From Streptomyces sp. SAI-135 (lineage in GTDB: Bacteria; Actinomycetota; Actinomycetes; Streptomycetales; Streptomycetaceae): a stretch of 64,000 nt of DNA. Positions 1 to 64,000 of this stretch are shown here, piece after piece. The first letter of the stretch is position 1, and each line of letters begins with the position of its first letter. The notes under the pieces were generated by a model. That model was not told the DNA's origin. It did not search any database and saw only the letters and a list, made by a program, of their open reading frames with translations. The stretch spans positions 4,588,001 to 4,652,000 of the forward strand of contig NZ_JARXYP010000002.1 in the NCBI RefSeq assembly GCF_029893805.1. The letters run 5' to 3'. Both the position numbers and the translations under genes were made by a program.

Positions 1-297
1 TTCGACGGCCTCGACGGTCCCCTTCAACACCATGGTGTCGCCGGGGTAATTGGGCGCGCCCAGCCTGATGGCCACTTTCCGCAGCACGGTGCGCGGGCCG
101 AAGTGGTCCGTGACGTACCGCCCCACCAGGCCGTTCGTCGTCAGGATGTTCATGAAGATGTCCGGGGAGCCCTTGTCGCGGGCCGACTCCGGGTCGTGGT
201 GCACGTCCTGGTAGTCCCGGGAGGCGATCGCACCCGCGACGATCAGCGTGCGGGTGACCGGGATCTCCAGGGGCGGCAGCTCGTCGCCCGTTCTCAT
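1..297 (-). CDS. MaoC-family dehydratase, ChsH1-like (partial at window edge)
   Basis: The reading frame starts at ATG 297 and runs off the left edge, so only about 99 N-terminal residues are visible (MRTGDELPPLEIPVTRT...). The segment with IASRDYQDVHHDPESARDKG carries the MaoC/hot-dog hydratase signature (Asp and His in the DxxxxH region). The start overlaps the stop of the upstream gene as ATGA (294-297), so the two are translationally coupled. In mycobacteria a MaoC subunit (ChsH1) sits next to a MaoC-DUF35 subunit (ChsH2), and together they hydrate a steroid side-chain enoyl-CoA. The same arrangement here suggests a heteromeric enoyl-CoA hydratase. The substrate cannot be read from sequence, and a general acyl-CoA role is equally possible. 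Confidence 0.8.
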   Translation of the reverse strand, partial: MRTGDELPPLEIPVTRTLIVAGAIASRDYQDVHHDPESARDKGSPDIFMNILTTNGLVGRYVTDHFGPRTVLRKVAIRLGAPNYPGDTMVLKGTVEAVE

Positions 298-1220
298 ACG
301 ACGGCCTCCTCGGCGGCGGCGCGGAAGACGGGAAGGGTGAGATCACCGTCGTAGGACCGGAAGACGAGTCGCACCGGCATCCCGATCCGCACCTTGTCGT
401 ACGGCGTCCCGACCACGTTGCTGATCATCCGCACACCCTCGGCGAGTTCGACGAGCACGACGGCGTAGGGAGGGTCGAACGCCGGGAAGGGCGGATGGTG
501 CATGACGACGTACGAGTGGACGGTCCCCTCGCCGCCCGCCTCGACGGTGTCCCAGTCCGGGCCGCCGCAGCGGGCGCAGCCCGGCAGCCACGGGAAGCGG
601 AGGGCCCCGCAGGCGGTGCAGCGCTGGATGAGGAGCCGGTGCTGTTCGACGCCCTCCCAGAAGCCGGCGTTGTCACGGTTGACGACGGGGCGGGGCCGGG
701 GAGGTGTCTTCCGCTCCGCCCTCGCGGGCGCGTACTTGAGGATGCGGAACCGGTGGGTGCCGACGAGGGCCCCGGCCACCCGGACGTCGGTACGGGTCGT
801 GACGAAGTGACCGGTGCCGAGCTTGGTGGTCTTGCGGTCCGAGACCGACTCGATGACCGTGTCGAACGTGATCTCGTCACCGGGACGCAGTGGCCGGAAG
901 TACTCCTGCTCGCAGTCGGTGGCGACGACCGAGGTGCACCCCGCCCCGTCGAGGAGGGCGAGGAGTTCGTCGTACGACGACGATCTGCCCGGGTGGCCGC
1001 TCAGTCCCCCCATCGTCCAGGCCTGGAGCATGGTGGGCGGGGCGACGGCGTCGGGGCCGTCGTAGGCCGGATGGGCATCGCCCAGGGCTTCGCACCAGTG
1101 GCGGATCATCGGCAGGTTGACGGGGTCCTTGCCGGCGGCGGAGACGGCGGCGGGGTGACCTTCGTAGGACTTCAGGCGGGTCAGCAGGTCGGGGTGCGGG
1201 GCGTTCGGGTCGGCGGCCAT
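294..1220 (-). CDS. MaoC-like N-terminal domain fused to DUF35 OB-fold protein (ChsH2-like)
   Basis: 308 residues. The N-terminal half (about 1-165) is a FAS1/MaoC-type hot-dog domain. The C-terminal half (about 175-300) is a DUF35 rubredoxin-like zinc ribbon plus OB fold, shown by two CxxC pairs (CTACGALRFPWLPGCARCGG) and the following HSYVVMHHPPFPAF stretch. This is the domain order of mycobacterial ChsH2, in which DUF35 couples the hydratase to a thiolase-like aldolase (Ltp2). Such an aldolase gene would be expected further downstream, outside the window. The ATG at 1220 follows a strong AAGGAGG. A small inverted repeat (1250-1264) lies just upstream. The fold assignment is firm; the steroid or acyl-CoA substrate is inference. 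Confidence 0.85.
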   Translation of the reverse strand: MAADPNAPHPDLLTRLKSYEGHPAAVSAAGKDPVNLPMIRHWCEALGDAHPAYDGPDAVAPPTMLQAWTMGGLSGHPGRSSSYDELLALLDGAGCTSVVATDCEQEYFRPLRPGDEITFDTVIESVSDRKTTKLGTGHFVTTRTDVRVAGALVGTHRFRILKYAPARAERKTPPRPRPVVNRDNAGFWEGVEQHRLLIQRCTACGALRFPWLPGCARCGGPDWDTVEAGGEGTVHSYVVMHHPPFPAFDPPYAVVLVELAEGVRMISNVVGTPYDKVRIGMPVRLVFRSYDGDLTLPVFRAAAEEAVV

Positions 1221-1249
1221 GACGACAACCTCCTTGTCCGCAAGATTTC

Positions 1250-1264
1250 CTGACTGTCCGTCAG
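1250..1264. promoter_or_regulatory. Inverted repeat CTGAC-N5-GTCAG upstream of MaoC operon
   Basis: A 5-bp perfect inverted repeat with a 5-bp spacer lies 30 bp upstream of the ATG of the MaoC-DUF35 gene. Its size and place fit a TetR-type operator, but no regulator gene is adjacent in the window and the match is short. Confidence 0.35.
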
Positions 1265-1265
1265 A

Positions 1266-1358
1266 TCCGTGACGGTGTCAAGGCCGGGTCCGGGAAGGGT
1301 CTCAAGGCCGGATCCGTGACGGTCTCAAGGCCAGACCCGGGGCGGTGTCAAGGCCGGC
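1266..1358. repeat. Four imperfect tandem copies of a 23-24 bp unit
   Basis: Four successive units share the core TCAAGGCC, preceded by a G-rich stretch, and begin at about 1266, 1289, 1313 and 1336. They lie between the start of the MaoC operon and the end of the small secreted-protein gene. No open frame or clear hairpin explains them. Similar short tandem arrays occur at 19257-19346 and 63003-63098. Confidence 0.7.
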
Positions 1359-1465
1359 ACCGCGCACCCCACACGCCTGCGCGGCGGCGCCGAAGCACCG
1401 CCGCGCGGACGTGTCCCACCCCATGGCCTCCCGCCCCCGGTCGAGGGCGTGTCAGCCCCCGCGCC

Positions 1466-1780
1466 TCACCACCACAGCGGGGTGAAGTTGACGGACGTGT
1501 TGTTGTTCCCCTGGTTGACGGCCGTGAACGCGGAGCCGTTGACCTGTGCCGTGTTGCTTTGGTTCGACGCCCCGGAGCCGACGGCGTTCTGCTGTGTCGT
1601 GGACGAGTTGCCGTTGTTGTCGTGCCCGACGCCGCTGCCCACGATGCTCGCGACACCCGCGTTCGATCCGTCGTCCGCGAAGCCGCCGTTGTCCGCCGTC
1701 GCGACGCCGGTGAAGAGTGCGGCGGCGAGCGGGAGAGCGGAGACGGCGGCGATGACGCGAGCGGTACGGATGCTTGCCAT
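1466..1780 (-). CDS. Small secreted N/Q/G/S-rich protein
   Basis: 104 residues starting at ATG 1780, with a good ribosome site (GGAGGAAACACC). Residues 1-29 form a Sec signal peptide (MASIRTARVIAAVSALPLAA, cleavage likely after GVATA). The mature part is rich in Asn, Gln, Gly and Ser and has regularly spaced Gln/Asn residues (NSSTTQQN, SNQSNTAQVN, VNQGNNN), ending in FTPLWW. This low-complexity, curlin-like spacing could favour beta aggregation, but there are no chaplin or rodlin Cys/hydrophobic signatures. I do not recognise the family. A cell-surface or extracellular structural role is only a guess. Confidence 0.75.
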   Translation of the reverse strand: MASIRTARVIAAVSALPLAAALFTGVATADNGGFADDGSNAGVASIVGSGVGHDNNGNSSTTQQNAVGSGASNQSNTAQVNGSAFTAVNQGNNNTSVNFTPLWW

Positions 1781-2126
1781 GGTGTTTCCTCCAGAACCCG
1801 GCACATGCCGGTAGTGCGTCAAGTGATGCTTCTTGCAGGGCAGTTGGCCGACCGCCCCGGTGCTGTGCACGACGTCGCGAGTCCAGAGTTGCCCACCGAA
1901 TCCCCGGCGAACCAGAGCGGAAGCGGTTATTCCCCCTGAAGCGTGAGGACAAGTCGATAAACCCCTTTCGCGACTTCAGGCACCAGTACCGGACGATCCG
2001 GACTCTTGATCGCCAAGGGGGACAACAGAGGAAGCGTTCCGGCACCTTTTCGGCCAATCCCTCACCGTCGGCGCGCCGCGCTCGCCACCCCTTCCCTTTT
2101 TCGAACACGCGTACGAACATGGATCC
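1781..2126. other. Divergent intergenic region
   Basis: About 345 bases between the divergent small secreted-protein gene and the Prim-Pol gene. It should hold both promoters. I see no RNA gene, convincing operator or repeat in it. It is somewhat A/T-richer than the flanking genes near 1925-2060. Confidence 0.5.
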
Positions 2127-2999
2127 ATGGCCACCACAGACCGGCAGGCCACGACGCTGGCCCTCGCACACGCCCTGTCAGCCGCCGAGCGCGGGCTGGC
2201 CGTCATCCCCCTGTCCCGCACCAAGCTCCCGGCCCTGCGCTCCCCCCACCGCGACGACCACCCCCTGACCGGCCCCTGCCACGGTGAGTGCGGCGCGTTC
2301 GGACACGGGGTCTACGACGCCTCGACCGACCCCGTCCGCATCCGCGAGCTCTTCGCGGCGGCCCCCTGGGCCACCGGCTACGGCATCGCGTGCGGTCTGC
2401 CGCCCCACCATCTGATCGGCGTCGACCTGGACACCAAGTCGGGCACGGACTCCTCGGCGGCCCTGCGCGAACTCGCCCTGCGCCACCTCTTCACGATCCC
2501 CGACACGGTCGTCGTCCTCACCCCGAGCGGCGGACGCCACCTCTGGCTGACCGGCCCGCCCGACGCCGCCGTCCCCAACTCGGCAGGCCGCCTCGCCCCC
2601 GGCATCGACATCCGCGGCGCCGGCGGCTACCTCGTCGGCCCCGGCTCCCGCACCGACCACGGCACCTACACGACCGCCCCGGGCACCGCCCACCTCGCCC
2701 CCGCGGCCTGCCCGCCGGCCCTGCTCCGCCTGCTCCTGCCGCCACCGCGCCCCACCCACCCGGCAACCCATCCCTCGGCCGGCGACCAGGGCCAGGGCCT
2801 GGTCCAGTTCGTCCTCGCCGCCCACGAGGGCCAGCGCAACACCCGCCTCTTCTGGGCCGCCTGCCGCGCCTACGAGAACGGCATCGGCCCGGCCCTGGTC
2901 GCCCCCCTGGTGGACGCGGCCCTCAACACGGGGCTCACGGAACGCGAGGCACGGGCGACGATCGCGTCGGCGGCACGGATGACGGGCCGCCGCCCCTAG
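2127..2999 (+). CDS. Bifunctional DNA primase/polymerase (Prim-Pol) domain protein
   Basis: 290 residues. Prim-Pol (archaeo-eukaryotic primase fold) signatures appear in order: GYGIACGLPPHHLIGVDLDT with the metal-binding Asp pair (about residues 85-105), SGGRHLWL (about 135) and GIDIRGAGGYLVGPGS (about 160). The protein stops soon after a helical tail, so it lacks the helicase or primase-C2 domains of phage and plasmid versions. It lies 700 bp outside the left end of the AICE. It could be a stranded replication gene from an older element or a conserved chromosomal accessory primase. No obvious ribosome site precedes ATG 2127; an ATG at 2119 is out of frame. Confidence 0.8.
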   Translation: MATTDRQATTLALAHALSAAERGLAVIPLSRTKLPALRSPHRDDHPLTGPCHGECGAFGHGVYDASTDPVRIRELFAAAPWATGYGIACGLPPHHLIGVDLDTKSGTDSSAALRELALRHLFTIPDTVVVLTPSGGRHLWLTGPPDAAVPNSAGRLAPGIDIRGAGGYLVGPGSRTDHGTYTTAPGTAHLAPAACPPALLRLLLPPPRPTHPATHPSAGDQGQGLVQFVLAAHEGQRNTRLFWAACRAYENGIGPALVAPLVDAALNTGLTEREARATIASAARMTGRRP

Positions 3000-3014
3000 C
3001 GGCCCACCGGAACG

Positions 3015-3135
3015 CACGGCACCACGAGAACCGCCAGAACCACCGGAGCTACGGGACTACCGGAAGTCCGGAAGTACCGGAACCACTGGAACTACCGGAA
3101 CCACCAGCATCACCGGAACCACCAGCACGGCAGAA
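3015..3135. repeat. Degenerate ACCGGAA/CCACCGGA short-repeat tract
   Basis: About 120 bases in which ACCGGAA, TCCGGAA and ACCACC motifs recur every 9-15 bases. The tract separates the Prim-Pol gene from the next open frame and is too irregular to be a defined operator array. Confidence 0.6.
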
Positions 3136-3153
3136 ACCTTGGAGCGCCACAGA

Positions 3154-3594
3154 GTGCCGATCATGACCCTGTCCCGGCTCGTCCTGACCTCCGGCCGCAG
3201 GGTCGACCTCGGGGAGCTGCGCCTGACATCGACGTACGGCGGGCTGCTGGACGGCTACCCCTGCAGACCGGTCAACGAGCTGCGGATCAAAGGTCTGCTG
3301 CGATCGGCCGAACACGACTACCCGACCGCCCCCGTACACCTCGTACCGCCCCCGCACGAGTACCCGGACCACTACCCCGGCGCCTTCGGCCCGGTCGAGA
3401 TGCTGCCGCCGGTCGCCTGCGTCGGCGTCTTCCGCTCCACGTCCCTGACCCCGACCCGCGATCCCGTCCTCTACGGCAGCCACCTCACGATCATCTGGTT
3501 CCAGCCCCACACCCGCATACCGTCGGAATGCGACGCCCAGGCGGGCCTGCGGGAGGTCGCCTGGGAGGAACTGGCCCGGGACTACGAGCTGTAG
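3154..3594 (+). CDS. Conserved hypothetical protein (about 146 aa)
   Basis: GTG 3154 is chosen because GGAG lies 9 bases upstream; an in-frame ATG at 3163 is the alternative. The translation (LVLTSGRRVDLGELRLTSTYGGLLDGYP...) shows no transmembrane segment or signal peptide and ends in an acidic helical tail (WEELARDYEL). I do not recognise a family with known function. The gene is followed by a strong terminator and then by the left attachment repeat of the integrative element, so it is the last chromosomal gene before the insertion. Confidence 0.75.
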   Translation: MPIMTLSRLVLTSGRRVDLGELRLTSTYGGLLDGYPCRPVNELRIKGLLRSAEHDYPTAPVHLVPPPHEYPDHYPGAFGPVEMLPPVACVGVFRSTSLTPTRDPVLYGSHLTIIWFQPHTRIPSECDAQAGLREVAWEELARDYEL

Positions 3595-3638
3595 CCCCGG
3601 GCCGAGCCGGAGCCGGGGTGCGACGGCCAGGAACGCAG

Positions 3639-3667
3639 AAAGGGTGCCCCGTCGAGGGGCACCCTTT
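3639..3667 (+). terminator. Rho-independent-type terminator
   Basis: A perfect 12-bp stem (AAAGGGTGCCCC / GGGGCACCCTTT) with a 5-base loop, 45 bases after the stop of the upstream hypothetical gene. It is symmetrical enough to act on both strands. Confidence 0.85.
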
Positions 3668-3693
3668 CCGACCAGCGCATACGCTGAACTTCC

Positions 3694-3750
3694 GCGGTGG
3701 GTGTGGGATTTGAACCCACGGTGACTCGCGCCACGACGGTTTTCAAGACC
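3694..3750. repeat. Left attachment site (att core, 57-bp direct repeat)
   Basis: Identical to 15802-15858. It contains the 3' half of tRNA-Ser(UGA) from the anticodon stem to the 3' end on the minus strand, then diverges (TTTCGCC instead of GTTCCCT), so this copy is not a functional tRNA. Confidence 0.93.
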
Positions 3751-3831
3751 TTTCGCCGGTCTGGCAGTCAGCTCGTTTCCCCGCAGGTCAGAGGAGTACA
3801 GGAGCTTCGGTCACGCCATCACCGTTCTCCC

Positions 3832-3883
3832 CGTGCCCCCTACGTGCCCCTCACTCACTGCCGTGCCCTTCCGCAACGTGCCC
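3832..3883. promoter_or_regulatory. Four CGTGCCC repeats next to the att core: candidate integrase arm sites
   Basis: CGTGCCC occurs at 3832, 3843, 3862 and 3877 on the plus strand, 82 bp inside the left att. The first two are 11 bp apart. A pair with the same 11-bp spacing lies inside the right end (15688 and 15699). Matching repeats on both sides of the crossover region are typical of tyrosine-recombinase arm-type sites. Assignment is by pattern only. Confidence 0.5.
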
Positions 3884-3911
3884 ATACCTGCCCTGGCTCC
3901 TTCGAATGGAG

Positions 3912-4370
3912 TCATCCCACTACCACGGTGGCAACCACGGCGGCGATGGCCGACAGGAGCCCGCCGAGCCCCAAGAAGGCGTTGAACTTCTCCTTGGCCG
4001 TTGGGAACACGGCGCGACTGAAGTCACCGGCCTTGCTCCGTGTGACGATCAACGTGATTTTCTGCCACCGATGCTGCCGCCTACTGCACCCCATCAGCAC
4101 GCCGTAGGCGTTATCGCGGCAGTACGTTTTCTTGTCACGGTTCACCGCGCCACACCAGACCGGCACTTGGAAGCCCGCGTAGGCCGCGACAGCGACCGAC
4201 AGGGCCGCGATAACCGGCAACGCCCACTGCTGGCTCCATCCGACGATTAGAGCCGCAGTCACCATGTATCCCCAGTACAAACGCACCACTTTGCCCATGG
4301 CAACGCACAGTAGCGACCAGGGTCTGAGATCAACAGAAAGTAACAAGTCACTTTCTGTAGCTAGTTTCAT
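3912..4370 (-). CDS. Putative small membrane protein of the AICE left end
   Basis: Up to 152 residues from ATG 4370; an in-frame ATG at 4298 would give 128. Hydrophobic segments occur around residues 33-50, 53-72 and 133-150, with a charged, Cys-containing middle (CGAVNRDKKTYCRDNAYG). Neither start has a well-spaced ribosome site. An AT-rich inverted repeat (4333-4358) falls inside the first codons and a TTA codon lies there too, so the shorter form may be the real one. I do not recognise the family. It is transcribed toward the att site. Confidence 0.45.
   Translation of the reverse strand: MKLATESDLLLSVDLRPWSLLCVAMGKVVRLYWGYMVTAALIVGWSQQWALPVIAALSVAVAAYAGFQVPVWCGAVNRDKKTYCRDNAYGVLMGCSRRQHRWQKITLIVTRSKAGDFSRAVFPTAKEKFNAFLGLGGLLSAIAAVVATVVVG
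4333..4358. repeat. AT-rich 9-bp inverted repeat
   Basis: ACAGAAAGT and ACTTTCTGT are separated by 8 bases. The A/T content is unusual for this genome. It could be an operator or part of the attP architecture. It overlaps the first codons of the longer form of the neighbouring membrane protein. Confidence 0.45.
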
Positions 4371-4408
4371 GCCTCCACTCGCCTGGATCCGGCGAAGTCT
4401 GAATGCGA

Positions 4409-4441
4409 AAGTCCCCTGACCAACTCGCGATCAGGGGACTT
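4409..4441 (-). terminator. Terminator downstream of int
   Basis: An 11-bp perfect stem (AAGTCCCCTGA / TCAGGGGACTT) with an 11-base loop, starting 16 bases after the int stop codon and reading out of int on the minus strand. Confidence 0.8.
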
Positions 4442-4456
4442 CGTGGCCACACCGGC

Positions 4457-5584
4457 TCACCCGAGCGGATCACCCCGGTCTCCGCCGGTGAGCCAGCTAT
4501 CAGACGCTTCAGCGACCTGGTCATCACGACCGGCGACTGGTCGGGCATAGTGCCGGGTCGTGACGCTCGCGTTCGAGTGGCCCAGGCGGTGAGCTGCGGT
4601 CATCACGCCGTACCGGTCGGCGACCCATGTGCCGTGCGAAGCTCGCAGATCGTGCGGGGTCACGTCGGTCAGACCAGCCGCGGACACGGCGGGGTCAAAG
4701 TAGGCCTTGCGCCACTGGTTGTAGTGCAGAGGCTTGCCCGCCGGGGTGGTGAACAGCAGCGCAGCCCCGTCGTCCGGAAGGCTTTCCAGGTGCTTCCCGA
4801 GCCGCTTCGCGAGGGTGGGCGCCACACGGAGTAGCCGCTTCTGGTGAGACTTTGGAGTGTCGAAGACCAGGGCGCCGTTCGCCTCGGCAAGGTTCTCGTC
4901 GACGAGCACGGTGCCGCTCGCCACGTCGACGTCATCGCGGCGCAGCGCGAACCCCTCGCCGACTCGCAGGCCAGCAAAGGCCAGCAGGGCGATCAGCAAG
5001 TCATGGGGCTTCTCGGCCTTCCGCACGAGTCGTGAGGCTTCGAGCGGAGTCAGGATGTGCGGCTCTGTCTGCGGCATCCGGGGGAGGCGCACACCTCGGC
5101 AAGGCGTCTGCGCGATCAGCCCGTTGTCGACCGCCGACTGCATGACCTGGGACAGCACTCGGTACGCCTGCCGGATACGGGACGCGCTGAGCCCGACCGT
5201 CCGCATCTGCGCAACCCACTCCGTCACAGTGATCGGTCGCAGGCTCGACAACTCACGATCCCCCAGCGCCGGGTTGATCCGCGAGTTGATCAGAGATCGA
5301 TACGAGGCCTGTGTCTTGTGCTTGAGCTGCGGCGATACAGCGGCCAGCCAACGAGCCGCCCAGTCCCGTACCGTCGTCTGTCCTTCGGTCGGGTCGATCC
5401 AGCGGCCGTCTTCGATCTCGATTCGCTTCTTCGCCAGCCATCGATCAGCGTCGGTAGTCGTGGCGAACGTCCGGTCAGCAGGCCGAAGCACGCCATCAGG
5501 CCCCGGATACCGAGCCTGGAACCGCCCTGAGGGCAGCTTCCGAATCCGGCCGAAGTTCCGGCGAGACTTGCGCTTGCCAGCCAT
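4457..5584 (-). CDS. int: Tyrosine-recombinase integrase
   Basis: 375 residues from ATG 5584, which overlaps the xis stop (ATGA). The N-terminal third is an arm/SAM-like DNA-binding region (RNFGRIRKLPSGRFQARYPG). The C-terminal catalytic domain shows the RHRHY residues: Arg in ALLAFAGLRVGEG, His-x-x-Arg in HDLRASHG, His in HRLGHSNASVT and the nucleophile Tyr in RHYARP. It catalyses site-specific integration and, with Xis, excision at the 57-bp core in tRNA-Ser. The frame stays open upstream to 6166, but that part overlaps xis and rep and is spurious. The length is normal for AICE integrases. Confidence 0.93.
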   Translation of the reverse strand: MAGKRKSRRNFGRIRKLPSGRFQARYPGPDGVLRPADRTFATTTDADRWLAKKRIEIEDGRWIDPTEGQTTVRDWAARWLAAVSPQLKHKTQASYRSLINSRINPALGDRELSSLRPITVTEWVAQMRTVGLSASRIRQAYRVLSQVMQSAVDNGLIAQTPCRGVRLPRMPQTEPHILTPLEASRLVRKAEKPHDLLIALLAFAGLRVGEGFALRRDDVDVASGTVLVDENLAEANGALVFDTPKSHQKRLLRVAPTLAKRLGKHLESLPDDGAALLFTTPAGKPLHYNQWRKAYFDPAVSAAGLTDVTPHDLRASHGTWVADRYGVMTAAHRLGHSNASVTTRHYARPVAGRDDQVAEASDSWLTGGDRGDPLG

Positions 5585-5793
5585 CAGGCAGCCCCCCTGA
5601 GGCCCGTAGAACGAAGGATGACCGGTTCCACGGTGTTCGCGGCCACGTAGGCCTGTAGGGCCCGCTCGGGGATGCGGACATGCCGACCGACCTTCACGAA
5701 GGTGATCCGGCGCTCTTCGATCAGCCGACGCGGGAAGCGCACGGTCGTGCCCAGGAACTCGGCGACCTCGTGCACGTCGAGAAGCCTGTCCAT
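5584..5793 (-). CDS. xis: Excisionase / MerR-like helix-turn-helix DNA-binding protein
   Basis: 69 residues from ATG 5793, preceded by GGGGGAG at good spacing. A GTG at 5802 is in frame but has no room for a ribosome site. The sequence LLDVHEVAEFLGTT...RRLIEERRITFVKVGRHVRIPE is the winged-helix layout of excisionase-family proteins. It lies between rep (2-base gap) and int (4-base overlap), so the three are co-expressed as in pSAM2. Its expected role is to bend attL/attR DNA and drive Int toward excision. Confidence 0.9.
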   Translation of the reverse strand: MDRLLDVHEVAEFLGTTVRFPRRLIEERRITFVKVGRHVRIPERALQAYVAANTVEPVILRSTGLRGAA

Positions 5794-5795
5794 GG

Positions 5796-7193
5796 TTACC
5801 ACTCCCCCTCAGCTTCGGAGTTCGCCAAGTCAGCGAGGGCTTCGCGTGCGGTCTCGCGGTTGTGTTGGAGGTCGCGGCGGATGTTGGCGGCGAGCCAGGA
5901 TTCGCCGGGGGTGTGGCCGTGTCCGGCGTAGGTCCAGTGCGCGAGGGTGAGCGTGGTGGCCTCCGGGTTGTCGTCGGGGTCTGGCAGGCCGAGGGCTTCG
6001 CGTTGCTGGGCGGCGCGGTAGTCGGCACGGGTCTGGCGGAGGGCGCCGAGGGTGGTGGAGTAGCGGCGGGACTTGGTGGAGAAGTGGCCGCGGAAGCCGA
6101 GCATGTGGGCCCAGTCCCGCAGCTTGCGGTCCGGGTACAGCGCGTGCAGGTCGAGGCATGCCGCAATCAGCCGGGCAGGGTGCTCGGGCACATCGAGCAA
6201 GACCAGCGCTTCCTTGTTGCCGATCCGGCGGTCAACCGTGCCGGTCGTCTCAGCGGCTTTGGTGGCGTACTTCGCGACGTAGGCGGCGACCTTCTGTTCA
6301 GTGATGTCCTCGCCGTCCCCGAAGGCTTTGATCGGCTGGACGTCGAGCTTGACGCCCCAGCACAGCGTGCGGGCAGGCTGGTCACCGGCCGCGGGTACGT
6401 CGACGGCGACGCGCTTGCGGGCGGCGCGGATCGCTCCGGTGAGGAGTTCGAGGGTGGCCCAGGCCGGGGGCGGGGAGTCGGGCCCGTCCGGTCCGTCGAA
6501 GCGGATCACGGCATGGAAGTGCACGGCCCCGCGCTTTTGGTACTCAGCGACCTTCCCGAAGGAGACCCGGGACTGTTCCTTGGCATCCTTCTGCGTGAGC
6601 CCGGCCCGCTTGGCGATCTCGCGGCGCAGGTAGATCGTGAAGTAGCGCCACAGCTCGGAGGCGTGGTTGTTCCACAGCACCGCGCCCGCGTAGTCGTAGG
6701 TGTCGGGGTCAAGCGGAGTGCCCAGCTCGGCAGCGTCCTCGGGGTGGCGTACCCCGCAGCGGCAACGGCCGGTATCGGGCCGGTTGTGGACCCGCCCGAA
6801 CGACGGTGCGGTGAGGGTGGCGAACACCCGCGGGTGATCCCGGATGGTGTGCGGGGTGCCCTTGGCGGGATCTCCGACGAGTCCGGAGCGGATCAGGTGG
6901 TAGGTGTCTCCGGCGTAGGTCCAGGCGCAGGAGGGGCAGCGGGAGGCTCGCCGGTTGCCGCACGCGATCCGGAGTCGCCCACCGGGCTCGGTGTCGGTCG
7001 AGTAGGTGTGCAGGACCTGTCCGGAGGCAGCGTCGCGGGTGACGGTGGAGCCTTGCAGGTGGATGGGGTCGGAGCAGCCGCCGGTGCGGCGGATCTGGTC
7101 TTGGATGCGGTCGAAGCCGTCAGACCCGGCCAGCCTCAGCACGTCGGCGAGGGTGGCCGGGTCCAGGCCCGCCATGGTGGCGGTGTCGGTCAC
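5796..7193 (-). CDS. repSA: RepSA-like rolling-circle replication initiator
   Basis: 465 residues from GTG 7193, which overlaps the upstream stop as GTGA. The central HUH motif (RGAVHFHAVIRFDG, about residues 215-230) and the downstream KVAAYVAKYATKA segment with its tyrosine define a relaxase-type rolling-circle initiator. An N-terminal Cys-rich region (CGNRRASRCPSCAW, CRCGVRH) looks like zinc binding. The length matches pSAM2 RepSA. It nicks the double-strand origin of the excised circle. The C-terminus (YAGHGHTPGESWLAANIRRD) resembles that of other AICE Rep proteins. Confidence 0.92.
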   Translation of the reverse strand: MTDTATMAGLDPATLADVLRLAGSDGFDRIQDQIRRTGGCSDPIHLQGSTVTRDAASGQVLHTYSTDTEPGGRLRIACGNRRASRCPSCAWTYAGDTYHLIRSGLVGDPAKGTPHTIRDHPRVFATLTAPSFGRVHNRPDTGRCRCGVRHPEDAAELGTPLDPDTYDYAGAVLWNNHASELWRYFTIYLRREIAKRAGLTQKDAKEQSRVSFGKVAEYQKRGAVHFHAVIRFDGPDGPDSPPPAWATLELLTGAIRAARKRVAVDVPAAGDQPARTLCWGVKLDVQPIKAFGDGEDITEQKVAAYVAKYATKAAETTGTVDRRIGNKEALVLLDVPEHPARLIAACLDLHALYPDRKLRDWAHMLGFRGHFSTKSRRYSTTLGALRQTRADYRAAQQREALGLPDPDDNPEATTLTLAHWTYAGHGHTPGESWLAANIRRDLQHNRETAREALADLANSEAEGEW

Positions 7194-7993
7194 GTCCAGC
7201 ACCACCCGTTGTCGCAGCCTTCGTCGTCGGTGTCGAAGAGCGGCAGTTGGTCGCCGCCCTTGAACAGCTCCCGCAGGGGGCGTGCCAGGCGGGTCAGGTA
7301 GACCGGCCGTTTGCCCTTGGCTGCCAGGTGGGTGTTGATGGTGTCCTCGATCTGGCAGGCCCGCTCGAAGCGCTGCGGGTCCTGCTCGCGCATGGCCTGC
7401 CATTCGGGGATCTTGCGCACGGGGCAGAAGTCGCAGGACGACTTCGGCGGCACCGGCAGACCCGCGGAGCGGATGATGCGCGGGCAGTCTGCCCGGCGGA
7501 TCTTCAGGTCGAGGAGCGGATAGACGAGCCGCTCATAGGGCATGGCCTTGCCCGCGTTGGCACGGCCGATCTCGTCCAGGCTGATACCCATGGCGACCGT
7601 GGCCGGGTTGTCCTCGCTGGCGCCGTGTGCCGTCAGCCAGGCTCCGGTGACCCGGATCTTGAATTCCACGGTGCAAACGCGGGAGCCGGGTTTGCCGTTG
7701 GTCAAAAAGACCGGGATGGTCTGGCGGCTGCCGTTGCTGGTCATGATCCGCTGTCGGATCGTCTCGGTGCCGTTCTTGGTCTCGCGGTGCAGCTCGATCA
7801 GGTCGAGTCCGTGGGCAGCGGCGTACGGGGCGGCGTGCTGCTCGAAGTAGCGCAGTGTCGCGGGGTTTTCGCTGTCGGGGCCGACGTTGGCGAACAGGAA
7901 GGTGCGGAAGTCGAGGCGGCCCTGAGCGGCAAGGACGAGAGCGGCCATGGACTGCCAGCCGCCGCCGAAGCTGAAGGTGCGCAGATCGTTCAC
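7190..7993 (-). CDS. PP-loop enzyme, phosphoadenosine phosphosulfate reductase family
   Basis: 267 residues. The N-terminal SFGGGWQSMAALVLA (about residues 8-22) is a PP-loop nucleotide site, and CDFCPVRKIPEWQ in the C-terminal half supplies a Cys pair that may bind metal or Fe-S. Members act as adenylating sulfur-transfer or PAPS/APS-reducing enzymes, and DndC-like relatives modify DNA. The gene is coupled to rep (GTGA overlap) and to the small upstream gene (4-base overlap), so it belongs to the replication operon. No sulfur-assimilation partner is present, which argues for a nucleic-acid or element-specific role. Its function is unknown. Confidence 0.8.
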   Translation of the reverse strand: MNDLRTFSFGGGWQSMAALVLAAQGRLDFRTFLFANVGPDSENPATLRYFEQHAAPYAAAHGLDLIELHRETKNGTETIRQRIMTSNGSRQTIPVFLTNGKPGSRVCTVEFKIRVTGAWLTAHGASEDNPATVAMGISLDEIGRANAGKAMPYERLVYPLLDLKIRRADCPRIIRSAGLPVPPKSSCDFCPVRKIPEWQAMREQDPQRFERACQIEDTINTHLAAKGKRPVYLTRLARPLRELFKGGDQLPLFDTDDEGCDNGWCWT

Positions 7994-8202
7994 TGTCGGC
8001 CTCCACGGTGGGCGCGACCATGATTGGCGGTGTAGTCGTCGACCAGAGCCTTGACGTCGGTATCGCCGTTGGCGTGGTCCTCCGCACCGCAGCCGCCGCA
8101 GACGTAGTCGCCCTGCGAGCGCGTGTACTTGGTGGCGCCCTTGACGCGCAGGCCGGGACTTTCCTCGGTCGGGGTGAGGTCGGCGGGGAGCTTGCGGAAC
8201 AT
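7990..8202 (-). CDS. Small AICE protein with CxxC motif
   Basis: 70 residues from ATG 8202 to a stop that overlaps the start of the PP-loop gene. It has one CxxC (YVCGGCGAEDHANGDTDVKA) followed by an acidic/His stretch, possibly half a zinc ribbon. It is co-transcribed with the PP-loop gene and rep. I do not recognise the family. Confidence 0.65.
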   Translation of the reverse strand: MFRKLPADLTPTEESPGLRVKGATKYTRSQGDYVCGGCGAEDHANGDTDVKALVDDYTANHGRAHRGGRQ

Positions 8203-8207
8203 GCCCG

Positions 8208-8387
8208 TCACCTCCCGGCCCGGATGAGGGTGGCGGTGGTGCGGCGACCGGTGCCCTTGCAGGTGGAGCAGGTCACGGTGAGGGTGGCGCGGGTGCCGTC
8301 CGGGTTGCGGGTGCCGGTGGTGATGGCGACGACGGGGAAGCCGTCGCAGTCGCGGCAAACGGGCGTGTTCAGGGCATGCTGAGGCAT
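8208..8387 (-). CDS. Small zinc-ribbon-like AICE protein
   Basis: 59 residues from ATG 8387, with AAAGGGAAG upstream. Two Cys pairs (VCRDCDG and TCSTCKGTG) are about 29 residues apart. The second resembles a DnaJ-type CxxCxGxG zinc repeat. The next small gene (7990-8202) starts 5 bases after its stop. A second AICE gene (10108-10281) has a similar motif. It may be a nucleic-acid-binding accessory factor; the function is unknown. Confidence 0.65.
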   Translation of the reverse strand: MPQHALNTPVCRDCDGFPVVAITTGTRNPDGTRATLTVTCSTCKGTGRRTTATLIRAGR

Positions 8388-8431
8388 GATGAGACTTCCC
8401 TTTCGGGTCCTTTGGATCTGGAAGTGGTCCA

Positions 8432-8479
8432 GGCGCCCGGGGCGGCGGAAGTTTGGCGACCGAGGCCGCCCCGGGGGCC
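8432..8479 (-). terminator. GC-rich hairpin, possible attenuator
   Basis: 15-base arms (8432-8446 and 8465-8479) pair with a single mismatch around an 18-base loop. It lies directly after the stop of the 8482-8697 gene and before the 8208-8387 gene, so it could lower downstream expression within the operon. There is no T tract. Confidence 0.6.
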
Positions 8480-8481
8480 GT

Positions 8482-8697
8482 TTAGCGGCGGGAGTAGCCG
8501 TGCCCGCGCGGCGGGTAGGCGTCGGTGTCGCCGCAGTCGTCGACGAGGCCCTGAGCGTTCGCGGTGGCCAGCAGCGATCCGGCGACCACGGCCGTGAAGT
8601 CGTCGACCGGTCCGGACTTCAGGTCGACCGCGATGTCGGCGAGCATGTGCTGAGTCAGATCGCGGTCAGCCTTCTCGGGGTTGCTGAAGAAGCCCAT
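8482..8697 (-). CDS. Small AICE hypothetical protein
   Basis: 71 residues from ATG 8697 (MGFFSNPEKADRDLTQHMLA...), mostly helical and soluble, with a C-terminus rich in Gly/Tyr/Arg (YPPRGHGYSRR). It starts 1 base after the stop of the upstream membrane protein gene, so the two are coupled. I do not recognise the family; position suggests a transfer or spread accessory gene. Confidence 0.65.
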   Translation of the reverse strand: MGFFSNPEKADRDLTQHMLADIAVDLKSGPVDDFTAVVAGSLLATANAQGLVDDCGDTDAYPPRGHGYSRR

Positions 8698-8698
8698 G

Positions 8699-9007
8699 TC
8701 AGCGGTTCCTTTCGGAGTTGAGGATCGAGCGGATGACGAGCGCGCACACGGCCACCGACATGCCGGTGATGGCGACCGCAAGGAGCATGGAGACGAGGAC
8801 CGCGCCGACGACGAGGACCACGGCGCCGCCGCCCGCGGCGAGGGCGAGCGCGCTGCCGGGGGTGAGCTGAACGACCGGACGGTTCGACACCGGAGCGACC
8901 GGGGCCGGAGCGGCGGGGGCCGCCGGGGCGGGGAGATCGGAGGCCGGAACCGGGATCGTGTTGGCCGGCACGACGGTGTCCTGGGGCGGATATTTCGGGG
9001 TGAACAC
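8699..9007 (-). CDS. Spd-like small membrane protein
   Basis: 102 residues. A Pro/Ala/Val-rich N-terminus (about 1-45) is followed by two adjacent hydrophobic helices (about 50-72 and 77-95) and a short basic tail (RSILNSERNR). This is the layout of SpdB/SpdC-type intramycelial spread proteins of Streptomyces plasmids. It sits in the spread region between rep and the TraB gene. The role in spreading transferred DNA through septa is inferred from position and topology. Confidence 0.7.
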   Translation of the reverse strand: MFTPKYPPQDTVVPANTIPVPASDLPAPAAPAAPAPVAPVSNRPVVQLTPGSALALAAGGGAVVLVVGAVLVSMLLAVAITGMSVAVCALVIRSILNSERNR

Positions 9008-9031
9008 GGGTGATGTCCCTTCGGGCCGGGG

Positions 9032-9187
9032 CTACTTGACGAGCGAGTCGACGGTGGGGCCGAGGAAGCTTCCGGCGACGAGGTAGCCGCCGAGCAGGAG
9101 CAGGACCACCAGCCAGATCGGCGGGCGGGTGAGCTTGATGCCGAGGTAGCCGACGACAATCACGGCGAGCCAGAGCGGAACGTCCAT
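9032..9187 (-). CDS. Very small membrane protein of the spread region
   Basis: 51 residues from ATG 9187, almost entirely hydrophobic (PLWLAVIVVGYLGIKL and PPIWLVVLLLLGGYLVAG form two helices). Upstream AAGGGAGAT serves as ribosome site. Small hydrophobic Spd proteins are common in this place in AICEs. No catalytic motif. Confidence 0.65.
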   Translation of the reverse strand: MDVPLWLAVIVVGYLGIKLTRPPIWLVVLLLLGGYLVAGSFLGPTVDSLVK

Positions 9188-9203
9188 GACGGTGATCTCC
9201 CTT

Positions 9204-9392
9204 TCAGGCCTTGCAGCGGTGGGTCTGGGCAGCGAGTTCGGCGGCGGCGCGGTCGGTGTAGTCGGCGGAGAAGCCGCAGCCCGGCGCGGTGCACGCCGCG
9301 GCGTGCTTCTCACGGCCACGGCCGTCGTAGTACGTGCCGACCTGCACGGGGCCGAAGCGGCGCCGGTCACGGAAGCGGCGATAGGCGGTCAC
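9204..9392 (-). CDS. Small AICE protein with C/H zinc-binding pattern
   Basis: 62 residues from GTG 9392, chosen for the AAGGGGAG ribosome site 7 bases upstream. The body is basic (TAYRRFRDRRRFG), then C...C...H residues (AACTAPGCGFSADYTDRA, QTHRCKA) could bind one zinc ion. It lies between two membrane proteins of the spread cluster. I do not recognise the family. Confidence 0.6.
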   Translation of the reverse strand: MTAYRRFRDRRRFGPVQVGTYYDGRGREKHAAACTAPGCGFSADYTDRAAAELAAQTHRCKA

Positions 9393-9411
9393 GGGCGAAC
9401 TCCCCTTCAGA

Positions 9412-10074
9412 TCATGTGAGTTTGAGTTGAGCGGCGATAGCACCCGCCATGGGGGCGGGCAGTTGGAGCCGGGCCGACAGAGCGTCAGCGGGCATCGGCG
9501 ATCCGGTGGAAGCGCGGTGTGCGTCGGCGATCTTCCGCGCGTGATCCAGCAACGCGACCGGAACCGCAGGCACATCGGCCGGGGGCGCCTCGGGTGCGAC
9601 GGGTGCGGCGGGTGCCAGTTCCGGCACCGGGGCCGGGACGGGTTCGTCGTCGCCCTGCATGTCGACGTCCAGCGCCGCCGGTTCGTCCACAGCCTGTGCG
9701 GGAGCTGCCGGTTCAGTCGGCGAGTGCACGAGGAGGGTGCCACCGAGGAAGGCGAGCGCGGGCCAGCCAGCGACGAGGATGCGCAGCCAGGCGGGCACGT
9801 TCGCCAGATCCAGGAGCCCGGCAGTAGCGATGTTCGCGCCCAGCGAGGCGAACAGGGCAATCGTGAACCAGGTCCAGGCGGATCGGTCCCGGCGAGCCGA
9901 ACGCAGCCGACGCCAGGCGGCGACCAGCAGCAGATCAACCGAGATCGGATAGGCCCAGGCCTTCCAGCCGGATTGCCCGGCGGCTTCGGCAAGGTCGTGC
10001 AGATGGGCGAAGGACAGCGCACCAGCGATCACAGCCTGGATCAGTACAGCGTCCGGGCGCAGCGCTCGGGACAT
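9412..10074 (-). CDS. DUF2637-type membrane protein (SpdB-like spread protein)
   Basis: 220 residues. Four hydrophobic helices fill residues 8-120 (VLIQAVIAGALSFAHLHDLA, YPISVDLLLVAAW, FTIALFASLGANIATAGLL, LVAGWPALAFLGGTLLV). They are followed by a Pro/Ala/Glu-rich linker and a C-terminal helical cytosolic part (ARKIADAHRAST...LSARLQLP). This DUF2637 arrangement is frequent next to tra genes of Streptomyces integrative elements and is linked to intramycelial spreading. It lies two genes downstream of the translocase gene and is read in the same direction. Confidence 0.8.
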   Translation of the reverse strand: MSRALRPDAVLIQAVIAGALSFAHLHDLAEAAGQSGWKAWAYPISVDLLLVAAWRRLRSARRDRSAWTWFTIALFASLGANIATAGLLDLANVPAWLRILVAGWPALAFLGGTLLVHSPTEPAAPAQAVDEPAALDVDMQGDDEPVPAPVPELAPAAPVAPEAPPADVPAVPVALLDHARKIADAHRASTGSPMPADALSARLQLPAPMAGAIAAQLKLT

Positions 10075-10107
10075 AGGTCTTCACCTCCTTCCTGGAGAAG
10101 TGGGCGG

Positions 10108-10281
10108 CTAGTCGGTGGCTTCGCCGGAACCCAGGCAGGTCAGGCAGATGCCGGTCTGCTGGCCGACCGGGCGGCGCTTGCGGCCCACATGGACTGTGCG
10201 AGAGACCTCTCCGGAGCCCTTGCAGGTCGGGCACTTCGCCGGTTCGGCGGTCACGGTCGCGCGAGTCTTGGACGCGGCCAT
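10108..10281 (-). CDS. Small DnaJ-type zinc-repeat protein
   Basis: 57 residues from ATG 10281. A GTG at 10290 overlapping the TraB stop is an alternative that would add 3 residues. Two CxxCxGxG motifs (CPTCKGSGE and CLTCLGSGE) form a complete DnaJ-like zinc site. The protein is immediately downstream of the translocase gene. It may aid protein or DNA interactions during transfer; function is unproven. Confidence 0.7.
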   Translation of the reverse strand: MAASKTRATVTAEPAKCPTCKGSGEVSRTVHVGRKRRPVGQQTGICLTCLGSGEATD

Positions 10282-10286
10282 GACGA

Positions 10287-11606
10287 TCACTTGACCAGCG
10301 AGGGAGCGGCGGCGGCCGGGGTGGGAACGTGGGGCCGGAACGGGGCGAGGAACGGCAGGTCGGGCACCAGGTGCTCAAAGTCCCGGCAGGTCGCGGCGAC
10401 CTTGTCACGGGAGATCTGCGGTGTGCGGATCTTGCACCAGCCGCCCTCCGCATCCGTGGCCACGGCCGTGCCGGGCCGGTTCGCGGGGATCACACAGGCG
10501 GTCGGGACCGCGGTCGGGGCAACGTCCTTCAGCCCCATCTCAGCCGTCTCCTTGTCGTTCACGCGGTGCACCACCCGGCCCGTGAGCTGAGCGCGGAGCA
10601 TGGTGGCGCCCTTGCCCAGGTCGGAGCCGAAGCGCTGCCCGCAGATCTCCAGGTAGATGCCGACCGCGCGAGCCATCTGCGCGAGACGGATCAGCGCCGT
10701 GACAATCCGCGTGCGACGGTCCTCGTCCTCCTTGCGGGAGATCAGGAACAGCTCAGCGATCTCGTCGACCAGCACCACGACCGGCGCAGGCCGCACATCC
10801 TCCGGCAGCTCCCAGATGTCCGAGGCGCCGTGCAGGTTCAGCAGATCGAAGCGGTCTTCCATCTCCGCCACCAGCACATCGGCCAGCGAGGCGGCATCAT
10901 CCGGGTTGGTCGCCAGCGCGGACAGGCGGGGCGCGTACGCGGACTGTTCCACCCCGCGCTTGCAGTCCATCCCCACCAGCGCGACCGGCAGTTGAGCGAG
11001 CCCGTTGATCAGGTTGCGCTGATACATCGACTTGCCGGAGAAGTTGGCTCCCAGCGTGAGGGCCATCGGGACCTTGCGGTAGTCCCGCTCGAACGCGGTC
11101 CCGTCATCGCGCAGCGCCACCGGTACGGCCATGTCGTGAGGCTGGGCCTTGCGTGGCATCCGCACCCGGCGCAGCACGTCATAACCGGTCATCCGCAGTT
11201 CGACGACGCCCGGCTTGACGACCACGACGCGCACGGAGTGGACACCCCAGGCGTGCCGAAGACGCTCCGTCGAGGCGATCACGTCGGCAGGTTCCAGACC
11301 GGCCGGAAGCCGCAGCGTCACCCGCAGCCCGGTCGAGGTGGGCCGTATCCGGCGGATCTTCGGCGCTACCGGCTGCACCTCACGCCGGGCCACGTTGCGC
11401 GCCATGAACGCCCGCAGGCCGGACGGCTGCACCGTCAGACCGCACACGTCCATCGTCGAGCGGTACGAGTAGGAGAACCGGCCCCACGTGGCGGGCAGGC
11501 CGACCAGCGACCAGTACGTGCGCGGGGCCCGGTACTTCGCGTAGCCGACACCGCCAGCCGCCGACGCGGCTCCCGTGGCCTCCAGCCACACCGTCCAGTC
11601 AGCCAT
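10287..11606 (-). CDS. traB: TraB/FtsK-like DNA translocase (conjugal transfer)
   Basis: 439 residues. The N-terminal part includes a short membrane-proximal region (residues 1-50). The motor domain has Walker A GANFSGKS (about 185-192) and Walker B VVVLVDEIAEL (about 275), in the FtsK/SpoIIIE family order. In Streptomyces plasmids a single TraB hexamer pumps double-stranded DNA between hyphae after binding short repeats at clt. It is in a run of minus-strand genes headed by the 11609-11941 gene, downstream of KorSA-like operators, so its expression is probably KorSA-controlled, as over-expression of tra is lethal in related plasmids. Confidence 0.92.
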   Translation of the reverse strand: MADWTVWLEATGAASAAGGVGYAKYRAPRTYWSLVGLPATWGRFSYSYRSTMDVCGLTVQPSGLRAFMARNVARREVQPVAPKIRRIRPTSTGLRVTLRLPAGLEPADVIASTERLRHAWGVHSVRVVVVKPGVVELRMTGYDVLRRVRMPRKAQPHDMAVPVALRDDGTAFERDYRKVPMALTLGANFSGKSMYQRNLINGLAQLPVALVGMDCKRGVEQSAYAPRLSALATNPDDAASLADVLVAEMEDRFDLLNLHGASDIWELPEDVRPAPVVVLVDEIAELFLISRKEDEDRRTRIVTALIRLAQMARAVGIYLEICGQRFGSDLGKGATMLRAQLTGRVVHRVNDKETAEMGLKDVAPTAVPTACVIPANRPGTAVATDAEGGWCKIRTPQISRDKVAATCRDFEHLVPDLPFLAPFRPHVPTPAAAAPSLVK

Positions 11607-11608
11607 GA

Positions 11609-11941
11609 TCAGGCACCAAGCGGGGTGATCGCGACCGCGCGGAAGGAGATCCCGTGTCGCTTCTGGCCGTTGAACTCGTTCTCCCAGTCACGCGCCTTCA
11701 GGCCTGTCACGACCACCGGGGTGCCCGGCGTCAGGCCCTTGGGGTAACCGGTCTCCGGCACGGTCACCTGGTAGAGGTTGCCCTCCCCCTCGTCCGAGAC
11801 CAGCAGGCCCACCGTCGACAGGTCCGCACCCGTCTCCCGGTCCACGGCCCGCTCACCGGTCTTCTTGTTGACCATCTTCGGCTCCGGCGCGGTCGCAACG
11901 AAGACGACAGCGGACGAAGTGTCGATCTTGAAGGACGGCAT
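11609..11941 (-). CDS. Conserved AICE protein upstream of traB
   Basis: 110 residues from ATG 11941, with AGAGGAGA at good spacing; a longer frame to 11974 lacks such a site. The translation (MPSFKIDTSSAVVFVATAPE... YPKGLTPGTPVVVTGLKARDW) looks like a small beta-barrel, OB-fold-like protein. It ends 2 bases before traB. Two KorSA-type operator copies lie just upstream, so it is the first gene of the main repressed operon. It could be a DNA-binding transfer accessory or the counterpart of pSAM2 genes in this position; function unknown. Confidence 0.75.
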   Translation of the reverse strand: MPSFKIDTSSAVVFVATAPEPKMVNKKTGERAVDRETGADLSTVGLLVSDEGEGNLYQVTVPETGYPKGLTPGTPVVVTGLKARDWENEFNGQKRHGISFRAVAITPLGA

Positions 11942-11972
11942 TGCATCTCCTCTATAAGAGCTGATCTCCTGC

Positions 11973-11988
11973 ACTCATGTACAGGAGT
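11973..11988. promoter_or_regulatory. KorSA-type operator copy 1
   Basis: ACTCATGTACAGGAGT, an imperfect palindrome centred on TGTACA, 32 bp upstream of the start of the tra operon. It recurs at 12009-12024 and inverted at 12877-12891. All copies are next to genes that KorSA controls in pSAM2. Confidence 0.75.
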
Positions 11989-12008
11989 TACGAGTAGAAG
12001 AGTGCCTA

Positions 12009-12024
12009 GCTCATGTACAGGAGT
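12009..12024. promoter_or_regulatory. KorSA-type operator copy 2
   Basis: GCTCATGTACAGGAGT in the same orientation as copy 1, centre-to-centre 36 bp away, which could allow cooperative dimer binding across the tra operon promoter. Confidence 0.75.
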
Positions 12025-12075
12025 CAAGCGTTCTGCGGCACCAAGCCGCGAAGTGGCTTGAAAGAGACGGGGCTG

Positions 12076-12855
12076 TCAGTCCCGCGCGGGGAAGCGGTAA
12101 TCCAAAACGAACTGGTCAGCAGCCATGATGGTGTCGCACACCTCGACTACTCGCCCGTCGTCCGAAAAGGCACTGCGGACCAAGTGGACAACAGGTGCGC
12201 CGGGGCTCAGGGCCAGGGCAGTTGCTTCAGCCTTGGTGGCCAGTCGTGCTTTCACGGTCTCGACGAACTCCGCCAGCATGTGGCCATGCTCTTCAAGGCG
12301 GGCGTAGATTCCACCGCCGCCGGGGTTCTCGGCGAACATCTCGGGGATGTCCTTCACCACATCCCAGGGCAGGTAGGACGTTGCCTCTTCAGTGGGGATG
12401 CCGTCGCGGAAGTACCTGCGCTTGCGAGCAAGGACCTTGGTTCCTGTCGTGACGTTCAGTCGCTCCGCAATCTCGACCGGCGCGTCGACAGGGCCGACGT
12501 AGAGCACATTCACGGAGGGGGTGCCGCCAGACTGCTCGGCTTCGGCGAGGTAGGCAGCCTTACCGGCTTTACGGTGTGCCCGACGAAAGCGATCGGATGA
12601 CTTCCGCTGGACAGGGGGCCGCGAGCGGACGAAGGAACCGCGCCCGTGGTGGGTCTCGATCAACTGCGCGGCCCGCAGCTCGGCCACCGCCTTGCGTACC
12701 GTTCCCGAGGCGACGCTGTATCGAGCCATCAGATCGGCCTCGCTGGGTACCGGAGCCCCAGGCTCCAATGCCCCCGACCTGATCTGCGCTGCGAGATCAT
12801 CCGCGATCTGGAGGTACTTTGCCTTGGCCGAAGATGTCACGTCGTCTGTCGCCAT
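12076..12855 (-). CDS. korSA: KorSA-like GntR/HutC-family transcriptional repressor
   Basis: 259 residues from ATG 12855. The N-terminal winged helix-turn-helix (about residues 8-75, KYLQIADDLAAQIRSGALEPGAPVPSEADLMARYSVASGTVRKA) is a GntR domain. The C-terminal UTRA ligand domain has the HutC-type fold (VLARKRRYFRDGIPTEEATSYLPW). In pSAM2, KorSA represses pra and so controls replication and transfer. Here the three TGTACA-centred palindromes flank this gene on both sides, which supports repression of the tra operon and of the divergent Nudix gene, and autoregulation. Confidence 0.9.
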   Translation of the reverse strand: MATDDVTSSAKAKYLQIADDLAAQIRSGALEPGAPVPSEADLMARYSVASGTVRKAVAELRAAQLIETHHGRGSFVRSRPPVQRKSSDRFRRAHRKAGKAAYLAEAEQSGGTPSVNVLYVGPVDAPVEIAERLNVTTGTKVLARKRRYFRDGIPTEEATSYLPWDVVKDIPEMFAENPGGGGIYARLEEHGHMLAEFVETVKARLATKAEATALALSPGAPVVHLVRSAFSDDGRVVEVCDTIMAADQFVLDYRFPARD

Positions 12856-12876
12856 AGTCCTACAGTCTCCCCTATT

Positions 12877-12891
12877 CTCCTGTACATGAGT
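12877..12891. promoter_or_regulatory. KorSA-type operator copy 3, covering the Nudix start codon
   Basis: CTCCTGTACATGAGT, the reverse complement of copy 1. It sits between the divergent korSA and Nudix genes, and the ATG of the Nudix gene (12886-12888) is part of the palindrome. Confidence 0.75.
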
Positions 12892-13347
12892 AACAGCCAC
12901 CCGCAGAGCCCGTCAACGCCGCTCCACTCGGTATCGGTGGCGGGAGTCGTTGTGCGTGAGGACGGGCGCGTGTTGGTGATTCGCCGTGCCGACAACGGCA
13001 CGTGGGAGCCGCCCGGCGGGGTGCTTGAGCGTACGGAAGCCATCGAAGATGGGGTCCGCCGCGAGGTATACGAGGAGACCGGGATCAAGGTGCGCGTCGA
13101 GCGCTTGACCGGCGTCTACAAGAACATGACGGTTGGCGTTGTCGCCCTGGTGTTCAGGTGTCAGCCCGAAGGCGGTCACGAACAGCTCTCGGCCGAGTCG
13201 ACCGCTGTTGCATGGCTCACCCCGGACGAGGCAGTAGCGGCGATGGGCGAGGTCTACGCGGTGCGCATCGCGGACGCTTTGCGCGACGAAGCGCCGCACA
13301 TCCGGACGCATGACGGCCGCAAGCTGACGCCACCGGTCGGCAACTGA
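12886..13347 (+). CDS. pif: Nudix hydrolase, Pif-like plasmid immunity factor
   Basis: 153 residues. The Nudix box is complete: GGVLERTEAIEDGVRREVYE followed by ETGI, matching GX5EX7REUXEEXGU. In pSAM2 the Nudix protein Pif, next to korSA, blocks redundant transfer into cells that already hold the element. The ATG lies inside a KorSA operator and no purine-rich ribosome site precedes it, so the mRNA may be leaderless. Its 3' end is part of a 145-bp tandem duplication (13248-13537). The duplicate copy of the C-terminal codons downstream is not translated from a start of its own. Confidence 0.85.
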   Translation: MSNSHPQSPSTPLHSVSVAGVVVREDGRVLVIRRADNGTWEPPGGVLERTEAIEDGVRREVYEETGIKVRVERLTGVYKNMTVGVVALVFRCQPEGGHEQLSAESTAVAWLTPDEAVAAMGEVYAVRIADALRDEAPHIRTHDGRKLTPPVGN

Positions 13348-13537
13348 TCTTCGCCCGGGAACCCGGACCTGTTACAGATTTCTCTACCTCATCGAGGTCT
13401 ACGCGGTGCGCATCGCGGACGCTTTGCGCGACGAAGCGCCGCACATCCGGACGCATGACGGCCGCAAGCTGACGCCACCGGTCGGCAACTGATCTTCGCC
13501 CGGGAACCCGGACCTGTTACAGATTTCTCTACCTCAT
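13248..13537. repeat. Exact 145-bp tandem duplication
   Basis: 13248-13392 is repeated without mismatch at 13393-13537. Each copy holds the last 32 codons of the Nudix gene, its stop and about 45 bases of 3' sequence. Perfect identity means a recent event or an assembly artefact. Confidence 0.95.
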
Positions 13538-13543
13538 CAAGGG

Positions 13544-13560
13544 CCCGCGCAAAGCGCGGG
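13544..13560 (+). terminator. Hairpin after the Nudix gene
   Basis: A perfect 7-bp stem CCCGCGC / GCGCGGG with an AAA loop, followed by further GC hairpins. Probable terminator of the Nudix transcript. Confidence 0.65.
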
Positions 13561-13758
13561 CTGGCCCCTTGGGCCTGGCCCTCTGCGCCTTCGGCGCCGG
13601 GCCTGGCCCCTGGGGCCGCAAGCATGTTACGGCCCGGACGGTAGAACCCTAGACGGGCAGGCCACGGTCAGAACGATGCCTCCGGCGGGGGATCGGCCGG
13701 CACCGGGATGGAGGGGGCGCCGCACGCGACTGCGGGTCCGAAGTGGCATGCGCGGGGA

Positions 13759-13908
13759 GCTCCCATCCCGTCCGCCGTCGACCCAGGCAGAGCCGAGCAG
13801 ACGCGGCCCATGGCGTCCAGGTCGTTCGTACAGTGGCGCGCTCCACCTGGACGCCATGAACCACGCCCGCTCCACGGTGTGTGGGTCGACGGCGGACGGG
13901 ATGGGAGC
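13759..13908. repeat. Nested inverted repeats (27-bp outer, 14-bp inner arms)
   Basis: Outer arms 13759-13785 and 13882-13908 are perfect complements over 27 bases. Inside them 13809-13822 and 13845-13858 pair over 14 bases. Single-stranded, this 150-base segment would fold into a large branched structure, as expected for a single-strand origin or transfer site. A diverged copy of the right half lies at about 14988-15055. Confidence 0.8.
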
Positions 13909-14114
13909 GGGGGTGAGTGGTTGGTTGATGAAAAACCAGGTCTGGGTGGGCTAAGCCCAAGAGAAGGTAGCCCACCCAGAACAAATCAGTGGCGGTGATT
14001 CCACCAGTAGAGCCCAAGCACTCCGATGCCGCTCAGACTCGCCTTGATTGAGATCCGGATGAACTCGTCACTGGCAGAGTGCAAGAGACGCCGCACCTGG
14101 AGTCGAGCCGGATG

Positions 14115-14230
14115 TTCCGCAAACCGAGAGCGTACGCGAGCACGCTCCCTAGCTGGGTAGGCGATCTCAGCACGGCGTTTCGCAAGCTGAGAGCGTACGC
14201 GAGCACGCTTCCGAGCTGGGTAGGCGATCC
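14115..14230. repeat. Two direct repeats with 63-bp period
   Basis: The core GAGAGCGTACGCGAGCACGC starts at 14126 and again at 14189, and GCTGGGTAGGCGAT follows in both. The core includes the palindrome GCGTACGC. Candidate iteron or protein-binding repeats. Confidence 0.75.
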
Positions 14231-14640
14231 CTGAGACAGGGCGATGTCCGAGTCGACGCCTACACTTCCTGGTGCTGGGAATGTCGACCTCCTTTGGTTG
14301 GCGTTTCCGACTGAGATGGCGGCCTCCTGCTTGAGACCAGGGGGCCGCCGCCATTTCTGACGGTGGCCCGTGGCCGCGCACGAACAGTCTGACGCACCGC
14401 ACTGACAGTAGGAGCCTCTCGGGGTTTCAAGCCGCCCAAGAGCGCACAGGCCTGACACACTCCGCCTGCAACAGGCGGTTTGCCGGTCCCTCGCCAGCTG
14501 GACGCCCAACCGGGCTCGAACTGCCCCATCAGCTAGACCTCTTCGCAGTCCAGAAGCGCGGGGGCATCTGCTCTTCGACCAGCGACCAATTCGGGAGTTG
14601 CTACCTCTTGGCGCTGTCGAACCAGCAGCTCGTTGCAGAC

Positions 14641-14654
14641 GTTTCACGTGAAAC
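14641..14654. promoter_or_regulatory. parS site (ParB binding) inside the AICE
   Basis: GTTTCACGTGAAAC, a perfect match to the Streptomyces parS consensus. It is unexpected within a mobile element and is near the dnaA fragment. Confidence 0.85.
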
Positions 14655-14814
14655 GCGGGCACGCCGACCTGCGCGAGCTGCCCACCGACCGGAACTTGCA
14701 GTCTGTACGTAGAACTTGGCTTTCCCCGTGTACACCACGACCTTCGGCCATGCCGTGTTCTAGGTGTACGCCTCGATCTCAGAGGACACACCCTCACGCC
14801 GCACGTGTAACGCC

Positions 14815-14977
14815 CTTTGAAGGTGTGGAAGAACTCCTCCTGCGTCGACTCCTTGTGCACGAGGAACTGGATGTCGTCGACGAGCAGGACGTCCATCTCG
14901 CGGTAGCGCTTGCGGAAGCTGTCGCCCTTGCCGTCGCGGATGGAGTTGATGACCTCGTTGGTGAACTCCTCCGAGCC
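14815..14977 (-). pseudogene. dnaA fragment (AAA+ Walker B region)
   Basis: In one minus-strand frame 53 residues read as Dna[19 protein letters not shown], then [20 protein letters not shown] with the Walker B aspartates, then [13 protein letters not shown]. An in-frame TAG sits just before this segment and the similarity stops abruptly after HTF. There is no ribosome site or complete domain, so this is a short copied piece of the chromosomal initiator gene, not a functional protein. VHK replaces the expected EDK/ADK, so it has drifted a little. Confidence 0.85.
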
Positions 14978-15270
14978 CTAGTCGTGCCGCGCCCCGGACG
15001 CCCTGACCACACCCGCTCTATCGAGTGGGGGTCGGCGGCAAACGGGATGGAACCTGAGGAGGGGCCGGGGATGACGCGCCGCCGACTTGCAGCGGCCGTT
15101 CAGACTCCGCCGACCTTGTCAGTGCCATCCGCTAGAGTTCGAAGTTTGGCTGCCCGTCAACATCGAGCACTAGATGTAGTGGTCGATACTCGCCAGTAGC
15201 ACAACCTGTGGGGGTCATGCTTGCTGTCGGGGCGTCAGAAGTGCTGTACTTGTCCTGACCGAAAACAAGC

Positions 15271-15322
15271 AGGCCCCACCCGGGGCTCGACTTGAGGTCG
15301 AGTCATCGGCATGGGGCCTTTT
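15271..15322 (+). terminator. Two-armed terminator-like hairpin
   Basis: AGGCCCCA (15271-15278) pairs with TGGGGCCT (15312-15319), enclosing a second stem CTCGAC / GTCGAG, and TTTT follows. It reads as a terminator on the plus strand. No clear gene precedes it, so it may end a small RNA or act as a leader attenuator for the 15411 gene. Confidence 0.65.
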
Positions 15323-15410
15323 GCGTTGGCGCGCCTTGGGACCCTACAACGGCTGACATGGTTGTCCAAGTCTTCGCGGCAGATGATTCGACCTCGGAAA
15401 CGAGGTATTC

Positions 15411-15686
15411 ATGCCCGCGAGATCTATGCTCATCGGCTACGACCTGAACCGCCCTGGCCAGAACTACGACTCGCTCTTCGAAGCGATCAAGGAACTGGGC
15501 ACGTGGTGGCACCACCTCGACTCCACCTGGATCGTCAAAACGACGAAGACCACGGTGCAGGTGTGTGACGCCCTGAAGCGCCACATCGACTCCAACGACG
15601 AACTCCTCGTCGTCGCGCTGACCGGTGAGGGAGCCTGGATCGGGTTCAACGACCGGGGCAGCAAGTGGCTCAAGGACAACCTCTGA
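15411..15686 (+). CDS. SinR-family small protein, possibly Cas2/VapD-like fold
   Basis: 91 residues from ATG 15411, with GAGG upstream. The N-terminal MLIGYDLNRPGQNYDSLFEA, an alternating strand-helix pattern, and a DELLVVALTGEGAWIGFND strand pair recall the ferredoxin-like fold and Asp position of Cas2 and VapD nucleases. Streptomyces homologues are often labelled SinR-family proteins. No cas genes or CRISPR repeats are nearby. It is the last gene before the tRNA attachment site and could be a solitary toxin- or nuclease-like cargo gene. The fold assignment is inference. Confidence 0.7.
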   Translation: MPARSMLIGYDLNRPGQNYDSLFEAIKELGTWWHHLDSTWIVKTTKTTVQVCDALKRHIDSNDELLVVALTGEGAWIGFNDRGSKWLKDNL

Positions 15687-15687
15687 C

Positions 15688-15705
15688 CGTGCCCCTGCCG
15701 TGCCC
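15688..15705. promoter_or_regulatory. Pair of CGTGCCC repeats: candidate integrase arm site, right end
   Basis: CGTGCCC at 15688 and 15699, 11 bp apart, matches the spacing of the first pair at the left end (3832 and 3843). It lies 97 bp from the right att core. Confidence 0.5.
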
Positions 15706-15758
15706 GATCACCCGGGAACCGACGGGGAATCGCGGTGAATAGCGGACAGTCTGCATGA

Positions 15759-15797
15759 GAACGGCCCCTGACCGATTCACCTGGTCAGGGGCCGTTC
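15759..15797. terminator. Bidirectional terminator
   Basis: A perfect 15-bp stem (GAACGGCCCCTGACC / GGTCAGGGGCCGTTC) with a 9-base loop lies between the plus-strand SinR-family gene and the 3' end of minus-strand tRNA-Ser. Confidence 0.9.
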
Positions 15798-15801
15798 ACC
15801 T

Positions 15802-15858
15802 GCGGTGGGTGTGGGATTTGAACCCACGGTGACTCGCGCCACGACGGTTTTCAAGACC
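15802..15858. repeat. Right attachment site (att core, 57-bp direct repeat)
   Basis: Identical to 3694-3750 and overlaps the 3' half of the intact tRNA-Ser gene. Recombination between the two copies would excise the AICE. Confidence 0.93.
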
Positions 15859-15887
15859 GTTCCCTTAGGCCGCTCGGGCAACCCACC
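15803..15887 (-). tRNA. tRNA-Ser(UGA)
   Basis: 85 bases. The acceptor arm GGTGGGT / ACCCACC, discriminator G, anticodon stem ACGGT / ACCGT around loop CTTGAAA (anticodon UGA), a long variable arm and T-arm GTGGG-TTCAAAT-CCCAC are all present. CCA is not encoded. It is the integration target of the AICE, and its 3' half is now supplied by the element side without changing the sequence. Confidence 0.95.
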
Positions 15888-15949
15888 CCGCGCCCTCGGT
15901 GACCGTGGCGCGGGGACCAGAGTAACGGGTCAGGGCGCGGGCGTGGCGG

Positions 15950-17449
15950 TCAGCTGTCGCCGGTGCGGGAGCCGAGGGTGAGATCGACCGTGCGGGTCTT
16001 GCCGTCGCGCTCGTAGGTGATCGTGACCTTGTCGCCGGGCTTGTGGGTCCAGATCTCGCCGATCAGGGTGGGCCCGGAGTCGATGACGTGGTCGTCCAGC
16101 TTGGTGATGACGTCGCCGGGCTTGAGGCCGGCCTTGGCGGCGGGGCCGCCCGCCTCGACCGGGTCGGAGCCGCCGGCGCCCTCCGTGGTGATCTTCGCGC
16201 CGCCCGTGGAGTCCTCCAGGGAGACGGACGCGCCGATCTTGGCGTAGACCGGCTTGCCGGTCTGGATGAGCTGCTGGGCGACGTACTTGGCCTGGTTGAT
16301 CGGGATGGCGAAGCCGAGGCCGATCGAGCCGGACTGGCTGGTGCCGCCGAGGCCGCCGCCGCTGGTGGACTGGATCGCGGAGTTGATGCCGATCACATTG
16401 CCCTGCGCGTCGAGGAGGGGGCCGCCCGAGTTGCCCGGGTTGATCGACGCGTCCGTCTGCAGCGCGCTCATGTAGGAGGCGTTGCTGCCGCTGCCGTCGC
16501 TGGAGGCCACCGGACGGTTCTTCGCGCTGATGATGCCGGTCGTGACGGTGTTCGACAGCCCGAAGGGGGCGCCGATCGCGATCGTGGAGTCGCCGACCGC
16601 CACCTGGTCGGAGTTGCCGAGGGTGAGCGGGTTGAGGTCGCTCGGCGCGTTCTTGAGCTTGATGACCGCCACGTCGTAGCCCTGCGCGTGGCCGACCACC
16701 TCGGCGTCGTACTTCTTGCCGTTCGGGAAGGTGGCGGTCAGCTTGCCGCCGTCGACCGCGTCGGCGACCACGTGGTTGTTGGTGACGATGTGGCCCTGGG
16801 TGTCGAAGACGAACCCGGTGCCGGTGCCGCCCTCGCCGTTGGTGGACTCGGCCTCGATGGTGACCGTGCTGGGCAGGGCCCGCTGCGCCACGCCCGCGAC
16901 GGTGCCGGCGTCACGCTTGACGCTGCCGCCGCTGTCGGACGCGGAGAGGGTGGTGGAGGAGCCGTTGTCGTTGTTCTTGGCCAGGGTGTAACCGAGACCG
17001 CCGCCGAGACCGCCGGCGACGAGCGCGGCCACCAGGACCGCTGCGACGAGACCACCGCGGCCCGTCTTCGGCTTCGGCGCGGGCTGCTGGTACCCCGCGC
17101 CCCACACGCCCGTCGGACCGGCGCCACCGGCACCCGCGCCGCCGGCACCCGCGTCACCCGCACCGCCGTCGGCGTACGACGGGGTGCCCGGAGCCTGCGG
17201 CGGCGGCCAGGAGCCCTGGGGGCCGCCCGCGCCACCGTGCTGCTGCCCCGGTGCCGAGGCGTACGCCGGAGCCGGTCCCGCGTGCACGAGTTCCGGGCCC
17301 TGGGCGCCGCCGGAGGGATGCGGCGGGATCGGCGTGGTGGGGGCGCCCGCGTCGGGGGCCTGGGGCGCCGAAGCCGCGGGAGCGTCCACCGGCACGGGGG
17401 GTGCAGACGGGGCCGGGGGTACCTCGGTGCCCTCGTTCTCGGTGCTCAC
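15950..17449 (-). CDS. htrA: HtrA/DegP-like serine protease with PDZ domain
   Basis: 499 residues from GTG 17449 (GAGGAGAGAAGC upstream). A long Pro/Ala/Gly-rich cytosolic N-terminus (about 1-130) precedes one transmembrane helix (GGLVAAVLVAALVAGGLGGG). The trypsin-like domain carries the triad: His in VTNNHVVADA, Asp in GYDVAVIKL and Ser in INPGNSGGPLL. A C-terminal PDZ domain (GLKPGDVITKLDDHVI) follows. It is an extracytoplasmic membrane-anchored quality-control protease. It is monocistronic and divergent from the GDPD gene. The stop is about 60 bp from tRNA-Ser. Confidence 0.93.
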   Translation of the reverse strand: MSTENEGTEVPPAPSAPPVPVDAPAASAPQAPDAGAPTTPIPPHPSGGAQGPELVHAGPAPAYASAPGQQHGGAGGPQGSWPPPQAPGTPSYADGGAGDAGAGGAGAGGAGPTGVWGAGYQQPAPKPKTGRGGLVAAVLVAALVAGGLGGGLGYTLAKNNDNGSSTTLSASDSGGSVKRDAGTVAGVAQRALPSTVTIEAESTNGEGGTGTGFVFDTQGHIVTNNHVVADAVDGGKLTATFPNGKKYDAEVVGHAQGYDVAVIKLKNAPSDLNPLTLGNSDQVAVGDSTIAIGAPFGLSNTVTTGIISAKNRPVASSDGSGSNASYMSALQTDASINPGNSGGPLLDAQGNVIGINSAIQSTSGGGLGGTSQSGSIGLGFAIPINQAKYVAQQLIQTGKPVYAKIGASVSLEDSTGGAKITTEGAGGSDPVEAGGPAAKAGLKPGDVITKLDDHVIDSGPTLIGEIWTHKPGDKVTITYERDGKTRTVDLTLGSRTGDS

Positions 17450-17707
17450 AGCTTCTCTCCTCGGTCCACGGCTGTCGGTTGTCGGTCGCACTCGGTCACG
17501 CTCGGCCGTGCCGCTCTCGTGTCCGGCGTGCGTCAGCTGTGCATGTCCTTTTGTATGCCGTCAGCTTTTCCCACGGGCCGTCAGGGCACCATAAGCGGTG
17601 CCTGTGGGTCTGCGGCTGCTCTTTATATAGGCCATGCAAGACAAATGAGGCGCAATACTTATGCCTCCGTTCGCACGCGTACCCCCGAGCGGTGGCACCA
17701 TGACGCG

Positions 17708-18535
17708 GTGACCCACGCACGGCAGCAGCTGACTCAAGTCGTCGCCCACCGCGGAGCCTCGGAAGACGCTCCCGAGCACACTCTCGCCGCGTACCGCAAA
17801 GCGATCGAGGACGGGGCGGACGCCCTCGAATGCGATGTGCGCCTCACGGCCGACGGTCATCTGGTGTGCGTCCACGACCGACGGGTCAACCGTACGTCCA
17901 ACGGCCGCGGAGCGGTCTCGGCCCTGGAGCTCGCCGACCTCGCCGCCCTGGACTTCGGCTCGCGCAGGACGCGGGAGTTCTGGCGCACCCGCGACGAGGA
18001 GCCGGACTGGGTGTTCCGGCCCGAGGACCGGGAGGAAACCTCCGTGCTCACCCTGGAGCGGCTGCTCGAACTCGTCGCCGACGCGGGGCGGCGGGTGGAG
18101 ATGGCCATCGAGACCAAGCACCCCACGCGCTGGGCGGGCCAGGTCGAGGAGCGGCTGCTGCTGCTCCTGAAGCGGTTCGGTCTGGACAGCCCCGCCTCGC
18201 CCGCCGAGTCGCCGATCAGGGTCATGAGCTTCTCGGCCCGGTCGCTGCATCGCGTGCGTGCCGCCTCGCCGACCCTGCCGACGGTCTATCTGCTGCAGTT
18301 CGTCTCGCCCCGGCTGCGGGACGGCCGGCTGCCGGCGGGGGTGCACATCGCGGGCCCCTCGATCCGGATCGTGCGCAACCACCCCGGGTACATCGAGCGC
18401 CTGAAGCGGGCGGGCCACCAGGTGCACGTGTGGACCGTCAACGAACCCGAGGACGTGGACCTCTGCGTCGAGCTGGGCGTCGACGCCATCATCACCAACC
18501 GGCCGCGCGCGGTGCTCGACCGACTGGGCCGCTGA
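17708..18535 (+). CDS. Glycerophosphodiester phosphodiesterase
   Basis: 275 residues from GTG 17708; a longer frame is open upstream but lies antisense to htrA. GDPD motifs are clear: HRGASEDAPEHTLAAY (catalytic His and Glu), DALECDVRLTADGHLVCVHD (Glu/Asp metal ligands and second His), and the C-terminal VHVWTVNEPEDVDLCVELGV with INTNRP-like ITNRPRAV. It hydrolyses deacylated phospholipid diesters to glycerol-3-phosphate and an alcohol. No signal peptide is seen, so it is likely cytosolic. The start has no strong ribosome site. Confidence 0.9.
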   Translation: MTHARQQLTQVVAHRGASEDAPEHTLAAYRKAIEDGADALECDVRLTADGHLVCVHDRRVNRTSNGRGAVSALELADLAALDFGSRRTREFWRTRDEEPDWVFRPEDREETSVLTLERLLELVADAGRRVEMAIETKHPTRWAGQVEERLLLLLKRFGLDSPASPAESPIRVMSFSARSLHRVRAASPTLPTVYLLQFVSPRLRDGRLPAGVHIAGPSIRIVRNHPGYIERLKRAGHQVHVWTVNEPEDVDLCVELGVDAIITNRPRAVLDRLGR

Positions 18536-18680
18536 CGTCCCCTCCGTCACAGGGTGTGCCCCGGCGCGTTCGGTGCGTGTTCGACCGCGGTGAATGCGTC
18601 GGCGGAACGGGATTGGCCGGTTTCCGGTACAGGCCAATGGGGCATCCACACCGTGGCGTGGGGCGAAGGAGGTCTCGGGG

Positions 18681-19229
18681 GTGGCGTTGGTGGTGGCACA
18701 GGAGGTGCCCACGTCGTCGAGCATGGCCGTACCCCATGGCCCTGCGGGCGTGGGGGAAGCGAGACACCGTATGCGCGTGCAGCTGCGCAGGGGTGGCGTG
18801 GCGGAATCGGTCATCGACGACGCCGTACTGATTCTTTCCGAACTCTTGAGCAACGCGTGCAAACACGGCCGGCCGCTGGGCGACGCCCTGGCCGGGGACG
18901 GTGACGTCCGTGCCGCCTGGCGGGTGGACGCGGGCGGCAGGCTCACGGTCGAGGTGACGGACGGCGGCGGGCCCACCCGCCCGGCTCCGGCCACGCCCTC
19001 GGTCACCGCGCACGGCGGCCGCGGGCTCAACATCATCACCGCGCTGGCCGACGACTGGGGTGTCAGGGACGACGCCCGGGGCGAGGTCACGGTCTGGGTG
19101 ATCGTCCACGCGGACGTTCACGATCCGGACGCAGGCCGCCGCCGCGACGACTTCGCCACGCGGGTGGTCGCCCCGTCGGTCGCGATACCCGACCTGGACT
19201 TCTCGGACGCGTTCGACGACCTCGCCTGA
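18681..19229 (+). CDS. RsbW-like ATP-binding protein (HATPase_c_2)
   Basis: 182 residues from GTG 18681, placed by GGAGG 8 bases upstream. The GHKL ATPase boxes are present: N box LSELLSNACKHGRP, G1 box VEVTDGGGPTRP and G2 box GGRGLNII. There is no histidine-phosphotransfer or sensor region, so it is a stand-alone anti-sigma or serine-kinase type regulator of the large Streptomyces RsbW family. No anti-anti-sigma partner is adjacent; a PP2C phosphatase 3 kb downstream could be a functional partner but nothing shows this. Confidence 0.85.
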   Translation: MALVVAQEVPTSSSMAVPHGPAGVGEARHRMRVQLRRGGVAESVIDDAVLILSELLSNACKHGRPLGDALAGDGDVRAAWRVDAGGRLTVEVTDGGGPTRPAPATPSVTAHGGRGLNIITALADDWGVRDDARGEVTVWVIVHADVHDPDAGRRRDDFATRVVAPSVAIPDLDFSDAFDDLA

Positions 19230-19256
19230 GGAGACCCGGACGGGCCGTCCGGGACG

Positions 19257-19346
19257 GACACCCCGGTGGTTGCCCGAGGGACACCCCGGTGGTTGCCAGA
19301 GGGACGCCCCACTGGTTACCCGAAGGACACCCCGGTGGTTGTCCAC
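19257..19346. repeat. Four imperfect tandem copies of a 22-23 bp unit
   Basis: Units sharing CCCCGGTGGTTG-like cores follow one another between the RsbW-like gene and the SEC-C gene; the third is the most changed. The last unit runs into TTGTCCACA (19339-19347), a DnaA-box match. Confidence 0.75.
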
Positions 19347-19422
19347 AGGCTTCCGTCGGTCAAGTCGCAAGCGGCTAGGCTCGCGCCCGTACGAGACGAG
19401 CCGTAACCGGGAGACAGCCACG

Positions 19423-20412
19423 ATGGCCAAGAAGCGACCCCAGACGAAGGCCAAGCGCCCGCAGAGCACGGACGGCGCCCGCGCCGTGGGCGCCGATGGT
19501 GAGATTCCGGTGGTCGGCGCCCGCGAACCCTGCCCGTGCGGCAGCGGCCGCCGCTACAAGGCCTGCCACGGCCGGGCCGCCGCGCAGGCCGCCACCGAGC
19601 TGGTGCACCGCCCGTTCGAGGGCCTGCCGGGCGAGGGCGACTGGGTGGCCCTGCGCGAGCTGGTCCCCGCCGCCACCGTCGAACTGACCCTCAAGAGCGG
19701 CCTCCCCGAGGGCGTCCCGTCGGTCACGCTGGCCACGGTCCTGCCGATGGCCTGGCCCGCCCTGCGCCGCGACGACGGCTCGGTCCTGCTCGGACTGCAG
19801 AACGACACGGCGTCCGGTGACATCAGCCGCGATCTCGCCGACACCCTCCAGCGCGCGCTCACGGCGGCTCCGGGCACCCCGGTCGAGGGCCGGCGCGCTC
19901 CCGCCGACGGTCCGCGACTGCAGGACCTGCTCGACCCCGATGGCGCCTTCGAGCCAGTTGTGCACGAGGGCTTCGAGTTCTGGGTCCCCGACGCGGAGAA
20001 CGCCACGCCGGAGGTGACCGCCTCCCTGGAGCGGGCCAACGCCGCGGCCATCCCGACCGTCCGGCTGACCGGTGTCGACGCCGCCTACTGGTGCGAGACC
20101 CCGGACAAGAACCATCTGCGCTGGGTGATGCCGCACCCCGAGGAGCAACTTCTGGACGCGCTCGCGCGACTGCACGCGGCCGGGAAGTCGAGCCTCGGCG
20201 AGGGCACCAGGCTCGTCGGTTCCTTCCGCGCCCACGGCCTCACCGTCCCGGTCTGGGACCTGCCGAGCGGGGTCACCGCGGAGGACGTCGAGAAGCCGGC
20301 CGCCGAGTTCGGCGAGCGTCTCGCAGGCGCTCTGGCCACGGACGCACCGCTGACCGCCGACGAGCGCCGCGCCCGTGGCGGCCTCACCAACCGACAGGTC
20401 ACGCTGAGTTGA
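19423..20412 (+). CDS. DUF5926-type protein with N-terminal SEC-C zinc motif
   Basis: 329 residues from ATG 19423. A basic N-terminal tail (KKRPQTKAKRPQST) precedes a SEC-C zinc motif CPCGSGRRYKACHGR (about residues 38-52), as found at the C-terminus of SecA. The rest is a conserved actinobacterial domain with no catalytic motif I can name. SEC-C motifs bind zinc and often SecB or ribosomes, so a ribosome- or secretion-linked role is plausible but unproven. It is single, with a hairpin about 165 bp downstream. Confidence 0.8.
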   Translation: MAKKRPQTKAKRPQSTDGARAVGADGEIPVVGAREPCPCGSGRRYKACHGRAAAQAATELVHRPFEGLPGEGDWVALRELVPAATVELTLKSGLPEGVPSVTLATVLPMAWPALRRDDGSVLLGLQNDTASGDISRDLADTLQRALTAAPGTPVEGRRAPADGPRLQDLLDPDGAFEPVVHEGFEFWVPDAENATPEVTASLERANAAAIPTVRLTGVDAAYWCETPDKNHLRWVMPHPEEQLLDALARLHAAGKSSLGEGTRLVGSFRAHGLTVPVWDLPSGVTAEDVEKPAAEFGERLAGALATDAPLTADERRARGGLTNRQVTLS

Positions 20413-20577
20413 CACAACCAGTGCGGCTGACCGGCCGGTCAGTCGCACCGTACCTTCACCGGGCGGCCCCGTCCGTCCACAACTCCCCTCCCAAGAAGGC
20501 GAATCGGTGTCCGAATAAGCCAGTGAGGGGCGCGGTCGAATTTGCGAACGGCCGATCTCTTGTTACCGTTCCAATAG

Positions 20578-20615
20578 CCCGGTTGCTGGTGCATCCCCCG
20601 TCGCCAGCAACCGGG
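20578..20615 (+). terminator. Long hairpin with C-rich loop (terminator or small RNA)
   Basis: A perfect 12-bp stem CCCGGTTGCTGG / CCAGCAACCGGG with a 14-base loop containing CCCCC, followed by TCTTT. It is too far (165 bp) from the SEC-C gene stop to be simply its terminator. A possible small RNA ending here recalls C-loop RNAs of actinobacteria, but only one such hairpin is present. Confidence 0.7.
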
Positions 20616-20656
20616 TCTTTCCGTGTCCGGGCAGCTTTACGGAACGCCGTCGCGCG

Positions 20657-21307
20657 TCAACTGCCCGTGTTCTCCGCGGAGTTGCTCCCGACCCGCAGCA
20701 GCAGTGGTCCACTGCCCCGTCGGGCGAACTCCGTGATCGCCGTGTAGTCGGCCGGTGCCCCCTGCGTGCGCTCCCGGGGCGTCTCACAGCTGTCCGGCTC
20801 ATCCCCCGCACCGACCGCGCAGTGCAGCCGCACCGTGCGTCCGCCGGGTTCCATGAAGCTGAGCGCGGCGTCCAGCGCCGTGCCGGTCGCGTTGCGGTAG
20901 TAGGTCCGCGCCCAGGTCTCCTCGCCCTGCGTGAGCACACAGGTCTGCGCCTCGACGCCGTCGGGGGAGGTCAGTTCCGGACCGCAGCGCGCGGCGGTGG
21001 CGAGGCCCACGCCGAGCAGCAGCGGGGAGCGGCGGGGGCCGGCGAGGGGCGCCTTGTGGTCATCGGCGTGGGCGCCGGCGTAGCCGTCGGGGTGGTCACC
21101 GGCCGCGGGCGGCGCCGTGGAAGCCCCTGCGGCATCCGGCGCCGCGGGACGCACGAGATCGCGTACGACCGTACGGCCTCCGTCGCCCACCTGTCCCGCG
21201 GAGGCCATGGCCAGGGGCAGCGCGACGGCGCACACCACGCCACCGGACAGGGCGAGCAGACGAACCCATCGGGGGCCGGGGGGTCGTCCCCCGGAATGAC
21301 GCAGCAT
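20657..21307 (-). CDS. Hypothetical membrane-anchored secreted protein
   Basis: 216 residues from ATG 21307. An N-terminal signal anchor (VRLLALSGGVVCAVALPLAMA, about residues 15-35) is followed by a Pro/Ala/Asp/His-rich linker. A folded domain with three or four Cys (ARCGPEL, AQTCVLT, VRLHCAVG, PDSCETP) probably forms disulfides outside the membrane. I do not recognise the family. It is downstream of the Prim-Pol-like gene on the same strand with a 56-base gap. Confidence 0.7.
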   Translation of the reverse strand: MLRHSGGRPPGPRWVRLLALSGGVVCAVALPLAMASAGQVGDGGRTVVRDLVRPAAPDAAGASTAPPAAGDHPDGYAGAHADDHKAPLAGPRRSPLLLGVGLATAARCGPELTSPDGVEAQTCVLTQGEETWARTYYRNATGTALDAALSFMEPGGRTVRLHCAVGAGDEPDSCETPRERTQGAPADYTAITEFARRGSGPLLLRVGSNSAENTGS

Positions 21308-21363
21308 GAGGCGGACGATAACGACCGGGCGCGGGCACCCGGTTCCGTCCGCGCCCGACACCC

Positions 21364-22029
21364 TTACAACTCGGGTGCGCTCACACCCGTACGAGTGAGG
21401 GCCTCGACCACGGCGTCCACCACGGCCTCGACATCGGGGACCCACGGGGAGGCCGAGCCGGGAAGCGGGGCCCGCTCCCAGGTGATCTCGCCGTGGCCGG
21501 TCTCGGACGGGGGCAGGGCGAGGTAGCCGCCCTCGCCGTGGAAGCGGAGGGAGCCGGGGACGTGGTCCTGGGCGTAGAGCAGTTCGCCCAGCTGTTCCAT
21601 CGAGTACGGCTTGACGAGGATCGCCCAGCGGGTCGGCGAGGCGACCACCGGGCCCAGGCGCATGCCCTGGCGGTCGAGTGCGGCCAGGGCGCGGGCGGCC
21701 GGGAGGGCCGGCAGGCTGACCGCGCAGGGCGCACTGCCGCCGGTGGCCAGGATGATCGGTGCGGCCGGTCGGTTGGTCCACCACCAGCGCACCATGCGCT
21801 CGTCCGTGGTGGCCGCGAGCAGGCCCGGGTCGAAGGGGTGGGCGCCGGGGACCGTGCACTCCGGGTCGGGGCATCCGCAGCGGGCCCGGCCCTCCGGGTC
21901 CGGTGCCACACCGGGGAGTACGGGCCACTGCCATTCCTTCGCGAAGGTCAGGGCCGCGCTGAACAATTCAGGCCTTCCGTCGCTGCGCTGGGACAGGAGC
22001 CTGCGTCGCCTTCCGAGGATCTCGCGCAT
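21364..22029 (-). CDS. Degenerate Prim-Pol-like protein (bifunctional primase/polymerase N-terminal type)
   Basis: 221 residues. It keeps the general layout of the Prim-Pol family (FAKEWQWPVLPGV, Cys-rich CGCPDPECTVPGAHP, TTDERMVRWWWTNRPAAPIILATG, VVASPTRWAILVKPYSMEQL). The metal-binding Asp pair and the SGGxH motif of the 2127-2999 protein are not evident, so catalysis is doubtful. Streptomyces chromosomes carry such short proteins near the origin. A DNA-linked regulatory role is possible. It ends close to the next minus-strand gene. Confidence 0.7.
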   Translation of the reverse strand: MREILGRRRRLLSQRSDGRPELFSAALTFAKEWQWPVLPGVAPDPEGRARCGCPDPECTVPGAHPFDPGLLAATTDERMVRWWWTNRPAAPIILATGGSAPCAVSLPALPAARALAALDRQGMRLGPVVASPTRWAILVKPYSMEQLGELLYAQDHVPGSLRFHGEGGYLALPPSETGHGEITWERAPLPGSASPWVPDVEAVVDAVVEALTRTGVSAPEL

Positions 22030-22481
22030 GAGCGCTCGTTCCTTTCCGTTGCACCGCTGGCAACACCGTGGACCACATCACACCATGTGTCGATCACTTC
22101 ACTGTGCGTACCTGTTGGCGCATCACACCCTTGCCCGAGACAAGGGGAACCCCATACTGCGTCTATCAAAAGCGCGGGCGTGGCGGGGGGTGGCGAAGTC
22201 TGGCGTTTTGCCGTCCCGCGTATTTCTCTCCGCCTCCGCCACGGGAGGATGGGGCTCGATCGTCGGTGGCTAAGACGCCCGGGTCGGTCACCAGGTTCCG
22301 GGTGACTGTCCACCACCCCTGGTCCTTACCGAGTACGTACCCATCACGACCGTTGTGACGCTCTGTGGAGCAAGGCCAGTCGACCTCAATACACCGTAAC
22401 CCGAGGCAGTTTTAAGCCAAGTTTGACCATCATCCCACTCTCCACCACCTCCCCACGGACACCAGGAATCCCGGCAGGACA
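22030..22481. other. Divergent intergenic region without visible features
   Basis: About 450 bases between the Prim-Pol-like gene (minus) and the phosphatase gene (plus). It must hold two promoters. I see no RNA gene, repeat or strong palindrome. Confidence 0.5.
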
Positions 22482-23993
22482 ATGCTGGACATCCCCTTAC
22501 GAGTGCGTGTACATGTGGAGACACTGCTAGCGGCGCAGAATGACATGGGGGTTTGCGATGCTTTTGAGCAATACGCACCGGTCGGAAAGCCGGACGCCAT
22601 GAACGCCCCTCACCCTTCGAAAGTGGCCGGAATCGATTCAACGGTTCCCGCACCCGCACACACTGTCGCGCCCGCGCCCGCCGCCCCGGGCACCCCCGCG
22701 GTCCCCGCGCCCAACGCCCCCGGCGCCCTGCTCCAGGACCGTCTCGCCGGCTGGGTCTCCGACCTGACGACCCTGCACGAACTCACCGAACGCCTGGCCC
22801 GCACGGACGCGTTGTCCGAGGCCCTGCAGGAACTCCTGCGTGCCGGTGCCGCCCTCGTGGGAGCCCGGCGCGGACTCGTCGTCCTCGAACCCGACGACGG
22901 CCTCGGCCCCGACACCACCATCGGCCTCGGCCTCGCCCGCGCCGACCTCGGGCACATCGAGACCGTGCCGCGCAGCGCGATGTCGTACGGCCGCATTCTC
23001 GACGGACTGCCGGGCGGCGACGGCGAGATCGCCGAGCCCGACCTGCTCGCCGAGGACGGTCTCGACCCCCGTCACCGCGAGGTCGCCGCCCGCCTCGGCT
23101 ACGCGGCCTGCTACGCGCTCCCGCTGGCCACCGACGACGCCGGCCGCCTCGGTGCCGCCGTGTGGCTCTACGACGAGCCCGCCGAACCCTCCGAGCGCCG
23201 ACGCCACCTCGTCGGCCTGTACGTGCGCTACGCCACCGAGCACCTGGCCCGGCTCGTCGAGGTCGAGCGCACGCGCGCGTGCATGGCGACGATGGCCGAG
23301 GAGCTGCTGCCGTCCCGGCTCCCCCGCGTCGCCGGCGTGCGGCTCGCCGTCCGGCACCGCACCGGCCCGCGCGGCGGCGGCGACTGGTACGACGCGCTGC
23401 CCCTGCCGGACGCGGCGCTGGGCCTCGCGGTCGGTTCGGTCACCGGCTCCGGCGCGAGCGCGATCGCCGCGATGGGCCGCCTCAGAGCCTCCCTTCGGGC
23501 GTACGCCGTGATGGAGGGCGAGGACCCGGTCGCGGTCCTGTCCGACCTGGAACTGCTGCTCCGGCTGACCGAGCCGGCCCGCTCGGCCACCGCCCTGTTC
23601 GCCTACTGCGAGCCCGCGCTGCGCAAGATCACGCTGGCCGGGGCCGGTCACTGCCCGCCGCTGCTGATCGGCGAGCGGCGCACCGAGTTCGTGGAGACGT
23701 CCGTGTCCGCGCCGCTCGGCATGCTCGCCTGCTGGGAGGCGCCGAGCGTGGAGCTGAGCGCCGAGCCCGGAGAGACGGTTCTGCTGTACACCGACGGGCT
23801 GCTGCACCGCACCGGCGACCCCACCGACCGCGCCTTCGCCCGCCTGCACGCGGCCGCGGCCGGGGTGCCGAAGGCGCTGCGCCGCGACCCCGAGGCCGTC
23901 GCCGACCACGTGCTGCGCACGGTGCTGCCGGACGGGCTGGACGCGGCGGACTCGGAGGAGGACGTCGTGTTGCTCGCCGCGCACTTCGAGTAG
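22482..23993 (+). CDS. GAF domain - PP2C-type (SpoIIE) serine phosphatase
   Basis: 503 residues. A Pro/Ala-rich N-terminal region (about 45-85) leads to a GAF sensor domain (about 95-265, TLHELTERLARTDALSEALQ...) and a SpoIIE-type PP2C domain (about 275-503). The latter has GGGDWYDALPLPD with its metal-binding Asp, LAVGSVTGSGASAIAAMGRL where the usual GDV/D is altered to GSV/S, and TVLLYTDGLLHRTG near the end. The loss of Asp in GSVTGSG may reduce activity. Such phosphatases act on anti-anti-sigma factors. No partner is adjacent. Confidence 0.85.
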   Translation: MLDIPLRVRVHVETLLAAQNDMGVCDAFEQYAPVGKPDAMNAPHPSKVAGIDSTVPAPAHTVAPAPAAPGTPAVPAPNAPGALLQDRLAGWVSDLTTLHELTERLARTDALSEALQELLRAGAALVGARRGLVVLEPDDGLGPDTTIGLGLARADLGHIETVPRSAMSYGRILDGLPGGDGEIAEPDLLAEDGLDPRHREVAARLGYAACYALPLATDDAGRLGAAVWLYDEPAEPSERRRHLVGLYVRYATEHLARLVEVERTRACMATMAEELLPSRLPRVAGVRLAVRHRTGPRGGGDWYDALPLPDAALGLAVGSVTGSGASAIAAMGRLRASLRAYAVMEGEDPVAVLSDLELLLRLTEPARSATALFAYCEPALRKITLAGAGHCPPLLIGERRTEFVETSVSAPLGMLACWEAPSVELSAEPGETVLLYTDGLLHRTGDPTDRAFARLHAAAAGVPKALRRDPEAVADHVLRTVLPDGLDAADSEEDVVLLAAHFE

Positions 23994-24019
23994 CAGGTGG
24001 TAACAGTCACAAGGCCTCT

Positions 24020-24058
24020 GGGCCCCCTTCCGTACGACCGTACGATGGAGGGGGTCCA
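24020..24058. terminator. Imperfect hairpin between phosphatase and pepP
   Basis: CCCCCTTC-type and GATGGAGGGGG-type arms flank a CGTACG-rich centre. It has mismatches and lies just before the pepP ribosome site, so it is a weak terminator or leader structure. Confidence 0.4.
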
Positions 24059-24082
24059 GTGCCGTTTCGTAGGAGGATGACC

Positions 24083-25543
24083 GTGGCCGAAGAGCTCACC
24101 CCGGCGACCCCGGAAGATGAGTCCGAAGAGCCGATCAAGAAGCGGAAGAACGGCCTGTACCCGGGCGTCTCCGACGAGCTGGCCGAGAGCATGAAGTCCG
24201 GCTGGGCCGACACCGAGCTCCACGACCTGGAGCCGATCGCGCAGGCCGCCGAGACCGCGGCCCGCCGTGCGGCGCTCTCCGCGCGCTTCCCCGGCGAGCG
24301 GCTGGTGATCCCCGCGGGCAACCTCAAGACCCGTTCCAACGACACGGAGTACCCCTTCCGGGCGTCCGTGGAGTACGCGTACCTCACCGGCAACCAGACC
24401 GAGGACGGCGTGCTCGTCCTGGAGCCCGTCTCCGGCGGTCACACCGCCACGCTGTACCTGCTGCCGCGCTCCGACCGCGAGAACGGCGAGTTCTGGCTCT
24501 CCGGGCAGGGCGAGCTGTGGGTCGGGCGGCGCCACTCGCTGACCGAGTCCGAGAAGCTGTACGGCCTCCCCGTCTCCGACGTGCGCGAGCTCGCCGACGC
24601 GCTGCGCGAGGCCACCGGCCCGGTGCGGGTCGTGCGCGGCTACGACGCCGGCATCGAGGCCGCGCTGACCGACAAGGTCACCGCCGAGCGGGACGAGGAG
24701 CTGCGGGTCTTCCTGTCCGAGGCGCGGCTCGTCAAGGACGAGTTCGAGATCGGGGAGCTCCAGAAGGCCGTCGACTCCACGGTCCGCGGCTTCGAGGACG
24801 TGGTGAAGGTCCTCGACAAGGCCGAGGCCACCTCCGAGCGGTACATCGAGGGCACGTTCTTCCTCCGCGCGCGCGTCGAGGGCAACGACGTCGGCTACGG
24901 CACGATCGCCGCCGCGGGACCGCACGCCTGCACGCTGCACTGGGTGCGGAACGACGGGGCGGTCCGCTCGGGTGAGCTGCTGCTCCTGGACGCCGGTGTC
25001 GAGACGCACACCTACTACACCGCCGACGTGACACGGACGCTGCCGATCAACGGCCGGTTCAGCGAGATCCAGAAGAGGATCTACGACGCCGTCTACGACG
25101 CCCAGGAGGCCGGGATCGCGGCCGTGAAGCCGGGCGCCAAGTACCGGGACTTCCATGACGCCGCCCAGCGGGTGCTGGCCGAGCGGATCGTGGAGTGGGG
25201 CCTCGTGGAGGGGCCCGTGGAGCGGGTGCTGGAGCTGGGGCTCCAGCGGCGGTGGACGCTGCACGGGACCGGGCACATGCTCGGCATGGACGTGCACGAC
25301 TGCGCTGCCGCGCGGGTGGAGTCGTACGTCGACGGGGTCCTCGAGGCGGGGATGGTGCTGACCGTCGAGCCCGGGCTGTACTTCCAGGCCGACGACCTGA
25401 CCGTGCCCGAGGAGTACCGGGGGATCGGGGTGCGGATCGAGGACGACATCCTGGTGACGGCCGAGGGGAACCGGAACCTGTCGTCCGGGCTGCCTCGGCG
25501 GTCCGACGAGGTCGAGGCGTGGATGGCCGGCCTCAAGGGTTGA
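24083..25543 (+). CDS. pepP: Xaa-Pro aminopeptidase P (M24 family)
   Basis: 486 residues from GTG 24083, which has GGAGG at correct spacing; ATG 24077 is in frame but abuts the ribosome site. The N-terminal creatinase-like domain (about 1-200) is followed by the pita-bread domain with dinuclear metal ligands: LLLDAGVETHTYYTADVTRT (two Asp), HGTGHMLGMDVHDC (His), LTVEPGLYF (Glu) and GVRIEDDILVT (Glu). It removes N-terminal residues preceding proline in the cytosol. It is monocistronic. The length is normal for actinobacterial PepP. Confidence 0.93.
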   Translation: MAEELTPATPEDESEEPIKKRKNGLYPGVSDELAESMKSGWADTELHDLEPIAQAAETAARRAALSARFPGERLVIPAGNLKTRSNDTEYPFRASVEYAYLTGNQTEDGVLVLEPVSGGHTATLYLLPRSDRENGEFWLSGQGELWVGRRHSLTESEKLYGLPVSDVRELADALREATGPVRVVRGYDAGIEAALTDKVTAERDEELRVFLSEARLVKDEFEIGELQKAVDSTVRGFEDVVKVLDKAEATSERYIEGTFFLRARVEGNDVGYGTIAAAGPHACTLHWVRNDGAVRSGELLLLDAGVETHTYYTADVTRTLPINGRFSEIQKRIYDAVYDAQEAGIAAVKPGAKYRDFHDAAQRVLAERIVEWGLVEGPVERVLELGLQRRWTLHGTGHMLGMDVHDCAAARVESYVDGVLEAGMVLTVEPGLYFQADDLTVPEEYRGIGVRIEDDILVTAEGNRNLSSGLPRRSDEVEAWMAGLKG

Positions 25544-25604
25544 GACACCTGTGCGGGTGCGTGGGGGCTGGTCGCGCAGTTCCCCGCGCCCCTGGGTGGG
25601 TGCA

Positions 25605-26987
25605 GTGGACCTGCATCTAGACATCAGCCCTGGTGACGGGCTTCGTGCCGGGCTTGAGCGGGCCCTTCGTGATGCCGTTCGTGAGGGGCGGCTCGCTCCT
25701 GGGGCCCGGTTGCCCGCCACCCGACGGCTCGCTGAGGAACTGGGTGTCTCTCGCGGGACCGTGAAAGCGGCCTACGACCAGTTGATCGCCGAGGGTTTTC
25801 TCACCGCCCGGCAGGGGGCCGGCACCGAGGTCGCGTCTCTGCCGCCTCTCGACACCGCACCCGTGACGTCCGCTGCACGCGTGCGGGTGCCCGTGCACGA
25901 TCTGCGGCCCGGCACGCCTGACGTCGGCGCCTTTCCCGCCGACGCCTGGGTCAAGGCCGTGCGGCGGGCCGTGGCGACCGCGCCGGTCTCCGCGTACGAC
26001 TACGGCGATCCCCTGGGCCGGATCGAGCTGCGGGCCGCCCTCTCCGAGTATCTCGGACGGGCCCGTGGGGTGGTCGCGCCTCCGGAGCGGATCGTCGTCA
26101 CCTCCGGGGCCGTGCAGGGGCTCGCGCTGCTCACCCGGGCGCTGGAGGGCGGGACCGTCGCCATGGAGGACCCGGGGCTGCCCTTCCACCGCGAGGTCGT
26201 ACGGCGGGCCGGCGGACGGGTGGTGCCGGTCCGGGTCGACGGACTGGGGGTCGAGGTCGACGACCTGCGGGATCCCGCGGCCGTCGTCGTCACTCCCGCC
26301 CACCAGTACCCGACCGGCGTCACACTGCACCCCTCCCGGCGGCGGGCGCTGGCCGACTGGGCACGCACGCGTGGAGCGCTGATCGTCGAGGACGACTACG
26401 ACGGCGAGTTCCGGTACGACCGGCAGCCCGTCGGAGCGCTCCAGGGGATGGCGCCCGGGCAGGTCGTCTATCTGGGGACGGCGTCCAAGACGCTCGGACC
26501 CGCGCTGCGGCTCGGCTGGATGGTGCTGCCGCCGCAGCTCGTCGCACCCGTCGCCGACGCCAAGCTGCACAGTGACCACAGCACCGAGACCATCGGGCAG
26601 TTGGCGCTCGCCGAGCTGATCCGCGGCCACGCCTACGACCGCCACGTGCGCGCGTGCCGGCTCAGGTACCGGCGGCGCCGGGACCGGCTCGTGGAGCGGC
26701 TGGGGGCACGTTGGCGGCTCCAGGGCGTCGCGGCCGGGCTGCACGCGCTGGTCGAGGTGGAGGACGAAACGGCGGTGCTGGCCCGGGCCGCGGCCGAGGG
26801 GCTCGCGGTGGGGTCGCTGCGGGAGCACTGGCACGCGGCGGGGTCCCGCGAGGGGCTCGTCGTGGGGTACGGGACGCCTCGGGAGGGTGCGTATCCCGGG
26901 GCTCTGGAGGCTCTGGTCCGGGTGCTGGAATTGGGCCAGTCCCAGAGCCCTCCATTGGGTCTGCCGAGCGGTCCACCGCGCTCCTAG
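25605..26987 (+). CDS. MocR/PdxR-type regulator (GntR HTH fused to class-I aminotransferase fold)
   Basis: 460 residues from GTG 25605 (start uncertain; GTG 25596 is in frame). The N-terminal GntR winged helix (ALRDAVREGRLAPGARLPATRRLAEELGVSRGTVKAAYDQL) is joined by a linker to an aminotransferase-like domain with AYDYGDPLGRIELR, the PLP-associated IVEDDYDGEFRY and the lysine motif GTASKTLGPALRLGWM. MocR proteins sense PLP or amino compounds and regulate neighbours. The MFS gene starts 10 bases downstream and is the probable target. Confidence 0.9.
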   Translation: MDLHLDISPGDGLRAGLERALRDAVREGRLAPGARLPATRRLAEELGVSRGTVKAAYDQLIAEGFLTARQGAGTEVASLPPLDTAPVTSAARVRVPVHDLRPGTPDVGAFPADAWVKAVRRAVATAPVSAYDYGDPLGRIELRAALSEYLGRARGVVAPPERIVVTSGAVQGLALLTRALEGGTVAMEDPGLPFHREVVRRAGGRVVPVRVDGLGVEVDDLRDPAAVVVTPAHQYPTGVTLHPSRRRALADWARTRGALIVEDDYDGEFRYDRQPVGALQGMAPGQVVYLGTASKTLGPALRLGWMVLPPQLVAPVADAKLHSDHSTETIGQLALAELIRGHAYDRHVRACRLRYRRRRDRLVERLGARWRLQGVAAGLHALVEVEDETAVLARAAAEGLAVGSLREHWHAAGSREGLVVGYGTPREGAYPGALEALVRVLELGQSQSPPLGLPSGPPRS

Positions 26988-26997
26988 TGTCGTTCTC

Positions 26998-28260
26998 ATG
27001 ACGAACTCACTCGTCCCGCCCGCGGGGCCGCAACGCGTTCTGGCGCTCGCCCAGTTGAGCAACAGCGTCGGTGACGGCGCCTATTACGTGACGTCGGCGC
27101 TGTACTTCACGCACGTCGTCGGGCTCGACCCCGCGCGCGTGGGTCTCGGCCTGACCGCGGGGTGGGCGGTCGGGTCGGTGGTGGGCGTGCCCCTCGGCCG
27201 GCTCGCGGACCGGCGCGGGGCGCGCGGTACGGCGGTGCTGCTGGCGCTGGCGACAGGGCTGGCGGTGGCGTCCTTCCTTGTCGTGCGGGACTTCGTGCCG
27301 TTCGTCCTGGCGGCCTGCGCCTACGCCTCCGCGCAGTCGGGGCTCGCGGCGGCCCGGCAGGCGCTGCTCGCGGGGCTGGTGTCCGCCGGGGAGCGGACCG
27401 GGCTGCTGGCCCGCCTCCAGGCCACGCTCAACGCCGGGCTGGCCGTCGGGGCGGGGCTCGGCGGGCTGGCGCTGCACGCCGGGACGCGGGCGGCGTACCT
27501 CGGGGTGTTCGCGGTGGACGCGGTGAGCTTCCTGGTCTGTGCGGGGCTGCTGCTGCGGCTGCCGTCGGTGCCGCCTCGCGGGCCCGTGTCGAGGCGGCGG
27601 GGCTCCGGGGTGCTGCGCGACCGGCCGTACGCCGTGATCACCGTGCTGAACACCGTCCTGCTGCTGCGGATGCCCCTGCTGAGCCTGGGCATCCCGCTGT
27701 GGATCGCCGAGCGGACCGCCGCTCCGACCTGGCTGGTCTCCGCGCTGTTCGTGCTCAACACCGGGGCGGTGATGGTGTTCCAGGTGCGGATGGCCCGCGG
27801 GGTGACCGGGCTCGCGTCCGCCACCCGCGCGGTGCGGCGCTCGGGGTGGGTCATGCTGGCCGCCTGCGCGGTGTTCGCGCTCTCGGCGGGGGCCTCGCCG
27901 TGGGTGGCCGTGGGGGCGCTCGTCGTGGGGGCGGTGTTGCAGGTGGTGGCCGAGATGGGACAGTCCGCCGGGTCCTGGCAGCTCTCCTTCGACCTGGCTC
28001 CGGCCGAGCGGGTCGGCGAATACCAGGGCTTCTTCGGGACCGGGGTGACGGTGGCCCGGACACTGGGGCCGCTGGTCCTGACGACGCTGCTGGTGGAGTG
28101 GGGTACGCCGGGGTGGCTGCTGCTCGGCGGGGCGACGCTGGCGGCGTCGTACGCGATGGGGCCGGCGACCAGGCGGGCGGCCCGCCGCGGAACCGAGAAG
28201 GACGCCTCGGAGGACGGTTCCCCGGAGCGCGGCGCTGCGGTGCCCGTGCTCGTGGACTAG
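26998..28260 (+). CDS. MFS transporter
   Basis: 420 residues with about 12 hydrophobic helices. The motif-A-like loop PLGRLADRRGARGT lies between helices 2 and 3, as in drug-proton antiporters. It starts 10 bases after the MocR regulator and has no clear ribosome site of its own, so translation is likely coupled. A role in exporting an amine or drug under MocR control is inference; the substrate is unknown. Confidence 0.88.
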   Translation: MTNSLVPPAGPQRVLALAQLSNSVGDGAYYVTSALYFTHVVGLDPARVGLGLTAGWAVGSVVGVPLGRLADRRGARGTAVLLALATGLAVASFLVVRDFVPFVLAACAYASAQSGLAAARQALLAGLVSAGERTGLLARLQATLNAGLAVGAGLGGLALHAGTRAAYLGVFAVDAVSFLVCAGLLLRLPSVPPRGPVSRRRGSGVLRDRPYAVITVLNTVLLLRMPLLSLGIPLWIAERTAAPTWLVSALFVLNTGAVMVFQVRMARGVTGLASATRAVRRSGWVMLAACAVFALSAGASPWVAVGALVVGAVLQVVAEMGQSAGSWQLSFDLAPAERVGEYQGFFGTGVTVARTLGPLVLTTLLVEWGTPGWLLLGGATLAASYAMGPATRRAARRGTEKDASEDGSPERGAAVPVLVD

Positions 28261-28266
28261 CCGGTG

Positions 28267-29100
28267 TCAGGCCCCCCTCGGGGCGGCCGTCACCGGAAGG
28301 GCGTCCACGAACAGCGCCCCCGCCAGCAGCCCCGCGCTGCCGCGGGGGCTCCACGCGCGCGCGTGGAGGTCGGTGTCGAGGGCGAGCAGGGCCGCGCGGC
28401 CCGCTTCCGTCGTCGTACCGCCCAGGTCCAGGACCTCGCGGGCGCCCGCCTGGACGTGGCGGAGGCCCAAGGGGCCCGCCGTGTGGAGGAGTTCGGTGTC
28501 CTGGAGGGTGGACATCACGGTGAGCAGGGCGTCCAGGCGGGCCTCGGCCTCGTCGGCGCCCGCCCGGCGGGACCGGGCCAGCGCGTCCCACGCCCGCCGT
28601 ACGTGCGGGAATCCGGCGCGTGCCTCGCCCCTCGCGCCCGCCGCGCCGTACTTCGCGGACACCGAGGAACCCCGGGAGGGCCGGCGCGGGGCCCGCCTGT
28701 CGCTGTGCGCGGCGATCTTCTTGGCGGTGGCGGTCACGTCCTCGCACCGCGCCGCCGGGTCCAGGGCGGCCGCGGCGACGAGCAGGCCGAGGGTCCACAG
28801 GGCCCCGCGGTGGCCGCCGCCCGCAAGGCCCACCGAGTGCTCGGTGCACCGGCCGATCGCGCCCAGCTCCGCACGCAGCTGGGGACTGGGCTCGCCGGTG
28901 CGACGGGCTGCCGCGGCCATCGCCGCGAGGCCGGGCGCGAGCGCCTTGGCAGCCCAGCGCAGGGAGCAGTGGTCCTTGAGCGTGGCACAGGCCCCGAGGT
29001 CGCGCGGGTCGGGCAGGCCCGGCTTGGGAGCCAGGGCCAGCTGACCGGTCAGCGCGTCCACGGCGGCCAGAGCCAGCGCCTCGTCCTCGCGGCTGCTCAT
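28267..29100 (-). CDS. Triphosphoribosyl-dephospho-CoA synthase-like protein (CitG/MdcB family)
   Basis: 277 residues, all-helical. The family's PKPGLVD-type signature is present as LAPKPGLPDPRDLGAC, and GRCTEHSVGLAGGGHRGALW plus the AAARCEDVTATAKKIA helix fit CitG/MdcB. These enzymes make the prosthetic-group precursor of citrate lyase and malonate decarboxylase. The usual GxHxDM after the signature reads GACATLKDH here, so activity may differ. No citrate lyase or mdc genes are in the window. Convergent with the MFS gene, 6 bases apart. Confidence 0.75.
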   Translation of the reverse strand: MSSREDEALALAAVDALTGQLALAPKPGLPDPRDLGACATLKDHCSLRWAAKALAPGLAAMAAAARRTGEPSPQLRAELGAIGRCTEHSVGLAGGGHRGALWTLGLLVAAAALDPAARCEDVTATAKKIAAHSDRRAPRRPSRGSSVSAKYGAAGARGEARAGFPHVRRAWDALARSRRAGADEAEARLDALLTVMSTLQDTELLHTAGPLGLRHVQAGAREVLDLGGTTTEAGRAALLALDTDLHARAWSPRGSAGLLAGALFVDALPVTAAPRGA

Positions 29101-29109
29101 GGCCGTACC

Positions 29110-30057
29110 CTACGAGGACGCGGAGGCCGAGGGACCGGCACTTCCGGACGGAGCGCCGCTCGGGGGCTCACCCGTCGGGGCGCCGCTCGGGGGCGTGCCG
29201 CCCCCGCCGCTGCCGGCGCCCGTGTTCTCGGCGTCCGGGTCGACGGCGAGGGTCAGGAAGCCCTTGTAGCCCTTGGACGGGTCGGCCTTGTGCACGGCCT
29301 GGAGGGTGAGCAGGCCGCTGGAGGCGCCGCCGCCGTCGTAGACCATGTCGTCGTCGAGGACGGTGTAGCTGCCGGAGTGCCGGGAGTAGGGCTCCAGAGC
29401 GAAGATCTGCTCGGCGATCGTGTCGTCGAAGAACAGCTGGCCGGTGTGGTTGACCGTGCCGCCCTCGTAGGTGCCGTCCGCCTTCTCGCCCCCGGTGTGC
29501 ACCTTCACGTGGATGTGGCAGGTGCGCGGGGTGTACCAGCCCGGGAAGATCGTCTCGAACTTCACGACCCCGTTGGCGTTCGCGATCTGGTAGCCGCGCA
29601 GATAGGTGCTGTCGTTCGCGGTCGAGCCGTCCTCGCTCTCCGCGGGAGCGGAGCCGCCGGGGTTCGCGGTGGTGTAGCCGGAGTAGTAGCCCCAGGCGTC
29701 GCAGTGCCAGATCTCCACGGCCGCGCCCTTGACCGGGGTGCAGCCGTCGGTGGCGTCCACGACGGTCAGGCGCAGGGTGAGCGGGACGCCGCTCTTGCCC
29801 TCGGTGATGTCCTTTCTGACCAGGGCTCCGTCGAGGTAGTACGGGCCTTCCGTCACGCTGGACATGAGCGTCATGCACGCGCCGGTGCCGGCTGCCGAGG
29901 CGGAGACCGTCGCCTCGGCAGGGTCGGCGGTGTCGGTGGTCCCGGCGAAGGCCGACTGGTAACCCGCGACCGCGAGGCCGCCCGCCGCGACCGTCCCGCC
30001 GGTCACCGCGAGGGCGCGGCGCCGGGTGATGCTGGAGTTCCTGTGGTTTCCCGTCAT
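29110..30057 (-). CDS. Tat-exported intradiol ring-cleavage dioxygenase-like protein
   Basis: 315 residues. The N-terminus has a Tat signal (ITRRRALAVTGGTVAAGGLA). The dioxygenase core (about 60-240) holds the non-haem Fe(III) ligands: Tyr in GPYYLDG, Tyr in DAWGYYSGY, and His residues in YTPRTCHIHVKVH. The C-terminal 40 residues are Gly/Pro/Ser-rich and disordered. Exported Streptomyces members act on catechols or lignin-type aromatics outside the cell. It lies 9 bases from the next gene on the same strand; a shared transcript is possible. Confidence 0.88.
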   Translation of the reverse strand: MTGNHRNSSITRRRALAVTGGTVAAGGLAVAGYQSAFAGTTDTADPAEATVSASAAGTGACMTLMSSVTEGPYYLDGALVRKDITEGKSGVPLTLRLTVVDATDGCTPVKGAAVEIWHCDAWGYYSGYTTANPGGSAPAESEDGSTANDSTYLRGYQIANANGVVKFETIFPGWYTPRTCHIHVKVHTGGEKADGTYEGGTVNHTGQLFFDDTIAEQIFALEPYSRHSGSYTVLDDDMVYDGGGASSGLLTLQAVHKADPSKGYKGFLTLAVDPDAENTGAGSGGGGTPPSGAPTGEPPSGAPSGSAGPSASASS

Positions 30058-30153
30058 GGCGAGGAACGTAGGGACCCTGGCCGTCAGGAGCTTGGGGGGA
30101 CGCTGTGCGCGACCTGAGGATGCCGGTGGAGCTGGCGCCCGCGGTCTTTTGGT

Positions 30154-30594
30154 TCACACCGCCATCAGCGGTGCGTCCTCCCGCCACTTGAGGATCTTGT
30201 CGAAGCTCACCACGGCACCACGGCCCGGTTTGTTGCCGATCTGGACGTGGTCGGCGAGTTCCCGGATGAGACCGAGCCCACGGCCGCTCTCCGCCTCCAC
30301 GGGGGTGGGGCGGGGCCGTACGGACGTGAAGCCGGGGCCGGAGTCGGTGACTTCGATCCGGCACTTCTCGCCGTCGAGGTAGGCGGTGACCCGGTAGGCC
30401 GCCGTGGAGTCCTGCGGCCCGCTCTCCCCGCCGTGCTCCACCGCGTTGGCGCAGGCCTCGCTCAGGGCGAGGGAGAGGTCGTAGGAGACGTCCGGGTCGA
30501 CACCCGCGGTCTCCATCGTGCCGAGCAGCAGACGCCGGGCGAGCGGCACGCTCGCAGCCTCGCGCCGCAGATGGAGTGACCACCAGATGCTCAT
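30154..30594 (-). CDS. RsbW-like ATP-binding anti-sigma factor/serine kinase
   Basis: 146 residues. GHKL boxes: N box LALSEACANAVEHGG, G1 box RIEVTDSGPGFTSV and G2 box ESGRGLGLIRELAD. The whole protein is one kinase-fold domain, as in RsbW/SpoIIAB-type regulators and the many Streptomyces paralogues. There is no neighbouring sigma or anti-anti-sigma gene. Role in stress or developmental sigma control is inferred from family. Confidence 0.88.
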   Translation of the reverse strand: MSIWWSLHLRREAASVPLARRLLLGTMETAGVDPDVSYDLSLALSEACANAVEHGGESGPQDSTAAYRVTAYLDGEKCRIEVTDSGPGFTSVRPRPTPVEAESGRGLGLIRELADHVQIGNKPGRGAVVSFDKILKWREDAPLMAV

Positions 30595-30824
30595 GCTGCT
30601 GCCTCCTGGCCGCGGCTCGACATACCGTTACGTATTGCCGCGCGTGCCCGTGCGTAAGCGCATCGTTGACGTGATGCCGCCCATATGGGCGATGCGCCGG
30701 GCGCAACGACCGGTGTATGTGGGGCAGCACGCACCAGAAGTGACCTTCCGGTCGTACGCCTCGTACGTCATCTTGTGGACCTGCCGTATGGCGCTCGTCA
30801 GCCCAGTGCGATGATGAGCCCGCC

Positions 30825-31631
30825 ATGACTGCCCCCCACACGCGTTCCGGAGGGGATCTCCGGGTTCTGCGGGCCGCGGTGTTCGCCGCGGTCTGCGTCG
30901 TGCTGGCCGCGGCCGGTCACTCGATCGCCTCCTGCGCCACGGTTCCGCTGTGGACGCTCGGCGCGGGATTCGCCGGGACCGTTCTCGTCGTGGCACCCCT
31001 GGCCGGGCGCGCGCGCTCACTGGCGGGCATCGCGACACTGCTCGCCGTCGGACAGACCGTGCTGCACGCGCTGTTCGGGCTCGGACAGCACGGCACGACC
31101 ACGATGGCGTCGATGCCCTCGGCTCAGCCGGCCTCCGACACCGCGCTGGTCCAGCAGGCCGCGCGGCTGCTGTGCGGGACCACCGCCGCGGCGATCAGCC
31201 CGGCACAGGCGCAGAAGATCCTCACCGACGCCCGGATGTACCCGGGCACTCCGGATGCCGCGCACCACGCGACGCAGGCCATGTCCGGGTCCTCCGTGCT
31301 GCCGTCCCTGCCGATGGTCCTCGGGCACGTCCTCGCGGCCGTCGCCGCCGGGTGGCTGCTGCGGCGCGGGGACCTGGCGCTGCTGCGGCTCGCCGAACTC
31401 TCCACGTCCTCGGCGCATTCGGTCGCCGAGGGGGCGCTCGTACGGTCCCTGCGCGGGGCGCTCGCGCTGGTGCGTGCCCTGTGTGCGGGACTGCCGGGGG
31501 CCCCTGAGGCCGGACCGCGCGCCCCGCTGGCGGCGTCACTCGCCCCGCGCCCACCGCGGACGGCGGCACTCCAGCACTCGGTGATCAGGCGCGGGCCGCC
31601 GGCCGTGGCCGGACTCGTTCTCGCCGCCTGA
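30825..31631 (+). CDS. Integral membrane protein, first gene of the copper region
   Basis: 268 residues with hydrophobic helices at about 15-33, 40-58, 63-80 and 155-175. A central loop has His, Met and Cys residues (HALFGLGQHGTTTMASMPSA, RLLCGTTAAA, DAAHHATQAMSG) that could bind copper. The tail is rich in Pro/Arg/Ala. The location directly ahead of YcnI and Sco suggests a copper-linked membrane function. I do not recognise a named family. Confidence 0.78.
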   Translation: MTAPHTRSGGDLRVLRAAVFAAVCVVLAAAGHSIASCATVPLWTLGAGFAGTVLVVAPLAGRARSLAGIATLLAVGQTVLHALFGLGQHGTTTMASMPSAQPASDTALVQQAARLLCGTTAAAISPAQAQKILTDARMYPGTPDAAHHATQAMSGSSVLPSLPMVLGHVLAAVAAGWLLRRGDLALLRLAELSTSSAHSVAEGALVRSLRGALALVRALCAGLPGAPEAGPRAPLAASLAPRPPRTAALQHSVIRRGPPAVAGLVLAA

Positions 31632-31756
31632 CACGACGCGACCACCGCTCCACTTCCCGACGGAACCGGAAGGGGGCCGCCGTCGTGCGGCACGCGCGTG
31701 TGCTCACGCGCATCCCTCTTCACAGGAATCCCTTTTCGAAGCGGAGTGCTCTTTAC

Positions 31757-32494
31757 ATGAAGGCTTCTCGTCTCGCCGTCACCGGCGCAGTCGCCGCCAC
31801 CGCCGTCGTCGTCCTCTCCTCGCCCGCGTTCGCGCACGTCAGCGTGCAGGCCGAGGGCACCGCCGCCAAGGGCGGCTACGCGGTCGTGGACTTCAAGGTC
31901 CCCAACGAGCGCGACAACGCCTCCACCACCAAGCTCGAGGTCAACTTCCCGGCCGACCACCCGCTGGCCTCGGTCATGCCGGAGCCGATGCCGGGCTGGA
32001 AGATCGAGGTCACCAAGTCCAAGCTCGCCAAGCCCCTCGAACTGCACGGCGAGCAGATCACCGAGGCCGTCTCCAAGGTCACCTGGACCGCCACCGGCAA
32101 GGACGGCGGCATCCAGCCGGGCTACTTCGAGAAGTTCCCGGTCTCCATCGGCGCCCTGCCCGAGGACGCCGACGAACTCGTCTTCAAGGCGATCCAGACG
32201 TACTCCAACAAGGAGGTCGTGCGCTGGATCGAGGTCCAGGAGGACGGCGCCGAGGAGCCCGAGACCCCGGCTCCCGTGCTCGCCCTGTCCGCGGCCGCCG
32301 AGGACGGACACCACGGTTCGACGTCCGCCGAGGACGCGGACGACAAGACCGAGAACGCCGCCGCGACCACCGAGGCCGCCGACGGCGACAGCAGCGACAC
32401 CACCGCCCGTGTCCTCGGCGTGGTCGGCATCGTCGTCGGCGCCCTGGGCGTGGCCTACGGCGTCCTCGCCGGCCGCCGGCGCAGCGACGCCTGA
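31757..32494 (+). CDS. YcnI-like copper-binding DUF1775 protein
   Basis: 245 residues. A signal peptide (about 1-28, cleaved after SPAFA) leaves a mature N-terminus beginning HVSVQAEGTA, the conserved His that binds Cu(II) in YcnI. The domain continues with PNERDNASTTKLEVNFP and the WxxxxxG region. An acidic Ser/Thr/Ala-rich linker and a C-terminal membrane anchor (VLGVVGIVVGALGVAYGVLAG) follow. It is the extracytoplasmic copper chaperone at the head of the Sco/PCuAC/CopCD/DtpA group. Confidence 0.9.
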   Translation: MKASRLAVTGAVAATAVVVLSSPAFAHVSVQAEGTAAKGGYAVVDFKVPNERDNASTTKLEVNFPADHPLASVMPEPMPGWKIEVTKSKLAKPLELHGEQITEAVSKVTWTATGKDGGIQPGYFEKFPVSIGALPEDADELVFKAIQTYSNKEVVRWIEVQEDGAEEPETPAPVLALSAAAEDGHHGSTSAEDADDKTENAAATTEAADGDSSDTTARVLGVVGIVVGALGVAYGVLAGRRRSDA

Positions 32495-32510
32495 CCTTTT
32501 CGCGGGGTGT

Positions 32511-32536
32511 GTGCCGGGGTCGTACGGCCCCGGCAC
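32511..32536. terminator. Hairpin between ycnI and sco
   Basis: A 9-bp perfect stem GTGCCGGGG / CCCCGGCAC with an 8-base loop and no T tract. Probably a partial terminator or processing structure that sets the ratio of YcnI to downstream products. Confidence 0.6.
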
Positions 32537-32569
32537 CCACCGAAATTCTTACATCTGGGACATTTTGAT

Positions 32570-33229
32570 ATGCGCAAGAAGATGTTCGCCGCGGCCGCGC
32601 TGGTCGCCGCCGCCACCTTGACCCTCACCGCCTGCGGCAGCGGTGACGACAGCGGCAGTTCGCCCGTCTCCGTGGTCTCGGAGGAGGCCGGCTCGGACAA
32701 GGCGGCCACCGTCCTCGACCAGCCGTTCGAGAAGCCTGACCTGGTCCTCAATGACACCAAGGGCGAGAAGTACGACCTCCGCAAGGAGACGAACGGCAGG
32801 CCGACGCTGATCTACTTCGGCTACACGCACTGCCCCGACATCTGCCCGCTGACGATGAACAACATCGCCGTCGCGAAGAAGCAGCTCCCCAAGTCCGAGC
32901 AGGACAAGCTGACCGTCGTGTTCGTCACCACCGACCCGGCCCGCGACACCGCCGCCGAGCTCGGCAAGTGGCTCAAGGGCATCGACACCGGGTTCGTGGG
33001 CCTGACCGGCGACTTCGCCACCATCCAGGCGAGCGCCCGCACCCTGGGCATCTCCATCGAGCCGACCCACAAGGACAAGAAGACCGGCAAGACCGTCTCG
33101 GTGCACGGCACCCAGGTCGTCGCCTTCTCCCCGAAGACCGACAAGGGGTACGTCCTCTACGGCGAGGACGCCACCGTCGACGACTACACCAAGGACCTGC
33201 CCAAGCTCATCAAGGGGCAGAACCCGTGA
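32570..33229 (+). CDS. sco: Sco1/SenC-family copper chaperone lipoprotein
   Basis: 219 residues. Lipobox LTLTACGS (about residues 15-22) anchors it outside the membrane. The thioredoxin-like fold has the copper site TYFGYTHCPDICP-type CxxxC (GYTHCPDICPLTM) and the conserved His in SVHGTQVVAF. Sco delivers copper to cytochrome oxidase CuA and, in Streptomyces lividans, is linked to copper trafficking to GlxA/DtpA and to development. Its stop overlaps the next start as GTGA (33226-33229). Confidence 0.93.
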   Translation: MRKKMFAAAALVAAATLTLTACGSGDDSGSSPVSVVSEEAGSDKAATVLDQPFEKPDLVLNDTKGEKYDLRKETNGRPTLIYFGYTHCPDICPLTMNNIAVAKKQLPKSEQDKLTVVFVTTDPARDTAAELGKWLKGIDTGFVGLTGDFATIQASARTLGISIEPTHKDKKTGKTVSVHGTQVVAFSPKTDKGYVLYGEDATVDDYTKDLPKLIKGQNP

Positions 33230-33699
33230 AACGGCCGTCCACCGGGCTCGCCCTCCTGACCGGGGCAACCCTGCTGCTGACCGGCTGTTCGGATTCCGGC
33301 GGCTCCTCGGGGGATTCCGACGGCTCCTCGGGAGGCCTCACCGTCTCCGGCGCCTACATCCCGCAGCCCGTCTCCGCCGACATGGCCGCCGGGTTCCTGA
33401 CCATCTCCAACTCCGGCTCGTCGCAGGACGAGCTGACCTCCGTCACCAGCGACGACGGCGAGGTCACGATGCACGAGACCACCGGCGGCGCGATGGAACA
33501 GGTCTCCCGCCTGCCCGTCCCGGCCCACGGTCAACTCGTGTTCAAAAGCGGCGCCAACCACCTGATGTTCGACAAGCTGAAGCAGACGCCGAAGCAGGGC
33601 CAAACGGTCACCGTCGAACTGCACTTCGCCAAGGCCGACCCCGTCGTCGTGAAGATGCCGGTGAAGTCGGCGACGTACGTCCCGAAGACCGGACACTGA
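33226..33699 (+). CDS. ecuC: PCu(A)C copper chaperone lipoprotein (ECuC-like)
   Basis: 157 residues from GTG 33226, overlapping the sco stop. Lipobox LLLTGCSD. The H(M)X10MX21HXM copper motif is visible: MHETTGGAMEQV, then HLMF about 20 residues later. It binds Cu(I) outside the membrane and passes it to Sco. The tight coupling with sco fits this relay. Confidence 0.92.
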   Translation: MKRPSTGLALLTGATLLLTGCSDSGGSSGDSDGSSGGLTVSGAYIPQPVSADMAAGFLTISNSGSSQDELTSVTSDDGEVTMHETTGGAMEQVSRLPVPAHGQLVFKSGANHLMFDKLKQTPKQGQTVTVELHFAKADPVVVKMPVKSATYVPKTGH

Positions 33700-33712
33700 G
33701 GGAGGGATCATC

Positions 33713-35755
33713 TTGACGCAGACCATCGCCCCCCGCGTCCGGACCCTGGTGCTGCTGCTCCTGGCCGCGTGCGGCCTGCTGCTGACCACGGCCGGGCCGG
33801 CCTCCGCGCACGCCGCGCTCACCGGCAGCGACCCCCAGCAGGGGGTGGTGGTCGACAAGGCGCCCGACCAGGTCTCGCTGACCTTCTCCGAGAAGGTCGC
33901 CCTGTCGAGCGACTCCCTGCGGGTCCTGGACCCCAAGGGCAAGGCGGTCCAGCAGGACAAGCCGTTCGAGGTCAGCGGCACGACGTACGCCGTGAAACTG
34001 CACAGCGGACTGCCCGACGGCACCTACACCGTCACCTACCAGGTCGTCTCCGCCGACAGCCATCCCGTCGCCGGTGCCTTCACCTTCTCCATCGGGGCTC
34101 CGTCGGCCACCTCCGTCTCCGTCTCCGGGGACACGGCGGGCGGCGGTGTCGTCGGTTGGCTGTACGGCTTCGGCCGCTACATGTCGTACGCCGGTTTCAT
34201 CGTCCTGGTCGGCGGCGGCGCCTTCGTACTCGGCTGCTGGCAGCGCGGCGCCGGAGTGCGGCCCGTGCAGCGGCTCGTCGTCGGCGGCTGGCTCACCCTC
34301 ACCTCGGCCACCCTGCTGCTGCTCCTGCTGCGCGGCTCCTACACGGGCTCCGGGAAGGTCGGGGACGTCTTCGACCTGGATCTGCTCGGCAATGTGCTCC
34401 AGACCAAGGCGGGCGCGGCGCTCGTCTCCCGGCTGCTGCTGCTCGCGGCGGCGGCCCTGTTCATCTCCGTGCTGTTCGGGGCCTACGACAAGCGTGAGGA
34501 CGAGGAGAAGCGCGACCTCACCTTCGGGCTCGCGATCGGCGGGACCGTCGTCGCCGCCGGACTCGCGGCGAGCTGGGCGATGGCCGAGCACGCCTCGGTC
34601 GGCCTCCAGGCGGGTGTCGCGATGCCCGTCGACGTCGTCCACCTGCTGGCCGTCGCCGCCTGGCTCGGCGGGCTGACCGCGCTGCTCGTCGCGCTGTACC
34701 GCTCGGACGCGCCGATCGAGTCGGCCGCCGTACGGCGGTTCTCCCAAGCCGCCTTCGGCAGCGTGATCGCGCTGGTCGCGACCGGCGTCTACCAGTCCTG
34801 GCGGCAGCTCGGCTCCTGGTCGGCGTTCACCGAGACCCGGTACGGGCAGCTGCTGCTGGTCAAGATCGGGCTGGTGGCGCTGATGGTCGGCGTCGCGTAC
34901 CTCTCGCGGGGGTGGACCGCGCGGCTCGCGGACACGGTGGTGCAGCGGGGCGGCAAGCGGGTGCAGCAGAAGGAGCGGGTGGCCGCGAGTGCGGCGGGTG
35001 CGGGCACTGGCTCCCGGTCTGACAGCGGCTCCGGCGCGGGCTCCGGCTCCCACTCTGGCACTGGCTCCGGCTCCGGCTCCGGCAAGTCCAAGAAGGCCGG
35101 CGCAAAGGAGGGGGGCGACGCAGACGCCGGCCCCAAGGAGACCGGTCCCAAGAACGCCCATGACCCCAAGCGGGCCGCTCAGCTCGCCCGGCAGCAGGCC
35201 GCGATGGACACCGCGCGGCAGAAGCGCACCCGGGACGCCGATCCCGACCGGTTCGGGCTGCGCCGCTCGGTGCTGGCCGAGGCCGGGGTCGCCGTCGTCC
35301 TGCTGGCGGTCACGACCGTGCTGACGCAGACCGAGCCCGGCCGGACGGAACAGGACGCCAAGGCGGCCGGCGCCGCCTCGTCCTCGGCCTCCTCCGACGC
35401 GTCCGGCTCCTCCGGGGCGCTGACCCTGGACATGTCCTTCGACACCGGCGGCACGGACGGCAAGGGCGTCGTGACGGTCGACTTCGACCCCGCGCGCGTG
35501 GGCGGCAACGAGATGCACGTCTACGTCCAGCGGACCAACGGCCGGGCCTTCGACATCCCCGAGGTGAAGGTCGCCCTCACCCTGGAGGCCAAGAAGATCG
35601 GGCCGCTGGCCGTCACCCCCGACCGCATCGCCACGGGCCACTGGTCGGCGAGCAACGTGCAGATCCCCATGGCGGGCGACTGGAAGGTCGCCGTGACCGT
35701 GCGGACCTCCGACATCGACCAGACGACCGTCTCCAAGAACGCGCAGATCGGCTGA
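33713..35755 (+). CDS. CopC-CopD fusion copper resistance/uptake protein
   Basis: 680 residues from TTG 33713, justified by GGGAGGG 7 bases upstream. A signal peptide (cleaved after PASA) leaves mature HAALTGSDPQQG, the N-terminal His of the CopC copper site. The CopC beta-sandwich (about 30-130) ends with DSHPVAGAFTF. Eight or so CopD helices (about 145-400) follow. A long Ser/Gly/Lys-rich linker (about 425-480) then leads to one helix and a C-terminal YtkA-like beta domain. It moves copper across or holds it at the membrane. It is between ecuC (13 bases) and dtpA (8 bases). Confidence 0.9.
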   Translation: MTQTIAPRVRTLVLLLLAACGLLLTTAGPASAHAALTGSDPQQGVVVDKAPDQVSLTFSEKVALSSDSLRVLDPKGKAVQQDKPFEVSGTTYAVKLHSGLPDGTYTVTYQVVSADSHPVAGAFTFSIGAPSATSVSVSGDTAGGGVVGWLYGFGRYMSYAGFIVLVGGGAFVLGCWQRGAGVRPVQRLVVGGWLTLTSATLLLLLLRGSYTGSGKVGDVFDLDLLGNVLQTKAGAALVSRLLLLAAAALFISVLFGAYDKREDEEKRDLTFGLAIGGTVVAAGLAASWAMAEHASVGLQAGVAMPVDVVHLLAVAAWLGGLTALLVALYRSDAPIESAAVRRFSQAAFGSVIALVATGVYQSWRQLGSWSAFTETRYGQLLLVKIGLVALMVGVAYLSRGWTARLADTVVQRGGKRVQQKERVAASAAGAGTGSRSDSGSGAGSGSHSGTGSGSGSGKSKKAGAKEGGDADAGPKETGPKNAHDPKRAAQLARQQAAMDTARQKRTRDADPDRFGLRRSVLAEAGVAVVLLAVTTVLTQTEPGRTEQDAKAAGAASSSASSDASGSSGALTLDMSFDTGGTDGKGVVTVDFDPARVGGNEMHVYVQRTNGRAFDIPEVKVALTLEAKKIGPLAVTPDRIATGHWSASNVQIPMAGDWKVAVTVRTSDIDQTTVSKNAQIG

Positions 35756-35763
35756 ACCGCACC

Positions 35764-37041
35764 ATGGCTGAACAGTCCCCTCCCGTCGTCGCCGAAGGCG
35801 CCTCCGCCCCTGAGAGTCCCGCTGCGGGGCAGGGCATCTCACGCCGTGCCCTGCTCGGCACCGCAGGTGCCACCGGACTCGTCCTCGGAGCGGCCGGCGG
35901 GGCCGTGGGCTACGCCGCCCAACCCGCCGCGGCGACTCCGCTGACCTCGGTCGGCAGCGACGAGGTGATGTTTCACGGGAAACATCAGCCGGGCATCACC
36001 GAGGGCCTCCAGGCGCGCGGCCACCTCGTCGCCTTCGACCTGGCGGCGGGCGCCGGCCGCAAGGAGGCCGCCGCGCTGCTGCGCCGGTGGTCGCAGACGG
36101 CGAAACGGCTGATGGCGGGTGAGCCCAGCGGGTCCGACGACACGGATGTCGCCCGGGACGCCGGACCCTCCTCGCTGACGCTGACCTTCGGCTTCGGCCA
36201 CAGCTTCTTCTCCCGCACCGGGCTGGAGAAGCAGCGGCCCGTCGCCCTCGACCCGCTCCCCGACTTCTCCTCCGACCAGCTCGACAAGGCCCGCAGCAAC
36301 GGCGATCTGTGGGTGCAGATCGGCGCCGACGACGCCCTGGTCGCCTTCCACGCCCTGCGCGCGGTCCAGAAGGACGCGGGCGGGGCGGCGAGGGTGCGCT
36401 GGCAGATGAACGGCTTCAACCGCACACCGGGGGCCACGGCCCACCCGATGACGGCCCGCAACCTCATGGGCCAGCTGGACGGCACACGCAATCCGAAGCC
36501 CGACGAGTCCGACTTCGACCAGCGCGTCTTCGTCCCGGAGTCCGGCACGCCCGCGTGGATGGCGAACGGCTCCTATGCGGTCGTACGACGGATCCGGATG
36601 CTGCTGGACGACTGGGAGAAGCTGTCCCTCGGGACGCAGGAGGCCGTCATCGGGCGCCGCAAGGCGAACGGCGCGGCCCTGTCCGGGGGCACCGAGACGA
36701 CCGCGATGGACCTGGAGAAGACGGACGCCAAGGGCGAGCTGCTCGTCCCGCTCAACGCGCACGCCCGGATCACCCGGCCCGACCAGAACGGGGGCGCGGC
36801 CATCCTGCGCCGCCCGTTCTCGTACCACGACGGCATCGACGCGGACGGGACACCCGACGCGGGGCTGCTGTTCGTCTGCTGGCAGGCGGACCCGTTGCGC
36901 GGCTTCGTCCCGTTGCAGCGCAAGCTCGACCGCGGGGACGCGCTCTCGCAGTACATCCGGCACGAGTCGAGCGGGCTGTTCGCGGTACCGGGCGGGGCTG
37001 CGGAGGGGGAGTACGTGGGGCAGCGGCTGCTGGAGGGGTGA
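35764..37041 (+). CDS. dtpA: Dye-decolourising haem peroxidase, Tat-exported (DtpA/EfeB)
   Basis: 425 residues. Tat signal SRRALLGTAGATGLVLGAAG at about 21-40. DyP features: GQLDGTRNPKPDESD (GxxDG with the catalytic distal Asp), the distal Arg region SYAVVRRIRMLLDDWEKLS and a His-containing LNAHARITRP near the haem. In Streptomyces lividans the homologue DtpA needs Sco/ECuC-supplied copper trafficking to support GlxA maturation; EfeB homologues also take part in iron uptake. It ends the copper operon. A parS-like sequence with one mismatch is embedded at 35970-35983. Confidence 0.92.
   Translation: MAEQSPPVVAEGASAPESPAAGQGISRRALLGTAGATGLVLGAAGGAVGYAAQPAAATPLTSVGSDEVMFHGKHQPGITEGLQARGHLVAFDLAAGAGRKEAAALLRRWSQTAKRLMAGEPSGSDDTDVARDAGPSSLTLTFGFGHSFFSRTGLEKQRPVALDPLPDFSSDQLDKARSNGDLWVQIGADDALVAFHALRAVQKDAGGAARVRWQMNGFNRTPGATAHPMTARNLMGQLDGTRNPKPDESDFDQRVFVPESGTPAWMANGSYAVVRRIRMLLDDWEKLSLGTQEAVIGRRKANGAALSGGTETTAMDLEKTDAKGELLVPLNAHARITRPDQNGGAAILRRPFSYHDGIDADGTPDAGLLFVCWQADPLRGFVPLQRKLDRGDALSQYIRHESSGLFAVPGGAAEGEYVGQRLLEG
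35970..35983. promoter_or_regulatory. parS-like site with one mismatch inside dtpA
   Basis: GTTTCACGGGAAAC differs from the parS consensus at one base. It encodes part of VMFHGKH in the peroxidase, so the resemblance could be chance or a degenerate ParB site. Confidence 0.4.
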
Positions 37042-37109
37042 GGTCACGCCGGTTCACCCGGTCGTGAGACGCGTGGGCCCCGCTCCACAAGGGCCATTAG
37101 GGTGAGGTC

Positions 37110-38042
37110 ATGCCAGCGAGCTATGCGTATCTCGGCCCTGAGGGGACCTTCACCGAAGTCGCGCTGCGAACGCTTCCCGAGGCGGCGACCCGCCAACTGA
37201 TCCCGTACGTGTCGGTGCAGTCGGCACTGGACGCGGTGCGCGCGGGTGAGGCCGAGGCCGCGTTCGTGCCGATCGAGAACTCCGTCGAGGGCGGCATCAC
37301 CACCACCCTCGACGAGCTGGTCGCGGGCGCCCCGCTGATGATCTACCGCGAGGTGCTGCTGTCGATCACCTTCGCACTGCTGGTCAGGCCGGGCACCCGG
37401 CTCACGGACATCAAGACGGTCTCCGCTCACCCGGCCGCCCAGCCGCAGGTGCGCAACTGGCTGAAGAAGCACCTGCCGGACGCCCACTGGGAGTCGGCCG
37501 CCTCGAACGCGGACGCGGCCCGGCTGGTCCAGGAGGGCCAGTACGACGCGGCCTTCGCCGGCGAGTTCGCGGCCGCCCGGTACGGCCTGGAGGCGCTGGA
37601 GACCGGGATCCACGACGCCGAGAACGCGCAGACGCGGTTCGTGCTGGTCGGCCGCCCCGCCCGGCCCGCCGCACCGACCGGGGCCGACAAGACCTCCGTC
37701 GTGCTGTGGCAGCGCGACGACCACCCCGGCGGACTGCGCGACCTGCTCGGCGAGTTCGCCACCCGCGGCATCAACCTGATGCTGCTCCAGTCCCGGCCCA
37801 CGGGCGCCGGTATCGGCAACTACTGCTTCTGCATCGACGCCGAGGGCCACATCACCGACCGCCGGGTGGCGGAGGCGCTGATGGGGCTGAAGCGGATCTG
37901 CCGCGAGGTGCGTTTCCTGGGTTCGTACCCGCGTGCGGACAAGGACCCCGCGGACCTGCGGGCACCGCTGGCCGGCACCTCGGACGAGGAGTTCATGGCG
38001 GCCTCGGACTGGGTGGCCCGGTGCCAGGACGGCCGCTTCTAG
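37110..38042 (+). CDS. pheA: Prephenate dehydratase
   Basis: 310 residues. The catalytic PDT domain (about 1-185) begins YAYLGPEGTFTEVAL and has the conserved VPIENSVEGGITTTLD. The C-terminal ACT domain (about 200-280) contains the phenylalanine-binding region GALRD-type GGLRDLLGEF and the ESRP-equivalent LLQSRPTG. It converts prephenate to phenylpyruvate in phenylalanine synthesis and is feedback-inhibited by phenylalanine through ACT. There is no fused chorismate mutase, as usual in actinobacteria. It lies upstream of serS, separated by a DnaA-box-rich gap. Confidence 0.95.
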   Translation: MPASYAYLGPEGTFTEVALRTLPEAATRQLIPYVSVQSALDAVRAGEAEAAFVPIENSVEGGITTTLDELVAGAPLMIYREVLLSITFALLVRPGTRLTDIKTVSAHPAAQPQVRNWLKKHLPDAHWESAASNADAARLVQEGQYDAAFAGEFAAARYGLEALETGIHDAENAQTRFVLVGRPARPAAPTGADKTSVVLWQRDDHPGGLRDLLGEFATRGINLMLLQSRPTGAGIGNYCFCIDAEGHITDRRVAEALMGLKRICREVRFLGSYPRADKDPADLRAPLAGTSDEEFMAASDWVARCQDGRF

Positions 38043-38067
38043 CAGCGGTCCTACCTGCAGATTTTAG

Positions 38068-38381
38068 TTATCCACAGGAGTTATCCACAGGTCCGCTTCT
38101 CGACCTGGGGACAAGTCGACAACAAAAGGTGACCCTGTCGACAAATCGGCCCTCAGACCCCATCGGCGTCCACACGCACGCAGGTCACCCTTCGTCCACT
38201 GTTTTCCTTTAGGCAATCCTTTGGGGTGACCTCTTTCCACTCGAAAGTAGGGGTAAAAGCAGGTTTGCGGCGGGAATCCTCAGAGCGGCCCCCAGGTTTC
38301 GGAGTGATCAATTCCGAAATCCACAGATCATCCGCACACCCTGTGGATAACTTCTTGAAGGGTGTGGATTCCTGTGGACAA
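38068..38381. promoter_or_regulatory. Cluster of DnaA-box-like sequences between pheA and serS
   Basis: TTATCCACA at 38068-38076 and 38081-38089 (direct), then TGTGGATAA at 38342-38350 and TGTGGACAA at 38373-38381 (inverted), with weaker TCCACA/TGTGGA matches between and after. All lie in the 530-base gene-free gap 38043-38574, which is A/T-richer than its surroundings. They could titrate DnaA or link expression to replication. Confidence 0.65.
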
Positions 38382-38574
38382 CCGCGCACCAAGTCCCGCC
38401 CTCCACAAGGGAGTCGGGTCAACCCGGCTCCTTGCCCCTGCTTCCTCCGGGGACCCGGCCCGCCTTTCATTGACACGCTCCGCAATTCGCCCATAACGGT
38501 ACGTAAGCCGCAATGCGGTGCGTCGCGGAATAGTGAGTCGTGGGCCGTATCTCCGCACCGGTAGCCTTGGCTGC

Positions 38575-39853
38575 GTGATTGACCTTCGCCTGCTCCGTGA
38601 GGACCCCGACCGAGTGCGCGCGTCCCAGCGCGCCCGTGGAGAGGACGTCGCCCTCGTCGACGCCCTCCTGTCTGCCGACGAGCGGCGCAGGTCGTCCGGC
38701 GTCCGCTTCGACGAGCTGCGTTCCGAGCAGAAGGCGCTCGGCAAGCTCATCCCCAAGGCCACTCCGGAGGAGCGTGCCGAGCTGCTCCAGAAGGCGGAGC
38801 AGCTCAAGGCCGACGTCAAGGCCGCCGAGGCCGCCCAGAGCGAGGCGGACGACGAGACCAGGCGCCTCACACTCCAGCTCGGCAACCTCGTCCACCCCGA
38901 CGTCCCCGTCGGCGGCGAGGAGGACTTCGTCGTCCTGGAGACGCACGGCACGATCCGCGACTTCGGCGCCGAGGGCTTCGAGCCCAAGGACCACCTGGAG
39001 CTCGGCGAGGCGCTGGGCGCCATCGACGTCGAGCGCGGCGCCAAGGTGTCCGGCTCGCGCTTCTACTACCTCACCGGCGTCGGCGCGCTCCTGGAGCTCG
39101 CACTGGTCAACGCGGCGATCGCGCAGGCCACCGAGGCCGGTTTCACGCCGATGCTCACCCCCGCGCTGGTCCGCCCGCGCGCCATGGAGGGCACCGGCTT
39201 CCTCGGCCAGGCCGCGGAGAACGTCTACCACCTGGAGAAGGACGACTACTACCTGGTCGGCACCTCCGAGGTCCCGCTCGCCGCGTACCACATGGACGAG
39301 ATCCTGGACGCCGACCAGCTGCCGCTGCGCTACGCCGGCTTCTCGCCGTGCTTCCGCCGCGAGGCCGGCACCTACGGCAAGGACACCCGGGGCATCTTCC
39401 GCGTCCACCAGTTCGACAAGGTGGAGATGTTCTCGTACGTCGCCCCCGAGGACGCGGAGAACGAGCACCACCGGATCCTGGAGTGGGGAGAAGCAGTGGC
39501 TGACCGGCCTCGAGCTGCCCTTCCAGGTCATCGACGTGGCCTCGGGCGACCTCGGCGCCTCCGCCTCCCGCAAGTTCGACTGCGAGGCGTGGATCCCGAC
39601 CCAGGGCAAGTACCGCGAGCTGACCTCGGCCTCCAACTGCGACAGCTTCCAGGCGCGCCGCCTCTCCGTCCGCATGCGCGACGGCAAGAAGGTCCAGCCG
39701 CTGGCGACGCTCAACGGCACGCTGTGCGCCGTACCGCGCACCATCGTCGCCATTCTGGAGAACCACCAGCTGCCCGACGGCTCGGTGCGGGTGCCCGAGG
39801 TCCTGCGTCCGTATCTGGGCGGCCGGGAGCTGCTGGAGCCGGTCGCCAAGTGA
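38575..39853 (+). pseudogene. serS: Seryl-tRNA synthetase, frameshifted in this sequence
   Basis: GTG 38575 starts [20 protein letters not shown]; the N-terminal coiled-coil arm covers about residues 30-100 and the class II core follows (motif 2 [21 protein letters not shown], motif 3 [12 protein letters not shown] in the shifted frame). At 39484-39490 the sequence TGGGGAG has one G more than the expected TGG GAG (LEWEKQWLTG), so the frame changes at about residue 304. Both halves are otherwise well conserved up to the TGA at 39851. SerRS charges tRNA-Ser and is normally essential. A homopolymer sequencing error is the simplest explanation; a real mutation would require a second copy. Confidence 0.85.
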
Positions 39854-40653
39854 GCCAGGCCTTTCCGTACCGGCTGATCGCGACCGACCTCGACGGCACC
39901 CTCCTTCGTTCCGACGAGTCGGTCTCCCCGCGCACCCGTGACGCGCTCGCCGCGGCCACCGCGGCGGGCGCCGCCCACATCGTCGTGACGGGACGCGGGG
40001 TGCCCTGGACCCGGCACATCCTCGACGACCTCGGCTACGACGGTCTCGCGGTCTGCGGCCAGGGTGCCCAGGTGTACGACGCCGGGGAGCACCGTCTGCT
40101 GACGTCGGTGACGCTGGACCGGCAGCTGGCGGGCGTGGCCCTCGCGAAGATCGAGGCGGAAGTCGGTCCGCTGTACCTGGCCGCGAGCCGTGACGGCCTC
40201 GAGGGAGACGTTCTGGTCGGGCCGGGCTACGCGGTGACGGGGAAGCTGCCCTCGATGCCGTTCACGGACGCGTCGGATCTGTGGGCCGCCCCGCTGAACA
40301 AGATCTACATACAGCATCCCGAGCTGTCGGACGACGAACTGGCCGAGGCGGCCCAGCGGGCCGCGGGCGGCTTCGTCACGGTCGCGATGGCGGGCGAGGG
40401 CATCGTGGAACTCCTCCCGCTGGGCCTGTCCAAGGCCACCGGCCTTTCCCTGGCCGCCCGTCGCCTGGGGCTGAAGGCCGCGGACACGATCGCCTTCGGC
40501 GACATGCCCAACGACATCCCGATGTTCGCCTGGGCCTCCTACGGCGTGGCGATGGCGGACGCGCACGAAGAGCTCAAGGCGGTGGCCGACGAGGTGACGT
40601 CCTCCCCCGAGGAGGACGGGATCGCGGTGGTGCTGGAGCGGTTGCTGGGCTGA
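39850..40653 (+). CDS. Cof-type HAD hydrolase
   Basis: 267 residues from GTG 39850, overlapping the serS stop as GTGA. HAD motifs: [13 protein letters not shown] (nucleophile Asp, motif I), VVTGRG (motif II), the motif III Lys in LGLSKATGL, and [15 protein letters not shown] (motif IV). The large C2-type cap marks the Cof/sugar-phosphatase subfamily. The substrate is a small phosphorylated metabolite that cannot be predicted. Because of the extra G in serS, the out-of-frame serS tail reads without stop into this frame; the separate GTG start is the true one. Confidence 0.92.
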
Positions 40654-40838
40654 CGGTCCCACCTGGTCCCGCAGGGGCGGGATCAAGGGGACCTGGGGAC
40701 ATGGGGACATGGTCCAGGAGCGAGGTCGAGGGCAGGCCGGCGCCCCGGCCCGGTGGCGGCGGCAACACCGAGCGGAACCCCGGCCCTTCGTGACCCACTC
40801 CGGCAGAAGCCCGGCTGAGTCCCAGTGACAACGTCTCG

Positions 40839-40926
<88 letters not shown>

Positions 40927-41192
40927 GGGTGGGCGGCCTCACGCGAGAGCGACATCGCGTGCTCGAAGCGGCCGCCCCGGGCTTCCTGCGGGTGGACTCG
41001 ACGGTGGCGTAACTACACCGGAGTCCTCCGCGGGCCGCCCTGGCGGGAGCTGGACGGACTGTCGTGCATGGACATCGCCCCGCTCCTCCCCGGATCGCGG
41101 CGCCGGACCGTCGTCCGGCGGTGTGGACACCACCACTGTGCCCGTGCGACGAGTTGGGCGCCACTGAATAAATGCGGCCGGGTGTTCGAAAT

Positions 41193-41390
41193 CTACCGGC
41201 GCCGCCACCGCCGCCGGCGCTTGCTGAAGAACCACCCGGCAGGTGGCTCGTCCGAGCGCCAGGGCTGCGGTTCGGGCTCCTCCTCGCGCCAGCGCGCGGC
41301 CAGCATCCGGGCGCGGGCAGACGGCTCGGTCGTCCCGGCGGACCGTATGAAGTCCTCGTCCAGCACGAGGTCGTCCCAGTCGTCTGCCAT
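41193..41390 (-). CDS. Small conserved hypothetical protein
   Basis: 65 residues from ATG 41390, with GGGGAAGGG upstream. The N-terminus is acidic (MADDWDDLVLDEDFIRSAGT), the middle Arg/Ala helical and the C-terminus strongly basic (FFSKRRRRWRRR). This polar charge split resembles small nucleic-acid- or membrane-associated proteins, but I do not recognise a function. It is downstream of the ABC operon on the same strand. Confidence 0.7.
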   Translation of the reverse strand: MADDWDDLVLDEDFIRSAGTTEPSARARMLAARWREEEPEPQPWRSDEPPAGWFFSKRRRRWRRR

Positions 41391-41489
41391 GCCCTTCCCC
41401 TTCGACTCGCAGCCCGGCATTGCCCTGTGCCCAGTGTGGCCGGACACCGATGAAGTCCCCGTCAGTAAGCGGGAGGTGAGGGGAGGTTC

Positions 41490-42209
41490 CTACTCCTCGC
41501 CCGCCGGCGTCAGCGACCGCAGCTTCTGTCCCGCGTACCAGGTCGCGAGGACGGTCACCACGACCAGCAGCACCGTGGCCGTCGGCAGTCCGACGTCCGA
41601 GGTGACCAGGTCCCCGCCCGCGACCTTGTGGGCGACGGCGAGCGACCACTGCTGGACGCTCAGGGTCCTCGCCCCGGAGACCAGGGAGCCGAACAGGGCC
41701 TCCCAGACCAGCGCGTAGACGAGCCCGAAGACCACCGCGTGCCGGGACACCGTGCCGAGCAGCAGGAAGAGCGCCGCGTAGGCGATCGAGGAGACCAGTG
41801 CGGCCACCGTGTAGGCGACGGCGATCTGCTGGCCGTTGCCGTTGAGGATGAAGCCCGCGATCAGCGTCGGCAGCGCCGAGAACACCATCGTGACGGCGAT
41901 CGCCACGATCAGCTTGGTGAAGATGATCGTCGGCCGCTTGACGGGCTTGGACAGCAGGTACACCACCGAGCCGTCGTCGATCTCCGGGCCGATCGCGCCC
42001 GTTCCGGCGATGACACCGATGATGGGCACCATCGTGGCGAGCGCGAGTCCGCCCAGCAGGTCGGAGGCGGTCTGGTCGTCGGCGCCGACCAGACCGCGCA
42101 CGATCACGGAGATCAGGATCAGCAGCACCGGCAGGGCGCCCAGGATGAGGGCCCGGCGGCGGCCGAGCAGGGCCCGGTAGGTGAGTCGGGCGACTGTGGG
42201 GTCGTACAT
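41490..42209 (-). CDS. ABC-2 type transporter permease
   Basis: 239 residues with six hydrophobic helices (first RALILGALPVLLILISVIVR; others at about 55-75, 95-125, 130-155, 160-180, 215-232) and the extracytoplasmic-loop motif GSVVYLLSKPVKRP-like stretch typical of DUF/ABC-2 permeases. It starts 10 bases after the stop of the ATP-binding gene and is the last gene of a four-gene export operon. Substrate unknown. Confidence 0.88.
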   Translation of the reverse strand: MYDPTVARLTYRALLGRRRALILGALPVLLILISVIVRGLVGADDQTASDLLGGLALATMVPIIGVIAGTGAIGPEIDDGSVVYLLSKPVKRPTIIFTKLIVAIAVTMVFSALPTLIAGFILNGNGQQIAVAYTVAALVSSIAYAALFLLLGTVSRHAVVFGLVYALVWEALFGSLVSGARTLSVQQWSLAVAHKVAGGDLVTSDVGLPTATVLLVVVTVLATWYAGQKLRSLTPAGEE

Positions 42210-42219
42210 CTTCGGCCTC

Positions 42220-43131
42220 CTACGCCGCGACGAGATACGAGAAGACGGACTCGAGCGACTCGTCGGACGGCGAGACCGTGAGCAGCCGGATGCCGTGGTC
42301 GCGCGCGACCTTGGGCAGCAACGCGGTGAAGCGGCCGAAGTCGACGGCCTGGATGCGCAACGCGCCCTCCGCCAGGTCGACCTCGATGCCGGACGTCGAC
42401 GGGTCGGCGATCAGCGCGGCCGCGAGCGCGCGGTCGTCGCTGGAGCGCACCAGATAGCGGTGCGGGCGGTCCGTCATCAGACGGCGGATCCTGCGGAAGT
42501 CACCGCTGGCCGCGTGCCGGCCGGCGACGACGACCTCGATGTGCCAGGCGAGCTGCTCGACCTCCTCCAGGATGTGCGAGGAGAACAGCACGGTGCGGCC
42601 CTCGTCGCCCATCCGCCGCAGCAGGTCCATGAGCTGCATGCGCTGGCGCGGGTCCATGCCGTTGAACGGCTCGTCGAGCAGGAGCAGCGAGGGGTCGTGG
42701 ACCAGCGCGGACGCCATCTTCACGCGCTGGCGCATGCCCTTGGAGTACGTGGAGATCTTGCGGTCCTGCGCGTACTCCATCTCGACCGTGGCCAGCGCCT
42801 TCTGGGCGGCCTTGGCGCCCAGGCCGTGCAACTCGGCGTTGGCGACGACGAACTCGCGGCCGGTGAGGAAGTCGTACATCGCCTCGCGCTCGGGGACGAT
42901 GCCGATGTGCCGGTAGATGGCCTCGTTGCGCCACACCTGCTGTCCGTCGAGGGTGACGGTGCCGGTGGAGGGGGCGAGGAAGCCGCCCATCATGTTGATG
43001 AGGGTGGACTTCCCGGCGCCGTTGGGGCCGAGGAGGCCGGTGACGCCGGGGCCGATCGTCATGGTGATGTCGTTGACGGCGACCACGTTGCCGAACCAGC
43101 GGGAGACGTGGTCGATCTGGAGCGTGGTCAC
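42220..43131 (-). CDS. ABC transporter ATP-binding protein
   Basis: 303 residues from GTG 43131, overlapping the upstream permease stop as GTGA. Walker A GPNGAGKST, Q-loop IGIVPEREAMYD, signature YSKGMRQRVKMA, Walker B LLLLDEPFNG and the switch His in FSSHILEEV are all intact. The C-terminal about 80 residues are an accessory domain as in drug or bacitracin-type exporters. It pairs with the permease at 41490-42209. Confidence 0.93.
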   Translation of the reverse strand: MTTLQIDHVSRWFGNVVAVNDITMTIGPGVTGLLGPNGAGKSTLINMMGGFLAPSTGTVTLDGQQVWRNEAIYRHIGIVPEREAMYDFLTGREFVVANAELHGLGAKAAQKALATVEMEYAQDRKISTYSKGMRQRVKMASALVHDPSLLLLDEPFNGMDPRQRMQLMDLLRRMGDEGRTVLFSSHILEEVEQLAWHIEVVVAGRHAASGDFRRIRRLMTDRPHRYLVRSSDDRALAAALIADPSTSGIEVDLAEGALRIQAVDFGRFTALLPKVARDHGIRLLTVSPSDESLESVFSYLVAA

Positions 43132-44036
43132 AGTCCCACCTTCTTGTAGCGGCGCATCAGGAGGCCGTAACTGGCGGCGATCAGGCCGAGGGTGAGCAGG
43201 ACGTACACCACGCCCTGGCCGGTCGAGGGGCCGTGTTCGCCCGGCAGGGCCGCGGTCGCGCCCAGGAAGGCGGACTGCACTCCGTCGATCAGCGTGACCG
43301 GCGAGAACAGGCCGATCCACGGAATGGCGGACGTGCTGCCCTGGGCGTCGGCGATGGCCTGGAGGGTGGTGACGGCGCCGTAGGAGATGGTGAAGACGGC
43401 GATCACGGCCGCGATGCCGAAGCCGCGGCGCGGGGTCACCGCGGCGATGACCAGGCCGATACCGGCGAAGAGCAGCGAGAGCAGCGCCACGGAGACGAGT
43501 CCCTGGCCGAATCCCTTGGTCTGGTCCGTGAAGTCCAGCTTGGCCAGCAGCGCGCCCACGTAGAGCACGATCAGCGGGGCGGCGGTCAGGATGAACATCG
43601 CGGTGGCCAGGGCCGCGTACTTGGCGCGCACGTAGTCGGCGGTCTCGATGGGCCGCGAGAAGTACAGCGGCACGGTCTTGAAGCGCAGGTCGCGCGAGAC
43701 GGACTGGGGCGCCTGCGAGGCGACGTACAGGCAGATCACGGACTGCATGATGATCGCGTAGCGGGTGTAGTCGACCGGCAGGTCGTTCGCCTTGGTGGCG
43801 ACCGCGACGGCCACCATGATCGCCGCCGGCACGCACATCACCGCGAACAGCAGCATCGGCAGCACCTTGGACTTGACCGAGCGGCCGAGGCCGTAGGCGC
43901 CGCGCAGGGACTGCGAGTAGAGCGAGCGGGTGGCGTAGGAACGGCCGAGGCGGGGGCCGTCGTAGGCGCGGTAGCCGATGTTGTGGATGCGGGTCTGGTC
44001 ACCCGAGGGGGCGGTGACCGGGTGCTCAACTGCCAT
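43128..44036 (-). CDS. ABC-2 type transporter permease
   Basis: 302 residues. An N-terminal cytosolic part (HNIGYRAYDGPRLGRSYATRSL, a motif common to this permease family) is followed by six helices between about 60 and 290. It overlaps the ATP-binding genes on both sides (11 bases with the upstream gene, 4 with the downstream gene), so the operon is translated as a unit. Likely forms a heteromeric exporter with the second permease. Confidence 0.9.
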   Translation of the reverse strand: MAVEHPVTAPSGDQTRIHNIGYRAYDGPRLGRSYATRSLYSQSLRGAYGLGRSVKSKVLPMLLFAVMCVPAAIMVAVAVATKANDLPVDYTRYAIIMQSVICLYVASQAPQSVSRDLRFKTVPLYFSRPIETADYVRAKYAALATAMFILTAAPLIVLYVGALLAKLDFTDQTKGFGQGLVSVALLSLLFAGIGLVIAAVTPRRGFGIAAVIAVFTISYGAVTTLQAIADAQGSTSAIPWIGLFSPVTLIDGVQSAFLGATAALPGEHGPSTGQGVVYVLLTLGLIAASYGLLMRRYKKVGL

Positions 44037-44991
44037 GGCCGACGGCCTCCTTCCGCTGCTCGTCCTCGTTCGTGAAGACTTCCGAGATGTGGTGCCTGCG
44101 CTGCTCCATGCGGACCAGGCCGAGGCCGAGATCGGCGACGACGTCCCGGACGACGTCGTAGGTCTCCTCGCCCTGGGCGGTCAGCAGCAGGATGTGGCCG
44201 GCGCCCGGCAGACCGGTCCGGGAGTCGAGGACCTCCACCCCGCGCGCGTGGAGCGCCTCGCGCACCGCGCTGGTGCCGTCCGGGTGGTCGTCGCTGTCGG
44301 TGACCTCGACCGCGAGCGTCGTGGTGGTCTGGGTGAAGTCGGTGGTGGAGCTGGAGCGCAGCAGTTTGCCGCCGTCGATGACGACGACGTGGTCGCAGGT
44401 GCGCTCCAGCTCGCCCAGCAGGTGGGAGGTGACCAGGACCGAGATGCCGAAGTCGGTCCAGATGCGGCGGATCAGGCCCAGCATGTCGTCGCGGCCGACC
44501 GGGTCGAGGCCGTTGGTCGGCTCGTCGAGGAAGACCAGCTGCGGGTCGTGCACCAGCGCCTGGGCGAGTTTCACTCGCTGCTTCATGCCGGTGGAGTAGC
44601 CGCCGATGGGGCGGTAGCGCTCCTCGTACAGGCCGACATGGCGCAGGGTGTCCGCGGTGCGCTCGCGCGCGGCGGTGGGCGGCAGTCCGGACATCCGGGC
44701 CATGTGCACGACGAACTCGGTGGCCGAGACGTCGGGCGGCAGGCAGTCGTGCTCCGGCATGTATCCGACCCGCTCGCGGATGGCGGCGCCCTTGGTCGCG
44801 ACGTCGAGCCCGAGCACTTCGGCGCGGCCCTCGGTGGCGGGGGACAGACCCAGCAGGATCTTGATCATGGTGGACTTGCCGGCTCCGTTGGCGCCGACGA
44901 GGCCGGTAACACCGGGCCCGACATCCAAGGAGAGCCGGTCAAGCGCGGTCACCCGGGGGAACCGCTTGCTCAGGCTTTCGGTCGCGATCAC
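44026..44991 (-). CDS. ABC transporter ATP-binding protein
   Basis: 321 residues from GTG 44991, chosen because GGAG lies 8 bases upstream; GTG 44997 is also in frame. Walker A GANGAGKST, signature YSTGMKQRVKLA, Walker B LVFLDEPTNG and switch His VTSHLLGEL are intact. It is the first gene of the operon ATPase-permease-ATPase-permease, a layout seen for two related exporters in tandem. The promoter region is shared with the divergent M24 gene. Confidence 0.93.
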   Translation of the reverse strand: MIATESLSKRFPRVTALDRLSLDVGPGVTGLVGANGAGKSTMIKILLGLSPATEGRAEVLGLDVATKGAAIRERVGYMPEHDCLPPDVSATEFVVHMARMSGLPPTAARERTADTLRHVGLYEERYRPIGGYSTGMKQRVKLAQALVHDPQLVFLDEPTNGLDPVGRDDMLGLIRRIWTDFGISVLVTSHLLGELERTCDHVVVIDGGKLLRSSSTTDFTQTTTTLAVEVTDSDDHPDGTSAVREALHARGVEVLDSRTGLPGAGHILLLTAQGEETYDVVRDVVADLGLGLVRMEQRRHHISEVFTNEDEQRKEAVGHGS

Positions 44992-45110
44992 AGTCACATC
45001 TCCGACAGTAGTGACGCGGACCACTCAGGTCGTCACCCCGCAGAGCTGCATCGGCATCAGACTCCAGGCGTACGGGCACCTAGGGGTCACCCTGAGGTCC
45101 GACAACCGTG

Positions 45111-45138
45111 CCCGCCCTTTCCACATCGGCGGGTTTTT
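45111..45138 (+). terminator. Short GC hairpin followed by TTTTT in a divergent promoter region
   Basis: CCCGCC pairs with GGCGGG across 11 bases, then TTTTT. It lies 100 bp upstream of the M24 gene, so it would act as a leader attenuator if that transcript starts early, or block antisense transcription. Confidence 0.45.
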
Positions 45139-45238
45139 CCACAGGCCGACCGGCCCTATTGACGCAGCCTCCGATGACTGTCACATTCGCCAGTGTCACG
45201 TTACGGACACGTACCGCGGTCGATGGGGACGAGGCGGC

Positions 45239-46081
45239 ATGACCACAGCGATGCACGGCGAACGCTCCACCGGGTTGCGGGGGTTCCGGAAGGTCCAAAG
45301 GCTCGCGTACGAGTGCGCGGAAGCGGTCGCGGCCCGCCTGGAACCCGGTGTGACCGAGCGGCAGGCCGCCCGGATGCAGCGCGAGTGGCTGCGCGCGCGG
45401 GGCGTACGGGACTGGTTCCATCTGCCCTTCGCCTGGTTCGGGGACCGCACGGCGTTCACCGGCTTCCGCGTCCCGCTCCAGTTCTTCCCCACCGACCGCC
45501 GCCTGGAGCCCGGGATGCCGTTCATCCTGGACATGGCCCCGGTGTACGAGGGCTGCACCGCGGACATCGGCTACTCCGGCTCGCTCGGTGTCAACCCCGT
45601 CCAGGACAGACTGATGGCCGACCTGGAAACACACCGCGAGCTGATCCTGCGCGAGGTCCGCGAGCGGCGGTCGCTGCGCGAGATCTACGAGGACGTCGAC
45701 CGCCTCATGGTCCGCCAGGGCTACGCCAACCGGCACCGCGCCTACCCCTTCGGCGTGATCGCCCACAAGGTCGACCAGGTCAGGCAGCGGCGCTGGACAC
45801 CCCATGTGTTCGGGTTCGGCGTCCAGTCCCTGAAGGGCCTCGCCACCGACGCGCTGCACGGTCACCGGGAGGGCTGGTCACCGCTGTGGTCGCCGTACCG
45901 CTTCTCCGACCACCCGCCGCAGCCGGGGCTGTGGGCGGTCGAACCCCACCTCGGCTTCCGGGGCACCGGCGCCAAGTTCGAGGAGATCCTGGTGGTCACC
46001 GACTCCCGGGACCCCGAGGAGAGCGCCTTCTGGCTGGACGACGATCTGCCGCACGTGCGGCGCTGGGCGGAGGAGAAGTGA
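45239..46081 (+). CDS. M24-family metallopeptidase homologue
   Basis: 280 residues from ATG 45239. The pita-bread domain is shown by FILDMAPVYEGCTADIGYSGSLG (two Asp ligands), IAHKVDQ (His), WAVEPHLGFRG (Glu) and KFEEILVVTD (Glu). It is shorter than PepP and has no creatinase-type N-terminal domain, so it resembles methionine-aminopeptidase-like or Xaa-Pro-dipeptidase-like single-domain members. It heads a four-gene chain joined by 4-base overlaps. The link of a peptidase-fold protein with lipid-type hydrolases is unusual, and the substrate is unknown. Confidence 0.85.
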   Translation: MTTAMHGERSTGLRGFRKVQRLAYECAEAVAARLEPGVTERQAARMQREWLRARGVRDWFHLPFAWFGDRTAFTGFRVPLQFFPTDRRLEPGMPFILDMAPVYEGCTADIGYSGSLGVNPVQDRLMADLETHRELILREVRERRSLREIYEDVDRLMVRQGYANRHRAYPFGVIAHKVDQVRQRRWTPHVFGFGVQSLKGLATDALHGHREGWSPLWSPYRFSDHPPQPGLWAVEPHLGFRGTGAKFEEILVVTDSRDPEESAFWLDDDLPHVRRWAEEK

Positions 46082-47835
46082 CCTTGCTCGAAGGTGCGCG
46101 CGAGCGCCGGGTACGCACCGGCGGCGTCGAACTGTCCGTGGCCGAACTGGGCGACCCGGGCCGGCCGACCGTGATCCTGGTGCACGGCTACCCGGACAGC
46201 AAGGAGGTCTGGTCCGAGGTCGCCCCACGCCTCGCCGACCGCTTCCACGTCGTCCTCTACGACGTCCGCGGCCACGGCCGGTCCACGGCACCCCGGCCGC
46301 TGCGCGGAGGGTTCACCCTGGAGAAGCTGACGGACGACTTCCTGGCCGTCGCGGACGCCGTCAGCCCGGACCGGCCCGTGCACCTGGTCGGACACGACTG
46401 GGGCTCGGTGCAGTCCTGGGAGTTCGTCACCGTGCGGCGCACCGAGGGCCGCATCGCCTCCTTCACCTCGATGTCCGGACCGTCCCTCGACCACTTCGGC
46501 CACTGGATCGCGGGCCGCCTGAGCCGCCCCACCCCCCGCCGGATCGGCCAGCTCCTCGGTCAGGGCGCCAGGTCCTGGTACGTGTACGCCCTGCACACCC
46601 CCGCCCTGCCCGAACTGGCCTGGCGCGGCCCCCTCGGCAAGGCGTGGCCCCGCATTCTGGAGCGCGCGGAGGGGGTTCCCGCCCACGGCTACCCGACCGC
46701 CTCACTGTCCCGCGACGCGGCCCACGGCGCCTGGCTGTACCGGGACAACATCCGGCCCCGGCTGCGCCACCCGCGCGCCGACGCGTACGCACACGCGCCT
46801 GTGCAGCTCATCACGCCCCTGGGAGACGCGTTCCTCTCCGAGAAGCTCTACGACGGCCTGGAGCAGTGGGCACCGCAGCTGACCCGGCGCACCCTGCCCG
46901 CCAAGCACTGGATCCCCCGCTCCCGGCCCGACCAGCTGTCCGCATGGATCACGCAGTTCGTGACCTCCGTAGAAGGGGGCCGGCCCGCCGTCCGGGCGAC
47001 CGGCAAGTACGCCGACCGGTTCGGCGGACAGCTCGTCCTCGTCACCGGCGCGGGCAGCGGCATCGGACGGGCCACCGCGTTCGCCTTCGCCGAGGCCGGC
47101 GCGCGCGTGGTCGCCGTCGACCGGGACGCCGAGTCCGCCGCCCGCACCGCCGAACTGTCCAGACTGCTCGGCGCCCCCGAGGCCTGGGCGGAGACCGTCG
47201 ACGTCTCCGACGAACAGGCCATGGAGAAACTCGCCGCCAAGGTCGCCGCCGAGTACGGCGTGGTGGACGTCCTGGTCAACAACGCCGGCATCGGTCTCGG
47301 CGGGCCCTTCCTCGACACCACCACCGAGGACTGGAAGAAGGTCCTCGACGTCAATCTGTGGGGCGTCATCCACGGCTGCCGGCTCTTCGGACGGCAGATG
47401 GCCGAGCGCGGGCAGGGCGGGCACATCGTCAACACCGCCTCGGCCGCCGCCTACCAGCCCTCCAGGGCGCTGTCCGCCTACGGCGCCTCCAAGGCCGCCG
47501 TCCTCATGCTCAGCGAGAGCCTGCGCGCGGAACTGGCCGGCCGGGGGATCGGTGTCTCGGCGATCTGTCCCGGGTTCGTCAACACCGCCATCACCTCCAC
47601 GGCCCGCTTCGCGGGCGTCGACGCCGACGAGGAGAAACGCCGCCAGAAACGCACGGCCCGCCTCTACAGGCTGCGCAACTACCCGCCCGAGAAGGTCGCC
47701 GACGCGATCCTGCGGGCGGTCGTACGCAACCAGGCCGTCGTACCCGTCACCCCCGAGGCCCGCGGCGCGCTCGCCCTGTCCCGGTGGGCGCCGAGGGCAC
47801 TGCGGGCGATCGCACGGCTGGAGCCGCCGCGGTGA
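46078..47835 (+). CDS. EphD-like fusion: epoxide-hydrolase-type alpha/beta hydrolase plus short-chain dehydrogenase
   Basis: 585 residues from GTG 46078 (overlap GTGA). Residues 1-295 are an alpha/beta hydrolase with oxyanion motif HGYPD, nucleophile elbow GHDWGSV (Asp, as in epoxide hydrolases) and catalytic His in AKHWIPRSRP. Residues 310-585 are a classical SDR with TGAGSGIG, NNAGIG, Ser in NTASAAAY and YGASK. This is the architecture of mycobacterial EphD, linked there to mycolic-acid metabolism. Streptomycetes lack mycolates, so another epoxidised or hydroxylated lipid is likely. Confidence 0.9.
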   Translation: MTLLEGARERRVRTGGVELSVAELGDPGRPTVILVHGYPDSKEVWSEVAPRLADRFHVVLYDVRGHGRSTAPRPLRGGFTLEKLTDDFLAVADAVSPDRPVHLVGHDWGSVQSWEFVTVRRTEGRIASFTSMSGPSLDHFGHWIAGRLSRPTPRRIGQLLGQGARSWYVYALHTPALPELAWRGPLGKAWPRILERAEGVPAHGYPTASLSRDAAHGAWLYRDNIRPRLRHPRADAYAHAPVQLITPLGDAFLSEKLYDGLEQWAPQLTRRTLPAKHWIPRSRPDQLSAWITQFVTSVEGGRPAVRATGKYADRFGGQLVLVTGAGSGIGRATAFAFAEAGARVVAVDRDAESAARTAELSRLLGAPEAWAETVDVSDEQAMEKLAAKVAAEYGVVDVLVNNAGIGLGGPFLDTTTEDWKKVLDVNLWGVIHGCRLFGRQMAERGQGGHIVNTASAAAYQPSRALSAYGASKAAVLMLSESLRAELAGRGIGVSAICPGFVNTAITSTARFAGVDADEEKRRQKRTARLYRLRNYPPEKVADAILRAVVRNQAVVPVTPEARGALALSRWAPRALRAIARLEPPR

Positions 47836-48701
47836 GCCACCGGATCGCCCCGCGCAGGGTGGCCTTCGACTGGTCCCGCACGCCGCTGCACTGGATCCCG
47901 GGCGAGCCCACCGCCACCCACGTCATCAACGTCCTGCACCTGCTGCTGCCGGCGGGGGAGCGCTGGTTCGTGAAGGTCTTCAAGGAGGGGCTGCCGCTGG
48001 TCACGGACCCCGAACTCCGCGCGGCGGTCAAGGGGTTCATGGGCCAGGAGGCCACCCACAGCGTCCAGCACACGCATGTGCTGGACCACCTGGCGGCACA
48101 ACGGCTCGACACCGCCGCCTTCACCAAGTACGTCGACTTCCTCTTCGAGCGGCTGCTCGGCGAACGCCCACCGCTCAACGCGCCCGTCCCCGCGCGCGAG
48201 TGGCTGCGGTTCCGGCTGTCGGTCGTCGCCGCCGTCGAACAGTTCACGGCGGTGCTCGGCGACTGGGTGCTGGCCGCGGACGCCCTCGACCGGGCCGGCG
48301 CCGACGAGGTCATGCTCGACCTGCTGCGCTGGCACGGCGCCGAAGAGGTCGAACACCGCGCGGTCGCCTTCGACATGTACCAGCACTGCGGCGGCACCGG
48401 CGCACCCCGCTACGCCCGCCGGATCGCGGGCATGGCGGTGACGGCCCCGGTGATGCTGTACCTGTGGGTATGGGGCACTGCCTACCTCATGCGTCACGAT
48501 CCACAGCTGGCCGGGCGGCTGCGCTACTCCCTCAAGGAACACGAGAAGGCCGTACGAAAGGGTCTGCTGCCGGCCTGGCGGGAACTGGGCGCGGCCGTAC
48601 CGCGCTACCTCCGGCGGTCCTACCACCCTTCGCGGGAAGGGTCGTTGAGCCGTGCGGTGGAGTACCTGAAGCGGTCCCCGGCGGCGAAGGCGGCCTCGTG
48701 A
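47832..48701 (+). CDS. Metal-dependent hydrolase (PF10118-type, ferritin-like helices)
   Basis: 289 residues from GTG 47832, overlapping the previous stop. Glu and His residues recur in helices as ExxH pairs (GQEATHSVQHTH, GAEEVEHRAVAF) and could hold a di-iron or other metal centre. One hydrophobic stretch (VTAPVMLYLWVWGTAYL) suggests membrane association. This family is often found beside EphD-like or fatty-acid genes. The reaction is uncharacterised; oxidation or hydrolysis of a lipid is inference. Confidence 0.85.
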   Translation: MSHRIAPRRVAFDWSRTPLHWIPGEPTATHVINVLHLLLPAGERWFVKVFKEGLPLVTDPELRAAVKGFMGQEATHSVQHTHVLDHLAAQRLDTAAFTKYVDFLFERLLGERPPLNAPVPAREWLRFRLSVVAAVEQFTAVLGDWVLAADALDRAGADEVMLDLLRWHGAEEVEHRAVAFDMYQHCGGTGAPRYARRIAGMAVTAPVMLYLWVWGTAYLMRHDPQLAGRLRYSLKEHEKAVRKGLLPAWRELGAAVPRYLRRSYHPSREGSLSRAVEYLKRSPAAKAAS

Positions 48702-49636
48702 GCGACACCCCCGCCTACCGGATCGAGGACCTCGCCCACCTCAGCGGGGCCACCGTCCGCACCATCCGCGCCTACCAGGACCGCGGACTGCTCCCCCGCC
48801 CCGAGCGCCGCGGCCGCGCCAACATCTACACCGGCACCCACCTCGCCCGGCTGCGGCAGATCTCCGATCTCCTCGACCGCGGTTACGGCCTGGCGTCCAT
48901 CAAGGAGTTGCTGGAGGCGTACGACTCCGGCCGCGGCCTCGGCGGGATCCTCGGCCTGGTCGCCGAGGTCGACGGTCCGTGGACCGACGAGGAGGCCGGC
49001 AGGATCTCCCGCGCCGAACTGGACGCACGCTTCGGCGGCACGCCCGACGAGGCCGCGGTCGCCGAGGCGGTAGAACTCGGTGTGCTGGAGCCGGTGCCCG
49101 GCGACGAGGACTCCTTCCTCGTACCGAGTCCCCAAGAGCTCGCCGTGGCCGTCGAGTTGCATGCCTCAGGAGTCCCGCTCTCCGCGATCGCGCGCCACCT
49201 GCGGGAGTTGAGAGGACAGGTCGAGCACATCGCCTCCCGTTTCCTGGAGTTCACCACCGAGCACGTCTTCGCCCGCTACCTGCAGGGCCCGCACCAGCCG
49301 ACCGACGCCGACGCCGCCGAAGCCGCCTCACTCGTACGACGGCTGCGACCGCTCGCGCAGCAGACCGTGGACGCGGAACTGGCGCGTGCGATGCGTCTGT
49401 TGGCGGTACGGCACCTGCGACAGCACCTGGGCTCCGGGGAGCAGCCCGAAGGGCGGTCGGAGTCACGGTTCGTGGCGGTGCCCGAGGAGACGATTCGGGC
49501 CGTGGAGGAGCTTGTTGGGGAGGAGCGGGTGGCGGATTTCTTTGTGCTGGCGGCCGAACGGGAGGTGCGGGCAAGGAAGTTGGATGCGCTCACGTCAAGT
49601 GGACGGCCGCCTGACGATGTTGACGAAGGGGGCTGA
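48698..49636 (+). CDS. MerR-family transcriptional regulator
   Basis: 312 residues from GTG 48698, overlapping the previous stop. The N-terminal MerR helix-turn-helix is clear: YRIEDLAHLSGATVRTIRAY, then DRGLLPRPERRGRANIY and LRQISDLLDRGYGLASIKEL. The long C-terminal region (about 100-312) is helical and not a metal site (no conserved Cys), so it may sense a larger ligand such as a lipid. As last gene of the chain it probably controls the operon starting at 45239. Confidence 0.9.
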   Translation: MSDTPAYRIEDLAHLSGATVRTIRAYQDRGLLPRPERRGRANIYTGTHLARLRQISDLLDRGYGLASIKELLEAYDSGRGLGGILGLVAEVDGPWTDEEAGRISRAELDARFGGTPDEAAVAEAVELGVLEPVPGDEDSFLVPSPQELAVAVELHASGVPLSAIARHLRELRGQVEHIASRFLEFTTEHVFARYLQGPHQPTDADAAEAASLVRRLRPLAQQTVDAELARAMRLLAVRHLRQHLGSGEQPEGRSESRFVAVPEETIRAVEELVGEERVADFFVLAAEREVRARKLDALTSSGRPPDDVDEGG

Positions 49637-49648
49637 CATGACGGGTAG

Positions 49649-49702
49649 TTGTCCACAGAAATGCCAAGTGCCCTGTGGATAACTACAGTTGGTTGTGGAC
49701 CA
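49649..49702. promoter_or_regulatory. Three DnaA-box-like sequences upstream of kptA
   Basis: TTGTCCACA at 49649-49657, TGTGGATAA at 49674-49682 (inverted) and TGTGGACCA at 49694-49702 (inverted, one change) lie in the 120-base gap between the MerR gene and kptA. The first two also form an inverted pair. Confidence 0.6.
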
Positions 49703-49758
49703 AACATGCGGACCAAAATCATTCGCGTGATTCACGTCTCTCCCGGCACCCTGGCGAC

Positions 49759-50307
49759 ATGGACGAAAGACGCACCGTGAAGGTGTCGAAGTACCTCTCG
49801 AAACACCTGCGCCACCAGCCCGAGCGGATCGGGCTCACTCTCGACGAGGCGGGCTGGGTCGAGATCGACGCCCTGCTCGCCGCGACCGCCGCGCACAACT
49901 TCCGCATCAGCCGTGAAGAACTGGACCAGGTCGTCGCCGCGAACGACAAACAACGCTTCGCCGTCGACGGCACCCGCATCCGCGCCAGCCAGGGCCACAG
50001 CATCGAGGTCGACCTCGGACTTCCCCCGGCGACCCCGCCGCCGTACCTCTACCACGGCACCGTGGCCCGCGTCCTGGACGCCATCCGCGCCGAGGGACTG
50101 CGCCCCATGAACCGGCACGACGTGCACCTGTCCGCCGACCGCGAGACCGCGACCCGGGTCGGCGCCCGCCGCGGACGCCCCGTCGTGCTCTCCGTGGACG
50201 CGGCAGCCATGCACCGCGACGGCCATGTCTTCCACGTCAGCGCGAACGGGGTGTGGCTGACCCGGACCGTACCGCCGCGCTATGTGCGGTTTCCCGAGTC
50301 GCACTGA
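49759..50307 (+). CDS. kptA: RNA 2'-phosphotransferase (KptA/Tpt1)
   Basis: 182 residues from ATG 49759. The N-terminal winged domain has [20 protein letters not shown] (catalytic Arg/His region) and the C-terminal ADP-ribosyltransferase fold has [18 protein letters not shown] and [13 protein letters not shown]. KptA removes an internal 2'-phosphate from RNA using NAD+. Bacteria have no tRNA splicing that makes such ends, so its natural substrate is uncertain (RNA repair or NAD-derived caps are suggestions). Single gene with a short gap to the next. Confidence 0.93.
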
Positions 50308-50332
50308 CCCCCTTCCAGGCATGATCAGTGGT

Positions 50333-50776
50333 ATGGACCACCTCTCCACCACCGAGGCCGCCGTCACCGCGATCCGCCTACTCGCCGCCGAGTACGGGCT
50401 CGCCATAGAGGTGACCCACGACATCGGCGCCGACCAGACCTCCCGTCGCAGCGCCGCGGGCGTCGGCGTCATCACCGACCCGGACGGCACCCTGCCCCAC
50501 GAGGCCTACATCGAACTCGGCGGCCGACCCCAGGTGGACATCCGCCTCTTCCCGGACGACGACGCCCTGATCACCGTCGACGGAGTCGAGTGCCCCGACC
50601 TCGCCCGCGACGACGTCCCCGCCTTCCTGCGCGCCCTCTACGAAGGCCACGCCTGGGTCAAGGCGCGCCGCTTCCCGCCCGGCCACTTCCTGATGGTGCC
50701 GCTCCCGGGTGACCGCGTGCACAAGGAGTTCATCCCGGTCGGCCTCAGCCCCTGGCTCAGCGGCCGGACGCGGTGA
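50333..50776 (+). CDS. Conserved hypothetical protein
   Basis: 147 residues from ATG 50333 (ATG 50321 is in frame). Soluble alpha/beta translation with IGLD-like LLAAEYGLAIEVTHDIGADQ, RVHKEFIPVGLSPW near the end and no cofactor motif I can identify. It follows kptA by 25 bases and may share its transcript. Function unknown. Confidence 0.75.
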   Translation: MDHLSTTEAAVTAIRLLAAEYGLAIEVTHDIGADQTSRRSAAGVGVITDPDGTLPHEAYIELGGRPQVDIRLFPDDDALITVDGVECPDLARDDVPAFLRALYEGHAWVKARRFPPGHFLMVPLPGDRVHKEFIPVGLSPWLSGRTR

Positions 50777-50788
50777 CCCTGCGTCACT

Positions 50789-50802
50789 GTTTCACGTGAA
50801 AC
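50789..50802. promoter_or_regulatory. parS site (ParB binding)
   Basis: GTTTCACGTGAAAC, a perfect consensus extended to a 16-bp palindrome (50788-50803), between the hypothetical gene and the LLM oxidoreductase gene. Confidence 0.92.
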
Positions 50803-50828
50803 ACGGCCCGGCGCATACGCTCGGACAC

Positions 50829-51731
50829 ATGAGTCTGCGTCTGAGCACCGTGATCCTCCCCCACCGCCGCTGGAACGAGGGGGGCCGTGAGACCTGGCAG
50901 CGCGCGGAGCAGCTCGGCTTCCACACCGGATACACCTACGACCACCTCTCCTGGCGCACCTTCCGTGACGGGCCCTGGTTCGGTGCCGTGCCCACCCTGA
51001 CCGCGGCCGCGGGCGTGACCGACCGGCTGCGCCTGGGCACCCTGGTGACCTCGCCGAACTTCCGGCACCCGGTGACCCTCGCCAAGGAACTGATCACCCT
51101 CGACGACATCTCCGGTGGCCGCGTCACCCTCGGCATCGGCGCGGGCGGCACCGGTTTCGACGCCACCGCACTCGGCCAGGACCCCTGGAGCCCGCGCGAG
51201 CGCGCCGACCGCCTCGCCGAGTTCATCCCGCTGCTCGACCGCCTCCTCACCGAGGACTCCGTGTCCTACGAGGGCGACTTCTACTCGGCGCACGAGGCCC
51301 GCAACATCCCCGGCTGCGTCCAGCGGCCCCGGCTGCCCTTCGCCGTGGCCGCCACCGGTCCGCGCGGCCTGAAGCTCGCCGCCCGCCACGGGCAGGCGTG
51401 GGTGACCACCGGTGACCCGAAGCTGTACGAGAACGGCACACCCGAGCAGTCCCTCCAGGCCCTCCGCGGCCAGATCGACAAGCTCACCGACAGCTGCGCG
51501 GCGATCGGCCGGGACGTGAGCACACTGGACCGGATCCTGCTCACCGGTTTCACCCCGGACCGCGGACGTCCGCTCACCTCCCTCGACGCGTTCGTCGACT
51601 TCGCGGGGCGCCACCGGGAACTGGGCTTCACGGAGCTCGTGATCCACTGGCCGATCCCCGACTCGGACTTCGCCGCCGAGCAGAAGGTCTTCGAGCAGAT
51701 CGCCATGGAGGCCCCGGCACAGCTGGGCTGA
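50829..51731 (+). CDS. LLM-class flavin-dependent oxidoreductase
   Basis: 300 residues from ATG 50829. A luciferase-like TIM barrel: [52 protein letters not shown] (the conserved VTSPxxRHP of the F420/FMN family) and [19 protein letters not shown]. Such proteins are F420- or FMN-dependent oxidoreductases with varied small-molecule substrates. Downstream of a parS site, monocistronic. Confidence 0.88.
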
Positions 51732-51832
51732 GAGGGCGTTCCCGGGGCGGGTGGGGCCCGCCCCGTGTCGTCCGTGTCTCACCCGTGCGGGCACCCGCAC
51801 GGACGTGCACGCATATGCGGGAGAATGAGCGG

Positions 51833-52699
51833 GTGACCTCAGCGACTCGACAGCCCGAGACCCCGGCCGCCGGCATACCGCCGCGCCTGATCGCCACCGA
51901 TCTCGACGGCACTCTGCTGCGCGACGACAAGTCGGTGTCCCCACGCACGGTCGCGGCCCTCGCCGCCGCCGAGGAGGCCGGCATCGAGGTCTTCTTCGTC
52001 ACCGGTCGCCCGGCCCGCTGGATGGATGTCGTCAGCGACCACGTCCACGGCCACGGCCTCGCCATCTGCGGCAACGGCGCCGCGGTGGTCGACCTGCACG
52101 GCGGTCCCGGTGCCCACCGGTTCGTGAAGGTGCGCGAGCTGGCCCGGGAGAACGCGCTGGACGCCGTACGGCTGCTGCGGGAGGCGGCACCCGGCACGGT
52201 GTACGCGGTCGAGCAGACGTACGGCTTCTACCAGGAGCCGGACTATCCGAAGCTGCACATGGAGATCCCGGACAACCTCGCGCCCGCCGAGGAACTGCTG
52301 GCCGAGGACGGTCCCGGTGCCGCCGAGCCGGTGCTGAAGATCCTCGCCTACCACCCCTCGCTCGACCCGGACGCCTTCCTCACCCTGTCCCGGCTGGCCA
52401 TCGGCGACCGTGCCAACGTCACCCGGTCCAGCCCCAGCGCCCTGCTGGAGATCAGCGGCCCCGACGTCTCCAAGGCCAGCACGCTCGCCCTGTGCTGCGC
52501 CGAGCGCGGCATCTCGCACGAGCAGGTCGTGGCTTTCGGAGACATGCCCAACGACGTCGAGATGCTCACCTGGGCGGGACAGTCGTACGCGATGGGCAAC
52601 GCCCACCCCGACGTGATCGCGGCGGCCTCAGGGCGGACCGTCGCCAACAACGACGACGGGGTGGCCGTGGTGATCGAGCGGATGCTGGAGCGGCTGTAG
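51833..52699 (+). CDS. Cof-type HAD hydrolase
   Basis: 288 residues from GTG 51833 (GGGAG upstream); ATG 51815 is in frame. HAD motifs: [25 protein letters not shown], Lys in SKASTLALC and [18 protein letters not shown]. It is a paralogue of the HAD gene after serS (same subfamily, about 12 kb away). Substrate unknown; probably a sugar phosphate or nucleotide. Confidence 0.92.
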
Positions 52700-52758
52700 C
52701 GGGCCGTCGGAGCGGCTGTAGGGGCGTCGCGGGTCCGCGGAGGAACACCCCGCTCGGC

Positions 52759-53820
52759 TCAGCCGACCGGCACCCCGCGGGCCGACAGCCACGGCACCGG
52801 GTCCACGGCCGAGCCGGTCTCGGGTGTGACCCGCACCTCGAAGTGCAGGTGCGGGCCGGTCGAGTTGCCGCTGGTGCCCGACTGGCCGATCCACTGCCCG
52901 GACGCGACGCTCGCCCCCTGGTCGACGGTGACGGCGGCGAGGTGGGCGTACTGCGTGAAGTAGCCGTCCGCGTGCTCGATCACGATCTCGATGCCGAAGG
53001 CACCGCCGCAGGACACCTTCACCACCCGCCCCGCGCCCACCGCCCGCACCGGCGTCCCGATCGGCACCGCGAAGTCCTGCCCCGTGTGCCGGCTCGCCCA
53101 CCGCGTCCCACCGCTGCCGAACCCGGCGGACAGCTCGTACCCCACCACCGGAGCGACCCAGGTGCCCTCCGCGGCCCGCTGCGGTTGGTCCAGGGGCACG
53201 GCGCCCCGGCACGAACCGGCCGCCACCGAGGCGTCGGCCTGTCCCTGCAACCGCCCTCGCGCCTCCTCCAGTGTCTGCTCGATCTCCCCCTTCAGAGCGG
53301 CGAGTTCGGCCCTGCGCCGCTCCAAGCCGCGCCAGACCGCCGCCGCCTTCGCTTCGTCCGCCACCAGCCGCGCCTCGGCCCGTCGGCTCTTCTCGACCGC
53401 GTTGTCGACGGCCAGCCTCGTCCGGGAGAACACGTGTTGGCCCCGCATCAGGTCGGCGGGATCGGTGGCGAAGATGATCTGTGCGGTGAGCGGGAGACCG
53501 CCGCCGTCGCGGTACTGGGCCCGGGCGATACGGCCGAGTTCCTGGCGCAGCACGGCGATCTCCCGCCGCTCCCTCCCCAGGAGCTCGTCGAACCACTGCG
53601 TCCGCGCCCGCTGCGCCTCCGCCTCCTGGCGCCCCGCCTCGTACCGTTGGGTCGCCAGCGCCGCGTCCTGGTACAGCCGCAGCACCTGCGCACCGGCCCC
53701 CGGATCACCGTCCGTCCGGGGGCCCCGGCCGTCCGCGGCGTCCGCCGGCCGTGCCGCCAGCATCACGCACGCGCACAGCAGAGCCGGAACGAGCAGCGGA
53801 TGGCGGCGAGGTGATCGCAT
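52759..53820 (-). CDS. Secreted M23-family peptidoglycan endopeptidase with coiled coil
   Basis: 353 residues. Signal peptide about 1-28 (LLVPALLCACVMLAARPADA). A long helical coiled-coil region (about 50-190, rich in E/R/A) precedes the LytM domain with zinc ligands His-Asp in RHTGQDFAVP and His in PHLHFEV. This layout matches EnvC/RipA-like cell-wall hydrolases, which split septal peptidoglycan. Catalytic residues are intact, so it is probably an active hydrolase rather than an activator. Confidence 0.9.
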   Translation of the reverse strand: MRSPRRHPLLVPALLCACVMLAARPADAADGRGPRTDGDPGAGAQVLRLYQDAALATQRYEAGRQEAEAQRARTQWFDELLGRERREIAVLRQELGRIARAQYRDGGGLPLTAQIIFATDPADLMRGQHVFSRTRLAVDNAVEKSRRAEARLVADEAKAAAVWRGLERRRAELAALKGEIEQTLEEARGRLQGQADASVAAGSCRGAVPLDQPQRAAEGTWVAPVVGYELSAGFGSGGTRWASRHTGQDFAVPIGTPVRAVGAGRVVKVSCGGAFGIEIVIEHADGYFTQYAHLAAVTVDQGASVASGQWIGQSGTSGNSTGPHLHFEVRVTPETGSAVDPVPWLSARGVPVG

Positions 53821-53914
53821 GTCAGCGATCCTGTCCCGGGCGTCCGGACGCGGTCCTGTTCAAGTCGTACGGCCGGGGGACCCATTGCTGCGGACGGGTT
53901 CAGCACGAGGGGCC

Positions 53915-56900
53915 TCAACGCGCCGCCACCAGCAGCTCCGACTCCGCCTCCCGCTCGGCCATCCCCCGCAGGGGCCCCTCCACACCCGCCGCCAGCTCCG
54001 CATAGGAACCCCGCTGCACGACCCGCCCCTCGTCGAGAACGACCACCTCGTCCACCGACTCGAGCCCGGCCAGCCGGTGCGTGATGAGAAGGGTCGTACG
54101 GCCCTCGGTGGCGGCCAGCAGATCGGCCGTGAGCGCGTCGGCGGTCGGCAGGTCGAGATGTTCGGCCGGCTCGTCCAGCAGCAGGACGGGGAAGTCGGCG
54201 AGCAGTGCCCGGGCCAGCGCGAGCCGCTGGCGCTGGCCACCGGACAGCCATGCCCCGTGCTCGCCGACCAGGGTGTCCAGCCCGTCGGGCAGGCTCTCGG
54301 CCCAGTCGAGCAGCCGGGCCCGCCGCAGTGCGTCCCGCAACTCCTCCTCACTCGCGTCCTTCTTGGCGAGGAGCAGGTTCTCCCGCACCGAGCTGTCGAA
54401 GAGGTGGGCGTCCTGGGCGCACAGACCCACCAGCCGCCGTACGTCGTCGCTGTGCAGCCCGTAGGCGTCCACACCCCCCAGGGTGTAGGTGCCGGAGTCC
54501 GCGTCCAGGAAGCGCAGCAGTACCTGTGCGAGCGTCGTCTTGCCGGAGCCTGAGGCGCCGACCACGGCGATCCTCCTGCCCTCCGCGAGGGTGAGGTCGA
54601 GACCGGCGAGCGCGTCCCGGTCCTGGCCCTCGTGCCTGGCGGTCACTCCCCTGAGGACGACCGGGAACGGCGAGGCGGGCGCCTGCCGAGCGTGCTCCGG
54701 CTCCCGTACCGGCTCGGGCGCGTCCAGGACCTCGTGGACGCGCTCCGCGCTCCTGCGCACCCGCTGGCGGTACTGCACGGCGAGCGGCAGTCCGAGGACC
54801 GCCTCGAAGGCAGCCAGCGGAGTGAGCACGACGACGGCCATGGCGACCCCGCCGAGCCGCCCGGCCGCGACCGCCTGGGCGCCGACAAGAGCGGTCGCGG
54901 TGACGGTCAGGCCGCAGATCAGGGCGGTGAGGCCGTCACCGAGTGCGGTGGCGGTGGCGGCGCGGGAGGCGATCCGGGTGAGGACGCCGTCGGCCCGCCG
55001 TGCCTCGGCGGCACGGCCCGGCAGGGCACCTGCGACCGTCAACTCCGCGGTGCCGGTGAGGAGATCGGTCACGCGGGTCGACAGTTCCCCGCGGGCGGGG
55101 GCCAGCCTGCGCTCGGCACGGCGGGCCACGGCCCCCGTGATGAGCGGGACACCGGCACCGGCGGCCAGCAGGCCCACGGCCAGCGCCGCACCGGCCTCCG
55201 GCAGCAGCCAGGCCGTGAAGCCCACGGAGGCCGCCGACACCACGACGGCGGCACCGGCGGGCAGCAGCCAGCGCAGCCAGTAGTCCTGCAGCGCGTCCAC
55301 ATCGGCGACGAGCCGCGAGAGCAGATCCCCCCGGCGAGCCGTGCGCAGACCGGCGGGCGCCAGCCGCTCCAGACGCCGGTACACGGCGACCCGGGTGTCG
55401 GCGAGCATGCGCAGCACCGCGTCGTGCGACACCAGCCGCTCCGCGTACCGGAACACGGCCCGCCCGATCCCGAAGGCCCGGGTCGCCGTCACGGCCACCA
55501 TCAGATACAGCACGGGCGGCTGCTGCGAGGCCCGCGAGATCAGCCAGCCGGAGGTGGCCATCAGTCCCACGGCACTGCCGAGGGCCAGGCTGCCGAGCAG
55601 CAGCGCGAGCGCGAGCCGGCCTCGTCGGGGGCCGGACATGGCACGGACACGGGCGAGAACGCTGCGCGCCCGGACGTTCTGCTCTTCCTTCCCGTGCTCG
55701 GCGTTCACGGGTCCGACGGCCTCGATCGTGCGCGCCGGGGCCGTGCCGGTCACGGTGGGCGCGGGGACCGGTGCCGCGGGCTCCGACAGCCGCACGACCC
55801 GGTCCGCCACCCCGAGCAGCGCCGGCCGGTGCACCACCAGCAGCACCGTCCTCCCGGCCGCCAGCCGCCGTACCGCCGCCACGACCTCCGCCTCGGTCGC
55901 CCCGTCGAGCGCCGCCGTCGGCTCGTCCAGGAGCAGGACCGGACGGTCCGCGAGGAACGCCCGGGCCAGCGCGAGCCGTTGCCGCTGCCCGGCGGAGAGC
56001 CCGGCCCCGTCCTCACCGAGCACGGTGTCGGAACCCAGAGGAAGGGCGTCGACGAACTCGAGGGCTCCCGCGTCGGCCAACGCCCGCCGTACCGCGTTCT
56101 GGTCGGCGTCGGGTCGTGCCAGCTTGACGTTCTCGGCGATCGTCCCGGCGAACAGCTGCGGCCTCTGCGGCACCCATGCGATGCGTGACCGCCACTGCTC
56201 CAGGTCGGCCTCGGTGAGATCGGTTCCCCCGATCCGCACCCGCCCCTCGGTCGGGGACACGAATCCCAGCAGGACGTTCAGCAGCGTCGACTTGCCCGCC
56301 CCGCTGGGCCCGACCAGCGCGACCGTCTCACCCGGCGCCACCTCGAAGGACACGTCCGTGACGGCGTCCCCCGAGCGGCCGGGGTACCTGACCGTGACCC
56401 CCTCGAAGGCCAGCGCACCGGCGGGTGCGACAGCCGTGCCCGATTCCGGTACCGGCGTCTCCAGCACCGAGAAGATCTCCTCGGCGGCCGCCAGCCCCTC
56501 CGCCGCCGCGTGATACTGCGCACCCACCTGCCGCAGCGGCAGATACGCCTCGGGGGCCAGGATGAGGATGACCAGGCCGTCGTACAGGTCCATCTCGCCG
56601 TGGACCAGACGCATCCCGATCGTGACGGCGACCAGCGCCACCGAGAGCGTCGACAGCAGCTCCAGGGCGAAGGAGGAGATGAAGGCGATCCGCAGCGTCC
56701 GCATGGTCGCCTGCCGGTACTCCCCGGTGATGCGCCGGATCGACTCGGCCTGCGCCTTGGCCCGGCCGAACACCTTCAGCGTCGGCAGCCCCGCGACGAC
56801 GTCCAGGAAGTGGCCTGACAAGCGCGACAGCAACTGCCACTGACGGTCCATCCGGGACTGCGTGGCCCAGCCGATCAGCACCATGAAGACCGGGATGAGA

Positions 56901-57415
56901 GGCAGGGTTCCGACGATGATGGCCGCCGAGACCCAGTCCTCGGTCACGATCCGCGCCAGCACCGCCACCGGCACGACCACCGCAAGGCCCAACTGAGGCA
57001 GATAGCGCGAGAAGTAGTCGTCGAGGGCGTCGACTCCCCTCGTGGCGAGGGCGACCAGGGAACCCGTCCGCTGCCCGCTCAGCCAGCCGGGCCCGAGCGT
57101 GGTCGCCCGTTCCAGCAGTCGCCCCCTCAGCTCCGACTTCACCGCCGCACTCGCCCGGTGTGCGGCGAGCTCGGTGAGCCAGGCGACGAGTCCACGGCCG
57201 ACGGCGACCGTCGCCAACAGCAGCAGGGGAGTGCGGAGTTCGGCAACCGCCAGGCCGTGCTGGAACGCTCCGACCACGATCTCGGCGATGAGCATCGCCT
57301 GCGCGATGACCAGCAGGGCTCCGACGCCTCCCAGGCCCACGACGGCCGCCAGGAACAGGCGGGTGGCCCGGGTGTATCGGAGCAGACGCGGGTCGATCGG
57401 TTTCACGTGAAACAC
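53915..57415 (-). CDS. cydDC: Fused CydD-CydC ABC transporter for cytochrome bd assembly
   Basis: 1166 residues: two complete half-transporters in one chain. The first (about 1-570) has six helices, Walker A GPSGAGKST, signature LSAGQRQRLALA and Walker B LLLDEPTAALD. The second (about 590-1166) has Walker A GASGSGKTT, signature LSGGQRQRLALA and LLLDEPAEHLD. It exports thiols (cysteine/glutathione-like) needed for haem insertion into cytochrome bd. Fusion of the two halves is standard in Streptomyces. Two parS sites lie just upstream, the first overlapping the start. Confidence 0.93.
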   Translation of the reverse strand: MFHVKPIDPRLLRYTRATRLFLAAVVGLGGVGALLVIAQAMLIAEIVVGAFQHGLAVAELRTPLLLLATVAVGRGLVAWLTELAAHRASAAVKSELRGRLLERATTLGPGWLSGQRTGSLVALATRGVDALDDYFSRYLPQLGLAVVVPVAVLARIVTEDWVSAAIIVGTLPLIPVFMVLIGWATQSRMDRQWQLLSRLSGHFLDVVAGLPTLKVFGRAKAQAESIRRITGEYRQATMRTLRIAFISSFALELLSTLSVALVAVTIGMRLVHGEMDLYDGLVILILAPEAYLPLRQVGAQYHAAAEGLAAAEEIFSVLETPVPESGTAVAPAGALAFEGVTVRYPGRSGDAVTDVSFEVAPGETVALVGPSGAGKSTLLNVLLGFVSPTEGRVRIGGTDLTEADLEQWRSRIAWVPQRPQLFAGTIAENVKLARPDADQNAVRRALADAGALEFVDALPLGSDTVLGEDGAGLSAGQRQRLALARAFLADRPVLLLDEPTAALDGATEAEVVAAVRRLAAGRTVLLVVHRPALLGVADRVVRLSEPAAPVPAPTVTGTAPARTIEAVGPVNAEHGKEEQNVRARSVLARVRAMSGPRRGRLALALLLGSLALGSAVGLMATSGWLISRASQQPPVLYLMVAVTATRAFGIGRAVFRYAERLVSHDAVLRMLADTRVAVYRRLERLAPAGLRTARRGDLLSRLVADVDALQDYWLRWLLPAGAAVVVSAASVGFTAWLLPEAGAALAVGLLAAGAGVPLITGAVARRAERRLAPARGELSTRVTDLLTGTAELTVAGALPGRAAEARRADGVLTRIASRAATATALGDGLTALICGLTVTATALVGAQAVAAGRLGGVAMAVVVLTPLAAFEAVLGLPLAVQYRQRVRRSAERVHEVLDAPEPVREPEHARQAPASPFPVVLRGVTARHEGQDRDALAGLDLTLAEGRRIAVVGASGSGKTTLAQVLLRFLDADSGTYTLGGVDAYGLHSDDVRRLVGLCAQDAHLFDSSVRENLLLAKKDASEEELRDALRRARLLDWAESLPDGLDTLVGEHGAWLSGGQRQRLALARALLADFPVLLLDEPAEHLDLPTADALTADLLAATEGRTTLLITHRLAGLESVDEVVVLDEGRVVQRGSYAELAAGVEGPLRGMAEREAESELLVAAR
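57400..57413. promoter_or_regulatory. parS site overlapping the start of cydDC
   Basis: GTTTCACGTGAAAC, perfect. The minus-strand start of cydDC (57415) lies at its edge, so the first codons (MFHVK) are encoded by parS. Confidence 0.92.
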
Positions 57416-57435
57416 ACCCTCTTCTCAAAGGGCAT

Positions 57436-57449
57436 GTTTCACGTGAAAC
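57436..57449. promoter_or_regulatory. parS site within a 24-bp perfect palindrome
   Basis: A perfect parS extended to an uninterrupted palindrome from 57431 to 57454, in the gap between cydB and cydDC, 36 bp from the preceding parS. The extension could also form a hairpin that lowers read-through from cydB to cydDC. Confidence 0.92.
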
Positions 57450-57465
57450 ATGCCCCATATCGGGC

Positions 57466-58470
57466 TCAGTGTGCGGCTTCGGCGATGTGCTGCGTACCGA
57501 TGCGCTTACGGAAGACCCAGTACGTCCAGCCCTGGTAGAGCAGGACGATCGGTGTGGCGATCCCCGCACACCAGGTCATGATCTTCAGGGTGTACGGGCT
57601 CGACGAGGCGTTGGTGACCGTCAGGTTCCAGTCCGCGTCGAGGGAGGACGGCATGACGTTCGGGAAGAGCGTCAGGAAGAGCATGGCCACGGCGGCCACG
57701 ATGGTGACGCCCGACAGCGCGAACGACCAGCCCTCACGACCCGCCTGGTTGGCCACCAGGGCGGCGACCAGCGCGGCCACGGCGACCACCAGCGCGACCA
57801 GGCTCTTGGCGTCACCGCTGTCGACCTGCGTCCAGAGCAGGAAGACCAGCGCCAGCACAGCCGTGACAAGACCGATCCGGGTCGCCAGCTTCCGGGCCCG
57901 CTCCCTGATCTCCCCGACGGTCTTCAGGGCCGTGAACACCGTTCCGTGGAAGGTGAACAGGGTCAGCGTCACCAGCCCGCCGAGCAGGGCGTACGGATTG
58001 AGCAGGTCCCAGAGGGAACCCACGTACTCGAAGTGCTGGTCGATCTTCACCCCGCGCACGATGTTGCCGAAGGCCACGCCCCACAGGAACGCGGGGATCA
58101 GGGAGGCCCAGAAGATCGCGTTCTCCCAGTTGCGCTGCCAGTTCTCCTCGGGCCGCTTGGCCCGGTACTCGAAGGCGACACCCCGGACGATCAGGCAGAC
58201 CAGGATGACCAGCAGCGGCAGGTAGAAGCCGGAGAAGAGGGTCGCGTACCAGTCGGGGAAGGCGGCGAAGGTCGCACCGCCCGCCGTCAGCAGCCAGACC
58301 TCGTTGCCGTCCCACACGGGACCGATGGTGTTGATCAGGACGCGCTTCTCGGTCCGGTCGCGGGCGAGCAGCTTGGTGAGGACACCGACTCCGAAGTCGA
58401 AGCCCTCCAGGAAGAAGTAGCCGATCCACAGGACGGCGATGAGCACGAACCAGACGTCGTGAAGTTCCAT
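57466..58470 (-). CDS. cydB: Cytochrome bd ubiquinol/menaquinol oxidase subunit II
   Basis: 334 residues, about nine transmembrane helices. It begins MELHDVWFVLIAVLWIGYFF with the conserved FLEGFDFGVG, and has WDGNEVWLLTAGG and AFPDWYATLFSGFYLPL in the early loops. It forms the structural partner of CydA in the high-affinity oxidase. It starts 18 bases after cydA and is co-transcribed with it. Confidence 0.95.
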   Translation of the reverse strand: MELHDVWFVLIAVLWIGYFFLEGFDFGVGVLTKLLARDRTEKRVLINTIGPVWDGNEVWLLTAGGATFAAFPDWYATLFSGFYLPLLVILVCLIVRGVAFEYRAKRPEENWQRNWENAIFWASLIPAFLWGVAFGNIVRGVKIDQHFEYVGSLWDLLNPYALLGGLVTLTLFTFHGTVFTALKTVGEIRERARKLATRIGLVTAVLALVFLLWTQVDSGDAKSLVALVVAVAALVAALVANQAGREGWSFALSGVTIVAAVAMLFLTLFPNVMPSSLDADWNLTVTNASSSPYTLKIMTWCAGIATPIVLLYQGWTYWVFRKRIGTQHIAEAAH

Positions 58471-58488
58471 GACTCGATCTCCCTCGGC

Positions 58489-59997
58489 CTAGTACGAGAA
58501 GGCCATCGGCTTGTCGGCGTCACGGGTGTCGCCGCCGATCTTCGTGGGCGGGTTGAGGTCGGCCTCGCTGAGCTCGGGCGGGCCGGCCTTGACGTACTTC
58601 ACGAGCAGCTTGACCTCGACGACGGCGAGGATGGCGTACAGAGCCGTGAAGACGAGCATCGAGATGAGGACCTCGGCCTGGGAGACGCCGGGGGAGACCG
58701 CGTGCCGGGTCTGCAGGACGCCGTAGACGACCCACGGCTGGCGGCCCATCTCGGTGAAGATCCAGCCCCAGGAGTTGGCGATCAGGGGGAAACCCAGGGT
58801 CCAGATCGCCACGAGCCAGTAGAGCCTGCCGAGCTTGGGGCTGAGGGCCTTGTTCTTGAACAGGACCAGGTGCGGCACCTCGTCCTCGCCGACCCTCAGG
58901 TGCTGCGGGAGCATGAACTTCTTGCGGGTCAGCCAGAGTCCGGCGAGACCGATGGCGAAGGACGCCATGCCGAAGCCGATCATCCAGCGGAAGGCCCAGA
59001 AGGTGACGGGGATGTTGGGACGGTAGTCGCCCGGCCCGTACTTCTGCTGCTCGGCCTTGTTGACGTCGTTGATGCCGGGGACGTACGAGGTGAAGTCGTC
59101 GTTGGCGAGGAAGGACAGCAGGCCCGGGATCTCGATGGCCACGCTGTTGTGGCCCTTCTCCACGTCGCCGTAGGCGAAGATCGAGAAGGGTGCGGAGTCC
59201 TGGCCGTCCCACAGGGCCTCGGCGGCGGCCATCTTCATCGGCTGCTGCTTGAACATGACCTTGCCGAGCGTGTCACCGCTGATCGCGGTGAGCATGCCGG
59301 CCACGACCACGGTGACGAGGCCGAGGCGCAGCGAGGTCTTCATCACGGCGATGTGCTTCTTGCGGAACAGATGGAAGGCCGCGATGCCGACCATGAAGGC
59401 GCCACCGGTCAGGAAGGCGGCCGACATGGTGTGGAAGACCTGGGTGAGCGCGGTGTTCTGGGTCAGCACCGCCCAGAAGTCCGTGAGTTCGGCGCGGCCC
59501 CGCTCCTTGTTGATCCGGTAGCCGACGGGGTGCTGCATCCACGAGTTGGCCGCGAGGATGAAGTACGCCGACAGGATCGTGCCGATCGAGACCATCCATA
59601 TGCAGGCCAGGTGGACCTTCTTGGGCAGCTTGTCCCAGCCGAAGATCCACAGGCCGATGAAGGTGGACTCGAAGAAGAAGGCGATCAGTGCTTCGAAGGC
59701 GAGCGGGGCACCGAAGACGTCACCGACGAACCGCGAGTAGTCGGACCAGTTCATGCCGAACTGGAACTCCTGCACGATGCCGGTGACCACGCCCATCGCG
59801 ATGTTGATCAGGAAGAGCTTGCCCCAGAACTTGGTGGCCCTGAGGTACTTCTCCTTCTCCGTGCGCACCCATGCGGTCTGGAGGCCCGCCGTGAGGGCGG
59901 CCAGGGAGATCGTCAGGGGGACGAACAGGAAGTGGTAGACGGTGGTGATGCCGAACTGCCAGCGCGCCAGGGTCTCCGGCGCCAGAGCCAGGTCCAC
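58489..59997 (-). CDS. cydA: Cytochrome bd oxidase subunit I
   Basis: 502 residues. It carries the haem ligands: His in the first helix (ARWQFGITTVYHFLFVPLTI) and Met and His further on. It also has GRQPWVVYGVLQTRHAVSPG, the diagnostic C-terminal motif, and a short Q-loop typical of Gram-positive CydA. It reduces O2 at low tension and is regulated by redox state through Rex in Streptomyces; a Rex-like operator sits 55 bp upstream (60053-60068). Confidence 0.96.
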   Translation of the reverse strand: MDLALAPETLARWQFGITTVYHFLFVPLTISLAALTAGLQTAWVRTEKEKYLRATKFWGKLFLINIAMGVVTGIVQEFQFGMNWSDYSRFVGDVFGAPLAFEALIAFFFESTFIGLWIFGWDKLPKKVHLACIWMVSIGTILSAYFILAANSWMQHPVGYRINKERGRAELTDFWAVLTQNTALTQVFHTMSAAFLTGGAFMVGIAAFHLFRKKHIAVMKTSLRLGLVTVVVAGMLTAISGDTLGKVMFKQQPMKMAAAEALWDGQDSAPFSIFAYGDVEKGHNSVAIEIPGLLSFLANDDFTSYVPGINDVNKAEQQKYGPGDYRPNIPVTFWAFRWMIGFGMASFAIGLAGLWLTRKKFMLPQHLRVGEDEVPHLVLFKNKALSPKLGRLYWLVAIWTLGFPLIANSWGWIFTEMGRQPWVVYGVLQTRHAVSPGVSQAEVLISMLVFTALYAILAVVEVKLLVKYVKAGPPELSEADLNPPTKIGGDTRDADKPMAFSY

Positions 59998-60052
59998 GTC
60001 GCCGCTCCTTACCTCACAGGCTTGTGGAACAAATGCTTGTAAAGCGAGCGCT

Positions 60053-60068
60053 TGTGAAAGCGTTCACA
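60053..60068. promoter_or_regulatory. Rex operator (ROP) upstream of cydA
   Basis: TGTGAA-AGCG-TTCACA, a perfect inverted repeat of the Rex consensus. It is part of a larger nested symmetrical region (CTTGTGAA ... TTCACAAG, 60051-60076). In Streptomyces coelicolor Rex represses the cydABCD operon until NADH rises. Confidence 0.85.
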
Positions 60069-60175
60069 TTCACAAGCAATTATGACGCATGGCAGTTCGA
60101 CGCGGGATGGGCGGGGGGTCCCTGAGCGGGTCCGATAGGTCACATCTGAAGGGACCGATCGGCCCCTGGCGCACA

Positions 60176-60209
60176 GAAGGCCGGGGTTTCACGTGAAACC
60201 CCGGCCTTC
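60176..60209. terminator. 34-bp perfect palindrome: hisC terminator containing parS
   Basis: A loop-free 17-bp inverted repeat starts 22 bases after the hisC stop on the minus strand. Its centre (60186-60199) is a perfect parS, GTTTCACGTGAAAC. The palindrome could form a transcription terminator and still be bound by ParB as DNA. Confidence 0.85.
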
Positions 60210-60230
60210 CACAGAGTCACTCGCCGCGCG

Positions 60231-61307
60231 TCACAGCTGCTTGCGGAAGCCCTCCGCCACCTTCAGGAAGATGTCGTTCGCCTCGGCCTCCCCGACCGTC
60301 ACCCGCACGCCCTCGCCGGCGAAGGGCCGGACGACCACACCGTGCTGCTCACACGCCGCCGCGAAGTCGGCCGTGCGCTCCCCCAGCCGCAGCCAGACGA
60401 AGTTGGCCTGGGTCTCGGGCACCGTCCAGCCCTGGGCTCGCAACCCTTCCACCACACGGTTGCGCTCGCAGACCAGCGAGCCGACCCGGCCCAGGAGCTC
60501 GTCCTCGGCCCGCAGCGAGGCGATCGCCGCCTCCTGCGCGATCTGGCTCACCCCGAAGGGCACCGCTGTCTTGCGCAGCGCCGCGGCCACGGGCTCATGG
60601 GCGATCGCGAAGCCCACCCGGAGGCCCGCGAGACCGTACGCCTTGGAGAAGGTACGCAGGACGCAGACATTCGGGCGGGTGCGGTACAGCTCCACGCCGT
60701 CCGGCACCTCGGGGTCGCGGATGAACTCGCGGTAGGCCTCGTCCAGCACCACCAGCACATCACTCGGCACCCGGTCGAGGAATCGTTCCAGCTCGGCCCG
60801 CTTCACGACCGTGCCCGTCGGGTTGTTGGGGTTGCAGACGAAGATCAGCCGAGTCCGGTCGGTGATCGCGTCGGCCATCGCGTCCAGGTCGTGCACATCA
60901 CCCGGCGTCAGCGGCACCCGCACCGAGGTGGCACCGCTGATCTGCGTGATGATCGGGTACGCCTCGAAGGAGCGCCAGGCGTAGATCACCTCGTCACCCG
61001 GTCCCGAGGTCGCCTGGATCAGCTGCTGGGCGACACCGACGGAGCCGGTGCCCGTGGCCAGATGGGAGAGCGGGACACCGAAGCGCTCGGACAGCTCGTT
61101 CATCAGGGACGTGCAGGCCATGTCCGGGTAGCGGTTGAAGGAGGAGACCGCGGCCGTCACGGTCTCCAGCACACCGGGCAGCGGTGGATACGGGTTCTCG
61201 TTGGAGGACAGCTTGTAGGCCACCGGACCGTCGGCGGCGGGCTTGCCCGGCTTGTACGTGGGAATACCCTCCAGCTCGGCGCGCAGCTTGGGGCTTGTCT
61301 CGCTCAC
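60231..61307 (-). CDS. hisC: Histidinol-phosphate/aromatic aminotransferase (HisC family)
   Basis: 358 residues from GTG 61307, chosen for GAGGAGG at correct spacing; ATG 61322 is in frame. Class-II PLP fold: [41 protein letters not shown] and the PLP-lysine motif [16 protein letters not shown]. It acts in histidine synthesis or as an aromatic (phenylalanine) transaminase; with pheA about 24 kb away no operon link is visible. A second his-operon hisC is usual in Streptomyces, so the gene may be the hisC2/pat type. Confidence 0.9.
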
Positions 61308-61745
61308 CGCAGTCCTCCTCATGACCACCGACTCATGACCACCGACTCATGGCGGCCGACTCCGGCAGCCGGCTTCCAATACTGCTCACCTTATGAGGAT
61401 TGCGCGCCGCTGCGTACAGGTGAGAACCAACCTCATCCGCCCCACAGGCATCAGGGGCATCACCGTACGAAGACAGACGAATCAAGGGGCGCGGTCACAT
61501 ATATCTATGCGCCGGTGGCTCACGCCGTAGCGCGCATCACCCGTGCAGGTGAGTTGAGACCTCTTCGAAACATCGGGGACTTGGCAGGCCCATGCGCGCC
61601 GACAAGTTACGTAGTGCCATTGGATCGTTTAACTGACTCTGTTTCAAAGGCAGTTGACACCAAATGACCTTGCAGAAACGTGCCTGTCAACGCGTGCATA
61701 TGCGTCCGCCCTACCCCACCGCATGAGCCCTACTATCGGCTCGCC
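61308..61745. other. Divergent intergenic region
   Basis: About 440 bases between hisC (minus) and the LacI gene (plus). It is A/T-richer than average around 61490-61680 and should contain both promoters. A short duplication of ACTCATGACCACCG is near the hisC end. No RNA gene or operator stands out. Confidence 0.5.
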
Positions 61746-62858
61746 ATGACAGCAGCAGGGAAGCACCAGGTGAGCCGCGCGGAAACCTCACGTCGAGGCA
61801 GCCGGCCGGGCCGGGCGGGCATCAGAGACGTGGCCGCCGCCGCCGGAGTCTCCATCACGACCGTCTCCGACGCCCTGAACGGCAAGGGCAGGCTCCCGGA
61901 CGCCACCCGCCGCCATGTCAGGGAGGTCGCCGACCGACTGGGCTACCGGCCCTCGGCCGCGGCCAGAACCCTCCGTACCGGCAAGTCGGGGCTCATCGGC
62001 CTGACCGTGACGACATACGGGGATGAACCTTTCACCTTCACCGAGTTCGCGTACTTCGCCGAGATGGCGCGGGCCGCCACCTCGGCCGCGCTGGCCCGCG
62101 GTTACGCCCTGGTCATCCTGCCGGCGACCTCGCGCCACGACGTGTGGTCGAACGTCGCCCTGGACGGCACGGTGGTCATCGACCCGTCCGACCAGGACCC
62201 GGTCGTCAGCGAACTGGTCCGACAGGGTCTGCCGGTGGTCTCCGACGGGCGCCCGGCCGGCGCCCTCCCGGTCACCGCCTGGGTCGACAACGACCACGAG
62301 GCCGCCGTCCTCGGGATCCTCGACCATCTGGCCGACGCCGGCGCCCGCCGCATCGGCCTGCTGACCGGGACGACGACGGACACGTACACCCATCTGTCGA
62401 CCACCGCGTATCTGCGCTGGTGCGAGCGGGTGGGCCAGGACCCGGTCTACGAGGCCTACCCGGCGCACGATCCGTGTGCGGGCGCCGTCGCCGCCGACCG
62501 GCTGCTCGCCCGCCCGGACCGGCCCGACGCGGTCTACGGCCTGTTCGACCCGAACGGCACGGACCTGCTGGCCGCCGCCCGCCGCTACGGACTGCGCGTC
62601 CCGGACGACCTGCTCATCGTCTGCTGCAGCGAGTCCACCGTGTACGCCAGCACCGAGCCGCCCGTCACCACGCTCTCCCTCAAGCCCCGACGCATCGGCA
62701 CGGCCGTGATCCAGCTCCTCATCGACGCCATCGAAGGGGTCGAATCGGACCAGCCGGTCGAGCAGGTGATACCGACCGAGCTGATCGTGCGCACCTCGTC
62801 CCAGCGGCGTGCCCCGCGCACGACGGTCAGCCCGCCGCGGTCGCCCGAGGAGGAGTAG
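61746..62858 (+). CDS. LacI-family transcriptional regulator
   Basis: 370 residues from ATG 61746. The helix-turn-helix and hinge are complete: RPGRAGIRDVAAAAGVSITTVSDALNGKGRLPDATRRHVREVADRLGYRPSAAARTLRTGKSG. The periplasmic-binding-protein-like sensor domain follows (about 85-340), including DAVYGLFDPNGTDLL. No sugar transport or catabolic gene is adjacent in the window, so its effector and targets are unknown. Confidence 0.93.
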   Translation: MTAAGKHQVSRAETSRRGSRPGRAGIRDVAAAAGVSITTVSDALNGKGRLPDATRRHVREVADRLGYRPSAAARTLRTGKSGLIGLTVTTYGDEPFTFTEFAYFAEMARAATSAALARGYALVILPATSRHDVWSNVALDGTVVIDPSDQDPVVSELVRQGLPVVSDGRPAGALPVTAWVDNDHEAAVLGILDHLADAGARRIGLLTGTTTDTYTHLSTTAYLRWCERVGQDPVYEAYPAHDPCAGAVAADRLLARPDRPDAVYGLFDPNGTDLLAAARRYGLRVPDDLLIVCCSESTVYASTEPPVTTLSLKPRRIGTAVIQLLIDAIEGVESDQPVEQVIPTELIVRTSSQRRAPRTTVSPPRSPEEE

Positions 62859-63374
62859 GCCGTCGGTCGGCGGATCGGGGCGCGGCGAACCAGCGGCTCC
62901 GGTCGACGGGGGCGGGTGCGGTGGTGCCGTGGTGCGGTGGTGCGGTGGTGCGGCCGGGTGTACGGCGGTGCGGTTCCCGGGCGTCCAGGCTCCTGGTCGG
63001 TCCCGAGGGTGTCGGGGCCCCCGGTGCCGAGGGTGGCCGGGCCGACGACACCGAGGGTGCCTGGGCCTGCGATGCAGAGGGTGGCCGGGCCCTCGGCCGC
63101 CGCACCCGCCGTCAACACCGCGGGGCGATCCGCCGCCTCCCGCGCCGGTGACCCGATCCGCCGTACAGCTGCCGCAGCGGAGCGCCCGGCAGGGGTCGAA
63201 GCCCGGCCCAATCGGGGCGAATGCCGCGGTGAACAGGAGTCTTGCTCCGATTCACCACCCCTGGGTCATCACACGGCGCGATCCGCATTCCTATGATGGG
63301 CCCACGACACCGCGGGCCGCTGCGACCAGGCAGTCCGAAGCGGTGCAGATGCGGCGCGATGGTGGAGGGGTCTG
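62859..63374. other. GC-rich intergenic region with short repeats
   Basis: About 515 bases. GCGGTGGT-type repeats occupy about 62918-62955, and four imperfect tandem copies of a 24-bp unit (core GAGGGTG, then CCGGGCC-like) occupy 63003-63098. No plausible gene is present. The promoter of the phosphoesterase gene should be in the last 100 bases. Confidence 0.6.
63003..63098. repeat. Four imperfect tandem copies of a 24-bp unit
   Basis: Units begin at 63003, 63027, 63051 and 63075, each with CCGAGGGTG or CAGAGGGTG followed by a GGGCC stretch. They are the third such array in the window. Confidence 0.75.
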
Positions 63375-64000
63375 ATGACTCAGGGGGCCGGTCAGGGACC
63401 CGAGGTGGAGCGCACGGCAGTGCTGCGCGACTTCCGGGTGCCCGCGTACGTCAACGAGACCGGTCCGTACGGCCACAGCACGCACCCCGGCGACGTCATT
63501 CCCGCCCACGAGGAGGCCTACCCGGAGGGGTACACCCCCACCGAGCAGGATCTGCCGGTCATCGACCACGGTGAAGGGTTCCAGCCCGTCGCCGACCCCG
63601 CCGAGCAGGCGGTGGACGGTCCCGGTCCGCTGTTCGTCGTCGGCGACGTCCACGGCTACCTCGACGAACTGATGGCCGCCCTCCACGAGAAGGGCCTGGT
63701 CGACGCCGCGGGCAACTGGTGCGCGGGCACCGCCCGGCTGTGGTTCCTCGGCGACTTCACCGACCGCGGGCCCGACGGCATCGGCGTCATCGACCTCGTG
63801 ATGCGGCTCTCCGCGGAGGCCGCCGCGGCGGGCGGCTACTGCAAGGCCCTCATGGGCAACCACGAGCTGCTGCTGATCGGCGCCAAGCGGTTCGGCGACA
63901 CCCCCGTCAACTCCGGCGCGGGCACCGCCACCTTCCAGGCCGCCTGGCTGCTCAACGGCGGGCAGAAGACCGACATGGACCGCCTCCAGGACCACCACCT
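63375..64000 (+). CDS. Metallophosphoesterase (partial at window edge)
   Basis: At least 208 residues from ATG 63375, open to the window end. Calcineurin-like motifs: FVVGDVHGYLDELMA (metal Asp and His), FLGDFTDRGPDG and LMGNHELLL. An unusual N-terminal extension of about 85 residues (Pro/Glu/Gly-rich, VPAYVNETGPYGHSTHPGDV) precedes the catalytic part. Substrate unknown; diadenosine polyphosphate or protein phosphate are possible. Confidence 0.88.
   Translation, partial: MTQGAGQGPEVERTAVLRDFRVPAYVNETGPYGHSTHPGDVIPAHEEAYPEGYTPTEQDLPVIDHGEGFQPVADPAEQAVDGPGPLFVVGDVHGYLDELMAALHEKGLVDAAGNWCAGTARLWFLGDFTDRGPDGIGVIDLVMRLSAEAAAAGGYCKALMGNHELLLIGAKRFGDTPVNSGAGTATFQAAWLLNGGQKTDMDRLQDHH

Follow-up and report, generated by a model that had tools for sequence, protein, structure and literature searches.

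How does a piece of the replication initiator gene dnaA come to lie in the arm of an integrative element, and does it do anything there? The question is raised by a window of 64,000 nt (the whole stretch of DNA analysed, C2:4588001-4652000) from the 10.4 Mb genome of Streptomyces sp. SAI-135. A sequence-only reading had described the piece as a Walker B segment of dnaA captured by an AICE, and had offered scar tissue, a source of antisense RNA or a patch of homology for recombination as explanations. We consider these here, together with a parS-type palindrome that lies beside the fragment.

The element and its right arm

The window carries a 12.2 kb element at 3694-15862 in tRNA-Ser(tga), the ends of which are formed by a 61-bp direct repeat (98% identity) at 3694-3754 and 15802-15862, over the tRNA gene. 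It encodes a RepSA-family initiator (PF20199, E 1.5e-152), an FtsK/SpoIIIE-type transfer protein (PF01580, E 1.2e-27) and a tyrosine integrase (PF00589), while Pfam assigns other genes to a GntR/UTRA regulator, a DUF2637 protein and Nudix. Judged from its RepSA and FtsK-type Tra proteins, its integrase and its tRNA att repeats, the element belongs to the pSAM2-type AICEs, with which it has the gene set, the initiator family and the att arrangement in common; it is unlike them in having a right arm with origin-region scraps and an exact parS. That the fragment lies inside an AICE is therefore borne out by the gene set and the att repeat. Beside the RepSA gene, a 267-aa open frame at 7190-7993 has no Pfam match and is absent from the alignments with four related loci (L052, L049, L050 and L092).

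The arm in which the dnaA fragment sits extends from the Nudix gene to att. A landmark of this arm is a 266-bp intergenic dyad at 13660-13925, conserved in the AICE family and recognised from relatives and hairpin prediction; 64 of 80 related loci contain a match to it of 200 bp or more at 85-95% identity, and it is predicted to form a long, strong hairpin (z -3.9). It may serve as a single-strand origin or as a transfer site, and it resembles stretches found in Streptomyces plasmids. Alignment with L052, an AICE of the same family in tRNA-Ser(tga), delimits a variable zone at 14370-15672 that holds both scraps and the parS. L052 has about 505 other bases in its place and lacks the dnaA and dnaN-upstream scraps, hence the zone is dispensable. 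Two further features of the arm are a 150-bp duplication at 13393-13542, comprising the 3' end of the Nudix gene and the sequence that follows it (99% identical to 13248-13397), and a diverged piece of dyad at 14993-15060, beside the dnaA fragment, which is about 78-82% identical to the dyads of several relatives.

Identity and decay of the dnaA fragment

A search of the host's own genome matched window positions 14817-14976 (minus strand) to dnaA at C2:4706861-4707020, in a gene identified as DnaA by Pfam, with 155 of 160 bases identical (97%, E 9e-72). The reported Walker B match is thus real and its coordinates were correct to within 2 bases. Given the assumed start codon, the fragment covers approximately codons 401-453 of roughly 669, and its translation includes LLVDDIQF, presumably the Walker B motif. 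The stretch is present in dnaA genes, with 390 of 392 genomes matching at E≤1e-8. The host's dnaA lies 104 kb from the fragment, and the two copies are mutually inverted. Similarity to dnaA breaks off sharply at both ends of the fragment, in line with the abrupt divergence described for the locus. The in-frame TAG noted there is also present, at 14978-14980 (minus strand), but in the sense direction it directly precedes the fragment and does not end its 3' side, where the frame stays open into sequence that is not dnaA. The first 36 residues of an ORF at 14033-14896 match Pfam Bac_DnaA (E 1.5e-8). A functional dnaA can be rejected: there is no continuous frame with the AAA+ core and domain IV, codons 401-453 or so being what is left, with the TAG upstream.

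The substitutions in the fragment point to a loss of coding constraint, and the segment is apparently non-coding. Compared with a consensus built from 37 chromosomal copies, it shows four differences, none synonymous and four nonsynonymous, and each of these private changes is seen in 0 of the 37. Variants among the 37 copies, most of which came from loci picked for high similarity to the scrap and are not a random sample, comprise 14 synonymous and 7 nonsynonymous changes, compared with 0 and 4 in the fragment (Fisher p 0.026). The private changes of seven other dnaA shards are also more often nonsynonymous than synonymous, in a tally that leaves out any change also present in a chromosomal copy and is thereby biased toward such an excess. 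The fragment's 0 synonymous and 4 nonsynonymous changes, few as they are, give no sign of purifying selection acting on the protein. On this comparison the segment is not a gene and would be drifting without coding selection.

A second scrap from the same region

A copy of the dnaA-dnaN spacer, 44 bp long, lies at 14382-14425 (minus strand) and is 95% identical to C2:4708403-4708446, the spacer just upstream of dnaN (dnaN by Pfam). The two scraps keep their chromosomal order and orientation, with 391 bp between them versus 1,382 in the chromosome. Capture of origin-region DNA by the AICE, as first suggested from the dnaA piece, is supported by the presence of both scraps within the element. 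In a sample of 246 genomes (G343 lay outside it), where each genome contributed no more than three scored candidates, 125 match the spacer scrap at E≤1e-5 and the SAI-135 genome is the only one with two copies. A search for the source of the DNA between the scraps returned, besides the window itself, only matches of up to 63 bases, in 37 of the 246 genomes including the host's own.

Recurrence in relatives, genomes and plasmids

Both scraps recur in one of the 80 related AICE loci (L122), where the dnaA copy is degraded, and neither is seen in the other 79, nine of the 80 being incomplete on the arm side; the segment is accordingly no full, conserved reading frame of related AICEs. L122, on a contig of S. 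resistomycificus, is an AICE bounded by repeats, and its scraps follow the window's order; the window's sequence between the scraps has no match in it at E≤1e-3, although the scraps themselves matched.

A second copy of the dnaA stretch was found in 10 of 392 Streptomyces genomes, SAI-135 included (E≤1e-8, two candidates scored per genome). In G069, G196 and G351 the extra copy is a near-full, divergent DnaA paralog. Paralogs in three genomes (L152, L154 and L156) have 66-69% amino acid identity over about 340-350 residues, in the C-terminal half. In G063 it is an inverted piece within the host's own dnaA region, perhaps the product of local rearrangement or assembly. Shards of dnaA are present in G067, G137, G207, G237 and G343, the last of which has two, one of them in a related AICE (L122/L153). 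Plasmids carry shards as well, namely NZ_CP109138 (L003), in which a Tn3-family transposase gene lies next to the shard, and pFP11 (NC_006911). The pFP11 shard comes from the same dnaA stretch, with about 82% identity over 104 bp, and is more diverged than that of the window; it is annotated as a 74-aa 'DnaA/Hda family protein' and lies narrowly above the Pfam Bac_DnaA cut-off, but is probably a mere fragment.

Is the Walker B stretch a hotspot of capture? In the same 295 genomes (G000-G294, own genome included), extra copies number 8 for the Walker B stretch, 3 for the 160-bp stretch just upstream in dnaA (Walker A) and 4 for a downstream stretch (p 0.22 and 0.38, respectively, against Walker B), all three counts being lower bounds with two candidates scored per genome. 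Once paralogs and local rearrangement are dropped (G069 and G196 in each set, G063 in the Walker B set), 5, 1 and 2 remain (p 0.22 for 5 vs 1; p 0.13 for 5/295 vs 3/590), with the extra copies of G016, G124 and G169, like the control copies, counted as fragments without inspection. The Walker B stretch is also more conserved and hence easier to find. Since neighbouring stretches of dnaA recur at a rate that is not significantly lower, no hotspot emerges, and extra dnaA pieces seem to be a low-level general feature and not a speciality of Walker B. The capture had been called odd; this holds insofar as only 10 of 392 genomes have an extra copy, but not as a peculiarity of this stretch, as other parts of dnaA are not significantly rarer.

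A parS palindrome beside the fragment

The variable zone also contains, at 14641-14654, an exact parS-type palindrome of 14 bp found by motif search, GTTTCACGTGAAAC, which we take to be the chromosomal parS consensus. The host genome has 18 exact copies including that in the AICE, all on C2 at 4.60-4.80 Mb, around dnaA, and encodes ParB (Pfam); the site fits a chromosomal parS in being the same exact palindrome as the clustered host sites, with a host ParB present. Under a first-order model about 2e-5 exact sites are expected in the window AICE, and the 80 related loci (1.54 Mb) hold 10 in 7 loci against about 0.001 expected, so that, by these counts, parS is clearly more frequent in AICE DNA than chance would give. 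Across the 8 loci tested, three exact sites fall between att repeats (L056, L100 and L124) and five outside them (two in L056, one in L076 and two in L109), and the other two, one each in L060 and L063, may lie inside or outside. Past the dyad toward att, arm sites occur in the window and at L056:7066, L100:7406, L124:7527 and L063:8208, the last in a locus where no bounding repeat was found; judged by eye, the sequences around these five sites look unrelated. L122 has a site with one mismatch inside its repeats. All three bounded, parS-bearing relatives sit at tRNA-Ile(gat), a site used in 16 of the 80 related loci, just three of which have an exact parS inside the element (in a fourth, L076, the site falls outside), and a preference of parS-bearing AICEs for origin-near sites is not established.

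The palindrome probably did not arrive with the dnaA-dnaN segment, as a search of 38 dnaA loci, each some 3 kb long, gave no parS with up to one mismatch. The three related AICEs with parS inside their repeat-defined ends suggest that some AICEs may borrow the host's ParABS. In a stronger form, some AICEs would hijack that system by means of an exact parS in the arm from the dyad to att, with ParB loading on the element both when integrated and as an excised, replicating circle, which would thereby be tethered to the segregating origin region, and capture of origin DNA in the same zone would be a by-product of life beside oriC; we regard this as possible but doubtful. Mimicry of parS has been tested in another integrative element, SGI1, which likewise carries partition sites of another replicon and draws on the ParABS of a helper plasmid (PMC10954446). 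The candidate site in the window, by contrast, is of chromosomal type. Some AICE sites have clusters of chromosomal parS nearby, so that local capture of the candidate parS without any function is a live alternative.

Origin of the scraps

We consider it probable that the dnaA segment was captured from the chromosomal gene and is decaying, most likely without function. Of the explanations first offered, scar tissue is the one that reads best, given the private nonsynonymous drift and the rarity of the segment in related AICEs. An ancestor of the AICE would have taken up Streptomyces origin-region DNA, both a dnaA piece and dnaA-dnaN spacer, into the variable zone between the conserved dyad and the att end; neither oriC nor the 3' part of dnaA survives, and the leftover piece would drift free of coding selection. 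The route of capture is inferred, as is the absence of function. Most likely, short fragments would have been copied or joined when a double-strand break was repaired, by end joining or microhomology. In S. ambofaciens, 30 bp to 18.8 kb of the genome's own DNA are reported to have been inserted at repaired breaks in five events (PMC5869714). Those insertions, which followed I-SceI cutting (PMC5869714), are alike in being short own-genome pieces at unrelated places. The window differs in having two collinear, drifted pieces in a mobile element. A second route may be imprecise recombination of an element near oriC, for instance of an AICE at tRNA-Ile(gat), a gene that related AICEs use and whose position here, C2:4718415, is some 10 kb away from the source of the dnaN scrap. 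Among the literature matches listed, none reports such a case in its title or the opening of its abstract.

The shards may instead descend from one old chimeric element, made of dnaA Walker B, the dnaA C-terminus and dnaE, that spread among Streptomyces elements, which we think unlikely. A 546-bp deletion brings the Walker B stretch up against the dnaA 3' end in L150 and L151, the same join occurs with six unaligned bases in L003, and in all three (one plasmid and two genomes) a piece of dnaE (by Pfam) follows; such mosaics are also what stitched fragments would look like. Near the mosaic of L150 there is a borderline hit to the end of a Tn3 transposase (E 2.8e-5, falling narrowly short of the Pfam cut-off), and the sequence past the dnaE piece in L003 has as its best Pfam match a weak one below the cut-off (E 0.011). 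The common junction, an additional 25-bp remnant of the dnaA C-terminus in L157 and the similar 5' boundaries (7 of 8 compared shards begin within host 4706847-4706876) speak for common descent; the similar starts and the junction run counter to random filler, unless the shards share descent. Against it, none of the private substitutions of the window copy recurs in the seven others it was compared with, its decay is less advanced than that of L122, L149, L004 and L157, and searches of the window arm gave no dnaE piece. Private changes amount to 4/160 in the window scrap versus 13/119 in that of L122 (binomial p 0.006). This unequal decay and the lack of a common private change make a single, clock-like capture for these two unlikely; to explain their common scrap order one would then have to assume two capture events, gene conversion by the chromosomal gene or decay at unequal rates.

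Another possibility is that the scraps are relics of a larger dnaA-oriC-dnaN capture, the AICE having once been an oriC/parS-type replicon from which oriC was deleted and parS left. The collinearity of the scraps and the exact parS between them would fit such a history, but we find it quite improbable: the element has its own RepSA, parS is missing from the 38 dnaA loci, and TTGTCCACA, which we take to be the DnaA box consensus, occurs with up to one mismatch 0 times in 13926-15410 versus 9 times in the host dnaA-dnaN spacer. With 0 boxes in 13926-15410, the arm has no DnaA-box cluster of the kind that marks a chromosomal oriC, and an origin role of the scraps lacks support.

Very unlikely, in our view, is a dnaA-antisense RNA or a DnaA decoy through which the element would damp host initiation. 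The recurrence of dnaA pieces in plasmids and other places might favour one, but the segment was not found in 79 of the 80 related loci (9 incomplete on the arm side), drifts as non-coding DNA, and comes from a gene whose neighbouring stretches recur not significantly less often. The homology patch is hardly credible even though the two copies, 104 kb apart, are 97% identical over 160 bp. The fragment is internal to dnaA, so that integration of the excised circle by one crossover would disrupt an essential gene, and recombination between the inverted copies would, from their coordinates, invert about 104 kb.

Implications for AICE biology

A captured, decaying scrap of dnaA is an example of core-genome DNA that enters a conjugative element and then decays, and it calls for caution, as such scraps may be annotated as 'DnaA family' genes, as in pFP11. 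Its most interesting neighbour is the parS beside it, a lead more worth testing than the scrap itself: if the candidate site works, some AICEs would be maintained through the host's own chromosome-segregation system.
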